From Sphingomicrobium marinum (GTDB lineage: Bacteria > Pseudomonadota > Alphaproteobacteria > Sphingomonadales > Sphingomonadaceae), in NCBI RefSeq assembly GCF_026157105.1, contig NZ_JANPVQ010000001.1:1481501-1545500 (forward strand): 64,000 bases of DNA, in the 5' to 3' direction. Under the pieces are notes generated by a model. It was not told the origin of the DNA and did not search any database. It saw only the letters and a program-made list of their open reading frames with translations. Made by a program: the position numbers and the translations under genes. This document shows positions 1 through 64,000 of the stretch, piece by piece; the first letter of the stretch is position 1; each line of letters opens with the position of its first letter.

Positions 1-1256
<1,256 letters not shown>

Positions 1257-1316
1257 TTAGGGTCGGGCCGCCCTGTTTGGCAACCCGCTATATCGCATCG
1301 GAGTGATTTTTTCGGC

Positions 1317-1664
1317 TTATTCGGCGATCGGTGCCGCGTCGTCGCTAGGCGCCTCGGACGGGACCGGCTCGACCGGCTGCACCGGCGCAGCGGGCGCGAA
1401 CTCGTTGACGAGGCTGGTATCGATCGACACTTCGCGCTCGGACGAGCCGGCAATCGCCGCCAGCGTGATCGAGAGCGCAACGAACAGCGTCGCGAGGATC
1501 GCGGTCGCACGCGTCAGAAAATCGGCCTGGCCGCGCGCGGTCATGAAGCCCGATGACGAACCGCCAACGCCAAGACCGCCGCCTTCCGACTTTTGCATCA
1601 GGATGGAGCCAACGAGCGCAGCCGCAACGAGGCCCTGAACGACAAGAAGGAAGGTGAACAGCAT
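1317..1664 (-). CDS. secG: Preprotein translocase subunit SecG
   Basis: Small inner-membrane subunit of the SecYEG channel that stimulates export of unfolded proteins. The 115-residue product has two hydrophobic segments (about residues 2-22 and 52-72) separated by the conserved cytoplasmic loop LMQKSEGGGLG, which is diagnostic for SecG. The C-terminal 30 residues are Ala/Pro/Glu rich and poorly conserved, as usual in alphaproteobacteria. It lies 72 bases upstream of pyrG on the same strand. The secG-pyrG adjacency is common in alphaproteobacteria. Confidence 0.95.
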   Translation of the reverse strand: MLFTFLLVVQGLVAAALVGSILMQKSEGGGLGVGGSSSGFMTARGQADFLTRATAILATLFVALSITLAAIAGSSEREVSIDTSLVNEFAPAAPVQPVEPVPSEAPSDDAAPIAE

Positions 1665-1730
1665 GGAGATAGGTCTTTCGGTCTTGGGTATGCGGCGGCG
1701 ATGTAACGGCAGCGCCCGCGCTTTTCAAGC

Positions 1731-1769
1731 AAAAGGGCCGGAGCGCAATGATTGCACCCCGGCCCTTGT
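1731..1769 (-). terminator. Rho-independent terminator
   Basis: The 9-base inverted repeat AAGGGCCGG (1733-1741) and CCGGCCCTT (1759-1767) forms a GC-rich hairpin. On the minus strand it is followed by a run of four T. It sits 20 bases after the stop of the gene ending at 1790 and separates that gene from secG. The opposite strand ends in CTTGTTG and makes a poorer terminator. Confidence 0.8.
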
Positions 1770-1789
1770 TGCTCTGTCAGGAGGTCGTT

Positions 1790-2365
1790 TTAGAGCTCGT
1801 CGCCCTCAACCTCGGCTTCGACTTCGGCGGTCGCTTCGCCTTCAGCCGGAATGGCGTCGGCGGGGACCTGTGCGAGCAGTTCCTCAGCGGTCAAGCCGAC
1901 GACGAGGCCGTTGGCCGAGGCTGCGGTACCCGAACGCGGAATCTGCACCTTGGCGCCGTTCTCAAGCACCACAGTGACGAGTTCTTCGTCGATAGTGTCG
2001 ATCGTGCCGACCGGCGTACCGGCCGAGCCGAGGACCGTCGCGCCAGGCTGTACGGCGGCTTCGGCCTTGGCCTTGTCAGCGGCAACGGCAGCGTTGATCT
2101 GGTCCTTCGTCATGGCGAACAGCACCTTGCCTTCGTGGGCGAGGAAAGCGTTTGCCGGCATGGCAATTTCGGCATGCTGGTCGGTCGAGAAAATGATGGC
2201 GTCGCCCTGGATGCGAACGACCTTGCCGACGGGATCGCCGGTCTTGTCATGGACGACTTCCATGCCCGGCGCGATCTGCGCGGCGTCCTGGGCGATGGTG
2301 GCAGCGGTGGCCGGAACAGCAGCGATCATGGAGAGCGCCGCAGCGGCAGTAAACAGAGACTTCAT
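1790..2365 (-). CDS. Secreted protein with two PRC-barrel-like repeats
   Basis: No named homolog is recognised. The ATG at 2363-2365 is preferred over the upstream in-frame ATG because AAAGG sits 6 bases before it and the product then opens with a clean signal peptide (MKSLFTAAAALSMIAA, cleavage near AATA). The mature part holds two similar beta-rich units: one around GMEVVHDKTGDPVGKVVRI and one around GATVLGSAGTPVGTIDTI. The GxxVxxxxGxPVGKV pattern resembles PRC-barrel domains. A helical linker (Lys/Ala rich) joins them and the C-terminus is acidic (AEVEAEVEGDEL). Probably periplasmic, role unknown. It lies between tpiA and secG and has its own terminator. Confidence 0.8.
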   Translation of the reverse strand: MKSLFTAAAALSMIAAVPATAATIAQDAAQIAPGMEVVHDKTGDPVGKVVRIQGDAIIFSTDQHAEIAMPANAFLAHEGKVLFAMTKDQINAAVAADKAKAEAAVQPGATVLGSAGTPVGTIDTIDEELVTVVLENGAKVQIPRSGTAASANGLVVGLTAEELLAQVPADAIPAEGEATAEVEAEVEGDEL

Positions 2366-2407
2366 GTGAACCTTTCCCATTGAATTGTCGGTGTCTTTCT
2401 TAGCATC

Positions 2408-2435
2408 TTGACGATTACGTCAACCTGAACGTCAA
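2408..2435. promoter_or_regulatory. Operator-like TTGACG/CGTCAA repeats
   Basis: TTGACG (2408-2413), four bases, then CGTCAA (2418-2423) forms a perfect 6-base inverted repeat. A third copy, CGTCAA (2430-2435), overlaps the tpiA stop codon. The group lies 43-70 bases upstream of the start of the PRC-barrel-like gene. On the minus strand each CGTCAA reads TTGACG and could serve as a -35 element, but no convincing -10 follows at 16-18 bases. This could be an operator, a promoter, or chance; the regulator is unknown. Confidence 0.35.
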
Positions 2436-3178
2436 TTTTTCGCGGCGTCGATGATCGGCACGAATTGAGCCGCGGTGAGGCTGGCCCCGCCTACGAGGGC
2501 GCCGTCTACGTCCTCCATAGCAAAAAGTTCGGCGGCATTCTCCCCCTTCACCGAACCGCCATAGAGGATGCGCATGTTCGCTGCGGTCTCATCCCCATGT
2601 TCCTTGGCGAGACGGGCGCGGATCGCGGCGTGCATTTCAGCGACATCGGATGGCTGTGCAACCTTGCCCGTGCCAATTGCCCAGATCGGCTCGTACGCGA
2701 TTGCCATGCGCGCGGGGTCGACAGTGCCCGGGAGCGACGCGATGATCTGGTCGCAGACCGTAGCGACGGCCTTGCCTGCTTCGCGCACCTCGAGGCTTTC
2801 GCCGCAGCAGACGATAACATCGAGACCGCCGGCAAGCGCCGCATCGGCTTTTGCTGCGGTGTCGGCATTGGTTTCGTGATGCGCCGCGCGGCGCTCGCTG
2901 TGGCCGACGATGACGATTTCGGCACCTACGTCGGCGAGCATGGCGGCACTGATATCGCCGGTGTGCGCGCCTTTCGCGCTGGCGTGCACATCCTGGGCGC
3001 CGATCACGAAACCGGGCGCGGCCGCAACAGCCCGCTCGATCAGGGTGAAGGGGACGCAGACGGCTACGTCGGTACCATTTTCGGTTTCGGCCGCCATGGA
3101 GATCGCGGTGATCTCACCAAGGTCGCTGCGGACCCCATGCATTTTCCAGTTTCCTGCCACCAGCATACGCCGTGCCAT
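2432..3178 (-). CDS. tpiA: Triosephosphate isomerase
   Basis: Interconverts dihydroxyacetone phosphate and glyceraldehyde 3-phosphate in glycolysis/gluconeogenesis. The 248-residue product has the full catalytic set: Lys12 in GNWKMHG, His93 in VGHSERR and Glu163 in AYEPIWAIGTG, plus the phosphate-binding GGSVK loop near the C-terminus. The ATG at 3176-3178 is chosen because the conserved domain starts at once (MARRMLVAGNWK) and AAGGA lies 10 bases upstream; a longer in-frame start would add 22 unconserved residues. It is divergent from the ppiD gene. Confidence 0.96.
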   Translation of the reverse strand: MARRMLVAGNWKMHGVRSDLGEITAISMAAETENGTDVAVCVPFTLIERAVAAAPGFVIGAQDVHASAKGAHTGDISAAMLADVGAEIVIVGHSERRAAHHETNADTAAKADAALAGGLDVIVCCGESLEVREAGKAVATVCDQIIASLPGTVDPARMAIAYEPIWAIGTGKVAQPSDVAEMHAAIRARLAKEHGDETAANMRILYGGSVKGENAAELFAMEDVDGALVGGASLTAAQFVPIIDAAKN

Positions 3179-3370
3179 AGATGCGATCCTTGCCCCGTGA
3201 ATTCGTGAAGCGGCGCGCCTAGCAAGTTTGCTACGATAGGCCAAGTGTGCGTCAGTGAATGATCGCGAGCAGCCAAGGCGCCAGCCTTTGCAGATGCCCC
3301 ATTGAAACCGCTCGGCGCGATAACTAGAGAGACTGCGAACCCCCGTTTCAGATGCGAAAGTCCGCTTCCT

Positions 3371-5314
3371 ATGCTGTCCTCAACCCGCAACCTGTCGAAA
3401 TCGACAGTCGGCAAAATCGTCCTGGTGCTGTTCCTGGCGGTCATCGTCGCCAGCTTCGCGCTCGCCGACCTTGCCAATTTTCAAACAGGGTCGGTCGGTG
3501 GCGGCGGCAACACCGCGGCACAAGGGAAGGGCTTCACGGTCAGCGAACAGCAGATCGACGATGCCATGCAGCAGCGCCTGCGCGTCGTGCGGCAGAACAA
3601 TCCTGAAGCGACTTACGCCGATCTGGCGGGCGAATATGACCTGATCGTCAAGCAGTTGATCGAAGAAGCGGCGCTTGCCGCTTTCGCCGAACGCAATGGT
3701 TTTCGACTGTCCAAGGCCCTGGTCGACGCGGAAATCGCGCAGCTGCCGGGCGTGCAAGGCCTCGATGGCCAGTTTACGGCAGCGAGCTACCAGAACTTCC
3801 TCCAATCGCAGAACCTGACTGATCGCCAGCTGCGCAACATCCTGAGCGCCGGCATCTACCAGCGGCTGTTGCTACAACCCGCGGTGGTCGAAACGCGTGT
3901 TCCGACCGAGGTCGCCAAACCCTATGCGTCGATGCAGCTAGAAGAGCGCACGGGCAATATCGCGACGATCGCCGCCGAACCGATCGCCCAGTCGATCAGC
4001 GTGACCGACGAAGAGGTAGCGCAATTCTATCGCACCAACGGCGCGCGCTACACCGTCCCCGAGCAGCGCGTCCTGCGCATCGCGCGCATCGGCAGGGAGC
4101 GTGTCCAGAATGTCGTTGCAACGCCGGCCGAAATCGAAGCTGCGATGAACGAGGAAGGCGGCGAATTTGCGCCGCGCGACGTGCGCGTCATCAGCCAGGT
4201 CGTCGTGCCGACGCAGGCTGCTGCAAACGAAATCGCCGCTGCTGCACGCCGCGGCAGTTTTGCCGATGCCGTAGCGCCGGCGGGCTTTAGCGCCGCCGAC
4301 GTGTCGATCGGACCGCAGACCCGCGACGAATTTACCGCACTTGCCGGCGAAGGCGTCGCGCGCGCCGCCTTTTCGAATGACGTTAAAGCAGGCCAGGTGA
4401 TCGGTCCGATCCAGTCGGCGCTCGGCTACCACGTCGTGCGCGTGGAAAGCATCACGCGTGACCAGGTCAGCGCTGCCGATCGTCGCGCGCAGATCGCCGA
4501 AACGCTGACCGAGCGCAAACGCGCAGGTACGATCGAAGACCTCGTGATTGATCTGGAAGATGCGCTGTCCGACGGTGCCAGCTTCGCCGAAGCCGTCGAG
4601 GCTGTCGGCCTAGAGATTCTCGAAACGCCGCCGCTGACCGCCGCCGGCCGTGCTCGCGACGGGTCGGGCTACACTTTCCCTGAAGACATGCGCCGCGTGC
4701 TCCAGACCGCCTTCGAGCTTGAACAGGGTGACGAGCCGGTCGTCGAGAGGCTCGATGATGAATCGGGCTATGCGCTGGTCATGGTCGAGGACGTGATCGA
4801 AGCGGCCCCTGCCCCGCTCGCGCAGATTCGCGACCAAGTGCGCGGCGACCTGATCCGCGACCGCGCATTGAGCCGCGCCCGCGATCTTGCCCAGATGATC
4901 AAGCGGCGCTTCGATGGCGGCGAGGATCTTGCGGCTGCCGTGGCCGCGGTCAGCAAAGCCGAAGGCGTAACGCTGCAGCCGCCCGAACAGATCACGCTTC
5001 GCCGCATCCAGCTGGCAGGCATGGGCGGCGACATCCCGACCCCGTTGCAGATGCTGTTTCGCCTCGCCGAAGGCAAATCGCAGATTGCGGCCGAAGAGGA
5101 AGAAGGCGGCGTATTCGTCGTCGTGGCACAGAAGATCGTCCCCGGCGACGCCAGCGACAATCCGCAGCTCATCACCTCGCTCGCCAATGAATTTCGTCAG
5201 CCTCTCACGGTGGAACTGGCGCAGCAGTTCATGAACGCGGTGGTCGCCGAGATGGAAGTCGAGCGCAACGACGCCGTCATCAATCGCGCGCGCGAACGTA
5301 TCCTCGGCAACTAG
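3371..5314 (+). CDS. ppiD: PpiD-like periplasmic foldase (SurA_N / parvulin)
   Basis: Membrane-anchored periplasmic chaperone/peptidyl-prolyl isomerase that assists folding of secreted and outer-membrane proteins. The 647-residue product has a single N-terminal membrane anchor (about residues 15-35, IVLVLFLAVIVASFALA), then a SurA-N-like helical chaperone region (roughly 55-215), a parvulin-like region around residues 250-370 ending in the typical GYHVVRVE, and a C-terminal chaperone-like domain. The ATG at 3371 removes a 23-residue unconserved extension and puts the anchor near the N-terminus. Only 10 bases separate it from trpG, so the two are probably co-transcribed. In related genomes trpE normally lies between them. 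Confidence 0.9.
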   Translation: MLSSTRNLSKSTVGKIVLVLFLAVIVASFALADLANFQTGSVGGGGNTAAQGKGFTVSEQQIDDAMQQRLRVVRQNNPEATYADLAGEYDLIVKQLIEEAALAAFAERNGFRLSKALVDAEIAQLPGVQGLDGQFTAASYQNFLQSQNLTDRQLRNILSAGIYQRLLLQPAVVETRVPTEVAKPYASMQLEERTGNIATIAAEPIAQSISVTDEEVAQFYRTNGARYTVPEQRVLRIARIGRERVQNVVATPAEIEAAMNEEGGEFAPRDVRVISQVVVPTQAAANEIAAAARRGSFADAVAPAGFSAADVSIGPQTRDEFTALAGEGVARAAFSNDVKAGQVIGPIQSALGYHVVRVESITRDQVSAADRRAQIAETLTERKRAGTIEDLVIDLEDALSDGASFAEAVEAVGLEILETPPLTAAGRARDGSGYTFPEDMRRVLQTAFELEQGDEPVVERLDDESGYALVMVEDVIEAAPAPLAQIRDQVRGDLIRDRALSRARDLAQMIKRRFDGGEDLAAAVAAVSKAEGVTLQPPEQITLRRIQLAGMGGDIPTPLQMLFRLAEGKSQIAAEEEEGGVFVVVAQKIVPGDASDNPQLITSLANEFRQPLTVELAQQFMNAVVAEMEVERNDAVINRARERILGN

Positions 5315-5324
5315 GGCAAAGAAG

Positions 5325-5897
5325 GTGATCCTGGTCCTCGACAACAAGGACAGTTTTACCTTCACCCTGGTCGATTATCTGCGCAGCCTCGGCGCGCCGG
5401 TCCGCGTCGAGCGGAGCGATTCCCTTACCGTCGATGCAGCGCTGGCGATGGAGCCCGCGGGCATCCTCGTTTCCCCCGGTCCCGGTGGGCCTGCGGACGC
5501 CGGCATCAGCGTTTCCATCAGCGCAGCCTGTGTCGAACGCTTGCTGCCGTTTTGCGGCATTTGCCTTGGTCACCAGGCGTTGGCGCTCGCGTGCGGGTCG
5601 GACGTAACGACCGTGGTGCCGCGCCACGGCAAGGTCAGCACGGTCAGGCACGATGGCACGGGGCTGTTCGACGGGCTGCCCCCACCCTTCGATGCCACGC
5701 GCTACCATTCGCTCGCCGTGCCTAACCCCAGGCCGCCGCTGATTGCCAATGCATGGAGCGATGATGGCACCGTCATGGCAATGCGTCACGAAAGCGCGCC
5801 CGCCCACGGCATCCAGTTTCACCCCGAGAGCATCGCCAGCGAGCACGGGCACGCGCTGCTCGGCGCCTTCCTAGACCTTTGCACGGTCACCGCTTGA
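5325..5897 (+). CDS. trpG: Anthranilate/aminodeoxychorismate synthase glutaminase subunit
   Basis: Class I glutamine amidotransferase that supplies ammonia to a chorismate-using partner: TrpE (tryptophan) or PabB (folate). The 190-residue product carries the complete triad: Cys80 in GICLGHQ and His166/Glu168 in FHPES. It starts at GTG (5325), with AAAGAAG immediately upstream. trpE, trpD and trpC, which flank this gene in most sphingomonads, are absent; ppiD precedes it and lexA follows it. The intact active site suggests it is still used, most simply as PabA for folate synthesis. The symbol trpG names the family; the in vivo role may be pabA. Confidence 0.88.
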   Translation: MILVLDNKDSFTFTLVDYLRSLGAPVRVERSDSLTVDAALAMEPAGILVSPGPGGPADAGISVSISAACVERLLPFCGICLGHQALALACGSDVTTVVPRHGKVSTVRHDGTGLFDGLPPPFDATRYHSLAVPNPRPPLIANAWSDDGTVMAMRHESAPAHGIQFHPESIASEHGHALLGAFLDLCTVTA

Positions 5898-5937
5898 CAA
5901 AGGCACCAATTGTTTTCTAATTGTTCCCTATTCGTTC
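5894..5937 (+). promoter_or_regulatory. lexA promoter with SOS box
   Basis: TTGACA (5894-5899), 16 bases, then TCTAAT (5916-5921) forms a good sigma-70 type promoter whose -35 overlaps the trpG stop codon. Directly downstream is GTTC (5923-5926), seven bases, GTTC (5934-5937), matching the known alphaproteobacterial LexA operator GTTC-N7-GTTC. The box covers the expected transcription start, 20 bases before the lexA ATG, so LexA should repress its own gene. Confidence 0.9.
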
Positions 5938-5956
5938 CTTTGGATAAGGATACAAG

Positions 5957-6616
5957 ATGCTTACGCCCAAACAGCATGAACTGCTCGCCTTCATTCATCA
6001 GCGACTGCACGATACCGGGATTTCGCCCAGCTTCGACGAAATGCGCGAAGCGCTCGATCTGAAGTCCAAATCCGGCGTGCACCGCCTGATCGGCGCGCTC
6101 GAGGAACGCGAATTCATTCGCCGTCTCCCCAATCGGGCGCGGGCATTGGAAATCCTCAAACTCCCCGAAGGCATCGAAGAGACGCCCGCTCCGGCTGCCA
6201 ACGATGCCACACCGGTGGTGCCGGCCGCTGCCAACGACATCGTCGAAATTCCAATGCACGGCCGGATCGCCGCAGGTACGCCGATCGAGGCGCTACAGGG
6301 CAATGAAGGCTTTGCCGTTCCTGCGGCCTTGCTCGGCCCGGGTGAGCATTTCGCGCTGGAAGTCTCCGGAGACTCGATGGTCGACGAAGGCATTCTCGAT
6401 GGCGACTTCGCGTTGATCCGCCGCGTCGACAGCGCCCGCGAAGGCGAAATCGTGGTCGCGCTGGTCGACGAGGAAGAGGCAACGCTCAAGACCTATCGCC
6501 GCGAAGGCTCGATGGTGCGGCTGGATCCAGCCAACGCCGCTTATGAGGCGCAGCGCTACGAAGAACAGCGCGTGCGTATCCAGGGCCGTCTGGCGGGTAT
6601 CATTCGGCGCTATTGA
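5957..6616 (+). CDS. lexA: LexA repressor
   Basis: Represses SOS genes and self-cleaves when RecA is activated by DNA damage. The 219-residue product has an N-terminal winged HTH (residues 1-65, with [12 protein letters not shown] and [15 protein letters not shown]) and an S24 peptidase domain. Cleavage site Ala106-Gly107 lies in GRIAAGTP, nucleophile Ser140 in SGDSM, and general base Lys178 in ATLKTY. The Pro/Ala-rich linker (about 75-95) is long, as in other alphaproteobacterial LexA. Its 3' end overlaps the 3' end of comEC by 17 bases on the opposite strand. Confidence 0.97.
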
Positions 6617-8738
6617 TCGCCCACGGGTGCGCGCCGAGCCGTTCGCGCACACTCTCGATGCGCGGCGGCTCGTCCAGGTAGAGGGCGAGGCCGCCGCTTT
6701 CTTCCAGAGCCTTGCGATCGAGCTTGAGCCAGCGCGGCGTGCAGCCGCGCGGCATCCACCGCTCGGAGACGACGATATCCACACTGGCGCAAGCGTCAGT
6801 CAGCTCTTTCCAAGCGATATAATCGCGTGAGCGCACGGCGAGCAGCGTGAAGGTTCGCTCGCCGCCTTCGATGGCGGCAAGGCAGGCATCGCGATTGCAG
6901 TTGGCAAACGCCTGCTCCTCGAGCGGGCCCGGGTCTCCGTCATACCCGGCGTTTTCCGACAAGATGTCACGGATGAAGTCGCCGGCCCGCGCGCGCAGGA
7001 GATGCGGGCGGCCTTCATCATCGATGATCGCGAGGTGACGACCGTCGCCAGTTACCAATAGGTCTGGGCGCGGTGAAAGGGCAGCCGCTCCCAGTCCGAT
7101 CGCGATCGGCACCAGCCCCGCCCAGCGGATGCGATGCGTCCACAGGTAGAGCCACAACCCACCCAGCACGGCGAACGCGAACGCCCAGGTCGGCATCGTA
7201 GGTACCATCGCCACCGCCCCCTTCGCGTTGCCGACCATGTGCGCTAGCGACACGAGACCATCGAGCGCGGTGCCGGTTACCCACCAGAAGGGCGCGCCGA
7301 GGCCGACAAGGTCTAACAGGATCGCGAGCGCCAAGGCGGGCATCACGACGAAGGTGGTCAGCGGGATCGCGATCAGGTTGGCGAGCACTCCGAACAGCCC
7401 GGCCTTGTGAAAATGATAGAGCGCAAGCGGCATGAGTGTGATCTCGACCGCCAGACCCGTCAGCACGAGCGCGAGAAAGCTGCGCCACATTCGCCCTCGC
7501 CACCCGTCATCGCGCGGCTTGAGCCAGTCCCGCACGCGCGGATGGGCATGCAAGGCGATGATCGCGGTCACGGCGGCAAAGCTGAGCTGGAAGCTGGCGC
7601 CAGCAATGGTCTCGGGTCGGATCAGGAGGATGACGACCGCCCCCACCGCCACTAGCCTGAGGCTGAGCGCCGGTCGCCCAAGCGCGATGCCGAGCAGGAC
7701 GAGCAAGGCGGCAATACACGCGCGCACGGTCGGCACCTGCATCCCGGTAAGCAGCGTATAGCCAATCCCCGCGATCGCACCCGCGGCGGCCGACCAGAGG
7801 ATGAGGTTGTGCCGCCGCGCCAATGCCGGCCATAGCGCCATGAGCTTTATCGACAACAGCATCGCGGAGCCGACCACGGCAGCGATATGGAGGCCGGACA
7901 CCGCAAGAAGGTGCGCCAGTCCGGAACGCCGCATCGCCTCGGCATCTTCCTTGGCCACTGCGTTCTTGTCGCCGGTAGCGAGCGCAGTGGCGATCCCGTC
8001 ACCGCTGCCGGGCAATGCAGCGCGCACCTTCGCCCCGAGCGAAGCGCGTATTCCGTCGAGCGACGAAGCTCCACTTGGCCGCAGTAGCTGCACGTCTCCC
8101 AACGCCGTTCCGACCCCGCCGATGCGCTGGAACCATGCGTGGCGTGCGAAATCGTAGCCGCCTGGCACCGCCATGGTGGGCGGCGGCGTCAATCGGGCGC
8201 GCAGGCGGATGACAGCGCCTTCGCGCAACGCCTCGAAAGCCTGGGCCTCGCGCAAGGACACCCGCAGTCGCGGCGGCAATTCTTCGCCCACCGGTTTGAG
8301 CGTCAGGCGGACGCGCTCGCGTGCGACCAGCGGCTCCACACGCTCGATGCGCGCCTCGAAGGTCGTGATAGTGATGCGCTCGATCCGCGGTGCTTCCACC
8401 ATCTCCGAGCGACCCCAGATAAGCCCCTGCCCTAGCGCGAAAAATAGTTCACCGAATGCCAAGGCCTGTCCAAGCCTTCCGCCCAGCGCCAATGACGCCA
8501 TTAAAAGCCCCAGAGCGATCAGGATGGCGGTCAGCCAGTGGCCAGGTGTCGGCAGCCAGAACCAGCTCGCAATGCCCGCGCCGAACGCGACCACGCCCCA
8601 GAGCGGCAATTGCTGCCGTTCTGCCTCCAGAAAGGCGTCGATCTGCCGCCCGAGCAGGCGCCACCGGATCGGCAAAAAACCGCCGCTTTCCGGTGGCGAC
8701 ACGGCAGCGTCCGTGTTAGGGGCGCTGACCAAGTCCAC
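6600..8738 (-). CDS. comEC: ComEC/Rec2 family DNA-uptake channel protein
   Basis: Inner-membrane protein of the family that moves single-stranded DNA into the cytoplasm during transformation. The 712-residue product has an N-terminal DUF4131-like region with membrane segments (about 45-110), then the core Competence domain (about 235-500) containing the typical [14 protein letters not shown] motif and many hydrophobic helices. The C-terminal 150 residues follow the position of the metallo-beta-lactamase domain but lack its HxHxDH signature, a reduced form common in alphaproteobacteria. GTG start at 8736-8738. It is divergent from gltX with only 28 bases between starts, so the two promoters must overlap. 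No other competence genes except comM are in the window. Confidence 0.92.
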
Positions 8739-8766
8739 AGACTATGGAATTTGAGAGGAAAAGCGC

Positions 8767-10179
8767 GTGAGCGCAAGCACCCAAATCGTCACCCGTTTCG
8801 CCCCCTCGCCCACCGGTTTCCTGCATATCGGCGGCGCGCGCACGGCGCTCTTCAACTACCTCCTCGCCCGCGCCAATGACGGCAAGTATCTCGTCCGCAT
8901 CGAGGATACCGACAAGAAGCGCTCCACCCCCGAAGCGATCGAGGCGATCCATGACGGATTGGAATGGCTCGGCCTGCTTGGCGATGAGGAGCCCGTGTTC
9001 CAGTCGCAGCGCGCCGAGCGCCATGCCGAGGTCGCACAGCAGCTGCTCGACAGCGGTCATGCCTACAAATGCTATCTCACGCAGGAAGAATTGCAGGCGC
9101 GCCGTGAGAAGGCACAGGCTGAAAAGCGTCCCTTTCGCATCAACTCCGAATGGCGTGACCAGCAGCCTGGCCCTGAGCAGGAGAGCCAGTCCTACGTCGT
9201 CCGTCTGAAGACGCCCGACGACGGCGAGACGGTGATCGAAGACCAGGTGCAGGGCACCATCCGGGTCAAGAACGCGGAAATCGATGATTATGTCATCCTG
9301 CGCGGCGACGGGACGCCAACCTACATGCTGGCCGTGGTCGTCGACGACCATGACATGGGCGTCACGCACATCATGCGCGGCGATGACCATTTGAACAATG
9401 CTTTCAGGCAGTTGCCACTTATTCGTGCGATGGGATGGGATGAGCCTACCTATGCCCATGTGCCGCTGATCCATGGCGCCGACGGTGCCAAGCTGTCCAA
9501 GCGCCACGGCGCGCTGGGTGTCGACGCCTACCGCGACGAGATGGGCCTGCTGCCCGAGGCCGTATTCAACTACCTGCTGCGCCTGGGTTGGGGGCATGGC
9601 GATGACGAGATCATCAGCCGCGAACAGGCGATCGAATGGTTCGATCTCAAGGGCGTGGGCAAGAGCCCGTCGCGCTTCGACACGAAAAAGCTCCTGAACC
9701 TCAACGGTCATTACATCCGCGAAGCCGATAATGGCCGCCTGGCCCAGCTGGTCGCGCCCAAACTGGGCGAGCTTGAAGATGACCAGATGGCACTACTCGA
9801 ACGCGCCATGCCCGAGCTCAAGGCCCGCGCCAACGACCTGCACCAGCTCGCCGAGGGCGCGGAGTTCCTGTTCAAAACGCGGCCGCTGCAAATGAGCGAG
9901 AAGGCTGCCGCCATCCTCGACGCCGAAGCGCGCGATAATCTCGTTCTTGCGCATGCCGGCCTGGAAAAATTGGACGAGTGGAGCCTTGAGGGCGTAGAAA
10001 ACGTTATTCGCGAGGTTGCAGAAGCAGCCGAATTGAAGTTAGGGAAGCTGGCCCAACCGCTTCGTGCGGCATTGACGGGCAGCAATACATCGCCGGGCAT
10101 TTTCGACGTGCTCGTCCTGCTGGGACGCGACGAAAGCCTCGCCCGCATTGCCGATCAGACCGTGGAGCCAAAAGAATGA
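8767..10179 (+). CDS. gltX: Glutamyl-tRNA synthetase
   Basis: Charges tRNA-Glu with glutamate. The 470-residue class I synthetase shows the HIGH-type motif HIGGART near residue 19 and the KMSKS-type motif KLSKRHG near residue 243, followed by the helical anticodon-binding domain (about 310-470). It uses a GTG start with GAGAGGA about 8 bases upstream. The stop overlaps the gltA start (ATGA), so the two are translationally coupled. Confidence 0.97.
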
Positions 10180-11462
10180 CTGACAAGACCGCAACCCTGA
10201 GCGTCGGTGGCAAGGATTATGAAATGCCCGTCCTGCCCGGTTCGGTAGGCCCCGAAGTCGTCGATATCCGCAAATTCTACGGGCAGTCGGGGATGTTCAC
10301 CTACGATCCCGGCTTCACCTCGACGGCAAGCGCGCAGAGCGCGATCACCTTCATCGACGGCGAAGAAGGCATCCTGCTCCACCGCGGCTATCCGATCGAC
10401 CAGCTGGCGGAAAAGTCGACGTTCATGGAAGTCGCCTACCTGCTGCTCCACGGCGACCTACCCAAGAAGGACGAGCTCGACGAATTCGTCCACATGATCA
10501 CCTATCATACGATGGTGCATGAGCAGCTCGCGCACTTCTTCCGCGGGTTCCGACGCGATGCGCACCCGATGTCGATCATGACCGGCGTCGTAGGTGCGCT
10601 TTCGGCGTTCTACCATGACAGCACCGACATCACCGATCCGCAGCAGCGGCTCATCGCGTCGCACCGCCTGATCGCCAAGATGCCCACGATCGCTGCGATG
10701 GCGTATAAATATTCGGTCGGTCAGCCCTTCGTCTACCCGCGCAACGACCTGTCCTATGTCGGCAACTTCCTGCGCATGACATTCTCGGTTCCGGCGGAGG
10801 AATATGAGGTCAACCCGATCCTCGAACGCGCGATGGACCGGATCTTCATCCTCCATGCCGATCACGAACAGAACGCCTCGACCTCGACCGTGCGTCTTGC
10901 CGGCTCGTCGGGTGCCAACCCGTTCGCCTGTATCGCATCGGGCATTGCCTGCCTGTGGGGCCCGGCGCACGGCGGCGCCAATGAAGCCGCGCTCAACATG
11001 CTTCGCGAAATCGGCGATGCCGGGAACGTCAAGAAATATGTCGACCGCGCGAAGGACAAGAACGATCCGTTCCGCCTGATGGGCTTCGGCCACCGTGTCT
11101 ACAAGAACTACGATCCGCGCGCGAAGGTGATGCAGCAGACCGCGCAGGAAGTGCTCGACGAACTGAACATTTCCGATCCGGTGCTCGACGTTGCCCGCGA
11201 ACTCGAACAGATCGCGCTCAACGACGATTATTTCATCGAGAAGAAGCTCTATCCGAACGTCGATTTCTATTCGGGCGTCATCCTCAACGCGATCGGTTTC
11301 CCGACCGAAATGTTCACGGCGCTATTTGCGCTGGCACGCACCACGGGCTGGGTCGCGCAGTGGAACGAGATGATCTCGGATCCCGAGCAGAAGATCGGCC
11401 GTCCGCGCCAGCTCTATGTCGGTGCGACCGAACGCGATTACGTCCCGGTCGACGAGCGCTAG
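10176..11462 (+). CDS. gltA: Citrate synthase
   Basis: Condenses acetyl-CoA with oxaloacetate at the entry of the TCA cycle. The 428-residue product is the size of the hexameric, NADH-regulated proteobacterial type. Catalytic His residues are seen in [10 protein letters not shown] and [15 protein letters not shown], and the catalytic Asp in the FYSG region. The first 50 residues form the beta-rich N-terminal domain ([19 protein letters not shown]). Coupled to gltX by a 4-base overlap; ends 4 bases from the convergent histidine-kinase-like gene. Confidence 0.97.
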
Positions 11463-11466
11463 GGCT

Positions 11467-12459
11467 TCAGGCCGCGGGCAGGCGCAGGCGGAAGCAGGCG
11501 CCTTGCTTGGGCTGGTCGCCCATCAACACATCACCGCCCATGCCGCGGGCCAGACGGCGCGAGATGGCGAGGCCTAACCCCTTGCCGCCGTCTTCGGCGT
11601 CATGTGCCCGCTCGAATGCTTCGAAAATGCGCAGGCGGTCGATCGGCGCAATGCCCGGGCCGGTATCGCTTATGCGCGTTTCGATAATGCCGTCCCCGGC
11701 CTTAAAATCGATGCGCACGCACCCGCCCGCGGGGCTGTGACGCACGGCGTTGCCCAGGATATTGACGAGGATCTGCAGCGCTGCACCGCGCTGGCCAAGT
11801 ACCATCCCGGGCGCACCGAAGCTGTTGACCTTGATCGAAACGTCGCGCTTGCTCGCTGCGCTTTTAACGATCTGCGCAGCCTCCTTGGCCACCTCGCCAA
11901 GATCGATCTCTTCGCTCGACCGGCCACTGACCTGCTCGCTCATCGTATGGATGACCGATAACAAATGCCGGCCCGCCGCCGCTATGTCGTTGCCATAATC
12001 GGCATAGTTTTCCTGCAGCGGCCCGTCGGCCTGCGCACTGATACCCTCCGCGGCATCGATAATCTGGCCCAGCGGCGAGGCCAGCGTATCGTCAAGCGTT
12101 TCGGGCGCTTGATCAAACGCCGGTCCCGTTTCGGCGAGCTTCCAGTCACTGATGCAAAGCCGCACGACCTCGTCTTCCGGAGTGGCCGTCACCAAAATGT
12201 CGTAACGATGTTCGGCATCCGCGATGTGTGCCTCTCGCGTCACTGGAATGCCCAGCTTGCGCGCTAGCCTCACGATGTCCGCAAGCGGCGCGACGGCGAG
12301 CCGCGCGCCAAGCCGTGCCCCGGCCTCGCGCTGCAGGCGTGCAAGCGCCGGATCGGCTGCAATCAGGCGCAAACCGCCATCGACACACCCCATCACGGGT
12401 AGCGCCGGCAGGTCGGGCTTGTCCTTCAGCTGTGCATAGTCTTCGCTCATCATGCCCAT
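11467..12459 (-). CDS. Histidine-kinase-like protein lacking the phosphoacceptor His
   Basis: The 330-residue protein has no membrane segment, so it is probably cytoplasmic. Residues 20-110 look like a PAS-type sensor region, 120-185 a DHp helical pair, and 220-328 a HATPase domain with a clear N box (LVNILGNAVRHSP), G1 box (DTGPGIA) and G2 box (GKGLGLAISRRLARGMGG). Where the H box should read HELRTPL, the sequence is DTLASPL, with Asp124 in place of His. ATP binding looks intact but ordinary autophosphorylation does not. The start is uncertain: ATGs at 12450, 12453, 12459 and 12468 are in frame. It lies 23 bases after the transferase-like gene at 12483. No response regulator is adjacent. Confidence 0.85.
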   Translation of the reverse strand: MGMMSEDYAQLKDKPDLPALPVMGCVDGGLRLIAADPALARLQREAGARLGARLAVAPLADIVRLARKLGIPVTREAHIADAEHRYDILVTATPEDEVVRLCISDWKLAETGPAFDQAPETLDDTLASPLGQIIDAAEGISAQADGPLQENYADYGNDIAAAGRHLLSVIHTMSEQVSGRSSEEIDLGEVAKEAAQIVKSAASKRDVSIKVNSFGAPGMVLGQRGAALQILVNILGNAVRHSPAGGCVRIDFKAGDGIIETRISDTGPGIAPIDRLRIFEAFERAHDAEDGGKGLGLAISRRLARGMGGDVLMGDQPKQGACFRLRLPAA

Positions 12460-12482
12460 TGGCCGCATCGGGCCATGCCCGG

Positions 12483-13652
12483 TCAAGCTGCGCGCAAACG
12501 CTGTGCCAAAATGAGCGACCCGCCAGCATAGGCTGTGAGTACCAGCAAGCCGAGGAGCCACTGGCCGAATAGCCCGAAGGGAAGTAGCACCAGGATCGCG
12601 GGGCGCCGTGCGAAAAGCCACGTTTCGAACCTGGCGCCTTTGCGCAGCGGACGAAGCACCTCCGCGAAGACGACGAGGCTGAGCGCCGCCATCATCGCGC
12701 CCCATCCCGCGCTGGCGAAAAGCCACCAGCCAAACGCGAGAAATGCCGTGCCGACGAGCGGCCATCGCAGGGCAAATCGCCAGTCCTTGGGTCCGAGGGC
12801 CCGCAGCCGGAGCGAGGCGATGCGCCGCGCCACCAGGTCGAGCGGCATCGACAGGAGCAGCGCCGCAACCGCCACCAACCCGTAGCCCAGCAGAAAGGCC
12901 GGGATGGCAAGCGCGCCGAGCATCAGCCCGGCCAGAGCGATCCAAACGGGCCGGATGCCCGATGCCGAAAGCTTCTCGGTGAGGAAATCTTCGAGCCACG
13001 GCGTCACGTAGCGCGCCACCCAGTCGCGTCGTTCGCCCTTGGAAGCGGCCAACATGCGGCGCGAGTAATCCGCCGCATCGGCGGGGGTTTCGACCAGCAA
13101 GGGGCCGCGCCCCTCGCCTTGCTCGCCGGCGACCAGTTCGGCGCCCGCTTGCACCGAGCGGCGGAGCAACGTCGACGACAGGTCCCATTCGCCAAGCATC
13201 GCGGCGGTGCCGCCGATATCGCGGCCTTCCACCAGCGACAGCCCGGCCCAGCGTCGGGTAAGGTCAATCCGCTCGAAGCGCTCATGCGCATCTTCATCGG
13301 GCACGGTGATGATTTGCGGGGTGCCGGCCTCCGCCAGCGCCTGCAGTTGGGCAAGATCGGGCACGATGCCGTCGGCAACCTGGATGACCAGCGCATCGGC
13401 CTCGAATCGCGCGGCGACTTCGGCCGCGTCTTCGGCAGTGACGATATTGAGCCCCTCGCCGCGCAGCCTGTCGAGCAGGCCAGTCAGCCCTGCAGGGGGT
13501 TCGTCGACCAGAACCACGATGGGCGAAGCGCCCGCGGCGCCGACCGCGCGCAGCTGCAACTCCACCAGCGGGCGCCCAGCCACCGGCAGCAGCGCGCACA
13601 GTCCGCCATCTTCGCTATCGTCAATCGCCGTCACGAGCGCACCGAGCGCCAT
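12483..13652 (-). CDS. Fused nucleotidyltransferase-like / CDP-alcohol-transferase-like membrane protein
   Basis: Function not recognised. The start is fixed by a strong GGGGAGG just upstream of the ATG at 13650-13652. Residues 1-210 resemble a sugar/inositol-phosphate nucleotidyltransferase fold (LLPVAGRPLVELQL near 21-34), but the GxGxR signature is missing. After WVARYVTPWLEDFL (211-224), which resembles the linker of bifunctional IPCT/DIPPS enzymes, residues 235-389 hold about five or six membrane helices. The CDP-alcohol phosphotransferase motif D-G-x-x-A-R is reduced to L271-D272-x-x-A275-R276. Both catalytic signatures therefore look eroded. The resemblance is inference from pattern; an orphan membrane protein remains possible. 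Followed 23 bases later by the His-less kinase. Confidence 0.7.
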   Translation of the reverse strand: MALGALVTAIDDSEDGGLCALLPVAGRPLVELQLRAVGAAGASPIVVLVDEPPAGLTGLLDRLRGEGLNIVTAEDAAEVAARFEADALVIQVADGIVPDLAQLQALAEAGTPQIITVPDEDAHERFERIDLTRRWAGLSLVEGRDIGGTAAMLGEWDLSSTLLRRSVQAGAELVAGEQGEGRGPLLVETPADAADYSRRMLAASKGERRDWVARYVTPWLEDFLTEKLSASGIRPVWIALAGLMLGALAIPAFLLGYGLVAVAALLLSMPLDLVARRIASLRLRALGPKDWRFALRWPLVGTAFLAFGWWLFASAGWGAMMAALSLVVFAEVLRPLRKGARFETWLFARRPAILVLLPFGLFGQWLLGLLVLTAYAGGSLILAQRLRAA

Positions 13653-13755
13653 GATCCCTCCCCAAATTGTCGTTCGGTGAATTCTTGGCGGAGCCGGTCC
13701 GGCTTTTCCAGCCAAACATGCTGGCAGTCACCGCGAAATACGTTAGGATGACGTC

Positions 13756-16038
13756 ATGAGCCCGCAATTCGATCCGATCCGCCCCGAACGCCGCCTCCAC
13801 AGCGACGACAATGCCGTGCAGACCAGCGAGGACACGCACGACACGCTCGACTTAGGCGGATGGGAAGATATCGAGCGAGCGCGCAACGATCTTGGCGGCC
13901 GCGCCGTGCTGGGGTGGTTCCTGGCGCTGATGTCGATCGCCTGGACCGGATTCGCCAGTTGGTCGGCGGGTCGCGAGCTTTCCGCCGACACGCTGACGAT
14001 CACCGATATTGCGCCGTGGATCGCGATCCTTGCCGGACCGCTCGTCCTGCTTGCCATCGCCTGGCTGATGTTCGGACGTACGCGGCGCAAGGAAGCCGAA
14101 CGCTTCATCAATACCGTCAAGATCATGCGCGAAGAGACCGCGGCGCTGCAGAATCAGCTCGGCGCACTGACGGCGCGTATCGATGAAAGCCGCAGCTCGC
14201 TGACCACCATCGCGGGTGAGCTAGATGGCATGGCCGATGCCAGCGTCGAGCGCATGACCAACGCCACGCATACGATCGAAGGCAGCATTTCGCGCATGGG
14301 CGAACAGGGCGCGGCTTTCGATGCGAGCGCCGCATCGGCCAAGGCCGACATGGAGAAACTGCTCGCCGACCTGCCGACGGCCCAGCACCAGGCTGATACG
14401 CTCGGCGCCAGCTTGCGCAGCGCGGGCGATGACGCGGCGTCGCGCGCCGAAGCGCTGGGCGTGTTGCTCGATCGGCTCGGCACCGCGAGCGAGACCGCAC
14501 GCGGCCAGATCGAGGAAGCGACCGGACAGCTCAGCGCGCGTCTGGGCGATATCGAAGGAGTCGGCAAATCGAGCAGCGCGACGATTGCCAATGCCCGCGG
14601 TCAAGTCGACCAGCTGCTGAACACCTCCGCCGAAGCGCTGAGCGAAATCCGCAGCGGTATCGACACGCAGGCCGCGGCCGTCGCCGCGCTCGTCGCGCAG
14701 GCTCAATCGGGCATATCGCGTAGTGGCAGCGACGCTGCCGAACAGCTCGGTCGTTCCATAGCTGACGCCGATAGCAAGCTCGAGGGCTTTAGCCAGCGAC
14801 TGGCCGAGCAGGACGAAGTCACCCGCAACATCGTCGCACGCGTTAACGACGGCATCGCGCAGCTTGACAGCCAGTTTGCGACCCTCGCCGCCAGCGGCGA
14901 TGAACGCGCTGCCGCCATGCACGCAGCGATCGCCAATGTTCGCGAGCAGCTTTCGGCGCTCGACAGCGACGCGATCGGGCAGGATGACCGTCTCTCGTCC
15001 ATGGGCGAGCGCACATCGCACCTGCGCGACCAGCTTGCAGCCCTTAGCCAAGAACTCAGCGAAACGATCGGCCTGTCACTCGACGAAGCCGGCACGAAGG
15101 CCGACAGGCTGGCCGAGACCGCGGCAAAGCTGGCGCCGACCGTCACGGCAATGCGCGAAGAAAGCGAAACTGCGGAGATGTGTCTCGCCACGGCTGCCGA
15201 TGCAATCGACACCAGTCACCAGCGCCTTGGCGAGTTGATGGAAGGCATCGACGGGGGCGTCGGCCTGGCCGAAGCGCGGATGAACGAACTCAAGGCGGCG
15301 CTCAGCGAGATGACCGGGGAAGCCCAGGCGCTGACGGCCGAGACCGCGCCTGCACTGGTCGAAGCGCTCATTCAGGTGCGCGATGCGGCCTCGCGCGCCG
15401 GCGAACGCGCCCGCGAGGCGATCCGCGAGGCGATCCCGCAAAGCGCTTCGGAAATGGGCGACGCCACGCGCAAGGCGCTGGAAGCTGCCGTGCAGTCCAG
15501 CGTCGCCGAACAGCTTGCCGAACTCGACCGGGTCGCCACCCAAGCCGTCGAAGCGGCACGCGGCGCTTCCGACAAACTCAACGCGCAGATGCTATCGATC
15601 GGCCAGACCGCCGGTGCGCTCGAAGCTTATATGAACGAGGTCGCGGAGGATGAGCGCGTTGGCCAGAGCGAAGAGTTCACCCGCCGCACCGCCTACCTCA
15701 TGGAATCGATGCACAGCGCTGCCATCGACGTCGAGAAGATCCTTTCCAACGAAGTCGATGAGAAAAGCTGGGCAGCCTATCTCAAGGGCGAACGCGGCGT
15801 CTTCACCCGCAAGGCGGTCAAGCTGCTGTCGAACAGCGATGCCAAGTCGCTCGGCCAATATTACGAGGCGGACCCCGAGTTTGCCTGTGCCGTCAATCGC
15901 TACGTTCAGGACTTCGAAGCGATGCTACGCCGCATGATGAGCGAACGCGACGGTGACGTCATGGCGGTCGCGATGCTGTCGAGCGATATGGGCAAGCTAT
16001 ATGCCGCGCTGAGCCAGGCGGTCAGCCGCAAGGTCTAA
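13756..16038 (+). CDS. Large two-TM coiled-coil protein (TipN-like topology)
   Basis: A 760-residue protein with a charged 50-residue N-terminus, two membrane helices (about residues 51-72 and 86-107) and then some 530 residues of Ala/Glu/Asp/Arg-rich helix (about 110-640) with heptad-like spacing, ending in a more globular conserved region (about 640-760, including SKAVKLLSNSDAKSLGQYY-like sequence). Homologs in sphingomonads are often labelled ATPase, but no Walker motif is visible. The layout matches that of polarity proteins such as Caulobacter TipN; shared function is inference only. Starts about 100 bases from the divergent gene at 13652 and overlaps the DUF1467 gene tail to tail by 4 bases. 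Confidence 0.8.
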   Translation: MSPQFDPIRPERRLHSDDNAVQTSEDTHDTLDLGGWEDIERARNDLGGRAVLGWFLALMSIAWTGFASWSAGRELSADTLTITDIAPWIAILAGPLVLLAIAWLMFGRTRRKEAERFINTVKIMREETAALQNQLGALTARIDESRSSLTTIAGELDGMADASVERMTNATHTIEGSISRMGEQGAAFDASAASAKADMEKLLADLPTAQHQADTLGASLRSAGDDAASRAEALGVLLDRLGTASETARGQIEEATGQLSARLGDIEGVGKSSSATIANARGQVDQLLNTSAEALSEIRSGIDTQAAAVAALVAQAQSGISRSGSDAAEQLGRSIADADSKLEGFSQRLAEQDEVTRNIVARVNDGIAQLDSQFATLAASGDERAAAMHAAIANVREQLSALDSDAIGQDDRLSSMGERTSHLRDQLAALSQELSETIGLSLDEAGTKADRLAETAAKLAPTVTAMREESETAEMCLATAADAIDTSHQRLGELMEGIDGGVGLAEARMNELKAALSEMTGEAQALTAETAPALVEALIQVRDAASRAGERAREAIREAIPQSASEMGDATRKALEAAVQSSVAEQLAELDRVATQAVEAARGASDKLNAQMLSIGQTAGALEAYMNEVAEDERVGQSEEFTRRTAYLMESMHSAAIDVEKILSNEVDEKSWAAYLKGERGVFTRKAVKLLSNSDAKSLGQYYEADPEFACAVNRYVQDFEAMLRRMMSERDGDVMAVAMLSSDMGKLYAALSQAVSRKV

Positions 16039-16304
16039 AAATCTCGATCGAAGAAGTTGAGATCTTCGCTGGTCAACCAGCCCATCTCGTAGTTCAGTAC
16101 GTATAGGCCGGTCAGCACCGCCGCGATAATCGCGGCGCGGGTCAAGTGGCGCTTCAGGTTGAACGACGACGGCGCGCTTTCGGCTTGCCCGGGCACCAGC
16201 TTCTTGCCCGCCTCCTCGTCGGTCTTCACGCCGAATGGCAGCATGATGAAGGCCACCGCGACGAAAATCAGAAAATAGACGGCAATGACGGAGGCTAGTT
16301 GCAC
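16035..16304 (-). CDS. DUF1467 family small membrane protein
   Basis: An 89-residue protein with two hydrophobic helices (about residues 3-24 and 56-76) and the motif MLPFGVKTDEEAG between them, typical of DUF1467. The function of the family is unknown. The start is the GTG at 16302-16304, read inside the last codons of RNase J (10-base overlap); a longer open frame from 16418 merely shadows the RNase J gene. It is the last gene of the long minus-strand run that begins at nuoA. The ATCTC...GAGATTTTT at its end on the minus strand may form a weak terminator merged with the stop codon. Confidence 0.85.
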   Translation of the reverse strand: MQLASVIAVYFLIFVAVAFIMLPFGVKTDEEAGKKLVPGQAESAPSSFNLKRHLTRAAIIAAVLTGLYVLNYEMGWLTSEDLNFFDRDF

Positions 16305-17932
16305 GCGACGATCATGACCTCGACGATGGGTTTCTTGCCGGTCCATGCATTGGCACAGCGACGCACCGCGAGACGGACCTTCTCCCGTGCCTTCCCCTCG
16401 TCCATGCCGGACTCCCACGCCTTGGTAGCACTGTCGGCGCAGTCGGCGAGAAAATCGGCATGATCCTCCTCCACCGGCACACCGAGCGCCCGCACTTCCA
16501 CGTCACCCGCCAGCTGATCATCGCCATCGATCGGCAGCGCGACCGCGATCACGCCTTCCCAGCTCATCTTGCGGCGCTGGTTGATCGTCTGCCCGTCGGC
16601 GGGAAGAATGACGTCACCGTCGAGGATCAGGCGGCCCGTGCGAACGACATCGATCTTCTCGGGATCACCAGGGGCGAGCCGGATGACGTCGCCGTTGGTC
16701 TGGAACACGGTGTGCGGGATGCGATGCTCTTTTCCCAGCCATGCCTGTTCGCGCATGTGCCGGTTTTCGCCGTGCACCGGGATCAGGATGTCGGGGCGGA
16801 TCCAGTCGTACATCTGCTTGAGCTCGGGTCGTCCCGGGTGGCCGGACACGTGCACATGCACCTGCTTTTCGGTCACCGTATGCACGCCGAGATCAGATAG
16901 CGCATTCATGATACGCCCGATGGCAAGCTCGTTGCCGGGGATCATCTTTGACGAGAAGATAACCGTATCGTCTTCGCTGAGTTTCAATGTGTGCTGGCCA
17001 TTGGCGATGCGGTTGAGCGCCGCGCGCGGCTCTCCCTGCCCGCCCGTCGCGATGATCATGACGTTCCGCCGCGGCAGTTGCATCGCATCCTCGAAGCGCA
17101 CGGTCTGCGGAAAATCCTGCAGGTAGCCGGTCGACTGCGCGACGCGGATGATGCGATCGAGGCTGCGGCCCGCCACGACCAGTTCGCGCCCGGCTTCCTG
17201 CGCAACGCGGCCAAGCGTCTCGAGCCGCGCCGCGTTGGAGGCAAACGTGGTGACAAGAACGCGGCCCTCGGCCCTCTGCACCTCCTGCAGCAGGCCTTCG
17301 TAGACGCTGCTTTCACTGCCCGAGGGCTTGTTGTCGAACACGTTGGTCGAATCGCACACCAGCGCACGAACGCCGCTATCGCCGATCATCTGCATCGCTT
17401 CATCGCCCGTCGGGGTGCCGAGCACGGGCTTTTCGTCGATTTTCCAATCGCCGGTGTGGAACACCTTGCCATGCGGCGTGTCGATCAGCACACCATTGCC
17501 TTCCGGAATGGAATGCGACAGCGCGACATAGCGTATGTCGAACGGCCCGAGCGTGATGCCGCCGTCGCGTTCGATCTGCTTGACCTTGACCTGACCGGTC
17601 AGGCCCTCCTGGTCGAGCTTTTCGCGGATCAGCCCCGCAGTGAACGGTGTCGCGTAGAGCGGCACCTTCAGCTCGTCGGCAAGATAGGGAATGGCGCCGA
17701 TATGGTCTTCATGACCGTGCGTGAGGACGATGCCGATGAGCTCGTCCTGTCGCTCCTCGATAAATTCGAGATCGGGCAGGATCAGGTCGACGCCGGGATA
17801 ATAGGGATCGGCAAAGGTCAGACCCAGGTCGACCATCAGCCATTTGCCGCGGCAACCGTAGAGATTGACGTTCATGCCGATCTCGCCCGAGCCGCCGAGC
17901 GCGCAAAAAAGAAGTTCGTCGCCTGGTGTCAT
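16295..17932 (-). CDS. rnj: Ribonuclease J
   Basis: Metallo-beta-lactamase/beta-CASP nuclease with 5'-3' exo- and endonuclease activity in mRNA decay and rRNA maturation. The 545-residue product has the metal-binding motif HGHEDH at residues 72-77, further metal His in SHSIPEGNG and a C-terminal beta-[14 protein letters not shown] and HGENRH. ATGA overlap with coaX upstream and a 10-base overlap with the DUF1467 gene downstream. Alphaproteobacteria often keep RNase J next to coaX and birA after nuoN, as here. Confidence 0.96.
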
Positions 17933-18699
17933 GAAGTTGCCTGCTTATGGAGCATCATCAGCCCCTTGATGGTCAGATCAAAATCGATTGCGTCGAACAT
18001 GCCTTCGGGAAACAGTGCCGACAGTCCTCCGGTTCCGATCACGGTTACCGGCCGCCCAATTTCCTTTTTCGTGCGATCCAGCAATCCCTCGATCATCGCG
18101 ACATAACCCCAATAGACGCCGATCAGCATCTGGCTGTGCGTCGTGGTGCCAATGACGCTGTCATCGTCGGGTTTTTCGATTGCGATCTTGGGAAGCTGCG
18201 CCGTCTTGCCGGTCAGCGCATCGAGCGACAGGTTGATACCGGGCGCGATCACCCCGCCTTTGTAGGCGCCGGTATAGTCGGCCACGTCGAAGGTAGTCGC
18301 CGTACCGAAGTCGATGACGACAATGTCGCCTTCATGCTCGGCATGGGCAGCGATGATGTTGAGCCCGCGATCCGCACCAAGCGTATCGGGTTCGGGCACG
18401 TCGAGGGTCATCGGCCAGGCGGCGGCACCATGCCCCGCTACCAGCGGTTCGACCTTGAAATAGCGCCGCGCCAGCAGCGACAGGTTGTGCAGCGCACGCG
18501 GGACGACGGTGCCGATGATGACGGCGTCGACCTGCTTGAACTTGACCTTTTCAAGGCTGAGCAGTTGCTTGAGCCACACCGCATATTCGTCCGCTGTGCG
18601 TCTGGGATCGGTGGCGATCCGCCAGCGCGCCTTGATCTCGTCACCATCGCACAGGGCGAAGACAATGTTGGTGTTTCCGGCATCGATCGCGAGCAGCAT
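17929..18699 (-). CDS. coaX: Type III pantothenate kinase
   Basis: Phosphorylates pantothenate, the first step of coenzyme A synthesis. The 256-residue ASKHA-fold protein shows the family motifs DAGNTN at residues 6-11, GADRGLN near 112 and DFGTATTFD near 131. This type needs a monovalent cation and is not inhibited by CoA (family knowledge). Nine bases after birA and overlapping rnj by 4 bases (ATGA), so all three are probably made from one transcript. Confidence 0.96.
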
Positions 18700-18708
18700 G
18701 CGCCCCTC

Positions 18709-19419
18709 CTACCCGTCCGCGTCGGCGGAATCGAGCGCTACGTCGCCGGCTCGAATAATCCGGACCTCGCCGCCGTCGAGTTCGAGCCGGAGCGCGCCAT
18801 CTTCTTCAAGGCCGACGAAGCGTCCCGACAGCGATGCGCCATCGCCATCGTGGACACGGATCTGGGTGCCGACAGGGTGCGCTTTTTGCATCCATGCCAT
18901 GGCGATCGAGGCCGGATCGGAACTGCGCCATGCCGCCAGCAAGCGCGCGAAGTTCGCCGCCAGGATTGGCGCAAAGGCTTGCGGTGCCATCGCTGCATCG
19001 AGCGACGATGTCTTGCGCCCCTCTATCTGCGGCGCCGCCGCGAGGTTCACGCCAAAACCCGCCACCACACGATCACCCGAGCGCTCGAGCAGAATGCCGG
19101 CCAGCTTGGCGCCATCGAGCATCAGGTCGTTGGGCCATTTAAGCTGGAAGTCGCGTCCCGGGGCGATGGTCTCGGCGGCCTCGACAAGGGCCAGCGCCGC
19201 GATCAGCGCGAGGCTTGCCGACGTCGGATCATTGGACTGGAGTTTGATCAGCGTGGAACCGAAGAAATTGCCGTCGATTGTCGTCCATTCACGCCCCTGA
19301 CGGCCGCGCCCATGATTCTGGTAGCGCGCGACGAGCCAGTCGCCCTCTACCGCGTGCGCATCGGCCATCAGGTCGGCATTGGTTGACCCGGTGACGTCTA
19401 CAAGGCGGATTTTACTCAG
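18709..19419 (-). CDS. birA: Biotin--[acetyl-CoA-carboxylase] ligase, apparent CTG start
   Basis: Attaches biotin to the carrier protein of acetyl-CoA carboxylase. It is monofunctional with no N-terminal HTH. Motifs seen: VTGSTNADL, GRGRQGREW (biotinyl-AMP loop), KWPNDLML and GFGVNL. The first ATG, at 19368, would cut off the conserved VTGSTN strand. Upstream of it the frame runs back to a stop inside nuoN with no ATG, GTG or TTG. The best candidate is CTG at 19417-19419, forming CTGA with the nuoN stop; this gives 236 residues beginning LSKIRLVDVTGSTN. The weak GAGTGGG lies upstream. ATC at 19410 is a less likely alternative. Confidence 0.88.
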   Translation of the reverse strand: MSKIRLVDVTGSTNADLMADAHAVEGDWLVARYQNHGRGRQGREWTTIDGNFFGSTLIKLQSNDPTSASLALIAALALVEAAETIAPGRDFQLKWPNDLMLDGAKLAGILLERSGDRVVAGFGVNLAAAPQIEGRKTSSLDAAMAPQAFAPILAANFARLLAAWRSSDPASIAMAWMQKAHPVGTQIRVHDGDGASLSGRFVGLEEDGALRLELDGGEVRIIRAGDVALDSADADG

Positions 19420-20867
19420 AAGAGCCCACTCGCAGCATTGTTGGACAGTTCACCCAACGGCCCGATCAGCAGGTAGCCGAGTGGCGAGACGACGAGCGCG
19501 AACAGGGCAATGAAACCGCCTTCGAGCGCGCCGCAGACATAATGCAGGTCTTCTTCGTTATCGTCGAAATACATCAGCTTGATGATCTTGAGATAGTAAA
19601 AGGCGCCGACCACGGTGCCGAGGATGCCCAGCACCGCCACGAACAGCAGCCCCGCGTCGACCGCGGCGTTGAACACCAGCAGCTTCGGCCAAAAGCCGAA
19701 CAGCGGCGGGATCCCGGCAAGGCTAAACATGAAGACCGCGAGCGCTGCAGCCATGCCGGGCCGCGTCTTCGACAGACCCTTCAACCTGTCCATGGCCTCG
19801 ATCGGCTCGTCATTTGCATCGCGCAGGTTGAGGACCACGAGAAAGGCGCCCAGCGTCATCACCGTATAAACGGCCATGTAGAACAACACCGCGCTCACGC
19901 CTATCTGCGTGCCCGCTGCAAGCCCGATGAGGACAAAGCCGATATTGTTGATCGAGGAGTAGGCCAGCAGGCGCTTGATGTTCGACTGTCCATAGGCTGC
20001 GACCGCCCCGAGGAAGATCGACGCCAAGGCTGCAAAGACCACGATCTGCTGCCATGCCGCAGTCGCCGGACCCAGCGCCTCAATCGCGAAACGCGTCGCC
20101 ATCAGCACCGCGGCCACCTTGGGCGCGCTGGCGAAGAAGGTCGTCACCGGGGTGGGCGCGCCTTCATAGACATCGGGCGTCCACATGTGGAATGGCACCG
20201 CGCTCACCTTGAAGGCGAGGCCCGCGAAGGTGAAGACGAGTCCGAAGAGCAGGCCGATGCCGAGTTCTTCCTGCGCCGCGAAGGCCGCGTTGATGCCATC
20301 GTAGCTGACCGATCCGGTAAAGCCGTAGAGCAGCGAAATACCATAAAGCAGGATGCCGCTCGCAAGTGCGCCCAGCACGAAATATTTGAGCCCTGCTTCG
20401 GCCGAGCGCGCATCGGTGCGGCGGTAGGAAGCGAGGATGTAGGCGGCGAGGCTGTTGAGTTCGAGCCCGACATACATGGTGATGAGGTTGGTCGCCGAGA
20501 CCATCACGCTCATGCCGACCGCGGCCAGCATGACGAGGATGGGATATTCGGGCCCGTGAAGCTCATCCTTCCCGAACCAGCGGTCCGAGGCAATGATCGC
20601 CACGGCAGCCGCGATGAAGATGATGACCTTGCCGAAGCCCGCGAAATTGTCCGCCGCCATCAGCCCGCCGAACAGCGCACCACCCGTCGTGGGTTCGGGC
20701 GTCAGCAGGACGACGCCGGCTGCCGCCAGCAGCAGTGCCACCGTGCCCCAGGTCGTGATCTTGGTCGCCTTGCGCCCCATCGTCGAGGCGGTGAGCATCA
20801 GGATGGGCTCGCCGATCAGCAGCAGCAGCTCGGGCAGGATCGCGGCGAAGTTGTAGTCGTATGTCAT
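19416..20867 (-). CDS. nuoN: NADH-quinone oxidoreductase subunit N
   Basis: Antiporter-like proton-pumping membrane subunit of complex I. The 483-residue product has about 14 hydrophobic helices and the Mrp-type core, with KVSAVPFHMWTPDVYEGAP and a conserved Lys in SNIKRLLAYSSINN. It overlaps nuoM by 4 bases (ATGA) and its stop is fused to the likely CTG start of birA. Confidence 0.97.
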   Translation of the reverse strand: MTYDYNFAAILPELLLLIGEPILMLTASTMGRKATKITTWGTVALLLAAAGVVLLTPEPTTGGALFGGLMAADNFAGFGKVIIFIAAAVAIIASDRWFGKDELHGPEYPILVMLAAVGMSVMVSATNLITMYVGLELNSLAAYILASYRRTDARSAEAGLKYFVLGALASGILLYGISLLYGFTGSVSYDGINAAFAAQEELGIGLLFGLVFTFAGLAFKVSAVPFHMWTPDVYEGAPTPVTTFFASAPKVAAVLMATRFAIEALGPATAAWQQIVVFAALASIFLGAVAAYGQSNIKRLLAYSSINNIGFVLIGLAAGTQIGVSAVLFYMAVYTVMTLGAFLVVLNLRDANDEPIEAMDRLKGLSKTRPGMAAALAVFMFSLAGIPPLFGFWPKLLVFNAAVDAGLLFVAVLGILGTVVGAFYYLKIIKLMYFDDNEEDLHYVCGALEGGFIALFALVVSPLGYLLIGPLGELSNNAASGLF

Positions 20868-22372
20868 TCGGCCGCTCCTTCCTGAAGCGGGGCATCGAAG
20901 CTGGGCGTGGCAGGCTCGATCCGTTCGAGCAGGTAGCCGACATCATCGCGCATCGGGGCAAGGAAGCTTTCGGGATAAATGCCCATCCACATCACCGCAG
21001 CGGCGATCGGGACGAGCAGGAGGAATTCGCGGGCATCGAGATCGGGCATCGCCGCGGCGTCAGCGTTACGCTGCGTTCCGTAGCAGATGCGCCAGTAGAG
21101 ATAGAGCATGTAGCCCGCACCCAGGATGATCCCCGTGGTCGCAGCGATCGCGGCCCAGGTCGACATTTCATAGGTGCCGGTCAGCGCCAGGAATTCGCCG
21201 ACAAAGCCCGAGGTGCCGGGCAGGCCGATGCTCGCCATGGTGAAGAGCAGGAACAGCACCGAATAAGCCGGCATATTGTCGGCAAGCCCGCCATAGCGTG
21301 CAATCTCGCGCGTATGCAGGCGATCGTAGATCACGCCGACGCACAGGAAGAGCGCGCCCGATACCAGGCCGTGCGACAGCATGACGATCAGGCCGCCTTC
21401 GATGCCCTGCCGGTTGAACGCAAACAGCCCGAAGGTCACAAACGCCATGTGCGCTACCGACGAATAGGCGATCAGCTTCTTCATGTCGCGCTGCACCAGC
21501 GCGACGAGGCTGGTGTAGATCACCGCGACTGCCGACAAAATGAAGACCAGCGGCACGAAATCGGCCGACGCTTCGGGAAACATCGGGAGCGAGAAGCGAA
21601 TGAAGCCGTAGCCGCCCATTTTCAGGAGCACGCCAGCCAGGATGACCGAGCCCGCGGTCGGTGCCTGGACGTGTGCATCGGGCAGCCAGGTGTGGACCGG
21701 CCACATCGGCATCTTGACCGCAAAACTGGCAAAGAAGGCGAGCCATAGCCACCACTGCACCCCGGCCGGGAAGTCGTATTCCATCAGGTCGGGGATGAAG
21801 CTCGTTTCGGCGTTCAGCACCATGTAGAGCATGGCGATCAGCATCAGCACCGAACCGGCGAGCGTGTAGAGGAAGAATTTGTAGGCCGCCTTGATCTTCT
21901 CGGCGCCGCCCCAGATGCCGATGATCAGGTACATCGGGATGAGGCCGCCTTCGAAGAAGATGTAGAAGAGCAAGAGGTCCTGCGCTGCGAAAACGCCGAT
22001 CATCAGCGCCTCCATCAGCAGGAAGGCGCTCATATATTCGGGCACGCGGTTGGTGATCGCGCGCCAACTCGCGCCGATGCAGATCGGCATGAGGAAGGTC
22101 GATAGGACGATCAGCAGCAGCGCAATGCCGTCGATACCCAGCGCCCAAGCCGGGACCATCGGCCCCTCACCCAGCGACAGAAATTCCTGGTACTGCCAGC
22201 GCTCGCCGCCGACATCGAACCCCAGCCACAGCATGACACCGAGCGCGAACATCGCGAGCGTGGTGAGCAGGGCAATCCAGCGCGCGCCCTTGGCGCCAAG
22301 GAACAGGACGACGATCCCCGCGATCAGCGGGAGGAGGATCATGGTCGAAAGGATCGGAAACTCCATCATCAT
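20864..22372 (-). CDS. nuoM: NADH-quinone oxidoreductase subunit M
   Basis: Antiporter-like proton-pumping subunit of complex I. The 502-residue product has about 14 membrane helices and signature stretches VKMPMWPVHTWLPDAH and RDMKKLIAYSSVAHM. Three ATGs in tandem follow the nuoL stop (TGATGATGATG); the first, sharing one base with that stop, is taken as the start. A GTG three codons earlier is also in frame. Confidence 0.96.
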   Translation of the reverse strand: MMMEFPILSTMILLPLIAGIVVLFLGAKGARWIALLTTLAMFALGVMLWLGFDVGGERWQYQEFLSLGEGPMVPAWALGIDGIALLLIVLSTFLMPICIGASWRAITNRVPEYMSAFLLMEALMIGVFAAQDLLLFYIFFEGGLIPMYLIIGIWGGAEKIKAAYKFFLYTLAGSVLMLIAMLYMVLNAETSFIPDLMEYDFPAGVQWWLWLAFFASFAVKMPMWPVHTWLPDAHVQAPTAGSVILAGVLLKMGGYGFIRFSLPMFPEASADFVPLVFILSAVAVIYTSLVALVQRDMKKLIAYSSVAHMAFVTFGLFAFNRQGIEGGLIVMLSHGLVSGALFLCVGVIYDRLHTREIARYGGLADNMPAYSVLFLLFTMASIGLPGTSGFVGEFLALTGTYEMSTWAAIAATTGIILGAGYMLYLYWRICYGTQRNADAAAMPDLDAREFLLLVPIAAAVMWMGIYPESFLAPMRDDVGYLLERIEPATPSFDAPLQEGAAE

Positions 22373-24438
22373 CAGGCCCACCAGAAGGCCCAGCTGGCCG
22401 CGGCAATCAGGCCGAGCAGCATCACGAGTGCGTATGAGGTGACATACCCGGACTGCAGGCGAGCGGTGAGCTTGTTGCCCTCACCCACCAGTGCCGCGGC
22501 GCCGTGCGGGCCAAAACGATCGATCACCCCGACATCGCCGCGCTTCCAGAAGAAGCGACCCAGCGCCATCGCCGGCTTGACGAAGATGACGTCGTACAGC
22601 TCGTCGAAATACCACTTGTGCATCAGGAAGGTGTGCAGCGGCCCGAACATCGCGACGAAGCGCGCCGGCAGCTCGGGATTGCGGATATAGTTGTTCCACG
22701 CGATGCCAAGGCCGATCAGCATGACGACCAGCGGCGTGAATTTCACCCAGTAGGGCACGTGGTGCGCCGCTTCGACAAGTTCGGCGTCATGCACCAGACT
22801 TCCTGCCCAGAATGCTGCGCCTTCTTCGGTGCCGAAGAACGGATAATAAAAGGCAATGCCGGCAAAAACCGCGCCAAAGCTGAGGACCCCCAGCGGCACC
22901 AGCATCGTCCACGGGCTTTCGTGCGGTTTGTACCCCGCGGTGCCCTCGACCGTCTTGACCGGATGGTCATCGGCGCTGTCATGATCGGCGGCCATTTCGC
23001 TTTCGTCTTCATGGACGTCATGCACGGCGTGCTGGATATGCTCCGAGCCTGCCCAGCGGGCCTTGCCGTAGAAGGTCAGGAAGATGAGGCGCCAGCTGTA
23101 GAAGCTGGTAAGCAGCGCCGCGATCACACCGATGAGGAAGGCGACGCCCGCAGCGGTGTTGCCCTCCATCGCGGCAGCGGCATAGGCCGCCTCGATGATG
23201 GCGTCCTTCGAATAGAAGCCGGCGAAGCCGAACAGGCCGTAAATGCCAACGCCAGTGATCGCGAGCGTCCCGATCACCATCGCCCAGAAGGTCAACGGAA
23301 TCTTTTTGCGCAGGTCACCATAGAAACGCATGTCCTGCTCATGGTGCATCGCGTGGATGACCGAGCCCGCGCCAAGGAACAGCAGCGCCTTGAAGAAAGC
23401 GTGCGTGAAGAGGTGGAACATCGCCGCACCGTACGCGCCGACGCCAGCGGCAAAAAACATGTAGCCGAGCTGCGAACAGGTCGAATAGGCGATCACGCGC
23501 TTGATGTCGTTCTGCACGGTGCCGACGGTGGCCGCGAACAGCGCGGTCAGAGCGCCCACCCATGTCACCATCGTCAGCGCCCCCGGGGCGGCTTCGAACA
23601 GCGGCGACAGGCGGCAGACCATAAAGACGCCTGCGGTGACCATCGTGGCGGCGTGGATCAGCGCGGAGACCGGCGTCGGGCCTTCCATTGCGTCGGGCAG
23701 CCAGGTGTGGAGCCCAAGTTGCGCCGATTTGCCCATTGCACCGATGAACAGGAGGATGCAGATCAGGGTCAGCGTATCGACCTGCATGCCGGCAAAGCCG
23801 ATCGTCGTTCCCGCAGCACCCGGCGCGGCAGCAAGGATGTCGGGGATCGACACGGTGCCGAAGACCAGGAAACAGGCGAAGATGCCGAGGCTGAAGCCGA
23901 AATCGCCGACGCGGTTGACCACGAACGCCTTGATCGCGGCGGCGTTAGCCGACGGCTTGTGATACCAGAAACCGATCAGCAGGTAGGAGGCAAGACCGAC
24001 GCCTTCCCACCCGAAGAACATCTGCACCAGGCTGTCCGCCGTCACCAGCATCAACATCGCGAAGGTGAACAGCGACAGATAGGCGAAGAAGCGCGATTGG
24101 GAGGGATCTTCCTCCATATAGCCCCAGCTATAGAGGTGGACGAGGCTGGAAACGGTCGTGACGACGACCAACATCACAGCGGTCAGCGTATCGACGCGCA
24201 GTGCCCAGTCGACGACCATGTCGCCCGAGCGGATCCAGTCCAGCACGGGCACGACCGTTTCCGTATTCGCGCCGGTCAGGAAGCCGATGAAGATCGGCCA
24301 GCTGAGGATGCAGCTCACGAACAATGCGCCCGTGGTGATGATCTTCGCCGGCAAATGGCCGATCATGCGGCCGCCAAGGCCGGCAACGATCGCTGCCAGG
24401 AGCGGCAGGAAGACGATGAGTTTGATCGACAGGTCCAT
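22372..24438 (-). CDS. nuoL: NADH-quinone oxidoreductase subunit L
   Basis: Largest antiporter-like subunit of complex I, with the long lateral helix. The 688-residue product shows [37 protein letters not shown] and [19 protein letters not shown] His/Asp/Glu-rich loop (about residues 470-500, with [15 protein letters not shown]) connects the later helices and is longer and more acidic than in enterobacteria. It overlaps nuoK by 1 base of shared codon (ATGA context). Confidence 0.97.
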
Positions 24439-24743
24439 CAGCCGCGCATCCGGTTGACATCATCGACCGCGATCGAACCGCGGCGACGGAAGAAAATAAC
24501 GAGGATCGCGAGACCGATGGCCGCTTCGGCAGCAGCAACGGTCAGCACGAACATGGCGAAAACCTGTCCGGTGAGGTCACCCAGATAGGCGCTGAAGGCC
24601 ACCAGGTTGATGTTTACCGAAAGGAGGATGAGTTCGATCGCCATCAGCATCAAGATGATGTTGCGGCGATTGAGGAAGATGCCGAGCACGCCGATGACGA
24701 ACAGCATCGCCGCGACGATAAGGTAGTGCGTCAGGCCGATCAT
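24438..24743 (-). CDS. nuoK: NADH-quinone oxidoreductase subunit K
   Basis: Small membrane subunit of complex I (101 residues, three helices). Carries the conserved buried Glu residues in [11 protein letters not shown] and AAEAAIGLA, which belong to the proton path. Overlaps nuoJ by 4 bases and nuoL by 1-3 bases. Confidence 0.97.
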
Positions 24744-25342
24744 AGCTCGACCCCCTTGCCCACCGGCGGTTGCGTGTTCTTGACCGCTTCTTCAGGCCGG
24801 CGCGCGATCTGCTTGCTGATGTCCTGCGGGCGGATATCGCCGCGGGTGCGCAGCGTCAGCACGATTGCACCAATCATCGCCACCAGCAGGATGATGCCCG
24901 ACAATTCGAACGGCACGAGGTAAACCGAATAAAGCAATTCGCCCATCGCGACGAGATTGGGTTTGGCGCTGGTCAGCGGCGCGTCGGCCATCGCCGGGCT
25001 AGATCCCGCGGCGGCCACCGCAATCCCGACCTGCGCGAATAGCGCCAGCGCGATCAGGATGCCAAAGGGCAGGTTCCTGGTGAAGCCGCTGCGAAGCGAG
25101 GCAAAATCGACGTCCAGCATCATGACGATGAAGAGGAACAGCACCGCGACCGCGCCGACATAGACCATGACCAGCAACAGCGCGATAAACTCCGCGCCGA
25201 GCAGCAGCATCAGCCCCGCCGCGTTGAAAAAGGCGACGATCAGCCAGAGCACGCTGTGCACCGGATTGCGCGCGAAAATGACCAGCAATCCCGAAAGGAT
25301 TGTCAGGCTCGCGAACAGATAGAAGGCGAAAATTCCGATCAA
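24740..25342 (-). CDS. nuoJ: NADH-quinone oxidoreductase subunit J
   Basis: Membrane subunit of complex I next to the quinone cavity. The 200-residue product has five hydrophobic helices and the conserved [20 protein letters not shown] stretch, with the pi-bulge helix region. A hydrophilic C-terminal tail of about 35 residues ([18 protein letters not shown]) faces the cytoplasm. It starts 24 bases after nuoI, the largest gap inside the nuo cluster. Confidence 0.96.
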
Positions 25343-25366
25343 CGTGTTTCCCCGGTTTGGCGCGCG

Positions 25367-25849
25367 TTAGCGATAGGGCGCATCGGCGGCAAGGTTTGCC
25401 GCGATCGCCTGTTCCCAACGGTCTCCATTCTCCAGCAATTTGGCTTTGTCGTAGAGCAGTTCCTCGCGCGTTTCGGTCGCGAATTCGAGGTTGGGCCCTT
25501 CGACCACGGCATCGACCGGGCACGCTTCCGCGCACAGCCCGCAATAGATGCATTTGACCATGTCGATGTCATAGCGCGTCGTGCGCCGCGATCCGTCCTC
25601 GCGCGGCTCGGCCTCGATGGTGATGGCCTGCGCCGGGCAGATCGCCTCGCACAGCTTGCACGCGATGCAGCGCTCTTCCCCGTTCGGATAGCGGCGCAGC
25701 GCATGCTCACCGCGAAAACGCGGGCTCTGCGGCACTTTCTCGTACGGATAATTGATCGTCGCCTTGGGCTTGAAGAAATATTTCAAGGTCAGTGCGTGGG
25801 CTTTGAGAAACTCCCACAGCGTAAAGGCTTTGAGGGCGCGGGCGATCAC
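25367..25849 (-). CDS. nuoI: NADH-quinone oxidoreductase subunit I
   Basis: Peripheral-arm subunit carrying clusters N6a and N6b of complex I. The 160-residue product has two ferredoxin-type motifs, [12 protein letters not shown] and [12 protein letters not shown], each with four Cys. The N-terminal amphipathic region contains [13 protein letters not shown] as in mitochondrial-type TYKY subunits. ATGA overlap with nuoH upstream. Confidence 0.97.
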
Positions 25850-26901
25850 AGGATGCCTCCATTGTAGCGCGTGAGCATGAGCCAGCCCGACACCAGCATC
25901 ACGAACAGGATGCTCATCGGCAGGAAGATCTTCCAGCCAAGGCGCATCAACTGGTCATAGCGGTAGCGCGGGACCGTCGCCTTCACCCAGGCGAAGATGA
26001 AGAAGAAGATGCAGACCTTCAGCAGCAACCAGAGAATGCCCGGGACTGCATAAAGCGGCGCCCAATCGACCGGCGGCAGGAACCCGCCCCAGAAGAGCAG
26101 CGCGTTGAGGAAGCACATAAACAGCACGTTCGCATACTCGCCCAGCCAGAAGAGCGCGAAGCTCATCGATGAATATTCGGTCTGGTGACCGGCAACGAGT
26201 TCGCTTTCCGCTTCCACGAGATCGAACGGCGTACGGAACGTCTCGGCCATCGAGCTGATCAGGAACACCACCGCCATCGGGAATAGCAGCGGGTTGAAAC
26301 CGAAGCCGTTGAGGAAGCCAAGCACATGGGCCTGCTGCTCCATCACGATCGCGGTCAAATTCATGCTCTCGGCCCACAGGATCACGCCCATGATGACGAA
26401 GCCGATCGAGACTTCGTAGCTCACCATCTGCGCGGCCGCGCGTAGCGCCGAGAAGAAGGGATATTTGGAGTTGGACGCCCAGCCCGCGATGATGACGCCA
26501 TAGACGCCCAGCGAGCTGGCAGCGAGAATGTAGAGCAGCCCGACATTCACGTCGGCGAGCACCACGCCCACATCGAACGGGATTACCGCCCAGACGATCA
26601 GCGCGACGGTGAAGGTGATCATCGGCGCGATCAGGAACAGTGCCTTGTTCGCGCTCGACGGAATGATGGTCTCTTTGAGGAAAACCTTGAGCGCGTCGGC
26701 GAAGCTTTGCAGCAGTCCGAACGGGCCAACCACGTTGGGCCCGCGACGCAGCGCGAAGGCGGCCCACAGCTTGCGCTCGGCATAGATGATCATCGCCACC
26801 GCCAGCATGACGGGAAGCGCGATCAGCAGGATGCCGGCAAGGTTGGCGGTAAATACCGCCCAGCCCTGGCTCATGCCGAGATTGAGGAAGAAATCGGTCA
26901 C
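25846..26901 (-). CDS. nuoH: NADH-quinone oxidoreductase subunit H
   Basis: Membrane subunit of complex I that forms part of the quinone-binding cavity. The 351-residue product has eight helices with the signature [21 protein letters not shown] and the acidic loop [21 protein letters not shown]. The 4-base overlaps on both sides (nuoG upstream, nuoI downstream) show tight coupling. Confidence 0.97.
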
Positions 26902-28913
26902 TCGGCGGCCTCCGCAAAGTCTTCACCGTGCACCAGCTCCGCCGAGCAGCGCTGCATCGTCGGGCTCGCGCGGCAGATCGCGTTCGTTAGATAGAAATCG
27001 GCGATCGGACAGCCCAACGCACCGTCCTTCGCGACCTCAAGCTTGGGCAATGCGAAGTCCATTGCAATGATCTCGCCATCGTCCACACCAAGCTCGGGAT
27101 GATCGGCAATCATCGCTGCACGCAGCTGATGGAAGTTGTCGAATTTCAATGGTTTACCGGTTTTCTCTGAGACGGCGCGGAAGATGCTCCAGTCCTCGCG
27201 GGCATCGCCCGGCGCGAACACGGCCTTCTCGCCCCGCTGCACGCGGCCCTCGATATTGACGTAGGTGCCGTGCTTTTCGGCATAGCTTGCGCCCGGCAGC
27301 ACGAGGTCGGCCAAAGCCGCGCCTTTGTCGCCATGATGCCCGACATAGACCTTGAACGCCTTGGGGAAGGCGTCGGCGGAAACTTCGTCCGCGCCCAGCA
27401 TCAGCACCAGCTTGGGCTTGGCCGCGATCACGTCGGCAAGACCGCCGGGCTGCGCATAGCCCAGCATCAGCCCCGCCAACCGCGATGCCGCGGTGTGGAG
27501 GACGTTATAGCCGTTCCAGCCATCCTTGATGACGCCCAGCGTCGCGGCAGCAGCCTGCGCCGTGCCCTGCGCACCCGCAGCCAGCACCGCCGGTCCGACG
27601 ATCATGACGGGCTTTTCGGCGCCCGCGAAGGCTTTGGTGACGGCCTTGGGCAGCTTGGCAAGCGCCTCGACGCCCTCGCCCACCCATTCGACCGGGTAGG
27701 TGAGTTCGACCTGCGGACCGATAGCAAACACCTTGGCGCCGCGGCGTACGGCCTTGCGCACACGCGTGTTCACGAGGCTCGCTTCCCAGCGCAGGTTCGA
27801 ACCCGCGATGAGGATGACATCGGCATTCTCGATCTCGGCGATCGGCGTGTTGAAGCGCACCGCGCCAAGGTTGCTGACGTCATAGTCGAGGCCCGTCTGA
27901 CGGCCTTCGAACATCGTGCCCTTCTGCGCGCTCAGCAGCGCCTTGGCGGCATACATCGTCTCGGCATCGACGAGGTCACCGGCAATCGCCGCGACCTTGC
28001 TTTTCGCCGCACCCAGCTGGTCGGCGAAAATCGTCAGCGCTTCGTCCCAGCCCGCTTCGCGCAGCTTGCCGTTCTCGCGCACCCACGGGCGATCGAGGCG
28101 GCCGCGTACTAGCGCGTCGACATGGTGGCGCGTCTTGTCGTGCGCCCATTCCTCGTTCACCGCGTCGTTGATGCGCGGCAGGATGCGCAGCACCTGGCGA
28201 CCGCGCACGTCCATGCGGATATTGGTGCCGACCGCGTCCATGACGTCGATCCCCGGCACCTTCTTCATCTCCCACGGCCGCGCCTGGAACGCGTAGGGCT
28301 TGGAGAGCAGCGCGCCGACAGGGCACAGATCGACCACATTGCCCGACAGCTCGGTCGCGACCGCACTTTCGAGGAAGGTCGTAATTTCCGCATCCTCGCC
28401 GCGGAAATACATGCCCATGTCGTTGGTGCCTGCCACTTCCTCGGTAAAGCGCACGCAGCGGGTGCACTGGATGCAGCGTGTCATCGCCGTCTTGACGATG
28501 GGGCCCATATACTTGTCGTCGACCGCGCGCTTATTCTCGTCAAAGCGCGAATAGCCGCGGCCATAGCTCATCGCCTGGTCCTGCAGGTCGCATTCGCCGC
28601 CCTGGTCGCAGATCGGGCAATCGAGCGGGTGATTGATGAGGAGAAACTCCATCACCCCTTCGCGCGCCTTCTTGACCATCGGCGTATCGGTGCGGATTTC
28701 CTGGCCATCGGCAGCGGGGAGCGCGCAGCTCGCTTGCGGCTTGGGCGGCCCCGGCTTCACCTCGACGAGGCACATCCGGCAATTGCCCGCGATGGACAGG
28801 CGCTCATGATAGCAGAAACGCGGGATTTCCTTGCCCGCAAGCTCGCACGCCTGCAGCACAGTCGCGCCCTGCGGGACCTCCAGTTCGACGCCGTCTACGG
28901 TGAGTTTAGGCAT
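26898..28913 (-). CDS. nuoG: NADH-quinone oxidoreductase subunit G
   Basis: Largest peripheral subunit of complex I. The 671-residue product has an N-terminal 2Fe-2S ferredoxin domain ([15 protein letters not shown], then a Cys near 60), a His/Cys-ligated cluster segment ([14 protein letters not shown]) and a 4Fe-4S motif (CIQCTRC), followed by a molybdopterin-oxidoreductase-like domain without cofactor. The length fits the short mitochondrial-like form (about 690), not the 900-residue enterobacterial form. Its start shares one base with the nuoF stop. Confidence 0.97.
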
Positions 28914-30217
28914 TATTCGGCGGCCTCCAGTTCATCGCCATGCTCCGCGATGCGGCGCTCCATTTCGGGGCGGAAGTGGCGGATCAGGCCCTGGATCGGC
29001 CAGGCCGCGGCATCGCCGAGCGCGCAGATGGTGTGGCCTTCGACCTGCTTGGTGACGTCTAGCAAGCGATCGATCGTGCCCGGCGCGACATCGCCCGTGC
29101 GTAGCTTTTCCATCGTGCGCCACATCCAGCCCGTGCCTTCGCGGCATGGCGTGCACTGGCCGCAGCTTTCATGCTTGTAAAAGTACGAGATCCGGCTGAT
29201 CGCCTTCACGATATCGGTGGATTTATCCATCACGATCACCGCCGCCGTGCCAAGGCCGCTGCCCTGCTCCTTGAGGCCGTCGAAATCCATCGGGCAGTCC
29301 ATGATGTCCTTGGCCGGCACCAGCGGGACCGAGCTGCCGCCCGGGATCACCGCGAGGAGATTGTCCCACCCGCCGGTAATGCCACCGCAATGCTTCTCGA
29401 TCAGCTCGCGGAAAGGAATGCTCATCGCTTCCTCAACCACGCAGGGCTTTTCGACATGGCCCGAAATCTGGAACAGCTTGGTGCCCGCATTATTCTCGCG
29501 CCCGAAGCTCTTGAACCACTCCGCCCCGCGGCGAAGGATCGTCGGCACGACTGCAATGCTCTCGACATTGTTGACCGTCGTCGGGCAGCCATAAAGGCCC
29601 GCGCCCGCCGGGAATGGCGGCTTGAGGCGCGGCTGGCCCTTCTTGCCCTCGAGACTTTCGAGCATCGCGGTTTCTTCACCGCAGATATAGGCGCCCGCGC
29701 CGCGGTGCAGGAACAGGTCGAAATCATAGCCCGAGCCCGCGGCATTCTTGCCCAGTAGGCCGGCTTCATAGGCTTCGTCGATCGCGCGCTGCATGGCGAT
29801 CGCTTCCTGGATATATTCGCCGCGAATATAGATGTAGGCCGCGCGCGCTCGCATCGCGAAGCTGGAGAGCAACGCGCCCTCGATCAACTTGTGCGGATCG
29901 TGGCGGATGATTTCGCGATCCTTGCACGAACCGGGTTCGGATTCATCGGCATTGATGACGAGGAAGTTGGGACGACCCGGCGTCGGCTCCTTGGGCATGA
30001 AGCCCCACTTCACGCCGGTCGGGAAGCCTGCGCCGCCGCGACCGCGAAGCCCGCTGTCCTTGACCATCTCGATGATGGTGTCTTGGCCCAGCTCCATCAG
30101 CTTGGCCGTATTGTCCCAATCGCCGCGCATCTGCGCCGCCTTAAGCCACGGCTCCTGAAAGCCATAGACATTGGTGAAGATCCGATCCTTGTCGGTGAGA
30201 GAGGTGATGCCGCTCAC
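28913..30217 (-). CDS. nuoF: NADH-quinone oxidoreductase subunit F
   Basis: NADH- and FMN-binding subunit, the electron entry point of complex I. The 434-residue product shows [15 protein letters not shown] (NADH/FMN loop), [14 protein letters not shown] and the 4Fe-4S motif [14 protein letters not shown]. The GTG at 30215-30217 is chosen because translation then opens at [17 protein letters not shown] longer open frame upstream (to 30493) overlaps nuoE and the 48-residue gene out of frame and is not real. The start overlaps the stop of the small gene (TAGTG). Confidence 0.96.
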
Positions 30218-30363
30218 TACTTCTTCTCCAACAACTTGGTCGCGCCAAGATAGACGCCGGCGGCCAGCGCCACCCCGATCAGCAGGCCGAACAGGTTCTT
30301 GAGGATCGAAAAGGTCAGCGCGATGATGATGACACCGGCAATGATCTTGATTGCAGTCTGCAT
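30217..30363 (-). CDS. 48-residue membrane protein inside the nuo operon
   Basis: Not a known complex I subunit. The frame from ATG 30361-30363 to TAG 30217-30219 encodes [14 protein letters not shown]... ending ATKLLEKK: residues 5-42 are almost wholly hydrophobic (one long or two short helices with a central KNLFG), with a Lys-rich C-terminus. The start shares one base with the nuoE stop (TGATG) and the stop shares one base with the nuoF start (TAGTG). Such double coupling makes expression very likely. It might be an assembly or stability factor for complex I; this is inference. Confidence 0.8.
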
Positions 30364-31028
30364 CACCACTGCCCCCGATAGTCGTAATTGCGTTCGGCCA
30401 TCTTCTTGAGGCTCGTCGGGCCGCCTTCGGGGCAGCTCGCCTGGCGACCGGTCTGCGACCCGGTCTTGGGCTCCTGCCCTGCCGCCAGCGCATCGAGGAT
30501 CGCGCCCGCGCTCTCGGCGGTCAGGTCCTCATAATTGTCGTCGTTAATCTGGAACATCGGCGCATTGGCGCAGGTGCCCATGCACTCGACCTCGGTCAGC
30601 GTGAACAGGCCATCCTCGGTGGTGTGCCCGCGCTCCATCCCGCGCGCCTGGCAGGCCTCGATGATGCTTTCCGCGCCGCGAAGCATGCAGGGCGTCGTGC
30701 CGCACACCTGGACATGATATCTGCCGACGGGGACGAGGTTATACATGGTGTAGAAGCTCGCCACTTCCATGACGCGCACCACCGGCATGTCGAGCGATTT
30801 GGCGACAAATTCGATCACCGGCACGGGCAGCCAGCCCTGCGTATCGGTCATCCGCCCGACCTGGCGCTGCGCAAGATCGAGGAACGGCAGGCAGGCCGAT
30901 GCTTGGCGACCGGCGGGATATTTCGCGAGGATCTTGTCAGCCTCGGCCTGGGCAACATCGTCCCAGGTAAACCCGCCCCATTGCGCACGCAGTTCCGGCG
31001 TATCGGCGGCAAAATGACGATTAGCCAT
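30363..31028 (-). CDS. nuoE: NADH-quinone oxidoreductase subunit E
   Basis: 24-kDa-type subunit carrying the off-pathway 2Fe-2S cluster N1a. The 221-residue product has the four Cys in [11 protein letters not shown] and [11 protein letters not shown]-terminal extension of about 55 residues ([14 protein letters not shown] onward) is polar and of low complexity, typical of alphaproteobacterial NuoE. Its start codon overlaps the end of the 62-residue gene by 8 bases. Confidence 0.96.
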
Positions 31029-31209
31029 GAGATTTAGCCTTCTTTGGCTTTGGGCTCAGAATGCCATAAATAAGGACCGCTACTGCGAAAATGAGTACTC
31101 CATGCCGATCCAGAAACCCGTGCGTAGACTCGGGAAGCAGTGAGTGCATGACCAAGCCGGCAAAGATGAAGAGCGCCGCTCTGATTACTTCGTCGAACGT
31201 AATGCTCAC
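31021..31209 (-). CDS. 62-residue membrane protein inside the nuo operon
   Basis: No family recognised. The product has two hydrophobic helices (about residues 9-24 and 36-52), the loop [14 protein letters not shown] between them and a basic tail [13 protein letters not shown] start at 31207-31209 forms GTGA with the nuoD stop, and the 3' end overlaps nuoE by 8 bases. The gene is AT-richer than its neighbours: 27 G+C in bases 31021-31080 (45%), against well above 60% around it. That suggests later insertion or fast evolution. A link to complex I is inferred only from position. Confidence 0.75.
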
Positions 31210-32453
31210 CGATCACACTCCCCGAAGACGACATCGATCGCGCTGAGCACCGCGGTGGTGTCGGCGAGCATGTGGCCTTTCATCATGAAATCCATCGCCT
31301 GCAGGTGGCTGAACGCGGTCGGCCGGATCTTGCAGCGATAGGGTTTGTTGGTGCCGTCGGCGACGAGGTAGACGCCGAATTCGCCCTTGGGGCTTTCGGT
31401 GGCGACATACACTTCGCCCGCGGGCACGTGATAGCCCTCGGTGTAGAGCTTGAAGTGGTGGATCAGCGCCTCCATCGACTGCTTCATCTCGCCGCGTTTG
31501 GGCGGGAACACCTTGCGGTCGAGGCTGCCGATGGGGCCCGAAGGCATTTCGGCTAGGCACTGGCGCATGATGCGCGCCGATTGGCGCACTTCTTCGACGC
31601 GGACCATGAAGCGATCGTAGCAATCGCCCTTGGTGCCAACGGGCACGTCGAAATCCATGCGGTCATAGACCTCGTACGGCTGCGACTTCCGCAGGTCCCA
31701 CGGAATGCCGCTGGCGCGGATCATCGGGCCGCTAAAGCCCCAGGCCAGCGCGTCTTCCTTGCTGACCACGCCGATATCGACGTTGCGCTGCTTGAAGATG
31801 CGGTTGTCGGCGACGAGGCTGATCGCGTCCTCGAACAGCGGCATCCGCTTGTCGAGGAAGTCGCTAATCTCCGCCAGCACCTTCTCGGGGATGTCCTGGT
31901 GGACCCCGCCGACGCGGAAATAGTTGGCGTGCATGCGCGCGCCCGACACGGCTTCGTAAAGCTGCATCGTGTCTTCGCGCACTTCGAACAGCCACAGGTT
32001 GGGCGTCATCGCGCCCACGTCCATCACGTGGCTACCGAGGTTGAGCATGTGGTTGGAGATGCGCGTCAGCTCCGCCATCAGCACGCGGATATATTGCGCG
32101 CGCAGCGGCACCTCGATGCCGAGCAGCTTTTCCACCGCCAGCACGTAGCTGTGCTCCATGCACATGGGTGAGCAATAATCGAGCCGATCGAAATAAGGCA
32201 GCGCCTGCGCATAGGTCTTGTATTCGATCAGCTTTTCGGTGCCGCGGTGGAGCAGCCCGACATGCGGATCGACACGCTCGACGATCTCGCCGTCAAGCTC
32301 CATGATCAGGCGCAGCACGCCGTGCGCGGCCGGATGCTGCGGTCCGAAGTTGATCGTGTAGTTGCTGATCGTCTCGTCACCAGCCGTGTTGGGCTGGTCG
32401 AGATCGACGCCTTCGGCATCGGGAAACGTCTGGATTTCGACCTTGGTCGTCAT
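31206..32453 (-). CDS. nuoD: NADH-quinone oxidoreductase subunit D
   Basis: 49-kDa-type peripheral subunit that, with NuoB, shapes the quinone site. The 415-residue product opens after about 25 residues with [19 protein letters not shown], containing the conserved quinone-site HxxxH, and includes the Tyr-bearing SPMCMEHSY region. ATGA overlap with nuoC. Separate nuoC and nuoD genes, rather than the fused enterobacterial form, fit an alphaproteobacterium. Confidence 0.97.
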
Positions 32454-33343
32454 TTCAGGTCCTCATCCGTCTTGCTTGCCGCTCCGCGGCCCTTGCGCGC
32501 ATCGGCGGGCGCATCCTCGCGCGTTTCGGGCGCGGGGGTGTCGGTCATCTTGCCCCCGGCATGGTCGGCCTTATCGGCAACGCTGTCGCGCGCTTCTTCC
32601 TTGGCTTCCTTGTTGGTCGGCTCACCGGCTCCGGTGTCCGAAGGCTTCTCGGTCGTCTTGGGATCGCCCGGCCCGGCTTCGGCCTTTACCTTGGGCGGTT
32701 CGTGCTTATCGGCGGGCGTGGGTGCGCCCGGCGCCTGCCCTTCGGCCTTTTCATCGCCCGGCAGGCGATACTCGGGGCCTTCCCACGGCATCAGGAAGTC
32801 GAACGTGCGGAAATCCTGCGGCAGCTTTACCGGTTCGTAGACGACGCGCTTTTCCTCTTCCGAATAGCGCAGCTCAACATAGCCGGTCATCGGGAAGTCC
32901 TTGCGCAGCGGATAGCCTTCGAACCCGTAATCGGTGAGGATGCGGCGCAAGTCGGGGTTGCCCGCGAAGTTGACGCCGTACATGTCGAAGACTTCGCGTT
33001 CGAGCCAGCCGGCGACCGGCCATAGCTCGACCAGCGAGGGCACCGGCGTGTCTTCGTCGGCCAGCACCTTCAGCCGCAGGCGATGGTTATGCGTCACGCT
33101 CAAGAGGTGGTAATTCACCTCGAAACGTTCGGCGCGCTCGGGATAGTCGACGCCCGCGATTTCCATCAACTGCTGGTAGCCAAATTTGCCCTTGGCGGTG
33201 TTGGCGGCAGCGACGAGGCCATCGCGCGTGACCGTGACGGTCAGCTCGTGCGCGTCGTGCTTGGACGACACGAACGCACCGCCGATCGCCTTTTCGTAGG
33301 CTTCGGCAAACCCGTCACGCGGCTTGATCTTGGGGAAGCTCAT
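32450..33343 (-). CDS. nuoC: NADH-quinone oxidoreductase subunit C with long disordered tail
   Basis: 30-kDa-type peripheral subunit of complex I. Residues 1-195 are the normal domain, with [45 protein letters not shown] and the final [19 protein letters not shown]. The remaining 100 residues are Lys/Glu/Ala/Pro/Thr rich with no hydrophobic core (for example [19 protein letters not shown]), clearly disordered and well beyond the usual length of about 200. The tail is in frame through to the ATGA overlap with nuoD, so it is not a sequencing artefact at a stop. Confidence 0.95.
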
Positions 33344-33930
33344 CGCTCGATCGTCCCCTCGCGGCGGATCTTACGCTGAAGCTGGAGGATGCCGTAGAGC
33401 AGCGCTTCGGCGGTCGGCGGGCAGCCCGGCACGTAGATGTCGACCGGCACGATGCGATCGCACCCGCGCACGACGCTATAACTATAATGATAATAGCCAC
33501 CGCCATTGGCGCATGAGCCCATGCTGATGACATATTTGGGCTCGCTCATCTGGTCGTAGACCTTGCGCAGCGCCGGGGCCATCTTGTTGCACAGCGTTCC
33601 CGCGACGATCATCACGTCGCTCTGGCGCGGGGAGGCGCGCGGCGCCACGCCAAAGCGTTCGAGATCGTAGCGCGGCATGTTGACGTGAATCATCTCGACC
33701 GCGCAGCAGGCCAGGCCGAAGGTCATCCACCACAGCGAACCGGTGCGCGCCCAGGTGAACAGGTCTTCCAGGCTCGCGACCGCGAAACCCTTTTCGTCCA
33801 GCTCGGCCTGCATGGCTTCCAGCTTGGCGCGAGTTTCGGGATCGAGATTGCCCGGCACCAACCCCTTGGCGCGCGCGATTTCCTCTTCGGTGGGAAGCGG
33901 GTTGCGCTCGGCGTCGAGGATTACTCCCAT
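33340..33930 (-). CDS. nuoB: NADH-quinone oxidoreductase subunit B
   Basis: PSST-type subunit holding the terminal cluster N2. The 196-residue product has the tandem Cys in GLACCAVEM and further ligands in [19 protein letters not shown] and GCPPTAEAL. The ATG at 33928-33930 is chosen because it starts [13 protein letters not shown] and overlaps the nuoA end by 10 bases; the longer open frame shadows nuoA. Confidence 0.96.
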
Positions 33931-34298
33931 TCCAGCGCTCCCTTCTGCCACGCATAGACAAGGCCGAGCGTCAGTTCGGTAAGGAAGATCATCATCGCGA
34001 TCCAGCTGGCCCAGCCAACGCCCATCAGGCTGACCGCCCACGGGAAGAGGAAGGCGACTTCGAGGTCGAAGATGATGAAAAGGATGGCGACGAGATAGAA
34101 ACGCACGTCGAACTGGTCGCGGCTGTCTTCGAACGCAGGAAAACCGCACTCATATTCGCTCAGCTTTGCGGGATCGGGCTTATGGGCACCGGTGAGGCGC
34201 GAAATCGCCATCGGTGCGCCCACGAATATCAGCGAAAAGACGATCGCGACCCCCAGAAACATCAGGATCGGCAGATAGTCTGTGGCTACGTCGGCCAA
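33921..34298 (-). CDS. nuoA: NADH-quinone oxidoreductase subunit A
   Basis: Small membrane subunit near the quinone cavity. The 125-residue product has three helices and the conserved loop [42 protein letters not shown] (key residues: Cys in ECGF, acidic FDLE). The start is the TTG at 34296-34298, preceded by GGGAGG six bases upstream; an ATG at 34352 would add 18 unconserved residues and has no such site. First gene of the 20-gene minus-strand run. Confidence 0.93.
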
Positions 34299-34419
34299 GT
34301 TTTTCCTCCCGAGGCAAAAGCCCTCACTTGCGCGCGTCTCTAGGACAGCCATCGCCCCCTATCAACCGCCTAAAGTGCGGTATTTCGGGCAAATGCCGGA
34401 CATTCGCGCTTGCCCCGCT

Positions 34420-34448
34420 TCATCCGTGCTGCGAAACGGGTTTGTCAA
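34420..34448 (-). promoter_or_regulatory. Possible nuo operon promoter
   Basis: On the minus strand TTGACA (34443-34448) is a perfect -35, but after a 17-base spacer the -10 position reads GGATGA, a poor match. It lies about 120 bases upstream of the nuoA TTG and within the 209-base divergent region shared with the YbjN gene. This is the only strong -35 seen there. Confidence 0.3.
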
Positions 34449-34507
34449 CATGGCCAGGTGCCCGCGATCAAGCGACGAGGTCGGCTGCCAGATGGTTGGA
34501 GAAAGTC

Positions 34508-34960
34508 ATGATCTTATCGCTCGCTGCCGCGCTCGCCCTCCAGGCCGGGGCATCTGTAGATCCCGCCGATCCCGCCACCGTCATCGCTGCCCTGCAGGAA
34601 CGTGGCTATCGCGCTGAAATGAGCCAGGACGGTGCCGGCGATCCGATGGTGCTGAGCTCTGACAGCGGCATCAATTTCGCCGTGATTTTCTACGGCTGCG
34701 AAGAGAATGCGAACTGCAAGACGCTGCAACTCGCCGCCACGTACGGCTTCGACGGTGGCAAGCGGCCGGGCGCCGATGTGCTGCATGAATTCGATCGCGC
34801 GCATCGTTACACGCGGACCTATCTTGACGAAGAGGGCGATCCGTGGATCGAGATGGACGTGCAGGTCAAAGACGGTCCGATCGAGCGCGAGGAGTTCGAC
34901 GAAGCGCTGGACATCTTCCTGTCCAACAATGGCCGCTTCCTCGAACTGATCGATTTCTAG
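34508..34960 (+). CDS. YbjN-domain protein with signal peptide
   Basis: A 150-residue protein with a short hydrophobic start (MILSLAAALALQAGASV), probably secreted, followed by a YbjN-type alpha/beta domain: VIAALQERGYRAEM, a central NFAVIFYGCEENANCKTLQLAATY and a C-terminal EEFDEALDIFLSNNGRFLELI. Two Cys in CEENANC could form a periplasmic disulfide. The ATG at 34508 has GGAG seven bases upstream; a longer open frame from 34214 crosses the nuoA promoter region and is rejected. Function unknown; YbjN proteins are linked to stress and chaperone roles. Confidence 0.85.
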   Translation: MILSLAAALALQAGASVDPADPATVIAALQERGYRAEMSQDGAGDPMVLSSDSGINFAVIFYGCEENANCKTLQLAATYGFDGGKRPGADVLHEFDRAHRYTRTYLDEEGDPWIEMDVQVKDGPIEREEFDEALDIFLSNNGRFLELIDF

Positions 34961-34966
34961 GCGATG

Positions 34967-36229
34967 CTATAGCGGGAGGCGGCGGACGATATTAGCCTGA
35001 AGCGGCGCATCTCCTTGCAAAAGACCGTTTTCGTCGAACCGATCCCATTGGGGGTTCGAGATATATAGCAGCGCTCCATTCACCAACTGGCCGGTCGTCG
35101 GTTCGCCCCATTCCCCGTGCGCCCGCTCCAGTGTCGTCGCACGCGTAATCCTTGTCCCGTCCGTCGACAGGGTGAAGGCCATTATTCGATGTGGCGAGAC
35201 GCCATTCTGGATTGCAATCAGTCCATGCTCTTCGTGAAGAAAGAGGCCATCGACACCATCAAGCATCAGGTTTTCCGGGCCATCGATGCGGTAGGCTAAG
35301 CGCGATTCAAGGGCGAACAGCGCCAGCCCGTAGCTATAGTCGGAAATGTATGCGTATCTGCCGGACGGGTGTAGTGCGATCCCTTGCGGCGAGCGGAACG
35401 TCAGTTCTTCATCGAGACGTTCAACCGTTTCGGCCCCAGTCGCGAATCGATAGATGCCGCCACCCAAGCTGTCGCTGGCGAAAACGCTGCCATCTGCCGC
35501 GACTGTAACGTCATTGAGCGAGGTCGCTGCCGCCGGAATGCGCCGTGCTTCGGCCAACGTATCGATGTCGACGGCGACGAGACCGACAAAGGCGTCAGCC
35601 TCTTCGCCCATTCGACCCATCGTCACCCATAAGAGACGTCGGCTGGCATCGATCGCCAGCCCCATTGGCCGTCCACCGCCTGCCAAAGCCACTTCGTGCC
35701 ATTCAGCGGCGTCCTGGCTGGTGATCAGCGTGCTATCGGCAATCGACATCGAGAAGTAGCGCGACGTGCTGACATCGTAGGCGATGCTTTCACTTAGCGG
35801 AAATTCCGGGGGTATGAGTGCCGCAATGTCACTGGCTTCGACCGGCGCAACTTTCCCTACCAACGCCGCGCGATATGCAGCCATTACCGGACCGGGCATG
35901 ATGGTTTCGAGCTGGGCCTGCGCGCCGTCGGAAAGCGCAAAGCCGAAGGCACCGAGCCGCTGCAAAGCGGGCTGTGCGAATACACGCTCTTCTTCGACCT
36001 CGAAGGCGCGGCCAAGCAGCCTGCGCTGCACCGACGCACTGTTAGGATAGGGCAACATTGAGAGGCCGGGCCCGGTATGCACGCGTCCAGCCTGGCCTGT
36101 GGGCGTCCACGGCTCCAGAATTGATAAGTCTACTACCGACGGTTCCGGCGCGACTACGATACCGGCCCGCGCCACAGGCCCGCATCCGGCGAGCAGCGAA
36201 GCAATCAGTGCACCAGCAATAAAACGCAT
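34967..36229 (-). CDS. Beta-propeller lipoprotein
   Basis: A 420-residue protein with a lipoprotein signal (MRFIAGALIASLLAGC, lipobox LAGC at 13-16). After an 140-residue N-terminal region, residues 150-400 contain repeated propeller blades: GRPMGLAIDASRRLLWVTMG, TSLNDVTVAADGSVFASDS, SPQGIALHPSGRYAYISDY and DGVDGLFLHEEHGLIAIQNG. This matches SMP-30/gluconolactonase or NHL-like propellers. Likely a membrane-anchored periplasmic protein; substrate unknown. It ends six bases from the YbjN gene (convergent) and lies 13 bases downstream of suhB. Confidence 0.85.
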   Translation of the reverse strand: MRFIAGALIASLLAGCGPVARAGIVVAPEPSVVDLSILEPWTPTGQAGRVHTGPGLSMLPYPNSASVQRRLLGRAFEVEEERVFAQPALQRLGAFGFALSDGAQAQLETIMPGPVMAAYRAALVGKVAPVEASDIAALIPPEFPLSESIAYDVSTSRYFSMSIADSTLITSQDAAEWHEVALAGGGRPMGLAIDASRRLLWVTMGRMGEEADAFVGLVAVDIDTLAEARRIPAAATSLNDVTVAADGSVFASDSLGGGIYRFATGAETVERLDEELTFRSPQGIALHPSGRYAYISDYSYGLALFALESRLAYRIDGPENLMLDGVDGLFLHEEHGLIAIQNGVSPHRIMAFTLSTDGTRITRATTLERAHGEWGEPTTGQLVNGALLYISNPQWDRFDENGLLQGDAPLQANIVRRLPL

Positions 36230-36242
36230 TTGAGCCCCTCCT

Positions 36243-37055
36243 CTATCGGAGGGCGCGTGCCACCAGCTTGTGCAGCTTGCTATGGAGATCTCCGTTAGCG
36301 GCCAGATATTCTCGGCGAGCGACCATCCGGTCCTGCCCGCGATAATCGGTCACGAAGCCGCCGGCTTCCTTGACCAGCAGCATGCCGGCAGCAACGTCCC
36401 ACAGGTCGAGATCGTCTTCCCAGAAGCCGTCCATGCGGCCCGCCGCGACCCAGGCGAGATCGAGGCTGGCGGCACCGAAACGCCGAATACCCGACACTTC
36501 AGGGCCCACCGCGCCATAAATGCGGTTCCACTGCACCACGTTGCCGCGACCGAAATGGGGCAGTCCCGTTCCGATTAATGCCTCGCTCAAATCGCGCCGT
36601 GCCGATACCCTCAGGCGCTGGTCCTGTAGCCAGGCTCCGCGACCCTTCTCGGCCCAGAAGCTATCGTCGGTCAGCGGCTGGTAGACGAGGCCCTGCGTGA
36701 CTTCAGGGCGCCCTTGCGCGTCCTTACTCTCTACTGCAATCGAGATGGCGAAATGCGGGATGCCGTGGAGGAAGTTGGAGGTGCCGTCGAGCGGATCGAC
36801 GATCCAGCGCGGCTTGTCGGGGTCGCCTTCGATCGTGTCACCCTCTTCCATCACAACGCCCCAATCGGGGCGCGCGTGGAGCAATTCCTCGACGATGGTG
36901 CGCTCGGCGCGCTCGTCCGCCATCGACACGAAGTCGGCCGGTCCCTTCTTGGAGACCTGCAATTGTTCGACTTCGTTGAAGTCGCGGCGAAGACGCGGCG
37001 CCGCCTTCCGGGCAGCGCGCTCCATCACGGTGATCAGTCCGCTGTGCGAAACCAT
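36243..37055 (-). CDS. suhB: Inositol monophosphatase family protein
   Basis: Mg-dependent phosphatase of inositol phosphates; in bacteria SuhB also assists rRNA transcription. The 270-residue product has the metal site residues in VMEEGDTIEGD, the signature WIVDPLDGTSNFLHG and the C-terminal WDVAAGMLLVKEAGG. Its start shares one base with the stop of the DUF302 gene (TAATG), so it belongs to the efp-DUF302-suhB operon. Confidence 0.92.
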   Translation of the reverse strand: MVSHSGLITVMERAARKAAPRLRRDFNEVEQLQVSKKGPADFVSMADERAERTIVEELLHARPDWGVVMEEGDTIEGDPDKPRWIVDPLDGTSNFLHGIPHFAISIAVESKDAQGRPEVTQGLVYQPLTDDSFWAEKGRGAWLQDQRLRVSARRDLSEALIGTGLPHFGRGNVVQWNRIYGAVGPEVSGIRRFGAASLDLAWVAAGRMDGFWEDDLDLWDVAAGMLLVKEAGGFVTDYRGQDRMVARREYLAANGDLHSKLHKLVARALR

Positions 37056-37624
37056 TATTGCACCTCGTTGGTGGCGGCATCACCCGCGGGCGGCGCATTG
37101 CCAGCTGCAACCTGTGCCAGGCCCTCGAGCGCTGCCGACATCGCATCGAGCCGGTCCTTCTGGTCGACAATACCGTGGCGCGACGCGAGCCAGGCCGGAT
37201 CGTTGTAGGCGATCACCGTCGCGCCGTCCTTGGCGTACACAGCCATGCGCTGCGGCAGATCGAGCGCCGCTTCGGGGGCTTCCTGCATCAGCGGCGTGCC
37301 GGCTTCGGGCTTGCCGAAGAAGATCACGGTCGCGGGCGGCAGTTCAAGGTCGACCTTGCCTGCATTTTCCTGGTGGTTGAGTTTGGCAACGATGCCGAAA
37401 CCGGCCTCTTCCAACGCGGCTTCAAGCCGCTGGACCGTCGTCGCGACATCATCCGGGCTTTCGAGCGTGATGACGCCGTTCCCGTATGAAGAGATGGCCG
37501 CGCCCTCGGCTTCGGTTTGCGTCGTCGCGTTGCCGACCGTTTCGTCCTCGGCATTGCCAAGCACGTCAGCGGCATCGCCGCAGCCGGCGAGCAGCAACGC
37601 GGTCGAGAGGATCAGCGTACGCAT
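37055..37624 (-). CDS. DUF302 domain lipoprotein
   Basis: A 189-residue protein with lipobox LLLAGC (signal [16 protein letters not shown]). After an acidic/Thr-rich linker, residues 45-160 form a DUF302 domain: VQRLEAALEEAGFGIVAKLNHQ, TVIFFGKPEAGTPLMQ and TVIAYNDPAWLASRHGI are its typical blocks. DUF302 proteins are envelope proteins of unknown role. Its start shares one base with the efp stop (TGATG) and its stop one base with the suhB start. Confidence 0.88.
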   Translation of the reverse strand: MRTLILSTALLLAGCGDAADVLGNAEDETVGNATTQTEAEGAAISSYGNGVITLESPDDVATTVQRLEAALEEAGFGIVAKLNHQENAGKVDLELPPATVIFFGKPEAGTPLMQEAPEAALDLPQRMAVYAKDGATVIAYNDPAWLASRHGIVDQKDRLDAMSAALEGLAQVAAGNAPPAGDAATNEVQ

Positions 37625-38187
37625 CAGTCGGCGCGCTTCACGTAACTGCTGTCACGAGTATCGACGACAACCCGCGTGCCGCTTTCGATGTGCGGCGGGA
37701 CCATGATACGCACGCCATTGTCGAGCACGGCAGGCTTGTAGCTGGACGAAGCCGTCTGGCCCTTGACCACCGCATCGGCCTCGACGATTTCGGCTTCGAT
37801 CTGATCAGGCAGCTGCACGCTGATCGGCTTTTCTTCATAGAGTTCGATAATGACATCCATGCCATCCTGCAGGAAGGCAACCTGGTCACCGATGTCTTCG
37901 CTCGGGATGGTGATCTGCTCGTAGGTATCCTTGTCCATGAAGGTCAGCATGTCGCCGTCAGCGAACAGATACTGGTAATCCTTGGTGTCGAGGCGCACGC
38001 GCTCGACGCTTTCGGCGGAGCGGAAGCGCACGTTGTTCTTGCGCCCGTCGATCATGTTCTTGAGCTCGACCTGCATATAGGCACCGCCCTTTCCGGGCTG
38101 GGTATGCTGGATCTTGACGGCCTTCCAGATGCCGCCTTCATATTCGATGATGTTCCCGGGACGAATGTCCACACCGCTGATCTTCAT
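37624..38187 (-). CDS. efp: Elongation factor P
   Basis: Relieves ribosome stalling at polyproline stretches. The 187-residue product has the three beta-barrel domains of EF-P; the conserved loop reads QPGKGGAY with Lys at the position that is modified in enterobacteria. The C-terminal RNA-binding domain ends in [16 protein letters not shown]. No epmA or epmB modification gene is in the window. First gene of the efp-DUF302-suhB operon. Confidence 0.97.
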
Positions 38188-38258
38188 ATCGATCTGCCTA
38201 TCTGCTGCCTACGAGTTGAAAGAGCTGGAGCGCACGGGCGTTCCAATTGCTCCGCGCC

Positions 38259-38966
38259 CTAGCCTGCCGCGTCACTTCCCGCAAGCAGCGGATAGGGATT
38301 GACCGGTCGCCCTTCCCACCAGCCTTCCTCGGGCTCCATGCGGTGGATTGCAAAATGAAGGTGCGGCGCATCGGCCGCGGCATTGCCCGTCGAACCCACC
38401 GTCCCGATGGGATCGCCAATACCAATCCGCTGTCCTTCCTTCAGCCCGTCCGCGTAGGCGTCGAGATGGGCATAATAATAGATCCAGCGCTTGTCGTTGG
38501 AGCGGACATAGGCACTGATCCCGCCGCCGCCTTCGGAGAAATAGAGTTTTTCGATCACGCCTGCCGACGCCGATATGACCGGCGTGCCGCGCGGAGCCAT
38601 GATATCGATCGCATCGTGCCGCCGCGCGCCGCCGGCCCGCGCCTGGGTGAAGGTGTCGACGAGCGCTTCGGGCGAAACGCCGGCAACGGGCACGGCCAGG
38701 CCAGCAGGGCCGATTTCGATCGAGTTGGCAGCGCGCGTTTGCGGATCGGCATCGGGATCCAGGCGAAGCGTGTCGCGCCGATCGAGCCCTGCTTCTGCCA
38801 CGCTCACTTCGCCGTCGTGTATCGGATTGGGCTCGATGGTCTCGGGCGCCGCCGCCTCGGCCTGGGCGGTCTCCGGTGCTGGTCCGACAAAGCCGGCTTT
38901 CACCGCGACAAACCATCCCATGCTCGTCAGCAAGGCGGTCACGATCACTGTGAGAAATGTTCGCAT
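38259..38966 (-). CDS. M23 family metallopeptidase
   Basis: Probable periplasmic peptidoglycan hydrolase or its regulator. The 235-residue product has an N-terminal membrane anchor or signal (about 4-26), a linker, and a LytM domain with GGARRHDAIDIMAPRGTP (HxxxD zinc ligands), YYAHLDAYADGLKEGQ and DAPHLHFAI (HxH zinc ligands). The zinc set is complete, so it should be active. The ATG at 38964-38966 has AAAGGAGAGG close upstream. Confidence 0.9.
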   Translation of the reverse strand: MRTFLTVIVTALLTSMGWFVAVKAGFVGPAPETAQAEAAAPETIEPNPIHDGEVSVAEAGLDRRDTLRLDPDADPQTRAANSIEIGPAGLAVPVAGVSPEALVDTFTQARAGGARRHDAIDIMAPRGTPVISASAGVIEKLYFSEGGGGISAYVRSNDKRWIYYYAHLDAYADGLKEGQRIGIGDPIGTVGSTGNAAADAPHLHFAIHRMEPEEGWWEGRPVNPYPLLAGSDAAG

Positions 38967-39008
38967 GAGGCCCTCTCCTTTCACCGCATAACGCGGCAAG
39001 GCGCGGCT

Positions 39009-39671
39009 TTATCCCTCAAGCGTCTCGGCAAAGGCTGCGACTGCCGCCCTAGGATCATCCGCCTGCCATACGGCTGACGATACTGCCAGGAAGTCCGCGC
39101 CGGCGCGCACCAGCGGCTTAGCATTCTCGGCGGTGATGCCCCCGATCGCCACGCACGGCAATTCGAACAGGCTCGACCACCAGCTCAGGACCCCGGGATC
39201 GGGCCGGTGCCCACTCGGTTTGGTCGGGCTATCGTGAAAGGCACCGAAGGCGACATAATCGGCCCCCGCTTCGCCCGCTTCCATGGCAAGGTGGCGCGAG
39301 GCATGGCAGGTCACGCCGATCTGCACCGAGGGGCCGAGCTCGGCGCGCGCCTCGCGTACCTCGCCATCGCCTTGGCCCAGATGCACGCCATCAGCGTTAA
39401 GGCGCTTGGCCATGGCGATATCGTCGTTGACGATAAATGCGACGTCTTTCTCGACGCAGACTTCCTGCAGCGGCTTGGCCAGGACGGCCAGCTCGTGACT
39501 GCCGACGCCCTTCACGCGCAGCTGGAACGCCGCAACGTTGCCGCCCGCGATCGCAGCGCGCAGTCGGTCAGGAAAGTCTCCGCCGACGTCCTGCGGGCTG
39601 ATCAGGTATAGCTGCGATGGATGCGTCCGCTCGGGCGCCTCGAAAATTGAGAAATCGAAATCGTCACTCAT
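39009..39671 (-). CDS. thiE: Thiamine-phosphate synthase
   Basis: Joins the thiazole and pyrimidine halves of thiamine. The 220-residue TIM barrel shows QLYLISPQD, AFQLRVKG, FIVNDDIAMAKRLNADGVHLGQGD, IGVTCHAS, ADYVAFGAFHDSPTKP and VAIGGITAENA, the standard ThiE series. The usual QLREK is QLRVK here. The ATG at 39669-39671 lies 10 bases after the aldolase stop, so the two genes are probably co-transcribed. Confidence 0.93.
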   Translation of the reverse strand: MSDDFDFSIFEAPERTHPSQLYLISPQDVGGDFPDRLRAAIAGGNVAAFQLRVKGVGSHELAVLAKPLQEVCVEKDVAFIVNDDIAMAKRLNADGVHLGQGDGEVREARAELGPSVQIGVTCHASRHLAMEAGEAGADYVAFGAFHDSPTKPSGHRPDPGVLSWWSSLFELPCVAIGGITAENAKPLVRAGADFLAVSSAVWQADDPRAAVAAFAETLEG

Positions 39672-39681
39672 GCGCGCGGCC

Positions 39682-40578
39682 TTAGCCGTTGCAGACGCTC
39701 GCTGCATAGATGTCATCGATAGCCGCGCCGAGCGCCGCATCGAACTCTTCATCATCCATGTCGGCGCGAAGGTCCTGCAACAGCGCGCGGCTGAAGCTGG
39801 CAATCATACCGCGATTCCTGGCTAGCTTGGCATTGGCCTCTTCGCGCTCGTAGCCGCCCGAAAGCGCAACGACGCGGATAACGCGCGGATGCGCGACCAG
39901 CGGCGCATAGAGGTCATCTTCGACCGGCAAAGACAATTTGAGCATCACGCGCTCGCCATCGGGCAGCGCATCGAGATTGCGGTGGATATGCTTGAGCACC
40001 AGCGCATCGCACTCGGCGCGGCTCTCGCTCTTCAGGTTCACTTCGGGTTCGACGATCGGCACCAGGCCGTGCCCGATGATCTGGCGCGCGAACATGAATT
40101 GCTGGTCGACGTTGGCGGCGATGCCATCTTCGTTCGCTTCGTGGATGACAGAGCGCATCTTGGTGCCGAAAATGCCCTTCGAGACTGCGTCTTCGCACAT
40201 TTCAACGAGGGTCGGCATCGGCTTCATCATCTGGACGCCGTTGGTCTCGTCCTCGAGCCCCTTGTCGACCTTGAGGAAGGGCACCACGCCGCGCTCCCAC
40301 AGCAAATGCGGCACGGGTTTGCCGCCGGCTTCGCCGTTCATCGTCTTTTCGAACAGGATCGCACCCAGAACCTTCTGGCCGTCAAAACTCGGGGCGGTGA
40401 CGATGCGGCTGCGCATGTCGTGGATGAGCGTGAACATCTCGTCTTCGCTGTTCCAGGCGTCTTCCTCCAACCCGTAGGCCCGCAGCGCTTTGGGCGTCGA
40501 CCCGCCCGACTGGTCCAGCGCGGCAATGAAACCGGCGCCGCCAACCATCTGCGCCATCATCTTCGGATCGGTGCTCAT
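39682..40578 (-). CDS. fda: Fructose-bisphosphate aldolase, class I
   Basis: Cleaves fructose 1,6-bisphosphate via a Schiff base. The 298-residue product matches the short bacterial class I family: FIAALDQSGGSTPKAL near residue 17, AILFEKTM, PFLKVDKGLE and MLKLSLPVED with the Schiff-base Lys. ATG at 40576-40578 has GGGAG about 10 bases upstream. It completes, with tkt, gap, pgk and tpiA, most of lower glycolysis in this window. Confidence 0.93.
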   Translation of the reverse strand: MSTDPKMMAQMVGGAGFIAALDQSGGSTPKALRAYGLEEDAWNSEDEMFTLIHDMRSRIVTAPSFDGQKVLGAILFEKTMNGEAGGKPVPHLLWERGVVPFLKVDKGLEDETNGVQMMKPMPTLVEMCEDAVSKGIFGTKMRSVIHEANEDGIAANVDQQFMFARQIIGHGLVPIVEPEVNLKSESRAECDALVLKHIHRNLDALPDGERVMLKLSLPVEDDLYAPLVAHPRVIRVVALSGGYEREEANAKLARNRGMIASFSRALLQDLRADMDDEEFDAALGAAIDDIYAASVCNG

Positions 40579-40721
40579 CGTGAATCTGCTCCCTTGCAAA
40601 GCCGCATACGTATGCAGCGCGCCTAGCCGCCCCGCCCCGCCTTCGCAACCACTGTGAACGCTCACAGGCGGAACAAAATCGACTAGCGTAGCGCTGGCAG
40701 AGAAAGGAGGGCTAAACCGCC

Positions 40722-41486
40722 ATGCTCAGCCAAACCCAATCGAAGATTTGCGACGCCATCGAGACCGATTTTTCGGGCCTCAAGGCCTGCATCGTGAATG
40801 CCAGCCTCAAGCACCCGTCTGAACCCTCGCATACCGATACACTGCTTGATGTGGTGGCCGAGATCTTCGAGCGGCGCAGCGTCGCTGTCGACCGCGTCCG
40901 CCTGTCCGATCATTACCTTGCCCCTGGTGTCTATCCAGACATGACCGAACATGGTTGGGACAAAGACGAGTGGCCTGACATTTGCGACCGCGTCATCGGC
41001 GCGAATATTCTGGTGCTGGGCACCCCCATATGGCTAGGCGAGAAGTCATCGCTGGCGCAGGCCTTCATCGAAAAGCTCTACGCCCATTCGGGGCAGGTCA
41101 ACGACAAGGGCCAGTACCTGTTCTACGGCAAGGTCGGCGGCTGCGTCGTCACCGGCAACGAAGATGGCATCAAGCATGTCGGCATGGGCGTGCTCTATTC
41201 GATGCAGCACGTCGGCTACACCATCCCGCCGCAGGCCGATTGCGGCTGGATCGGCGAGGCCGGCCCCGGCCCGTCCTATGGCGACGAAAAAGACGAAGGC
41301 GGCCGTGTCGGCTTCGACAATGTCTTCACCCAGCGCAACACCACCTTCATGGCGTTCAACCTGCTCCACATGGCCAAGATGCTGAAGGACGCCGGCGGCC
41401 TGCCCGCCGAAGGTAACGTCCGCACCGAATGGGACGACGGATCGAAGCCCGGATGGCCCAATCCCGAACATCGTCGCGACGACTAG
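40722..41486 (+). CDS. Flavodoxin-fold NAD(P)H-dependent oxidoreductase
   Basis: A 254-residue FMN-reductase-type protein. ACIVNASLKHPSEPSHTDTLLD (phosphate-binding loop), ILVLGTPIWLGEKSSLAQAFIEKL and GGCVVTGNEDGIKHVGMGVLYSMQHVGYTIPPQ are typical blocks. No signal peptide, so cytoplasmic. The substrate is unknown. Its 3' end overlaps the convergent membrane protein gene by 4 bases; it is divergent from the aldolase gene. Confidence 0.85.
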   Translation: MLSQTQSKICDAIETDFSGLKACIVNASLKHPSEPSHTDTLLDVVAEIFERRSVAVDRVRLSDHYLAPGVYPDMTEHGWDKDEWPDICDRVIGANILVLGTPIWLGEKSSLAQAFIEKLYAHSGQVNDKGQYLFYGKVGGCVVTGNEDGIKHVGMGVLYSMQHVGYTIPPQADCGWIGEAGPGPSYGDEKDEGGRVGFDNVFTQRNTTFMAFNLLHMAKMLKDAGGLPAEGNVRTEWDDGSKPGWPNPEHRRDD

Positions 41487-42046
41487 AGGAAAAGATAGAC
41501 CACGAGGTAACGTAGGCAGAGCGCCGCGAGGATGAGCGTGATCCAGCGCGGCTTCTTCACCCACATCGCCGCCAGCATTAGCGCAACCAGCACAAGCGTC
41601 TGCCCGTAGGCCATGGGCGTCAGCACCGCCTCGCGAATTGTCGGGACCGAAACGTAATAACCCCACTGCACGAATAGCAGCACGACAAGGATGCCGAGGA
41701 CGGGTTTGCGCACCCGGTAGAAGTGATCAGCGAGATCGCTTTCCTTCGACGGATCGTCGGGAAAGACGAGATGCGCCGCCAGATAATATCCGCTGGCGAA
41801 CAGCAGCACGCCGGTGAGCGTCGGCCCGCTGATGGCAATGAGATCGCGCACCGTCCAGGCGGCCGCCCAGAAGCTGAGCAAGTCGAGCAAGACGAAGAGA
41901 CCGAGGAGCGGCACGAGCCACCCCACGCGCGGTCCGTCTTCGCGCAGCGCCGCATCGAGCGACTTGCCCAACCCCGACAGCAGCGCCACGAGCGAGAAGC
42001 TCAAGAGCAGGCTGTAGAGCGAAAAGACGAATGCGAATTCGGTCAT
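41483..42046 (-). CDS. Hypothetical membrane protein (about 6 helices)
   Basis: No family recognised. The 187-residue product has about six hydrophobic helices (near residues 4-24, 40-64, 68-92, 108-126, 140-160 and 165-186) with short charged loops (FPDDPSKESDLADHFYRVRKP). No catalytic motif visible. It is 36 bases downstream of the SnoaL-like gene on the same strand and overlaps the flavodoxin-like gene tail to tail. Confidence 0.75.
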   Translation of the reverse strand: MTEFAFVFSLYSLLLSFSLVALLSGLGKSLDAALREDGPRVGWLVPLLGLFVLLDLLSFWAAAWTVRDLIAISGPTLTGVLLFASGYYLAAHLVFPDDPSKESDLADHFYRVRKPVLGILVVLLFVQWGYYVSVPTIREAVLTPMAYGQTLVLVALMLAAMWVKKPRWITLILAALCLRYLVVYLFL

Positions 42047-42082
42047 GGCGGATCCCCCGCCGTTGACGCTAGCTGCGGAGCG

Positions 42083-42511
42083 CTAGCGCCACAACTGCAT
42101 CGAGCGGATCGCCTGCGGCACCTGTTCGCGGGCTTCGGGGCGCGACAGAGTGCGCTCGACTAGGCTCCAGCCGCGGGTCAGCCGCGACTTGCGCCACAGG
42201 TCGACGATCAGAAACAGACCTGACCAGTCTTCCCCGTCGAGCTCGGCCTCCAGCTCGAAGCGCGCGACGAAGAAGGCGGTGCGACCATGCTGGCGGGTGT
42301 GGATACCATCCATCCGGTAACCCATGCAGCGGAAGCGTTCGGTCGCGGCCTCGAGGAAGCTTGGCCGATCGAGGATCAGGCTTTCGCGGGCACCGACCAG
42401 CATTTGGAAATCACGTGCCAGCAGCGCCTTCATCCGGCTGCGCTCACCGCGGCACCAGGAGCGCATCAGGCGATGTTCCTGTGTTTCGATCAGGTCGAGT
42501 GTACTGGCCAT
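42083..42511 (-). CDS. DUF4440/SnoaL-like (NTF2 fold) protein
   Basis: A 142-residue protein with an alpha helix (TLDLIETQEHRLMRSWCRGERSRMKALLARDFQML) and then beta strands (AFFVARFELEAELDGEDWSGLFLIVDLWRK, RGWSLVERTLSR), the pattern of NTF2-like DUF4440 proteins. No clear catalytic residues. ATG at 42509-42511 comes four bases after the pgk stop, so it is probably the fourth gene of the tkt-gap-pgk operon. Confidence 0.8.
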   Translation of the reverse strand: MASTLDLIETQEHRLMRSWCRGERSRMKALLARDFQMLVGARESLILDRPSFLEAATERFRCMGYRMDGIHTRQHGRTAFFVARFELEAELDGEDWSGLFLIVDLWRKSRLTRGWSLVERTLSRPEAREQVPQAIRSMQLWR

Positions 42512-42515
42512 CGTG

Positions 42516-43715
42516 TTACTTCTTGAGCGCGTCCACGCCCGGCAGCGGCTTGCCTTCCATCCATTCGAGGAACGCGCCGCCCGCGGTCGACACGAAGCTG
42601 AAGTCGTCCTTGACGCCGGCATGGTTGAGCGCGGCCACCGTGTCCCCGCCGCCAGCAACGGACTTGAGCGTCCCTTCCTTGGTCAGCGCTGCGGCATGAC
42701 GCGCAAGCTGCACGGTCGCCTGGTCGAACGGTTCGGTCTCGAATGCGCCGAGCGGCCCGTTCCAGACCAGCGTCCGGCAATTCTTGAGGACGTCGGAGGC
42801 AGCCTCAACGGCGGCCAGCCCCAGATCGAGGATCATCTCGTCCTCGGCCACCTCATGCACGTTGCAGGTGCGCATGCTCTCGGGATGCGGCGCGAATTCC
42901 TTGGCCACGACCACTTCGTAAGGAAGATGGATCGTGCATTCCGCTGCGTCGGCCGCATCGAAGATCGCTTCGGCTTCATTGAGCATTTCGCTCTCGCAAA
43001 GCGACTTGCCGACATTCACCCCGCGCGCGCCAAGGAAGGTATTGGCCATGCCGCCGCCGATGATGAGGTGATCGACCATCTTGGCAAGATTGCCGAGCAC
43101 TGCGAGCTTGGTCGAAACCTTGGCCCCGCCGACAACCGCCGCGACTGGCTTTTCGGGATTGCCGAGCGCAGCATCGAGCGCCTTGAGTTCTGCTTCCATC
43201 GCGCGGCCCGCAAAGGCCGGCAGGTGCTGCGCAACGCCCACAGTCGAAGCGTGCGCGCGGTGCGCCGCAGAAAAGGCGTCGTTGACAAAATAATCGCCGA
43301 GCGAGGCCATCGACCTGGCTAAGTCGGGATCGTTTGTCGTCTCACCTTCATGGAAGCGCGTATTCTCGAGCATCCCGATGGAGCCGGGCAGCATGATCGA
43401 GACGGCGCGCGCCGCTTCGGGCCCCTGGCAGTCTTCGATGTAGCGCACCGAACGACCGCTGATTTCCTTCAGGTCCGTAACCAGCAACGACGTCGACATG
43501 TCAGGGCGTCCGCGACCTTCGGGCCGGCGGAAATGCGACAGCAACAACACCAGCGCGCCCTTGTCGGCGAGCTCGTGGATGGTCGGCAACGAGGCTTCGA
43601 TACGGGTCGCGTCGGTGACGTCGCCATCGGCCATCGGCACGTTGAAATCGACGCGAACAAGGACGCGCTTGCCGGTCAGGTCATCGGGCAGGTCATCGAG
43701 GGTCTTGAAGGTCAT
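42516..43715 (-). CDS. pgk: Phosphoglycerate kinase
   Basis: Transfers phosphate from 1,3-bisphosphoglycerate to ADP. The 399-residue product shows [55 protein letters not shown] and GGGDTVAAL. It starts at 43715, sharing one base with the gap stop (TGATG). Confidence 0.97.
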
Positions 43716-44719
43716 CAGATCAGCTTTGCCATGACTCCGGCGGTGTCGATCATGCGGTTCGAGAAGCCCCACTCATTGTCGTACCAGCTAACAACGCGCG
43801 CGAGCTTGCCGTCCATCACCGCGGTTTCGAGGCTGTCGACGGTCGACGATGCCGGATGGTGGTTGAAGTCGCTGCTGACCAGCGGCTGGTCGGTATAGTC
43901 GAGCACGCCCTTCATCGGACCATGCGCCGCCGCCTTGAGCGCATCATTGAGTTCGTCCTTCGAGGTGTCGCGGCCCGGCGTGAAGACGAGGTCGATCAGG
44001 CTGACGTTGGGGGTTGGAACGCGCACCGACGACCCGTCGAGCTTGCCGTTGAGTTCGGGCAGGACGAGACCGACCGCGCGTGCCGCGCCCGTCGTCGTCG
44101 GGATCATGTTCTGCGCCCCGCCACGCGCACGGCGCATATCGCCATGCATCTGGTCGAGCATGCGCTGATCATTGGTGTAGCTGTGCACCGTCGTCATGAA
44201 GCCGCGTTCGATGCCGACAGCGTCGTTCAGCACCTTCGCCACCGGTGCGAGGCAGTTGGTGGTGCAGCTGGCGTTCGACACGACATCGTCGTCCGCAGTG
44301 AGCGTCTCGTGGTTCACGCCGTAGACGATGGTCTTCGACACGCCCTTGGCCGGCGCCGAAATCAGCACGCGCTTGGCGCCCGCCTCGAGGTGCGGACGGC
44401 TGGCTTCGTCGGACTGGAAGAAGCCCGTGCATTCGAGCACGATATCCACGCCCATGTCGCCGTGCGGCAGTTTGCCCGGATCGCGTTCCTTGGTGACCGT
44501 GATGGCCTTGCCGTTGACTTTGATCGTATCGCCCTCGACGCTCACGCTCCCGGGAAAACGGCCATGCGTGCTGTCGTACTGGAACAGCAGTGCATTCGAT
44601 TCCGCATCGGCAAGATCATTGATCGCCACCAAGTTGAAGTCATGATCGTCGCGCTCAAGCAAAGCGCGGGCGACGAGGCGGCCGATTCGGCCAAATCCGT
44701 TGATGGCGACGTTGGTCAT
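43715..44719 (-). CDS. gap: Glyceraldehyde-3-phosphate dehydrogenase
   Basis: Oxidises glyceraldehyde 3-phosphate with phosphate and NAD. The 334-residue product has the Rossmann start [12 protein letters not shown], Asp in AINDL at the end of the second strand (favouring NAD), catalytic Cys in [12 protein letters not shown] and the C-terminal [16 protein letters not shown] overlap with tkt upstream. Confidence 0.97.
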
Positions 44720-46677
44720 TTGCCAAGTTTCTCCATGATTTTGGGCGTGATGGCTTCCACGGTGAAGCCGAATTTCTTGAACAGGTCGGGCGCGGGCGCG
44801 GAGGCGCCGAAGCGGTCGATCCCGATGTTGAGGCCGTCCGAGCCGGTCATCTGGCACCAGCCGAAAGTGGCCCCTGCTTCGATCGAGACCTTGAGTACAT
44901 CGTCAGGCAGCAGGTCAGCGCGATAATCGCCGCTCTGGTCGCCGAACTTTTCCCAGCTGGGCATCGACACGACATCGGCGCCAACCCCGGCCTTTTCGAG
45001 CGAAGCGGCCACGTCCATCGCGAGGCTTACTTCGGAACCGGTCGCGATCAGCACGACTTCGCGGTCGCGATCCGCCGATTTAAGGCGATAGGCACCCTTT
45101 GCCGACAGGTTGTGTTCGGCTTTCTCGGTGCGCAGGGCAGGCAGTCCCTGGCGCGACAATGCAATAAGGCTCGGCCCGTCTTGCGTCAGCGCATCGGCCC
45201 AGCATTCTGCAGTCTCGACGGCGTCGGCGGGGCGATAGACGACAAGCCCCGGCATCGCACGAAGGCTTTGCAGATGCTCGATCGGCTGGTGGGTCGGCCC
45301 ATCTTCGCCAAGCCCGATCGAATCGTGCGTCATGACATGAACGACCTTGGCGCCCTGCAATGCGCCGAGGCGTATTGCGGCGCGCGAATAATCGGCGAAC
45401 ACCAGGAAGGTCCCGCCATAAGGCAGCACGCCGCCGTGCAGCGCCATCCCGTTCATCGCGGCGGCCATGCCGAACTCGCGGATGCCGTAATAAATGTAGC
45501 GACCGCCATAATTCTGCGCAGTCAGCGGCTCGATGCCGCCGGCCTTGGTGTTGTTCGATCCGGTCAGGTCGGCGCTGCCACCGATCGTGGCATCGACGGC
45601 CTCATTGATCGCGTCGAGCACGACCTGGCTTGCCTTGCGGGTCGCCATCTTGGGCGCATCCGCGACCAGCTTGTCGATCAGGTCGCCCTGCCAGCGACGA
45701 TCATAGATGCCGTCGAGGCGATCCTTGAACTCGGCGGCTTTGTCATGGCCCTTGAGCCGTTCTTCCCACGCCGCGCGCTCCTCCGCGCACTTTTTGCCCG
45801 CATCGCGCCAGGCCTTAAGGACGTCGTCGGGGATTTCGAAGGGCGGTGCGTCCCAGCCCAGTTCCTCGCGCGCCGCCGCGATTTCTTCGGGGCCGAGCGG
45901 CGCCCCGTGCGTGGCCGCCGTGCCCTGCTTGTTGGGTGCGCCATAACCGATGATCGTCTTGCAGCGAATCAGCGATGGGCGGTGCGACCCCTTCGCTTCC
46001 TCGATAGCTTTATCAACGCTGATCGCCTTCATGCCGTCGCACTCGATGACATCCCAGTTCATCGCGCGATAGCGGCCCAGGATATCCTCGGAACGTGAAA
46101 GGTCGGTATCGCCGTCGATGGTGATTTCGTTATCGTCCCACAGCACGATCAGGCGGCCGAGCTGGAGATGCCCCGCCAACCCCGCGGCTTCATGGTTGAT
46201 GCCTTCCATCAGGCAACCGTCGCCAGCGATCACATAGGTGTGATGATCGACCAGATCGGAACCGTAAATCGCGTTGAGGTGCCGCTCGGCGATCGCCATG
46301 CCGACTGCACTCGCCAGCCCCTGCCCCAGCGGCCCCGTCGTCGTTTCGACCCCGGCAAGCTCGAAATTTTCCGGATGGCCCGCGCATGGGCTGCTCAGCT
46401 GGCGGAAATTCTTGATGTCCTCGATCGTCGGGCGTTGGTAGCCGGTAAGATACAGGAGCGAATAGATTAGCATCGAGCCGTGGCCCGCCGATAGCACGAA
46501 GCGGTCGCGGTCGGGCCAATGCGGATCGCTCGGATCATGCTTCAGGTGGTTTACGAAAAGCGCCGTGGCTGCGTCGGCCATCCCCATCGGCATGCCGGGA
46601 TGCCCTGAATTGGCCTCCTGCACAGCGTCCATGGAAAGAGCCCGGATGGCGTTGGCAAGACGGCGTCTGGTGGTCAT
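44716..46677 (-). CDS. tkt: Transketolase
   Basis: Thiamine-diphosphate enzyme of the pentose phosphate pathway and its links to glycolysis. The 653-residue product shows SGHPGMPMGMADAATALF, the TPP motif GDGCLMEGINHEAAGLAGHLQLGRLIVLWDDN and the pyrimidine-domain HDSIGLGEDGPTHQPIEHL. ATG at 46675-46677. First gene of the tkt-gap-pgk operon. Confidence 0.97.
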   Translation of the reverse strand: MTTRRRLANAIRALSMDAVQEANSGHPGMPMGMADAATALFVNHLKHDPSDPHWPDRDRFVLSAGHGSMLIYSLLYLTGYQRPTIEDIKNFRQLSSPCAGHPENFELAGVETTTGPLGQGLASAVGMAIAERHLNAIYGSDLVDHHTYVIAGDGCLMEGINHEAAGLAGHLQLGRLIVLWDDNEITIDGDTDLSRSEDILGRYRAMNWDVIECDGMKAISVDKAIEEAKGSHRPSLIRCKTIIGYGAPNKQGTAATHGAPLGPEEIAAAREELGWDAPPFEIPDDVLKAWRDAGKKCAEERAAWEERLKGHDKAAEFKDRLDGIYDRRWQGDLIDKLVADAPKMATRKASQVVLDAINEAVDATIGGSADLTGSNNTKAGGIEPLTAQNYGGRYIYYGIREFGMAAAMNGMALHGGVLPYGGTFLVFADYSRAAIRLGALQGAKVVHVMTHDSIGLGEDGPTHQPIEHLQSLRAMPGLVVYRPADAVETAECWADALTQDGPSLIALSRQGLPALRTEKAEHNLSAKGAYRLKSADRDREVVLIATGSEVSLAMDVAASLEKAGVGADVVSMPSWEKFGDQSGDYRADLLPDDVLKVSIEAGATFGWCQMTGSDGLNIGIDRFGASAPAPDLFKKFGFTVEAITPKIMEKLGK

Positions 46678-46811
46678 GCAAATCCCCGTTGGCGCCGCTC
46701 GTGGAAGGAGAATCGGTCGGGCGCGTCGGCTACTGCCTATCGCCACCCACGCGCACAGCGTCAAGCAGGGTGACTTGCAACATGGGTTAAACCGTCTAAA
46801 CAGTTGAGATC

Positions 46812-47024
46812 ATGTCTCAAGAAACGCTGCACGACTATCTTGATCGCGCCGAACGCGCATTGTCGCGGATCGAGGCGGCGATGGCCAAGAAAAAGGCCCA
46901 CAAGCCCAGCATTACCATTTCTCCAGCCAGCCGGAGCGATCGCGAACTGAAGCTGCGTGAGGAGGTGACGCAGGTCATCGTCGAACTCGATCGCCTGATG
47001 GCGGATGCGGAGAAAAGCGCATGA
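46812..47024 (+). CDS. Small coiled-coil protein upstream of zapA
   Basis: A 70-residue, highly charged helical protein: residues 4-30 (TLHDYLDRAERALSRIEAAM) and 42-66 (RELKLREEVTQVIVELDRLM) form two helices joined by a basic KKKAHKPS loop and ITISPAS. No family name is known to me. Its stop overlaps the zapA start (ATGA), so the two proteins are made together and it may act with ZapA at the division site; this is inferred from position and shape. Confidence 0.78.
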   Translation: MSQETLHDYLDRAERALSRIEAAMAKKKAHKPSITISPASRSDRELKLREEVTQVIVELDRLMADAEKSA

Positions 47025-47335
47025 GCACGATCACGCTGACAATTTGCGGACGTCCTTACGAAGTGCGCTGCCGCGACGGCGAAGAAGAGAGTCTCCAGAA
47101 GGCCGCCGCGCTGGTCGATGAAAAATCGCGCGAGGCGATCGCGGGGCTCGGCAGCCTGTCCGAATCGCGCCAGTTTTTCTACGCGTCGCTCCTGCTCGCC
47201 GATCAATTGAACGAGCAGCATGACGGCGCGCCGCCCAAGGCGGTGGACGAAACGGTGCTTAGCCGCGCCGAAGGTCTTGCCACCTGGCTGGAATCGATGG
47301 CGGATTCCCTTGAGGCCGAGGCCGACAATCCCTAA
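47021..47335 (+). CDS. zapA: Cell division protein ZapA
   Basis: Cytoplasmic protein that bundles FtsZ filaments. The 104-residue product has the N-terminal beta motif TLTICGRPYEVRCRDGEEESLQKAA and a C-terminal helix with ADQLNEQH. Located directly before 6S RNA and fau, the conserved zapA-ssrS-fau order of proteobacteria. Confidence 0.93.
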   Translation: MSTITLTICGRPYEVRCRDGEEESLQKAAALVDEKSREAIAGLGSLSESRQFFYASLLLADQLNEQHDGAPPKAVDETVLSRAEGLATWLESMADSLEAEADNP

Positions 47336-47344
47336 ATGAATATC

Positions 47345-47487
47345 CTGACGGGCACTGCCTGGCACGAGCGTTCGACTATCCCTGAGGCTAATTTCATCCT
47401 AGGGAGCTGTCCCTAGCCGGACCTTGGTCTGGCATATATGGCACCCACCTGACGTTCTGGCGTCAGAGGATACAGAGGCAAACGACC
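47345..47487 (+). ncRNA. ssrS: 6S RNA
   Basis: Regulatory RNA that mimics an open promoter and binds sigma-70 RNA polymerase in stationary phase. It fills the whole 153-base gap between zapA and fau, its standard place. Structural signs: possible closing pairs TGCCT (47356-47360) with AGGCA (47476-47480), hairpins CTAGGGA-GCTG-TCCCTAG and CTGACG-loop-CGTCAG, and a conserved-looking ATCCCTGAGGC near the 5' side and GGCACCCACCTG near the 3' side. The ends are approximate. Confidence 0.75.
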
Positions 47488-47488
47488 T

Positions 47489-48076
47489 ATGGCGGTCCCG
47501 TCACCCCCCACCAAGTCCGACAAGAAGCACGACATCCGCAAGAAAGCGCGCAAGTCGCGCACATATTTCGTCAGCCAGCTTGAAGGCGATGCCCGCCGCG
47601 CGCTGGAAGAACAGCTGGCCGAAAATGTCGCGCCCTTCCTGACCGATGCAAAGACGATTGGCGCCTATATCCCGATCGGCAGCGAAATTTCGCCGGGCGC
47701 GATCGTCAAGAAGGCCGTCCGCCAGGGCAAGACCATCGCCTATCCGACATTCAGTGAGGGCGACCAGAAGTTCACCTTCTGCGCCGGTGAGCCAATCATG
47801 CCTGGGCCCTACCAGATCATGCAGCCCGCCCCTGATTCGCCGGTCGTCACGCCCGACGTTGTCTTGCTTCCGCTCATCGCCTGCCTCGACGGCGGGATGC
47901 GCATCGGCCAGGGCAAGGGCCATTATGACCGCGCGCTCGAAGGACTGAAGTCCGATGGTGTCACGCTGATCGGTCTCGGCTGGCAATCGCAGCGTCTCGA
48001 TCTTGGCTGCAAGGCCGACAGCTGGGATGTGCCGATCGACCTCTTCATCTCGCCGCGCGGCGTGGAAAAATTCTAG
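47489..48076 (+). CDS. fau: 5-formyltetrahydrofolate cyclo-ligase
   Basis: Converts 5-formyl-THF to 5,10-methenyl-THF with ATP. The 195-residue product has a basic N-terminus (KKHDIRKKARKSR), the phosphate-binding GAYIPIGSEISP and the signature GGMRIGQGKGHYDRAL. ATG at 47489 follows the 6S RNA directly, so processing of a joint transcript is possible, as in other bacteria. Confidence 0.93.
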   Translation: MAVPSPPTKSDKKHDIRKKARKSRTYFVSQLEGDARRALEEQLAENVAPFLTDAKTIGAYIPIGSEISPGAIVKKAVRQGKTIAYPTFSEGDQKFTFCAGEPIMPGPYQIMQPAPDSPVVTPDVVLLPLIACLDGGMRIGQGKGHYDRALEGLKSDGVTLIGLGWQSQRLDLGCKADSWDVPIDLFISPRGVEKF

Positions 48077-48080
48077 CGCA

Positions 48081-48290
48081 GTGCACGAACCCAAATCTCG
48101 CACTTTGCTGGGGACGTTCGCCATCCTTGCATGGCTAACCTTTTACGTCTGGGCGATACTGGAAATTGTCGGTGACATGGCGCGCTGGCCTTTTATCATT
48201 CAGATGCTCTTCTTCCTCGTCGCCGGCCTCGCCTGGATCATTCCGCTGAAGCCGCTTTTGCGTTGGATGGAAGCGGGCCGCAAAGCCTGA
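48081..48290 (+). CDS. DUF2842 small membrane protein
   Basis: A 69-residue protein with two hydrophobic helices (about residues 9-30 and 38-58) and the ending PLKPLLRWMEAG, as in DUF2842. GTG start four bases after the fau stop, so co-transcribed. Function unknown. Confidence 0.82.
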   Translation: MHEPKSRTLLGTFAILAWLTFYVWAILEIVGDMARWPFIIQMLFFLVAGLAWIIPLKPLLRWMEAGRKA

Positions 48291-48307
48291 AGAACGACGC
48301 GGCGCAT

Positions 48308-49297
48308 CTAATCGGCGGCAGTGTCGAGCGGCGAATAGCCAAGCCCGTCCGATCCTGCACCGACGGCGAAGATCCGGTTTATCGTCCAGTGTGAGGCGTG
48401 AATCTCGGCAACCGCCTGGCTCCCCGTCGCGGCCACCCACAGCTTCGATCCGTCGTGAGACCAGAGCATTGTCACGGGTACCGCGAGGTCGGCCTCGCCA
48501 AGGTCCACGGTCGCCACCAGCTCCTGGCTCGATGCGTCGACGATGATGACCTCGGCGCGATCGAAATGGCTGATCGCGACATGCTGCCCCGACGGACTGA
48601 ACTCCACCCGGATCGGCACGCCAGCAACGTCGAACGTGCCAAGCTGCTCCAAACTCGCCGCGTCGAAGCGCACGACCTTTCGTTCGCCGTTCGATCCGAC
48701 CCAGACTTCGCGGCCATCGGGGCTTACTGTCACGGCTTCCGCTTGTGCGCCGACCGTAACGTCGGCGACCTTCTCCCCAGTCGGCAAGTCGAACACGGAC
48801 ATGTTTCCCGAACCGATATTCGCCACATAAGCGCGGCGCACATCGGGCGACAGCGCTACCATGTGGCTGCCTTGCATGCCGGTCTTGAGACTCGCAGTGA
48901 CGGTGCCATTTTCCACGTCAACAATGGCGACGTCCTGGCTGCGTTCGGTCGTCACGATGACGAGATCGTCGCCGCCAATCCATTTGAGGCCATGCGGAGC
49001 CTGGTGTTCGCCAAGGTCGATGACGCCCGTCTTTTTACCGGTCGCCACATCGAACAGGTGCAGCGTGTTGCCGATGTAGCCCGCTTCGGCATAGCTGACG
49101 ACGACAGCCGTCGTGCCATCGGGCGAAACCGCGATCTCGTGCGGTGCGCGCCCGGTCTCGACCCGCCGCACTTCCTCGCCCGTCTCCAGATCGACAAAGC
49201 TCACCGTGTGTTCCGCCTTGTTGCCCACGATGAGCGTATCGGCGGCCGCAGGCGCGGCGAGCAGGCAAAGCACGGACAGGGGAAAGAAACGACGCAT
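48308..49297 (-). CDS. Secreted YncE-like beta-propeller protein
   Basis: A 329-residue periplasmic protein: signal peptide MRRFFPLSVLCLLAAPAAA, then seven blade-like repeats typical of YncE/cytochrome D1-like propellers (ETGRAPHEIAVSPDGTTAVV, MQGSHMVALSPDVRRAYVAN, GAQAEAVTVSPDGREVWVGS, GVPIRVEFSPSGQHVAISH, VPVTMLWSHDGSKLWVAA). No heme motif CxxCH. Ligand unknown. ATG at 49295-49297 with AAGGAG upstream. Confidence 0.87.
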   Translation of the reverse strand: MRRFFPLSVLCLLAAPAAADTLIVGNKAEHTVSFVDLETGEEVRRVETGRAPHEIAVSPDGTTAVVVSYAEAGYIGNTLHLFDVATGKKTGVIDLGEHQAPHGLKWIGGDDLVIVTTERSQDVAIVDVENGTVTASLKTGMQGSHMVALSPDVRRAYVANIGSGNMSVFDLPTGEKVADVTVGAQAEAVTVSPDGREVWVGSNGERKVVRFDAASLEQLGTFDVAGVPIRVEFSPSGQHVAISHFDRAEVIIVDASSQELVATVDLGEADLAVPVTMLWSHDGSKLWVAATGSQAVAEIHASHWTINRIFAVGAGSDGLGYSPLDTAAD

Positions 49298-49385
49298 CGG
49301 GCTCTCCTTGGCAAAAAGGCACGACCCGCCATAACGGCGCGCACGAAATGGCGCCACTTCGCTTCGACCAACGATGTCAGGAAAA

Positions 49386-49462
<77 letters not shown>

Positions 49463-49523
49463 TAAAGTGTGTGGCGGGCAACTAGAAGAGCCCCCCGCGC
49501 CTGTCAACAACTAGAACGCGCTT

Positions 49524-50675
49524 CTAATCATCTTTTTCGTCTTCGTCCTCACCGACATGGGTAAGCGTGCCATGTTCGAAGAGGAAACCGGCAATATCGG
49601 GAGTGCCCGCCGCACCCAGGACAGTCTTGATGATGATCAGCAGCGGGATGGCCAGAAGCGCCCCCGCGGTCCCCCAGATCCATGCCCAGAACGACAGGCT
49701 GATAAGGATCAGCAAGGGCGACACTTGTACGCGCTTGCCCACGATCATCGGCGTGAGGAAATTGGCTTCCACGTTGTGCAGCACGATGAAGACGAGCGGC
49801 GGCAGGAAGGCCATCCACGGATCGGCAAAGCTCATGAGACCGCCGATCCCCAGCAGGATCGCGGCCAGGATCGGCCCCAGATAGGGCACGAAATTGAGCA
49901 CCGCGACAATGCCGCCCCACATCACCGGACTATCCATGCTGAGCATCCAGAGGATGACGGCGGTCAGCGTGCCGAGCGTCAGGTTCACCGCGGTAATGGT
50001 GCCGATATAAGTCGACGTCGAATCGACGACCTGGCCGATGACACGCGCGGTCGTCAGCGCGCCTTCGAAGCTGCCGCGCCGCGTAATCGTGCGCTCGCGC
50101 ATCTTGGTCCACCCCGACAGGAAGAAGAACACCAGCAAAGCCGCGAAGAACATCTGGATGAGCGCAAACGGGGCTTGGGTCGCGATAAGCTCGGCCAGCG
50201 AATTGGGGGTGTCCACGGTGACTGTCGTGTCGTCGCCGCCAAGTCCGAAATCGAGGCCCGATATGACCCGGTCGACGAACGCCTCACCGGCGGTATAGAG
50301 CTCGATCAACGGTGCCACCGTCAAGCGCACCCGCTCGATCCTTTCGGGGACCAGCTGGACCCAGTCGATCGCCGGCAGCATGATCGCAAGCACCGCAAAG
50401 GTTGCGAACGCGACAAACAGGAAGAGCGAGGTCAGCGCGGCGAGCCAGCTAGGAAAGCGGTGTCGTTCCAGCCATTCGAGCACCGGGACGAGCGCGATCG
50501 CGATCACCAATCCGCCAGTCACCGGCAGAAAAAATTCTGCGCCCGACCGCAACGCAAAGGGGATCGCTAAGATCAGCCCGATGCCGGCAAACAGCGCCAA
50601 CGCCGCCAGTAGCCGCACCCGCTTGACCTCTAGCGTGTGAGAATCGTTTTCGTGGTGACTTCGCGGCGCGTCCAT
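49524..50675 (-). CDS. AI-2E family transporter
   Basis: A 383-residue membrane protein of the AI-2E (PF01594-type) family, which includes the AI-2 exporter TqsA and Na/H antiporter-like members; the substrate cannot be told. Eight or so hydrophobic helices, with the typical VLNFVPYLGPILAAILLGI and EANFLTPMIVGKRVQVSPLLILISLSFWAWIWG blocks, and an acidic tail GEDEDEKDD. Start at ATG 50673-50675 (MDAPRSHH); a GTG three codons upstream is also in frame. Confidence 0.88.
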   Translation of the reverse strand: MDAPRSHHENDSHTLEVKRVRLLAALALFAGIGLILAIPFALRSGAEFFLPVTGGLVIAIALVPVLEWLERHRFPSWLAALTSLFLFVAFATFAVLAIMLPAIDWVQLVPERIERVRLTVAPLIELYTAGEAFVDRVISGLDFGLGGDDTTVTVDTPNSLAELIATQAPFALIQMFFAALLVFFFLSGWTKMRERTITRRGSFEGALTTARVIGQVVDSTSTYIGTITAVNLTLGTLTAVILWMLSMDSPVMWGGIVAVLNFVPYLGPILAAILLGIGGLMSFADPWMAFLPPLVFIVLHNVEANFLTPMIVGKRVQVSPLLILISLSFWAWIWGTAGALLAIPLLIIIKTVLGAAGTPDIAGFLFEHGTLTHVGEDEDEKDD

Positions 50676-50934
50676 GCAGGTCACGCTAAGTTAAAGCGCA
50701 GCGTGGTGGAAGAGCGCAAAAACGGGATTTGCACGTGTGTGGCGCAATTGCCGCCTGGTCGCGGCAGAGCTGAAATCGGCGACACCGCGTACGGCCTCCT
50801 TAAATAAGTCGTTGATTTGTGTTAATGTCCGCGGCCGAGTCGGAAGCTGGCTCGCGCGCACCGCGCGCCGTTGATGCGCACTTTCTCATCACATCGAGGC
50901 CTTCCGACGCAACCGGTACAGCAGGGGATGAACG

Positions 50935-51738
50935 ATGAACATTCGACTTCTTGCAAGCGTCGCGGCGATTTCGCTGACGTGTGGGACTGCGCAGGCGCAG
51001 CAATTCGGAGCGTGGGGCGATGCCGAGGCCGTCACCAGCGTTGGCGGCGGCGGCTGCCCTATTCTCGATCCCTACACCAATGACCTCTTCATTGCGTCGG
51101 GCCGCGACGGCGGTTTTGGCTCGAACGATATCTGGCGCGCACCGTATAACGGTTCGGGCTGGGACGCGGCGGTCAATGTCGGCCCGACCATCAACACCGC
51201 GGCCCCCGAATACTGCCCTAGCCCGGCACGCGGACGGATGTTCTTCTTCGTAAGGTCCGGCGACATCTACATGTCAAAGGTGCACCCCAAGAATGGCTAC
51301 GGTGCGCCCGTCGCGCTTAGCGACGAGATCAACGCCGCCGACGAATGGAGCCCGACCTACCTCGAGGATGATGAGGACACGTCATATCTCTATTTTTCAA
51401 GCGATCGCGATGGCACCCAAGACATCTATGTCAGCGTAGATTTCGGGACACCCACCAAGATCGTGGAGTTGAGTAGCGACGATGGCACGGAAACCCGCCC
51501 CAATGTCCGACGCGACCGCCTCGAGCTGGTCTATGACGATGGCGCCGGGAATATCTATTTCAGCAGCCGCGAAAGCACCGATGACCCGTGGGGGCCGCCT
51601 GTCCTCTTCACCAAGGGCAACGGCTCGCGTGCATCCTTCAGTTGGGATGGAATGACACTTGTATGGGGCGATGGCGGCACGATCATGAAATCGACCCGAT
51701 CCAAACTCGCCAAGTTGAAGATGGTCGATACGCCCTGA
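50935..51738 (+). CDS. Secreted WD40-like (PD40) propeller protein
   Basis: A 267-residue protein with a signal peptide (MNIRLLASVAAISLTCGTAQAQ) and beta-propeller repeats of the TolB/PD40 type: CPILDPYTNDLFIASGRDGGFGSNDIWRA, YLYFSSDRDGTQDIYVSV, NIYFSSRESTDDPWGPP. Similar proteins are found in the periplasm or outer envelope. Ligand unknown. The 250 bases before it hold no feature I can support beyond an AT-rich patch (CTTAAATAAG near 50797) that may be part of a promoter. Confidence 0.82.
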   Translation: MNIRLLASVAAISLTCGTAQAQQFGAWGDAEAVTSVGGGGCPILDPYTNDLFIASGRDGGFGSNDIWRAPYNGSGWDAAVNVGPTINTAAPEYCPSPARGRMFFFVRSGDIYMSKVHPKNGYGAPVALSDEINAADEWSPTYLEDDEDTSYLYFSSDRDGTQDIYVSVDFGTPTKIVELSSDDGTETRPNVRRDRLELVYDDGAGNIYFSSRESTDDPWGPPVLFTKGNGSRASFSWDGMTLVWGDGGTIMKSTRSKLAKLKMVDTP

Positions 51739-51761
51739 CGGACAGCTCGGTTTGAGAGCGC

Positions 51762-51846
51762 TGGTACCTCTGGCCGGACTCGAACCGGCACTCCGTAAGG
51801 AAATCGATTTTGAGTCGATCGCGTCTACCAATTCCGCCACAGAGGC
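51762..51846 (-). tRNA. tRNA-Leu (CAA)
   Basis: The minus strand reads an 85-base class II tRNA beginning GCCTCTGTGGCGGAATTGG, with anticodon loop CTCAAAA (anticodon CAA), a long variable arm, T loop GGTTCGAGTCC and encoded CCA at 51762-51764. The acceptor stem closes with a G1-U72 wobble instead of G-C. Confidence 0.96.
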
Positions 51847-51892
51847 TTAACCAGCGAGCGGGCTGCCTAGCGAAGCTGCTGCGCCGATGCAA

Positions 51893-53401
51893 TCAGTTAC
51901 GCGGCGGCTGATGGCGATAGCTCAGCGCTTCGGCGACATGGATGCGTCCGACAGTCGCCGCGCCCGCAAGATCCGCGATCGTCCGCGCCACGCGCAGCAC
52001 GCGGTGATAGCCGCGCGCGGACAGACGCATCGCCGCAGCTGCATCGCGAAGCAGCTTCGACCCTGCTTCGTCCGGAGTGGCGACAGCCTCCAACAGCTTG
52101 CCCGAGGCCTCCGCATTGATGCGGATGTCGTGATCGACGTATCGCTCGCGCTGGATCTCGCGCGCGGTTGCAACTCGCTTGGCAACTTCCGCTGATCCTT
52201 CCGCAGGCGGCGGTAGTGACAGGTCGGCGGCACTGACGGCGGCGACCTCGACGTGGCAATCGATGCGGTCGATCAGCGGGCCCGAAATCTTTGCCTGGTA
52301 GTCTGCTGCGCAGCGCGGCGCGCGGCTACAGGCCAGCGCCGGATCGCCCAGATGCCCGCAGCGGCAGGGGTTCATCGCCGCTATGAGCTGGAACTGCGCC
52401 GGAAAGGTCACGTGCGCATTAGCGCGGGCGACATCGACCGTCCCCGTTTCGATCGGCTGGCGAAGCGAATCGAGGACTCCACGCTGAAATTCGGGCAGCT
52501 CGTCGAGGAACAGGACGCCCAAGTGGGCCAAGCTGATCTCGCCGGGCTTCACTTTCAATCCGCCGCCGACCAGCGCCGGCATCGAGGCCGAATGGTGCGG
52601 CGCCCGAAAAGGGCGACGACGTTTCATGACGCCCCCGGTCAGATCGCCCGAAACGCTGGCAATCATCGACACTTCGAGTGCTTCGCCAGGCGACAAAGGC
52701 GGCAATATCGACGGCAAGCAGGCAGCCAGCATCGACTTGCCCGATCCCGGCGGCCCGCTCATCAGGAGATTGTGCCCGCCAGCGGCCGCGATCTCGAGCG
52801 CGCGCTTGGCGGTCTCCTGCCCTTTCACTTCTGCAAGATCGGGTCCGACGCCCAAGGCTTCAGCCTCACCCGGCTCGGGGGACTGCAACAATGTGGTGCC
52901 CTTGAAGTGCGCGATCAACGCCAACAGGTCTCGCGGTGCCAGCACTTCGACGTCGCCGGCCCATGCCGCCTCGGGACCCTGCTCCTCGGGGCAGATCAAC
53001 CCCATGTCTTCGCTGCTGGCATGAAGCGCCGCGAGCAGCACGCCCGGGCTGGGCGTGATACGCCCGTCCAACCCCAATTCGCCCACGGCGACATAATGCG
53101 AAAGCATGTCCGCATCGATCGCGCCGATCGCCGCCAGCAGTCCCAGCGCAATCGGAAGATCGTAGTGCGAGCCTTCCTTAGGCAGGTCGGCCGGCGACAG
53201 GTTCACGACGATCCGCTTGGGCGGCAATGCGAGCCCGACCGCGCCCAACGCCGCGCGCACGCGTTCGCGGCTCTCCGCGACCGCCTTGTCGGGCAGGCCG
53301 ACGACGATGAAGGCGGGGATACCGCTGCTCAATTGTACCTGGCATTCCACCGAACGCGCTTCGAGCCCGAGATAGGCCACGGTCATGACGGTTGCGACCA
53401 T
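51893..53401 (-). CDS. comM: ComM/YifB family Mg-chelatase-like AAA+ ATPase
   Basis: Hexameric helicase that extends branch migration during natural transformation in other bacteria. The 502-residue product has the N-terminal Lon-protease-like fold (AYLGLEARSVECQVQLSSGIPAFIVVGLPD), Walker A SGPPGSGKSM, Walker B VLFLDELPEF, and the zinc-type cluster CRCGHLGDPALACSRAPRC. Starts at ATG 53401 or 53386. With comEC it is one of two competence-linked genes in this window. The 573-base-longer upstream frame is not conserved. Confidence 0.92.
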   Translation of the reverse strand: MVATVMTVAYLGLEARSVECQVQLSSGIPAFIVVGLPDKAVAESRERVRAALGAVGLALPPKRIVVNLSPADLPKEGSHYDLPIALGLLAAIGAIDADMLSHYVAVGELGLDGRITPSPGVLLAALHASSEDMGLICPEEQGPEAAWAGDVEVLAPRDLLALIAHFKGTTLLQSPEPGEAEALGVGPDLAEVKGQETAKRALEIAAAGGHNLLMSGPPGSGKSMLAACLPSILPPLSPGEALEVSMIASVSGDLTGGVMKRRRPFRAPHHSASMPALVGGGLKVKPGEISLAHLGVLFLDELPEFQRGVLDSLRQPIETGTVDVARANAHVTFPAQFQLIAAMNPCRCGHLGDPALACSRAPRCAADYQAKISGPLIDRIDCHVEVAAVSAADLSLPPPAEGSAEVAKRVATAREIQRERYVDHDIRINAEASGKLLEAVATPDEAGSKLLRDAAAAMRLSARGYHRVLRVARTIADLAGAATVGRIHVAEALSYRHQPPRN

Positions 53402-53540
53402 CAGCGCTGCCCTCGCAGGGCACAAATAATTAGGGTCACATCCCTCCTGGCTTCGGCAGAGCCGACCGTAACCGCGAAAAGTTGAAAAACAAGTCACCGG
53501 CCGTCTTGTGAATGCAACACACGGGTACCACATGTGACCA

Positions 53541-53876
53541 ATGGTGGTGCGCAAGAAGAAATGGATCGACAAGGAGCCGACGCGAACGGTCATGTTCGCG
53601 CTTGGCGTCATCGTCGTTCTCATCTCGCCGGTGGTGGGTGCCATCCCGGGCCCCGGCGGTGTTTTCGTCTTTGCCTTTGGCCTGGCATTGATGCTGCGCA
53701 CCAGTCGCTGGGCGCGGCGCCAATATGTGCGGTTCAAGCGCTGGCAGCCCGAAGCCGGGCGATGGGCGGATCTTGGTCTCAGGCGTAAAAGCGCACTGCG
53801 TCGCCGCAAGGCGCGCAAACAGGGCCAAGAAAATCGTGTCGCCGATGCGAGTCATATCGCCGAAGACGTTGACTAA
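53541..53876 (+). CDS. PGPGW-type small membrane protein
   Basis: A 111-residue protein with two hydrophobic segments (about residues 16-37 and 40-54) around SPVVGAIPGPGGVFVFAFGLALML, similar to the PGPGW putative transmembrane family, then a very basic tail (RRKSALRRRKARKQGQ). Function unknown. It is followed by a hairpin with T-run 33 bases after its stop. Confidence 0.8.
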   Translation: MVVRKKKWIDKEPTRTVMFALGVIVVLISPVVGAIPGPGGVFVFAFGLALMLRTSRWARRQYVRFKRWQPEAGRWADLGLRRKSALRRRKARKQGQENRVADASHIAEDVD

Positions 53877-53908
53877 TGGGCGTCATGCCCTTAATGGCGC
53901 CCTCAAGC

Positions 53909-53935
53909 GAGGCCGCGAAGAGCGGCCCTTTTCAT
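53909..53935 (+). terminator. Terminator or attenuator before rpmH
   Basis: GGCCGC (53911-53916), loop GAAGA, GCGGCC (53922-53927), then CTTTTCATTT. This is a good Rho-independent hairpin after the PGPGW gene. Only 23 bases separate it from the rpmH ATG, leaving no room for a separate rpmH promoter downstream, so rpmH must be reached by read-through or from a promoter upstream of the hairpin. Confidence 0.75.
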
Positions 53936-53957
53936 TTCGATTTTAGAGGCATGAGCG

Positions 53958-54092
53958 ATGAAGCGCACTTTTCAGCCGAGCAACCTGGTCCGCAACCGCC
54001 GTCACGGATTCCGCGCGCGGATGGCCGACGCCAACGGTCGCAAGGTTCTGGCCCGCCGTCGGGCGAAGGGCCGCAAGCGCCTGAGCGCCTGA
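53958..54092 (+). CDS. rpmH: 50S ribosomal protein L34
   Basis: The smallest of the core ribosomal proteins: 44 residues, [20 protein letters not shown] and ending [12 protein letters not shown], a complete match to bacterial L34. AGAGG lies eight bases before the ATG. The reading frame of rnpA is open in another phase across the whole gene, and the rpmH stop forms CTGA with the likely rnpA start. Confidence 0.97.
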
Positions 54093-54412
54093 GCGTAATC
54101 ACAAAAAGAAGCGATTTCCTTGCTGCAAACCGCGGCAAGCGCGTTGCCATGCCCGGCTTCGTGCTGCTGGTGCGCGACCGCAAGGATGACGATCCCGCCA
54201 TCCGTTATGGCCTGACCGTCTCCAGAAAGGTCGGCAACGCGGTCGTGCGCAATCGCATGAAGCGCCGCTTACGCGAACTGGTACGCGCCATCCTTCCCGA
54301 ACGCGGTGTTGCGGGCGCGGATCATGTGCTGATCGGGCGCCAGCGTGGGATCGATCGCGATTTCGCCAAGCTTGGCGACGATCTTTCCGCCGCGCTCGAG
54401 CGGCTCGGCTGA
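54089..54412 (+). CDS. rnpA: Ribonuclease P protein component, apparent CTG start
   Basis: Protein subunit of RNase P, which trims tRNA 5' ends. Conserved region: [41 protein letters not shown] (RNR signature) and a C-terminal [11 protein letters not shown]. No ATG, GTG or TTG is in frame between the rpmH stop and ITKRSDF. CTG at 54089-54091 forms CTGA with that stop and gives 107 residues, a normal length. Alternatives in the same frame are ATG 53951 (nesting rpmH, 153 residues) and ATG 53876 (178 residues); neither has a well-placed ribosome site. The stop overlaps the yidD start (TGATG). Confidence 0.9.
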
Positions 54413-54624
54413 TGCTCGGGCGCCTGATGATCTTGGTGACGAAGGCTTGGCAGAAGGGCCCGTCGCGCATCCTGCCGCCCACCTGCCGTTACCAGCCATC
54501 CTGTTCGGCCTATGCGATCACCGCGATTGAACGCTATGGGGCCTTGAAAGGCGGCTGGCTTGCCGTCAAACGCATCGCACGTTGCCATCCCTGGGGGGGA
54601 CAAGGCCATGATCCGGTCCCCTAG
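54412..54624 (+). CDS. yidD: Membrane protein insertion efficiency factor YidD
   Basis: Helps YidC insert membrane proteins. The 70-residue product has the family core PPTCRYQPSCSAYAITAIERYGALKGGWLAVKRIARCHPWGGQG with three conserved Cys. Start overlaps the rnpA stop by one base. Part of the conserved rpmH-rnpA-yidD-yidC-engB order. Confidence 0.95.
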   Translation: MLGRLMILVTKAWQKGPSRILPPTCRYQPSCSAYAITAIERYGALKGGWLAVKRIARCHPWGGQGHDPVP

Positions 54625-54650
54625 CCTGCAGACGATAAGAGAGAAGCGCC

Positions 54651-56384
54651 TTGGGCGATAACAAGAACCTCATCCTCGCACTGGTGCTCAGCGCCATGGT
54701 GCTATTCGGCTGGTCGATCCTGTTCCCGACCTCGACCGAAGACCTGCCCGCCGAGCAGCCGGTCAACGAACAGGTGGTGCCAAACGCAGGCGATACCGTC
54801 GCCGCCAACGACGCCGCGCCCCTGCCGCCGCGCAGCCTTGAGGATGCGCTGGGAGGAAACAGCCGCGTCGCCATCGAAACGCCGCGTCTCGATGGTTCGA
54901 TCAACCTCATCGGCGGTCGCATCGACGACCTGACCATGACCGATCATAGCGTCGAACTGGACGACGAAAGCGGGCCGGTACGCCTGCTGTCGCCAAGCCG
55001 CACGCCCGACGCCTATTTCACCGAGTTCGGATGGACCAGCGATGGTATCGAGGTCCCGACCTCGACAACGCGGTGGACCAGCGACGGCGAGGTCCTGACC
55101 CCGCAGACGCCGGTCACGCTGAGCTGGTCGAACGATAGCGGGCAGACGTTCAAGCTTATTTTCGCAGTTGATGAGAATTACCTCTTCACCGTCGACCAGC
55201 GCATCGAAAATCGCGGCCCGGGCGCGGTCGGTGTCGGCACCTATGCCCGCGCACGCCGCGCCGGCATCGACGAAAGCCGCACGATGTTCAACGTGCACAA
55301 CGGTCCGATGGGCGTCTTCAACAATGAAGCGACCTACGACGTCGATTATGACGATCTCGAAGACGAAGGCGCCCAGACCTTCAGCACGACGGGCGGCTGG
55401 ATCGGTTTCACCGACAAATATTGGCTGACCGCGCTGATCCCCTCACAAAATACGCCGGTGCGCGCAACGATGCAGGCGATCAAGGGCGATGGCGGCGACG
55501 TCACCGGCTACCAGACCGATTATGTCGGCAGCGGCATGATCGTCGAGCCCGGCACCGCCAAGATCGTCGAATCGCGCCTCTTTGCCGGCGCCAAGGAAAA
55601 GAAGCTCCTCGACGAATATGAGGATGCGGGCGTCCAGCGCCTGTCCAAATCGATCGATTGGGGCTGGTTCGAATGGTTCATGCGCCCGATCTTCGACCTG
55701 CTGCGCTGGCTCTTCATGGTCACCGGCAATTTCGGTGTCGCGATCATCCTGCTCACCGTGCTGGTGCGCCTCGTCCTCTATCCCATCGCCAACAAGCAGT
55801 TTCGCAGCTTCGCGGGCATGCGCCGCGTCCAGCCAAAGTTGAAGGCGCTGCAGGATCGATACAAGGACGACAAGCCCAAGCTCCAGCAGGAAATGATGAA
55901 GCTTTACCAGGCCGAGAAGATCAATCCGCTCGCCGGCTGCCTGCCGATCCTGTTGCAGATTCCGATCTTCTACGCGCTCTACAAGGTGCTGCTTGTCAGC
56001 GTCGAAATGCGTCACCAGCCCTTCGTGCTGTGGCTCAAGGACTTGTCGGCGCCCGATCCGCTAACGCCGGTCAACCTGTTTGGCCTGCTCGACTTCACGC
56101 CGCCGAGCTTCATTGCGATCGGCGTACTGCCGATCCTGCTGGGCGTGTCGATGTGGCTGCAGTTCAAGCTCAATCCGACGCCGGTGACCGATCCGGTCCA
56201 GAAGCAGATTTTCGGCATCATGCCGTGGGTGCTGATGGTCGTGATGGCGCCGTTCGCGGCGGGCCTGCAGCTTTACTGGGTCGCCAACAACATCCTGACG
56301 CTGGCACAGCAGAAGTTCTTTTACTGGCGCTACGACAAGGATAATCCGCCCGACGTGGTCGAGGCCAAGGCTACGAAGGCCTAG
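54651..56384 (+). CDS. yidC: Membrane protein insertase YidC
   Basis: Inserts inner-membrane proteins with or without Sec. The 577-residue product has an N-terminal helix (about 7-25), a large periplasmic beta-sandwich domain (about 60-340) and the five-helix core (about 350-560) with NFGVAIILLTVLVRLVLYPI, the coiled hairpin MRRVQPKLKALQDRYKDDKPKLQQEMMKLYQ and GCLPILLQIPIFYALYKVL. TTG start at 54651 with GAGAG about 8 bases upstream. Confidence 0.96.
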   Translation: MGDNKNLILALVLSAMVLFGWSILFPTSTEDLPAEQPVNEQVVPNAGDTVAANDAAPLPPRSLEDALGGNSRVAIETPRLDGSINLIGGRIDDLTMTDHSVELDDESGPVRLLSPSRTPDAYFTEFGWTSDGIEVPTSTTRWTSDGEVLTPQTPVTLSWSNDSGQTFKLIFAVDENYLFTVDQRIENRGPGAVGVGTYARARRAGIDESRTMFNVHNGPMGVFNNEATYDVDYDDLEDEGAQTFSTTGGWIGFTDKYWLTALIPSQNTPVRATMQAIKGDGGDVTGYQTDYVGSGMIVEPGTAKIVESRLFAGAKEKKLLDEYEDAGVQRLSKSIDWGWFEWFMRPIFDLLRWLFMVTGNFGVAIILLTVLVRLVLYPIANKQFRSFAGMRRVQPKLKALQDRYKDDKPKLQQEMMKLYQAEKINPLAGCLPILLQIPIFYALYKVLLVSVEMRHQPFVLWLKDLSAPDPLTPVNLFGLLDFTPPSFIAIGVLPILLGVSMWLQFKLNPTPVTDPVQKQIFGIMPWVLMVVMAPFAAGLQLYWVANNILTLAQQKFFYWRYDKDNPPDVVEAKATKA

Positions 56385-56388
56385 ATCG

Positions 56389-57015
56389 ATGACGCGTGAG
56401 GAAGAGGCGCGAAAATTGCTGACAGGCCGGGTGGAGTTTCTCCTCTCGGCCCCGCAGCTCAAGTTCCTGCCCGATCCGATCGCGCCCGAAGTCGCCTTCG
56501 CCGGACGTTCCAATGTCGGCAAGTCGAGCCTTCTCAACGCGCTCACCGGTCGCAAGAAGCTCGCCCGCGCCTCGGTCACCCCAGGGCGCACGCAGGAATT
56601 GAACTTCTTCGAAGTGGGCGATCCGCTTGCGCTGCGCCTTGTCGACATGCCGGGCTATGGTTTTGCCAAGGCGCCGGTCAATGTCGTCAAGAAATGGCGC
56701 AATCTGGTCGAAAGCTATCTGAAGGGCCGCGCCGCGCTCCAGCGCTGCTTTCTCCTCATCGACAGTCGCCGCGGCATCATGGACGTTGATCGCGACATGA
56801 TGAAGATGATGGACGGCGCCGCGATCACCTACCAGATCGTCCTGACCAAAACCGACAAGGTGAAGGCCAAGGACAAGGTGAAGATCGAGGAGGCCGTCGC
56901 AGCCGAAGCTAAAAAACATCCCGCCGCCTTTCCCGAATTGATCGTTACGAGCGCCGAGAAGGGCTACGGCATGGAAGAACTGCGCACCGCAGTGCTAGAT
57001 GCGATCAGAGCTTAG
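56389..57015 (+). CDS. engB: Ribosome biogenesis GTP-binding protein EngB/YsxC
   Basis: GTPase needed for 50S ribosome assembly. The 208-residue product shows G1 GRSNVGKSSLLNAL, G3 DMPGYG and G4 LTKTDK. It starts four bases after yidC, so the two are co-transcribed. The last 11 bases overlap the end of the convergent glycosyltransferase gene. Confidence 0.96.
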   Translation: MTREEEARKLLTGRVEFLLSAPQLKFLPDPIAPEVAFAGRSNVGKSSLLNALTGRKKLARASVTPGRTQELNFFEVGDPLALRLVDMPGYGFAKAPVNVVKKWRNLVESYLKGRAALQRCFLLIDSRRGIMDVDRDMMKMMDGAAITYQIVLTKTDKVKAKDKVKIEEAVAAEAKKHPAAFPELIVTSAEKGYGMEELRTAVLDAIRA

Positions 57016-58564
57016 ATCCGAGAACAATGTAATCCAGCGCTTTGGGCGCATCCCACTCATACCGACTAACAGTGTGACCAATAATTCTTGAGTGAGAATT
57101 GCTATCTGCATCGATCCCGACCACGCCTAACATATCGCGCTCCCATGGTCGTGATTTCGGACTAGAACAATAAATGTCGACCATCACTAGCGAGCGGATT
57201 GCAATCGTTTTTTTGCGGATCACATTAACTTCGCGATTTGCGGGAGTGAGCGGCTTCCAAACCGCCTCAGAGAATGAGTCCAGGGTCAAGGGGCCTTGCA
57301 ACGCAACCAAACCAAGATCGGAAACGAATAGGACCTTTTCAAAATTCGACAAATCCGGACGGAGGGCCAGCATGGCCGCTCCCCGGTTCTCTGGACAAAT
57401 TACCAAGACATCCGTGTCTTGTTGTCTTTCCAACGGAGTTACCACGGTTGGCCATGAACGAGCATCTTTGTGGGCTATCGGAAGTAGAAAAAGGCTTTCT
57501 GCAAGAAAGAGTGCCACACAGAAAGTGCTACCAAGGAGCGACAAGCGCCTACTCAGAAGTCCGTACAATACGAAATAAGCTGGAATGGTCGGCAACATGG
57601 TTCGCGTAAGCAACACTGGTGTGGTCAGAAAACCGACCGTCCAAAGTAAGATTGGAAGACTGGCTAAAATCGATAAAAGGACCATCGTGGAAAATGACAC
57701 GGTCTGTCCAACACGGGCTTTCCAGAAAGAGTAAGTCAGAAGCATCAGCGCGCCGAGGCACAATAAGAAAAGGAAATGCATCAGGGGACTGGCCACCGGC
57801 CCAAGCGGCTCCAGATGGGAGGGAAGAACCAATCCTCCAAGCCTAACGAAAAGCTCAGCCCCTGACCACTGCGTGTTCCAGTCAAAACCACCGGCATCCA
57901 CTGCCGCAAATTGGGTGAGGCGCCGGGCTTCTGGCGCAACAAGCAGAACGGTTGCAAGGCCAATAAAAACCGCGCGCATGAAGCTGCACTCTTTTGTGTG
58001 GACCCGAATCAAAAGCACCGTTGCGACAGCGGGAACAAACCAAAACCAACCCACCGGATGTGTGTAAATGGACAGAATACCCGCAGTCCAAAACAGCCCC
58101 GTCCAACCGGCACGTTCTGTCTTTTCGCGACCAAATATTCCGCACGCCCCCGCAGCGGAAAGTGTGGTCAGTAGGACCAGCAATGAATAAGCACGGGCTT
58201 CTTGAGAGTAATCAATTAGCGGAAACGCGAATGCGCTGCAGGCCGCAGTAAATAGGCCGACCCGCGTTCCACCTACATTCCGACCTAACACAAAGGTAGC
58301 AGGTATTGTCAGCGTGCCGAATACAAGCAACGGGATGCGATGTACCCAGGGATCGTGTCCGAACGGCAAGACGCTTTTGTGTACCGCATAATAAAGGCCG
58401 GGAGTGGGATCGACAGGCCGAATGAAGAGGTCTCGTAGACTGAAATCAGATATGACTAAAGTCAGCGCTTCGTCACCCCACAATGGAGGGGCCCCGATAT
58501 TTATCATGCGGATGGCGAAACCAGATAAAACGATCACAGCGAGCCACCACTGAGTGCGCACCAT
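57005..58564 (-). CDS. GT39-like membrane glycosyltransferase, low GC
   Basis: A 519-residue membrane protein of the ArnT/PMT (GT39, GT-C) type: about 11-12 helices and, in the first periplasmic loop, APPLWGDEALT with the catalytic-type Asp31-Glu32. PGLYYAVH and GRNVGGTRVGLFTAACSAF follow, as in this family. It likely moves a sugar from a polyprenyl-phosphate donor onto an envelope acceptor; substrate unknown. Two sampled 60-base lines (57541 and 57601) each have 29 G+C (48%), well below the neighbours, which points to horizontal gain. ATG at 58562-58564; longer starts (TTG 58663) would overlap the gst start. Confidence 0.85.
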   Translation of the reverse strand: MVRTQWWLAVIVLSGFAIRMINIGAPPLWGDEALTLVISDFSLRDLFIRPVDPTPGLYYAVHKSVLPFGHDPWVHRIPLLVFGTLTIPATFVLGRNVGGTRVGLFTAACSAFAFPLIDYSQEARAYSLLVLLTTLSAAGACGIFGREKTERAGWTGLFWTAGILSIYTHPVGWFWFVPAVATVLLIRVHTKECSFMRAVFIGLATVLLVAPEARRLTQFAAVDAGGFDWNTQWSGAELFVRLGGLVLPSHLEPLGPVASPLMHFLFLLCLGALMLLTYSFWKARVGQTVSFSTMVLLSILASLPILLWTVGFLTTPVLLTRTMLPTIPAYFVLYGLLSRRLSLLGSTFCVALFLAESLFLLPIAHKDARSWPTVVTPLERQQDTDVLVICPENRGAAMLALRPDLSNFEKVLFVSDLGLVALQGPLTLDSFSEAVWKPLTPANREVNVIRKKTIAIRSLVMVDIYCSSPKSRPWERDMLGVVGIDADSNSHSRIIGHTVSRYEWDAPKALDYIVLGSKL

Positions 58565-58662
58565 TGCCAAGATGCCCCCCTCACTTCTATGTCCGCTCAG
58601 CTTCGTCACCCCGCGATCCTCTCGCGCAAACGTACAAGTCTTAGACCGAAAGTTACTTCGCA

Positions 58663-59328
58663 ATGAAACTCTTTATCGGCAACCGCGCTTATTCGAGCTG
58701 GTCCATGCGCGGGTGGTTGGCGTTGAAGGCGTCGGGCGTGGAGTTCGAGGAACTCGTCGTGCCGTTGTTCGACAAGGATTGGGACAACCAGCGCGAGGGC
58801 AACGAGTTTGCCGCCAGCGCGGGCAAGGTGCCGGTGTTGTGGGATGGCGACGACGTCATCTGGGACAGCCTGGCCATCATCGAATATTGCGCCGACAAGT
58901 TCGGCCGCGACGCCTATTGGCCGGACGACCTAAGCGCGCGCGCCATGGCCCGCTCGATGGCCGCGGAGATGCATTCCAGCTTCCCTAACCTTCGCCGTGA
59001 CCTGCCGATGAACGTGCGGCGTCGTGTCGCCAACCACCCCATCAGCGACGAGGTGAAGGCGGAAATCATGCGCATCCTCGAGACATGGGCGCAGGCACGC
59101 GCGCGCTTTGGCGGCGAAGGCGATTTTCTCTTCGGAAAGTGGAGCGCTGCGGACATGATGTACGCGCCGGTCGTCACGCGCTTTGTGACGTACAGCGTTC
59201 CCCTGCCCAATTTCGCCGCGGCCTATGGCGATGCCGTGATGCGCCACCCCGACGTGATGGAATGGATCGAACTCGCGCAGGATGAACCCTGGACGATCGA
59301 GGCTTACGAACCGGACGGCGCCCAATGA
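58663..59328 (+). CDS. Glutathione S-transferase family protein
   Basis: A 221-residue cytoplasmic GST: thioredoxin-like N-terminal half (MKLFIGNRAYSSWSMRGWLALKASG with the catalytic-type Ser region YSSWSMRG, and GKVPVLWDGDDVIWDSLAIIEY) and helical C-terminal half. Substrate unknown. Stop overlaps the dapE start (ATGA). Confidence 0.9.
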   Translation: MKLFIGNRAYSSWSMRGWLALKASGVEFEELVVPLFDKDWDNQREGNEFAASAGKVPVLWDGDDVIWDSLAIIEYCADKFGRDAYWPDDLSARAMARSMAAEMHSSFPNLRRDLPMNVRRRVANHPISDEVKAEIMRILETWAQARARFGGEGDFLFGKWSAADMMYAPVVTRFVTYSVPLPNFAAAYGDAVMRHPDVMEWIELAQDEPWTIEAYEPDGAQ

Positions 59329-60449
59329 GCGCTGTCGAGCTGGCAATGAGGCTGATCGCCTGCCACAGCGTCACGCCCGCGAAGGGGCCGGTGTTCGACG
59401 TGCTCGAAGGAGCGCTCGCGCCACTCGGTTTTACCTGCCACCGCTTCGTGCTTGGCGAAGAGCCCGATGGCCCGACCGAAAATATGGTCGCCATTCGCGA
59501 TACCGGGCAACCGGGCCCGCATTTCGCGTTCGCCGGCCATCTCGACGTCGTCCCTCCAGGTGATGGATGGACGCACGATGCCTTCGAGCCCCAAGTAGAA
59601 GACGGTGTGCTGACGGGCCGCGGCGCCTGCGACATGAAGAGCGCGATCGCCTGCATGGTCGCCGCGCTCGAAGGCAACCTGCCCGACACAGGCACCCTCT
59701 CCTTCCTGATCACGGGCGATGAAGAAGGCTACGCCACCTACGGCACGCCGCGCATTATCGATTGGCTCAAGGAACATTCCATCACGCCCGACATGATCCT
59801 CATCGGCGAACCGACGTCGGTCGACACGCTTGGTGACACGGTGAAAGTCGGTCGACGCGGGTCGTTGAATGTCTGGATCGAGATGCCCGGCCACCAGGGC
59901 CATGTCGCCTATCCCCACCTTGCCGAGAACCCGGTGCCCCCGCTGGCGCGCATCGTCAGTGCGCTCGATGCGTGGGTGATCGACGAAGGGAGCGATGCTT
60001 TCCAGCCGTCCAATCTCGAGTTTGTGTCGCTGACCACCAGCACCAATGCTTCGAACGTCATCCCGGGCATGGCCACCGCTCAGCTGAACATCCGCTTCAC
60101 CGATTTGCAGACGGGCAAGGGTCTATCCGAAGAGTTGACGCGCCGCGTCCATGACGTCGAACCCGAGGCTATCGTGCGCACACGGATTTCCGGCGAAAGT
60201 TTCCTTACGCCATCTGGCGAGCTTTACGATGTCGTCGTGGCCGCGATCAAAGAGGAGACCGGCATCGAGACCAATCTGTCGACCAAGGGCGGTACGTCCG
60301 ACGGGCGTTTCCTTATCGAAATAGCCCCCGTGATTGATTTCGGACTACCCAATGCGACCATGCACAAGATCGGCGAAGCAGCGCGCATCGAGGATATCGA
60401 AGCGCTCACCCGCATCTATCGAAATGTCTTGAAAAGGGTGTTCAGCTAA
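59325..60449 (+). CDS. dapE: Succinyl-diaminopimelate desuccinylase
   Basis: Zinc enzyme in lysine and peptidoglycan (diaminopimelate) synthesis. The 374-residue product shows the M20 metal ligands: FAGHLDVVPPGD, GRGACDMKSAIACMVAA, FLITGDEEG and NATMHKIGE near the end, with GGTSDGRF as the substrate-binding loop. The product overlaps the gst stop and, at its own end, the GGDEF-EAL gene by 8 bases (convergent). Confidence 0.95.
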   Translation: MSAVELAMRLIACHSVTPAKGPVFDVLEGALAPLGFTCHRFVLGEEPDGPTENMVAIRDTGQPGPHFAFAGHLDVVPPGDGWTHDAFEPQVEDGVLTGRGACDMKSAIACMVAALEGNLPDTGTLSFLITGDEEGYATYGTPRIIDWLKEHSITPDMILIGEPTSVDTLGDTVKVGRRGSLNVWIEMPGHQGHVAYPHLAENPVPPLARIVSALDAWVIDEGSDAFQPSNLEFVSLTTSTNASNVIPGMATAQLNIRFTDLQTGKGLSEELTRRVHDVEPEAIVRTRISGESFLTPSGELYDVVVAAIKEETGIETNLSTKGGTSDGRFLIEIAPVIDFGLPNATMHKIGEAARIEDIEALTRIYRNVLKRVFS

Positions 60450-62124
60450 CCCTGTTCGCCACGGCGCGGTCGGCGTTGGCGACCCAGTCGAAGAACTGGT
60501 CGACTTCCATCGGTTCGGCGAACACGAAGCCCTGCACCGTGCGCACACCCATGGCGCGCAAAATATCGGCCTGATCGCTATTTTCGATGGCTTCCGCGAC
60601 GATTTGCGCGCCGACCGAACGCACGAGCGTGATGACAGCCTGCACGATGTCGCGCGCCTGGTCGTCCTTGTCGATATCCACCACCAGGCTGGGATCGAGC
60701 TTGACGCGGTCGAGCGGCATGGTGCGCAGTCGCGCAATGTTCGAATAGCCGGTACCGAAGTCGTCGATCACGATATAAGCACCATCGGCGCGAAGTGCGG
60801 CGATCTGCGCCTGCTGTTCGCGGCTGACACGCATCGCGGTTGATTCGGTAAATTCGAGTTCGACGAGGCTCAGCGGCACTCCCGCGTCCTCGAATATGGC
60901 GCGCAGCCGATCGAAGAAGTCGGCGCGGTCGAGTTGCCGCGGACTGATGTTGAAGGCGAGACGGCGCGGCTTGCCTTCTTGCTGCCACTGGCCAAGGATC
61001 GCCGCGCATTCTTCCATCACCCAGTCGCCGATGTCGGCGATGATGCCGCAGCTTTCGGCAACGCCCATGAAGCTTTCGGGCATGCGCACGCCATCTTCGT
61101 GTTGCCAGCGGAGCAAGGCTTCCGCCCCGCTGATGTCGCCGGTTACCAGATCGAGTTGCGGCTGCACGGCGAGCGTAAATTCGCCGTTGTGGAGGGCTTG
61201 CGTCAGCGCTTTCTCAATCGAGACTTTCTGTTCGTACTGGCGCTGCAATTCGGCCGAAAATAGCACATGACGCCCGCCGCCAAGCGACTTGGCGCGGTAC
61301 ATGGCGATATCGGCCGAGCGCATCAGCGTCTCGATCTTGGCGCCATTTTCGGGGCACATGGCCACACCGACCGACGCGCCGATATCGATCGAATGACCGT
61401 GAAGCTCGAAAGGTTCACTGATCGAGATCGCGATCCGCCGACCGATCCGCTCGGCGTGGTCCTCGCTGACGATACCGGGGAAGAAGATCGTGAACTCATC
61501 GCCTGCAAGGCGCGCCAGCAGGGGGCGAGAGGCTCCATCCCCCTCGCCTTCGGCCGTCACCACGACACGCAGGCGGTTGGCCACCATCGTCAGCAACTGA
61601 TCGCCGCGGGCATGGCCAAGACTGTCGTTGACGGCCTTGAACCGGTCGAGATCGACGAACAACATCGCGGCGCGTTCGCCATCCTTGCGGCTCGCCAACA
61701 TCTTGTCGGCCTCGGCGCGGAAATGCAGTCGGTTGGGAAGCGACGTGACCGGATCGAACATGCCCAGGGCATGCGCATTTTCGATCGACGTGCGCACCTC
61801 GGCAAAAAGCGTATCAACCGCGCTCGCCACTTCGGGAAGCGACTTTTGGACGCTTTCGGGAGCAGGGCTGGTCAGGTCGCCCTGCTCGACCGCGAGCAGG
61901 CGGTCACCGAGATCGCGCATCGCCTTGACGCTTTTGGTATCGGGACGCTCCGCTGCGATATAGCTGATGATCAGGCAGAACAGGCCCGCGACGATCGAGG
62001 CCAATACCTGCTGGTTGATCTCATGGATATGAAGGAAGACAGCCAGCGAAAAGACGAACGAAGCCAGCCCCGCCAACCCCGACAGGATGACATTGGAAAT
62101 CTTGAGGGCGCTGACTTTTTTCAT
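60442..62124 (-). CDS. GGDEF-EAL cyclic-di-GMP protein
   Basis: A 560-residue membrane protein with two N-terminal helices (about 10-33 and 38-58), a short HAMP-like stretch (residues 60-115), a GGDEF domain with signature AGDEF at 207-211 and no RxxD inhibitory site, and an EAL domain from about 300. The EAL part keeps EALLRW (335-340), ELEFTES, IDDFGTGYS and QGFVFAEP, so phosphodiesterase activity looks possible. The net activity (synthase or hydrolase) cannot be read from sequence. Start at ATG 62122-62124. Confidence 0.92.
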   Translation of the reverse strand: MKKVSALKISNVILSGLAGLASFVFSLAVFLHIHEINQQVLASIVAGLFCLIISYIAAERPDTKSVKAMRDLGDRLLAVEQGDLTSPAPESVQKSLPEVASAVDTLFAEVRTSIENAHALGMFDPVTSLPNRLHFRAEADKMLASRKDGERAAMLFVDLDRFKAVNDSLGHARGDQLLTMVANRLRVVVTAEGEGDGASRPLLARLAGDEFTIFFPGIVSEDHAERIGRRIAISISEPFELHGHSIDIGASVGVAMCPENGAKIETLMRSADIAMYRAKSLGGGRHVLFSAELQRQYEQKVSIEKALTQALHNGEFTLAVQPQLDLVTGDISGAEALLRWQHEDGVRMPESFMGVAESCGIIADIGDWVMEECAAILGQWQQEGKPRRLAFNISPRQLDRADFFDRLRAIFEDAGVPLSLVELEFTESTAMRVSREQQAQIAALRADGAYIVIDDFGTGYSNIARLRTMPLDRVKLDPSLVVDIDKDDQARDIVQAVITLVRSVGAQIVAEAIENSDQADILRAMGVRTVQGFVFAEPMEVDQFFDWVANADRAVANRVS

Positions 62125-62152
62125 TCCTGCTTGCGAACGTCCCGATTGCACT

Positions 62153-62180
62153 AGGCCCTCCCGCGGCAAAGGAAGGGCCT
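62153..62180. other. Hairpin between smr and GGDEF-EAL genes
   Basis: AGGCCCTC (62153-62160) and AGGGCCT (62174-62180) form a GC-rich hairpin 28 bases upstream of the GGDEF-EAL start. On the minus strand it is not followed by T residues, so it is a poor terminator for smr. It could be an mRNA structure in the leader. Confidence 0.35.
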
Positions 62181-62230
62181 TTCTGTTCAGGATCCGACTT
62201 AGCGAAAGAGGGTTAAGAAACGGTGCACCA

Positions 62231-62761
62231 TTACCGCTGGCGACGGAGCACCACATAGAGCGCGCCGCGTCCGCCATGACGTTGGTGGGCGCCGCGTACC
62301 GTCGCGATTTGGCCGCTATGGCGCGAAGCGCCGAGCCAGTCATGAACTGCCGCGCGGATGCGACCGCGCTCGACCGGCGGTGCGCCTTTTGGCGGGTGTC
62401 CGGTGATGAGCAGGACCAGCCTGTCGCCTGATGCGATGGCATCCCCCAGACCACGGTCGATCGCTTCCCAGGCATCATCGAGCCGATGACCATGAAGGTC
62501 GATCACCCGATCAGGCGCAACCCTGCCCTGGCTCAGCCGCTTGTCCCAGCCGCCATCGAGCCCGCCGCTGGTTGGCACCACGCTCGGCGGCTTCGCGGGC
62601 GTTTTGGGACGCGGCGGCACATAGTCCCCGCGCGGCGGCGGAACCTTCATTTTCTTGAGGCTTTTCGTCGGTTCGCGGGTCGCCGGATCGCGCGACAAGG
62701 GTTCGACCGTGGCCACCACTTTGGCCCACAGGGCCGCTTCGTCAGCGCCTAGCTTGCGCAC
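62231..62761 (-). CDS. Smr (MutS2-like) domain protein
   Basis: A 176-residue protein whose C-terminal Smr domain (about residues 92-176) holds the signature IDLHGHRLDDAWEAI and the LLITGHPP and HGGRGALYVVLRR blocks; Smr domains act as nucleases on nicked DNA or on stalled-ribosome mRNA. The N-terminal part is basic and Pro-rich (KKMKVPPPRGDYVPPRPKTPAKPP). GTG start at 62759-62761, overlapping mltA by 20 bases. Function likely nucleic-acid cleavage; target unknown. Confidence 0.85.
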   Translation of the reverse strand: MRKLGADEAALWAKVVATVEPLSRDPATREPTKSLKKMKVPPPRGDYVPPRPKTPAKPPSVVPTSGGLDGGWDKRLSQGRVAPDRVIDLHGHRLDDAWEAIDRGLGDAIASGDRLVLLITGHPPKGAPPVERGRIRAAVHDWLGASRHSGQIATVRGAHQRHGGRGALYVVLRRQR

Positions 62762-63869
62762 GGCGCGCCGCCGATTTGGGAAGAAGGATACGCGCCGACC
62801 CGCGGCTGGCCATGCCGCCCGCGATCGTGCGCGCGTCGTCGCCGGCACCCCAGAAAGTGTCGAACCGATTGGCACCCTTGATCGCACCGCCCGTATCCTG
62901 CGCGATCCACAGCCCATCCGCGACGTCGGCTTCCAGATTGAGCCAGACGGGCGCACCGAGCGGCACGAACTTCGGGTCGGCGGCCACGGTTCCGCGCGGC
63001 GTTACCGGCACATTCAATGCCCCGAGCGGCCCGGGGCCCTCGATCAGCCGGAAGAAGATATAGGATTTGTTCTCGCGCATCAGGTCGCGGCCCGCTTCGG
63101 GATTGGCCTTGAGCCAGTCGACGATGCGCTGCATGGTAATGCCGCCCTCGAGCAACCCGCGTTCGCGTAGCAACCGACCGATGGCGACATATTCGCGGCC
63201 ATTCTGGTTCGCGTAGCCGATGCGTGCGACGCGCCCGTCAGGGAGCAGCAATTGCCCCGACCCCTGGATTTGCAGGAAAAAGAGCTCGACGGGATCGGCG
63301 GCCCACGCGATCTCGAGCCCGCGCCCTTCCAGCGCCCCCTCTTCGATCGCCGTTCTGTCGTGATAGAGAACGAAGTTGCCGTTCTCGTCGTATCGCCCGC
63401 GACCTTCACCACTCCCGTCAGAAAAGGTGCCGCGCGTGAGATCGTCGGGTACCGCATAGATCGGCGTCTCGTATCCGGGGCGGCGGGTCAGCGATCCGCG
63501 AATGCGGGGCTCGAAATAGCCGGTCGCGAACGCCTCGCCCGCGCCTACTTCGACCCAGGCAAAGTCGCGCGCGAAAAAGCTTGCCGCGTCGATCGGTGAA
63601 AGGCTGGCCGCCTTGGTGCATAGCGGCACCCAGTCCTCGGTCCGAGTGAGCCCCGACTGATCGTTGCGGCTGACGAGCCGCGGACAACTGATCTTGAAAG
63701 CATCGAGTGCACGCGCCGCTTCCGTCGTGGACAGCATCGCGGCTGGTGCAAGCGCAACCCCCGCAGCAAGCGCCGTCGTGGGGACTGCGGCGCTGGTAGA
63801 AACATTGCTGGTGGACGACGCGCAGGCGGCCAGCGCTAGCGCCGTTCCGGCAGCAAGAGCCCGCCTCAT
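62742..63869 (-). CDS. mltA: Membrane-bound lytic murein transglycosylase A
   Basis: Lipoprotein lytic transglycosylase that cuts peptidoglycan glycan strands. The 375-residue product has a lipobox (LALAAC at 11-16), the MltA domain (GYFEPRIRGSLTRRPGYETPIY, FFLQIQGSGQLLLPDG, GYANQNGREYVAIGR) and a C-terminal 3D domain with LWIAQDTGGAIKGANRFDTFWGAG bearing the catalytic Asp. ATGA overlap with the Tim44 gene upstream. Confidence 0.94.
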   Translation of the reverse strand: MRRALAAGTALALAACASSTSNVSTSAAVPTTALAAGVALAPAAMLSTTEAARALDAFKISCPRLVSRNDQSGLTRTEDWVPLCTKAASLSPIDAASFFARDFAWVEVGAGEAFATGYFEPRIRGSLTRRPGYETPIYAVPDDLTRGTFSDGSGEGRGRYDENGNFVLYHDRTAIEEGALEGRGLEIAWAADPVELFFLQIQGSGQLLLPDGRVARIGYANQNGREYVAIGRLLRERGLLEGGITMQRIVDWLKANPEAGRDLMRENKSYIFFRLIEGPGPLGALNVPVTPRGTVAADPKFVPLGAPVWLNLEADVADGLWIAQDTGGAIKGANRFDTFWGAGDDARTIAGGMASRGSARILLPKSAARRAQARR

Positions 63870-64000
63870 TCTTCTTCGTCAGTCTCGACGAGGATCCAGT
63901 TGGGATCGCTGTCCGCTATGTCGCGGCGGAAAGTCCAGCGATCGCGCGTTTGCACCGCATCGTCGAGCGAACCTGCGACAACATCGCCGTCGGCGTTTCG
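63866..64000 (-). CDS. Tim44/TimA domain protein (5' end outside window)
   Basis: Only the last 44 codons are visible, with no start. They read ...TRDRWTFRRDIADSDPNWILVETDEEE*, typical of the end of the Tim44-like domain of alphaproteobacterial TimA adaptor proteins. Stop overlaps the mltA start (ATGA), so the two are co-transcribed. Confidence 0.8.
   Translation of the reverse strand, partial: RNADGDVVAGSLDDAVQTRDRWTFRRDIADSDPNWILVETDEEE

Follow-up and report, generated by a model that had tools for sequence, protein, structure and literature searches.

Introduction

The Escherichia coli genes infC and pcnB, both of which begin with AUU, are near-cognate-start genes whose dependence on IF3 is known, and neither of them is known to be in a stop–start overlap. 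Gene pairs in which the stop and start codons overlap by 4 nt and are coupled by termination–reinitiation are documented (Huber et al. 2019, PMC6728339; review PMC12548453), and NTGA is the commonest spacing according to the review. A term search finds no CTGA, GTGA or TTGA in the main text of PMC6728339, and no CUG or UUG in that of PMC12548453. Switches to CUG are counted in PMC5622118 for 2 of 61,358 ancestral AUG starts, 1 of 5,080 GUG starts and 1 of 2,468 UUG starts, and structural work has addressed how recognition by the initiator tRNA discriminates against CUG (PMC11497404).

Here, we analyze the junction between nuoN and birA in a 64,000-nt stretch of DNA (the window), and compare it with junctions from the same genus, family and order. 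Like infC and pcnB, birA is a housekeeping gene that appears forced to start at a codon other than ATG, GTG or TTG, and its predicted start lies in a stop–start overlap. The locus resembles the coupled NTGA pairs described in PMC6728339 and PMC12548453 in its 4-nt overlap and in a Shine–Dalgarno-like patch inside the upstream gene, whereas the putative birA start is CTG, not ATG. The CUG starts counted in PMC5622118 are single events, whereas birA has retained CTG in 54 of the 66 genomes surveyed in the genus. The protein itself is like other TIGR00121 BirA proteins without a repressor domain, having a catalytic and a C-terminal domain and being the only match in its genome, and differs from them in its unusual start. 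Judged by titles and the openings of abstracts, none of the open-licence papers found treats a CTG start of birA. The locus presents a predicted near-cognate start within an overlap, conserved for one housekeeping gene in most of a genus and belonging to a family in which ATG is scarce at this gene. An obligate CTG start through most of a genus would show CTG to be a stable working start in bacteria, beyond a rare slip, and gene callers that accept only ATG, GTG and TTG would truncate such proteins, here into the biotin-binding motif.

Results

The nuoN–birA junction in the window

The minus strand of the window carries nuoM, nuoN, birA and coaX, in this order. The names nuoM, nuoN and coaX follow the first-pass annotation and are putative; the gene after birA (17929–18699), which starts with ATG 9 nt after birA and served as a start-codon control, is presumably coaX (type III pantothenate kinase), from its N-terminal sequence. 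The upstream gene nuoN (19416–20867) ends with CTC TTC TGA, and its stop codon (19416–19418) forms a 4-nt CTGA overlap (19419–19416), on the same strand, with the putative birA start codon CTG (19417–19419). The birA gene (18709–19419) would encode 236 residues if this CTG is the start. Overlaps of the ATGA type are also found at nuoM/nuoN (20864–20867) and between coaX and the next gene (17929–17932); the starts in these 4-nt overlaps of the neighbours of birA are ATG.

Codon positions are counted back from the conserved GSTN motif, which places the CTG at −10. From 19452, the birA frame reads TGA ACT GTC CAA CAA TGC TGC GAG TGG GCT CTT CTG AGT AAA ATC CGC CTT GTA GAC GTC ACC GGG TCA ACC AAT GCC GAC CTG ATG, with no ATG, GTG or TTG between the in-frame TGA inside nuoN (19450–19452), which closes the frame 11 codons before the CTG, and the first ATG (19366–19368). 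The first-pass annotation had stated that birA lacks an ATG, GTG or TTG start, that the VTGSTN strand lies upstream of the first ATG, that the CTG has two bases in common with the nuoN TGA, and that a start at the ATG would truncate the protein by 17 residues. All four statements hold in the codons given above: VTGSTN falls in the start-free gap, and the CTG is exactly 17 codons ahead of the ATG, a start at which would remove these residues together with the motif. A sequencing error at the junction, also raised there, is very unlikely, because a second genome (L002), whose BirA is 92% identical, is the same as the window over the 46 junction bases AGTGGGCTCTTCTGAG...GGGTC. With 3 of 64 codons being ordinary starts, we estimate a chance of about 40% for a start-free run of 20 codons; a single such run is not rare, and the weight of the argument therefore comes from the comparison across genomes.

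The product is a predicted biotin ligase without a repressor domain. In a profile search, TIGR00121 scores 119.7 bits, above its curated cut-off of 83.1, and model positions 1–234 of 235 match residues 9–235 of the frame as read, so that the family match already begins upstream of the first ATG. The Pfam models BPL_LplA_LipB and BPL_C both score above their cut-offs. The N-terminal helix-turn-helix of bifunctional BirA is not found by Pfam, which matches the ligase and C-terminal domains only, and the NCBIfam models of bifunctional BirA match from position 78 or later, far below their cut-offs. In the three alignments displayed against solved BirA chains, the aligned part starts at residue 10 of the read frame, with GSTN further downstream at residues 17–20. 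birA is known to be essential in bacteria where it has been studied. A search of the source genome finds one birA match, which rules out a second, normal birA elsewhere.

Conservation of the junction within the genus

The genus survey comprises all 66 birA junctions found among 71 genomes of the window genus, the other five genomes giving no birA match. L002 repeats the junction of L007 and is not counted, a partial match from Bifidobacterium (L006) was dropped, and junctions from Sphingopyxis (L003 and L004) and from a metagenome-assembled genome (MAG) labelled Caulobacterales (L005) were read outside the counts. Four loci (L025, L086, L097 and L110) were positioned by hand from the version of the motif that each carries.

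The codon at −10 is CTG in 54 genomes, TTG in seven, ATG in two, and ATC, ATT and CTA in one each; the genome with CTA (L025) has an ATG adjoining it at −9. The nuoN stop stands at the same offset as in the window in 55 of the 66 genomes, forming CTGA in 52 and TTGA in three. The first-pass annotation had proposed conservation of CTGA among sphingomonads as the check on its claim, and these counts bear it out. In L063, L067 and L069, the junction is shifted by 9 or 12 nt and an in-frame CTGA is kept three or four codons further upstream, which may serve as the start instead of −10. Four genomes are scored with an ATG; in one of them (L023) it lies at −20, inside nuoN, and CTGA is retained.

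ATG, GTG and TTG are all absent within 20 codons upstream of GSTN in 54 of the 66 genomes, and in 25 of these the next ordinary start lies past the start of the GRGR loop. Thirty-four genomes, the window's (L001) and 33 others, have no ordinary start at all from GSTN back to the in-frame stop upstream of it; the next one again lies past the start of this biotin loop in 14 of these genomes, so that initiation there would give a ligase without its biotin-binding motifs. Outside the genus, a CTGA junction without an ordinary start is found in both Sphingopyxis loci and in five loci of other genera (L083, L088, L094, L102 and L154). The Caulobacterales-labelled MAG has a TTGA nuoN–birA overlap, as do several Sphingomonadaceae. 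In the draft genome of L071, a second partial birA match (G067:C78:1426-1680) stands beside the ATG-started birA on one 3.6-kb contig, either a duplication or a misassembly.

Scarcity of ATG at birA in the family

For the family, one genome was taken from each other genus of Sphingomonadaceae; 47 of 48 matched birA and 45 junctions were read, leaving out G077 and G095 (weak or partial matches). The order sample holds 38 junctions from six neighbouring families, a subset of the matching ones, with family f3 left out. An ATG within 25 codons upstream of GSTN is found in 11/45 family junctions vs 35/38 order junctions (p 2e-10). The corresponding counts are 12/45 and 36/38 within 40 codons, and 9/45 and 24/38 within 20 codons, a limit that is unfair to the other families, whose birA starts lie further out. 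Within 20 codons, the 45 family junctions divide into nine with ATG, 21 with TTG alone (one of them, L098, with a doubtful TTG at −4), five with GTG alone, three with both, and seven with none; the last are the five CTGA loci of other genera named above plus L089 and L095, in which an in-frame CTGA is absent. The control gene coaX was read by a motif search that takes ATG when given a choice and that succeeded in 41 of the 66 loci of the genus and in 16 of 42 in the family (51 of 108 being unreadable); among the loci read, it starts with ATG in 40 of 41 and in 15 of 16, respectively. Ancestral starts in the alphaproteobacterial survey of PMC5622118 number 11,440 AUG, 789 GUG and 323 UUG. The rarity of ATG at birA thus seems to be characteristic of Sphingomonadaceae.

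The overlap alone does not explain this scarcity, because 14 of the 22 family junctions with TTG as the nearest candidate (among 42 loci) do not overlap nuoN. The distance to nuoN does vary with the start: ATG is present in four of the only five family loci that are separated from nuoN by more than 100 nt and in four of the 36 closer ones (p 0.003), or in 5/39 with three later loci included (p about 0.004, by hand); L100, which has no nuoN match, is excluded here. Such a trend would be expected if a gene supplied with ribosomes from nuoN had no need of a good start. Two observations speak against a simple rule: the six neighbouring families mostly have ATG despite nuoN ending close by, and some family loci with nuoN close also have ATG. 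That ATG is rare for birA throughout the family, and common only where nuoN is more than 100 nt away, goes beyond the first-pass annotation, which was right at the junction itself; the finding is both stronger and wider than stated there.

Constraint imposed by NuoN and the Shine–Dalgarno-like patch

A NuoN ending in Phe-TGA (TTC TGA) gives CTG automatically, so these letters are conserved in part because of NuoN. Moreover, whatever its first base, an NTG overlap always supplies a codon of the start list. The last nuoN codon in the 55 overlap genomes is TTC in 48, CTC in three, TTT in three and CGC in one. TTT at this position would yield TTG, usually a stronger start than CTG. There is no sign that TTT is favoured over TTC at this position (3/51 vs a background of 41/595), and hence none of selection acting on the letter C itself. 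Three kinds of comparative evidence are independent of NuoN: the constraint on birA residues (see below), the choice of codons that favour a Shine–Dalgarno-like patch, and the junctions at which the overlap has been lost.

When the fourth-last NuoN codon encodes glycine, it is GGG or GGA in 32 of 34 cases among the 55 overlap genomes. Pooled over NuoN codons −3 to −5, glycine is encoded by GGG or GGA in 34/36 cases vs 218/1017 (21%) further upstream, a difference (Fisher p 5e-20) that is strong but not exact, as the genomes of one genus are related and Fisher tests overstate their independence. The glycine codon has changed at least 13 times on the tree. This choice of GGG and GGA places a purine-rich, Shine–Dalgarno-like patch at a distance of 5 to 8 nt upstream of the CTG; in the window the patch is GAGTGGG (19425–19431, minus strand), 5 nt upstream. 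The patch pairs with the anti-Shine–Dalgarno sequence at −4.0 kcal/mol in the window genome and at a mean of −4.22 kcal/mol in the 55 overlap genomes, compared with −1.70 at control positions in nuoN; ahead of the first ATG that follows birA, the value is −4.55 (n = 34).

The nuoN stop is not at −29 in 11 genus genomes, of which ten nevertheless hold a codon of the start list at −10 (TTG in four, CTG in two, ATG in two, ATC and ATT in one each) and the eleventh has its ATG at −9. Where the overlap is lost, the codon at −10 is ATC in L009, CTG in L012, TTG in L059, L061, L062 and L068, and ATG in L071, with L025 having ATG at −9. L009 and L012 have lost the overlap and still have no ordinary start close by, which indicates that overlap with nuoN is not strictly needed. 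In L009, nuoN shares the frame of birA and ends with TAG. Two ATC codons are all that could serve as a start before GSTN in this genome, and AGGA lies upstream; its birA start is probably the ATC at −10.

These results bear on the best-surviving alternative, in which the CTG is used but is a frozen by-product of the NuoN Phe-TGA ending, served by independent Shine–Dalgarno initiation, with no meaningful coupling or role in dosage. The background frequency of TTT at the last nuoN codon, the resemblance of the pairing energies before birA and before the following ATG, and the CTG kept by L012 in the absence of an overlap all agree with it. The shortage of ATG in the family, however, holds where there is no overlap too (the 14 of 22 TTG-nearest junctions), and ATG becomes commoner with distance from nuoN (4/5 vs 5/39). 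We regard this alternative as unlikely, though one to be taken seriously.

Translation of the codons before GSTN and alternative starts

On the birA tree, codon −8 has undergone 32 codon changes and six amino-acid changes, codon −7 18 and four, and codon −6 23 and four, and codons −8 to −3 are under amino-acid constraint. Residue −8 is Arg or Lys in 65 of the 66 genus genomes. Because the codon changes far exceed the amino-acid changes, the birA frame is, judged by its evolution, translated from at least −8.

This evolution weighs on the codon immediately following −8. ATC is among the start codons that NCBI table 11 allows, and BirA could begin at the near-cognate ATC 19410–19408 (codon −7), giving M-RLVDVTGSTN; the codon is ATC, ATT or ATA in 56 of the 66 genomes, and it adjoins −8, where many other genera start. 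Codon −7 is not a general start, however, since it is CTC or CTT in four of the 66 and since the preceding codon −8 is itself constrained and evidently translated; a start at this ATC is very unlikely. Slightly less probable still is initiation at ATG 19368, which is the earliest ordinary start codon of the frame and the one that an annotation restricted to ATG, GTG and TTG would pick, with the 17 upstream codons not belonging to BirA, i.e., a protein without LVDVTGSTNADLMADAHAVEGDWLVAR. It would lose the VTGSTN strand, whereas the alignments with solved BirA chains begin upstream of GSTN; it leaves the amino-acid constraint on codons −8 to −3 upstream of the protein; and a downstream ordinary start is not available generally, lying past the start of the GRGR loop in the 25 genomes mentioned above. 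Least probable of all is that birA has no start of its own and is joined to NuoN by a −1 frameshift stimulated by the purine patch, as Shine–Dalgarno-like patches are able to do (dnaX, prfB): birA stands in the −1 frame relative to nuoN at all 55 of the overlaps, but no conserved slippery heptamer is seen, the second-last nuoN codon varies (ATC, CTC, CTG, TTG, CTT and others), and the genomes that have lost the overlap have nuoN in other frames (offsets −43, −45, −52, −70 and −115).

Proposed mechanism of initiation

Considering the alignments and codon choices together, birA very probably starts at CTG 19419–19417, and the route to it is probably reinitiation after nuoN. The full reading, in which a monofunctional BirA starts at this CTG by reinitiation after nuoN, helped by the purine-rich patch, has our considerable confidence. 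Ribosomes finishing nuoN would stop at its TGA and begin again at the CTG, whose TG lies within that stop codon, and the Shine–Dalgarno-like patch in the last nuoN codons would help the restart. The initiator tRNA would read the CTG as Met, giving M-SKIRLVDVTGSTN.... Coupling by termination–reinitiation is likely, and the CTG also has a Shine–Dalgarno-like patch of its own. A low output of BirA might be a tolerated or even a wanted result.

More speculatively, Sphingomonadaceae may hold birA on deliberately poor starts (TTG, CTG, even ATC or ATT) tied to the end of nuoN. Reinitiation following the synthesis of complex I, together with proofreading by IF3, would then set the dosage of BirA, acting as a translational rheostat common to the whole family, which has settled on CTG in the window genus. 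We consider this idea possible and somewhat doubtful. The scarcity of ATG in the family and its trend with distance offer a natural series of junctions in which reinitiation might relax the choice of start codon.

The gene for IF3 itself, infC, is found once in the source genome (G000:C1 near 398776; L116, about 1400-1480), where AAAGGAG is followed, after 8 nt, by an in-frame ATA and the first ATG comes five codons after this ATA; infC of this genome may itself begin at the ATA, an in-frame TTG upstream being the alternative.
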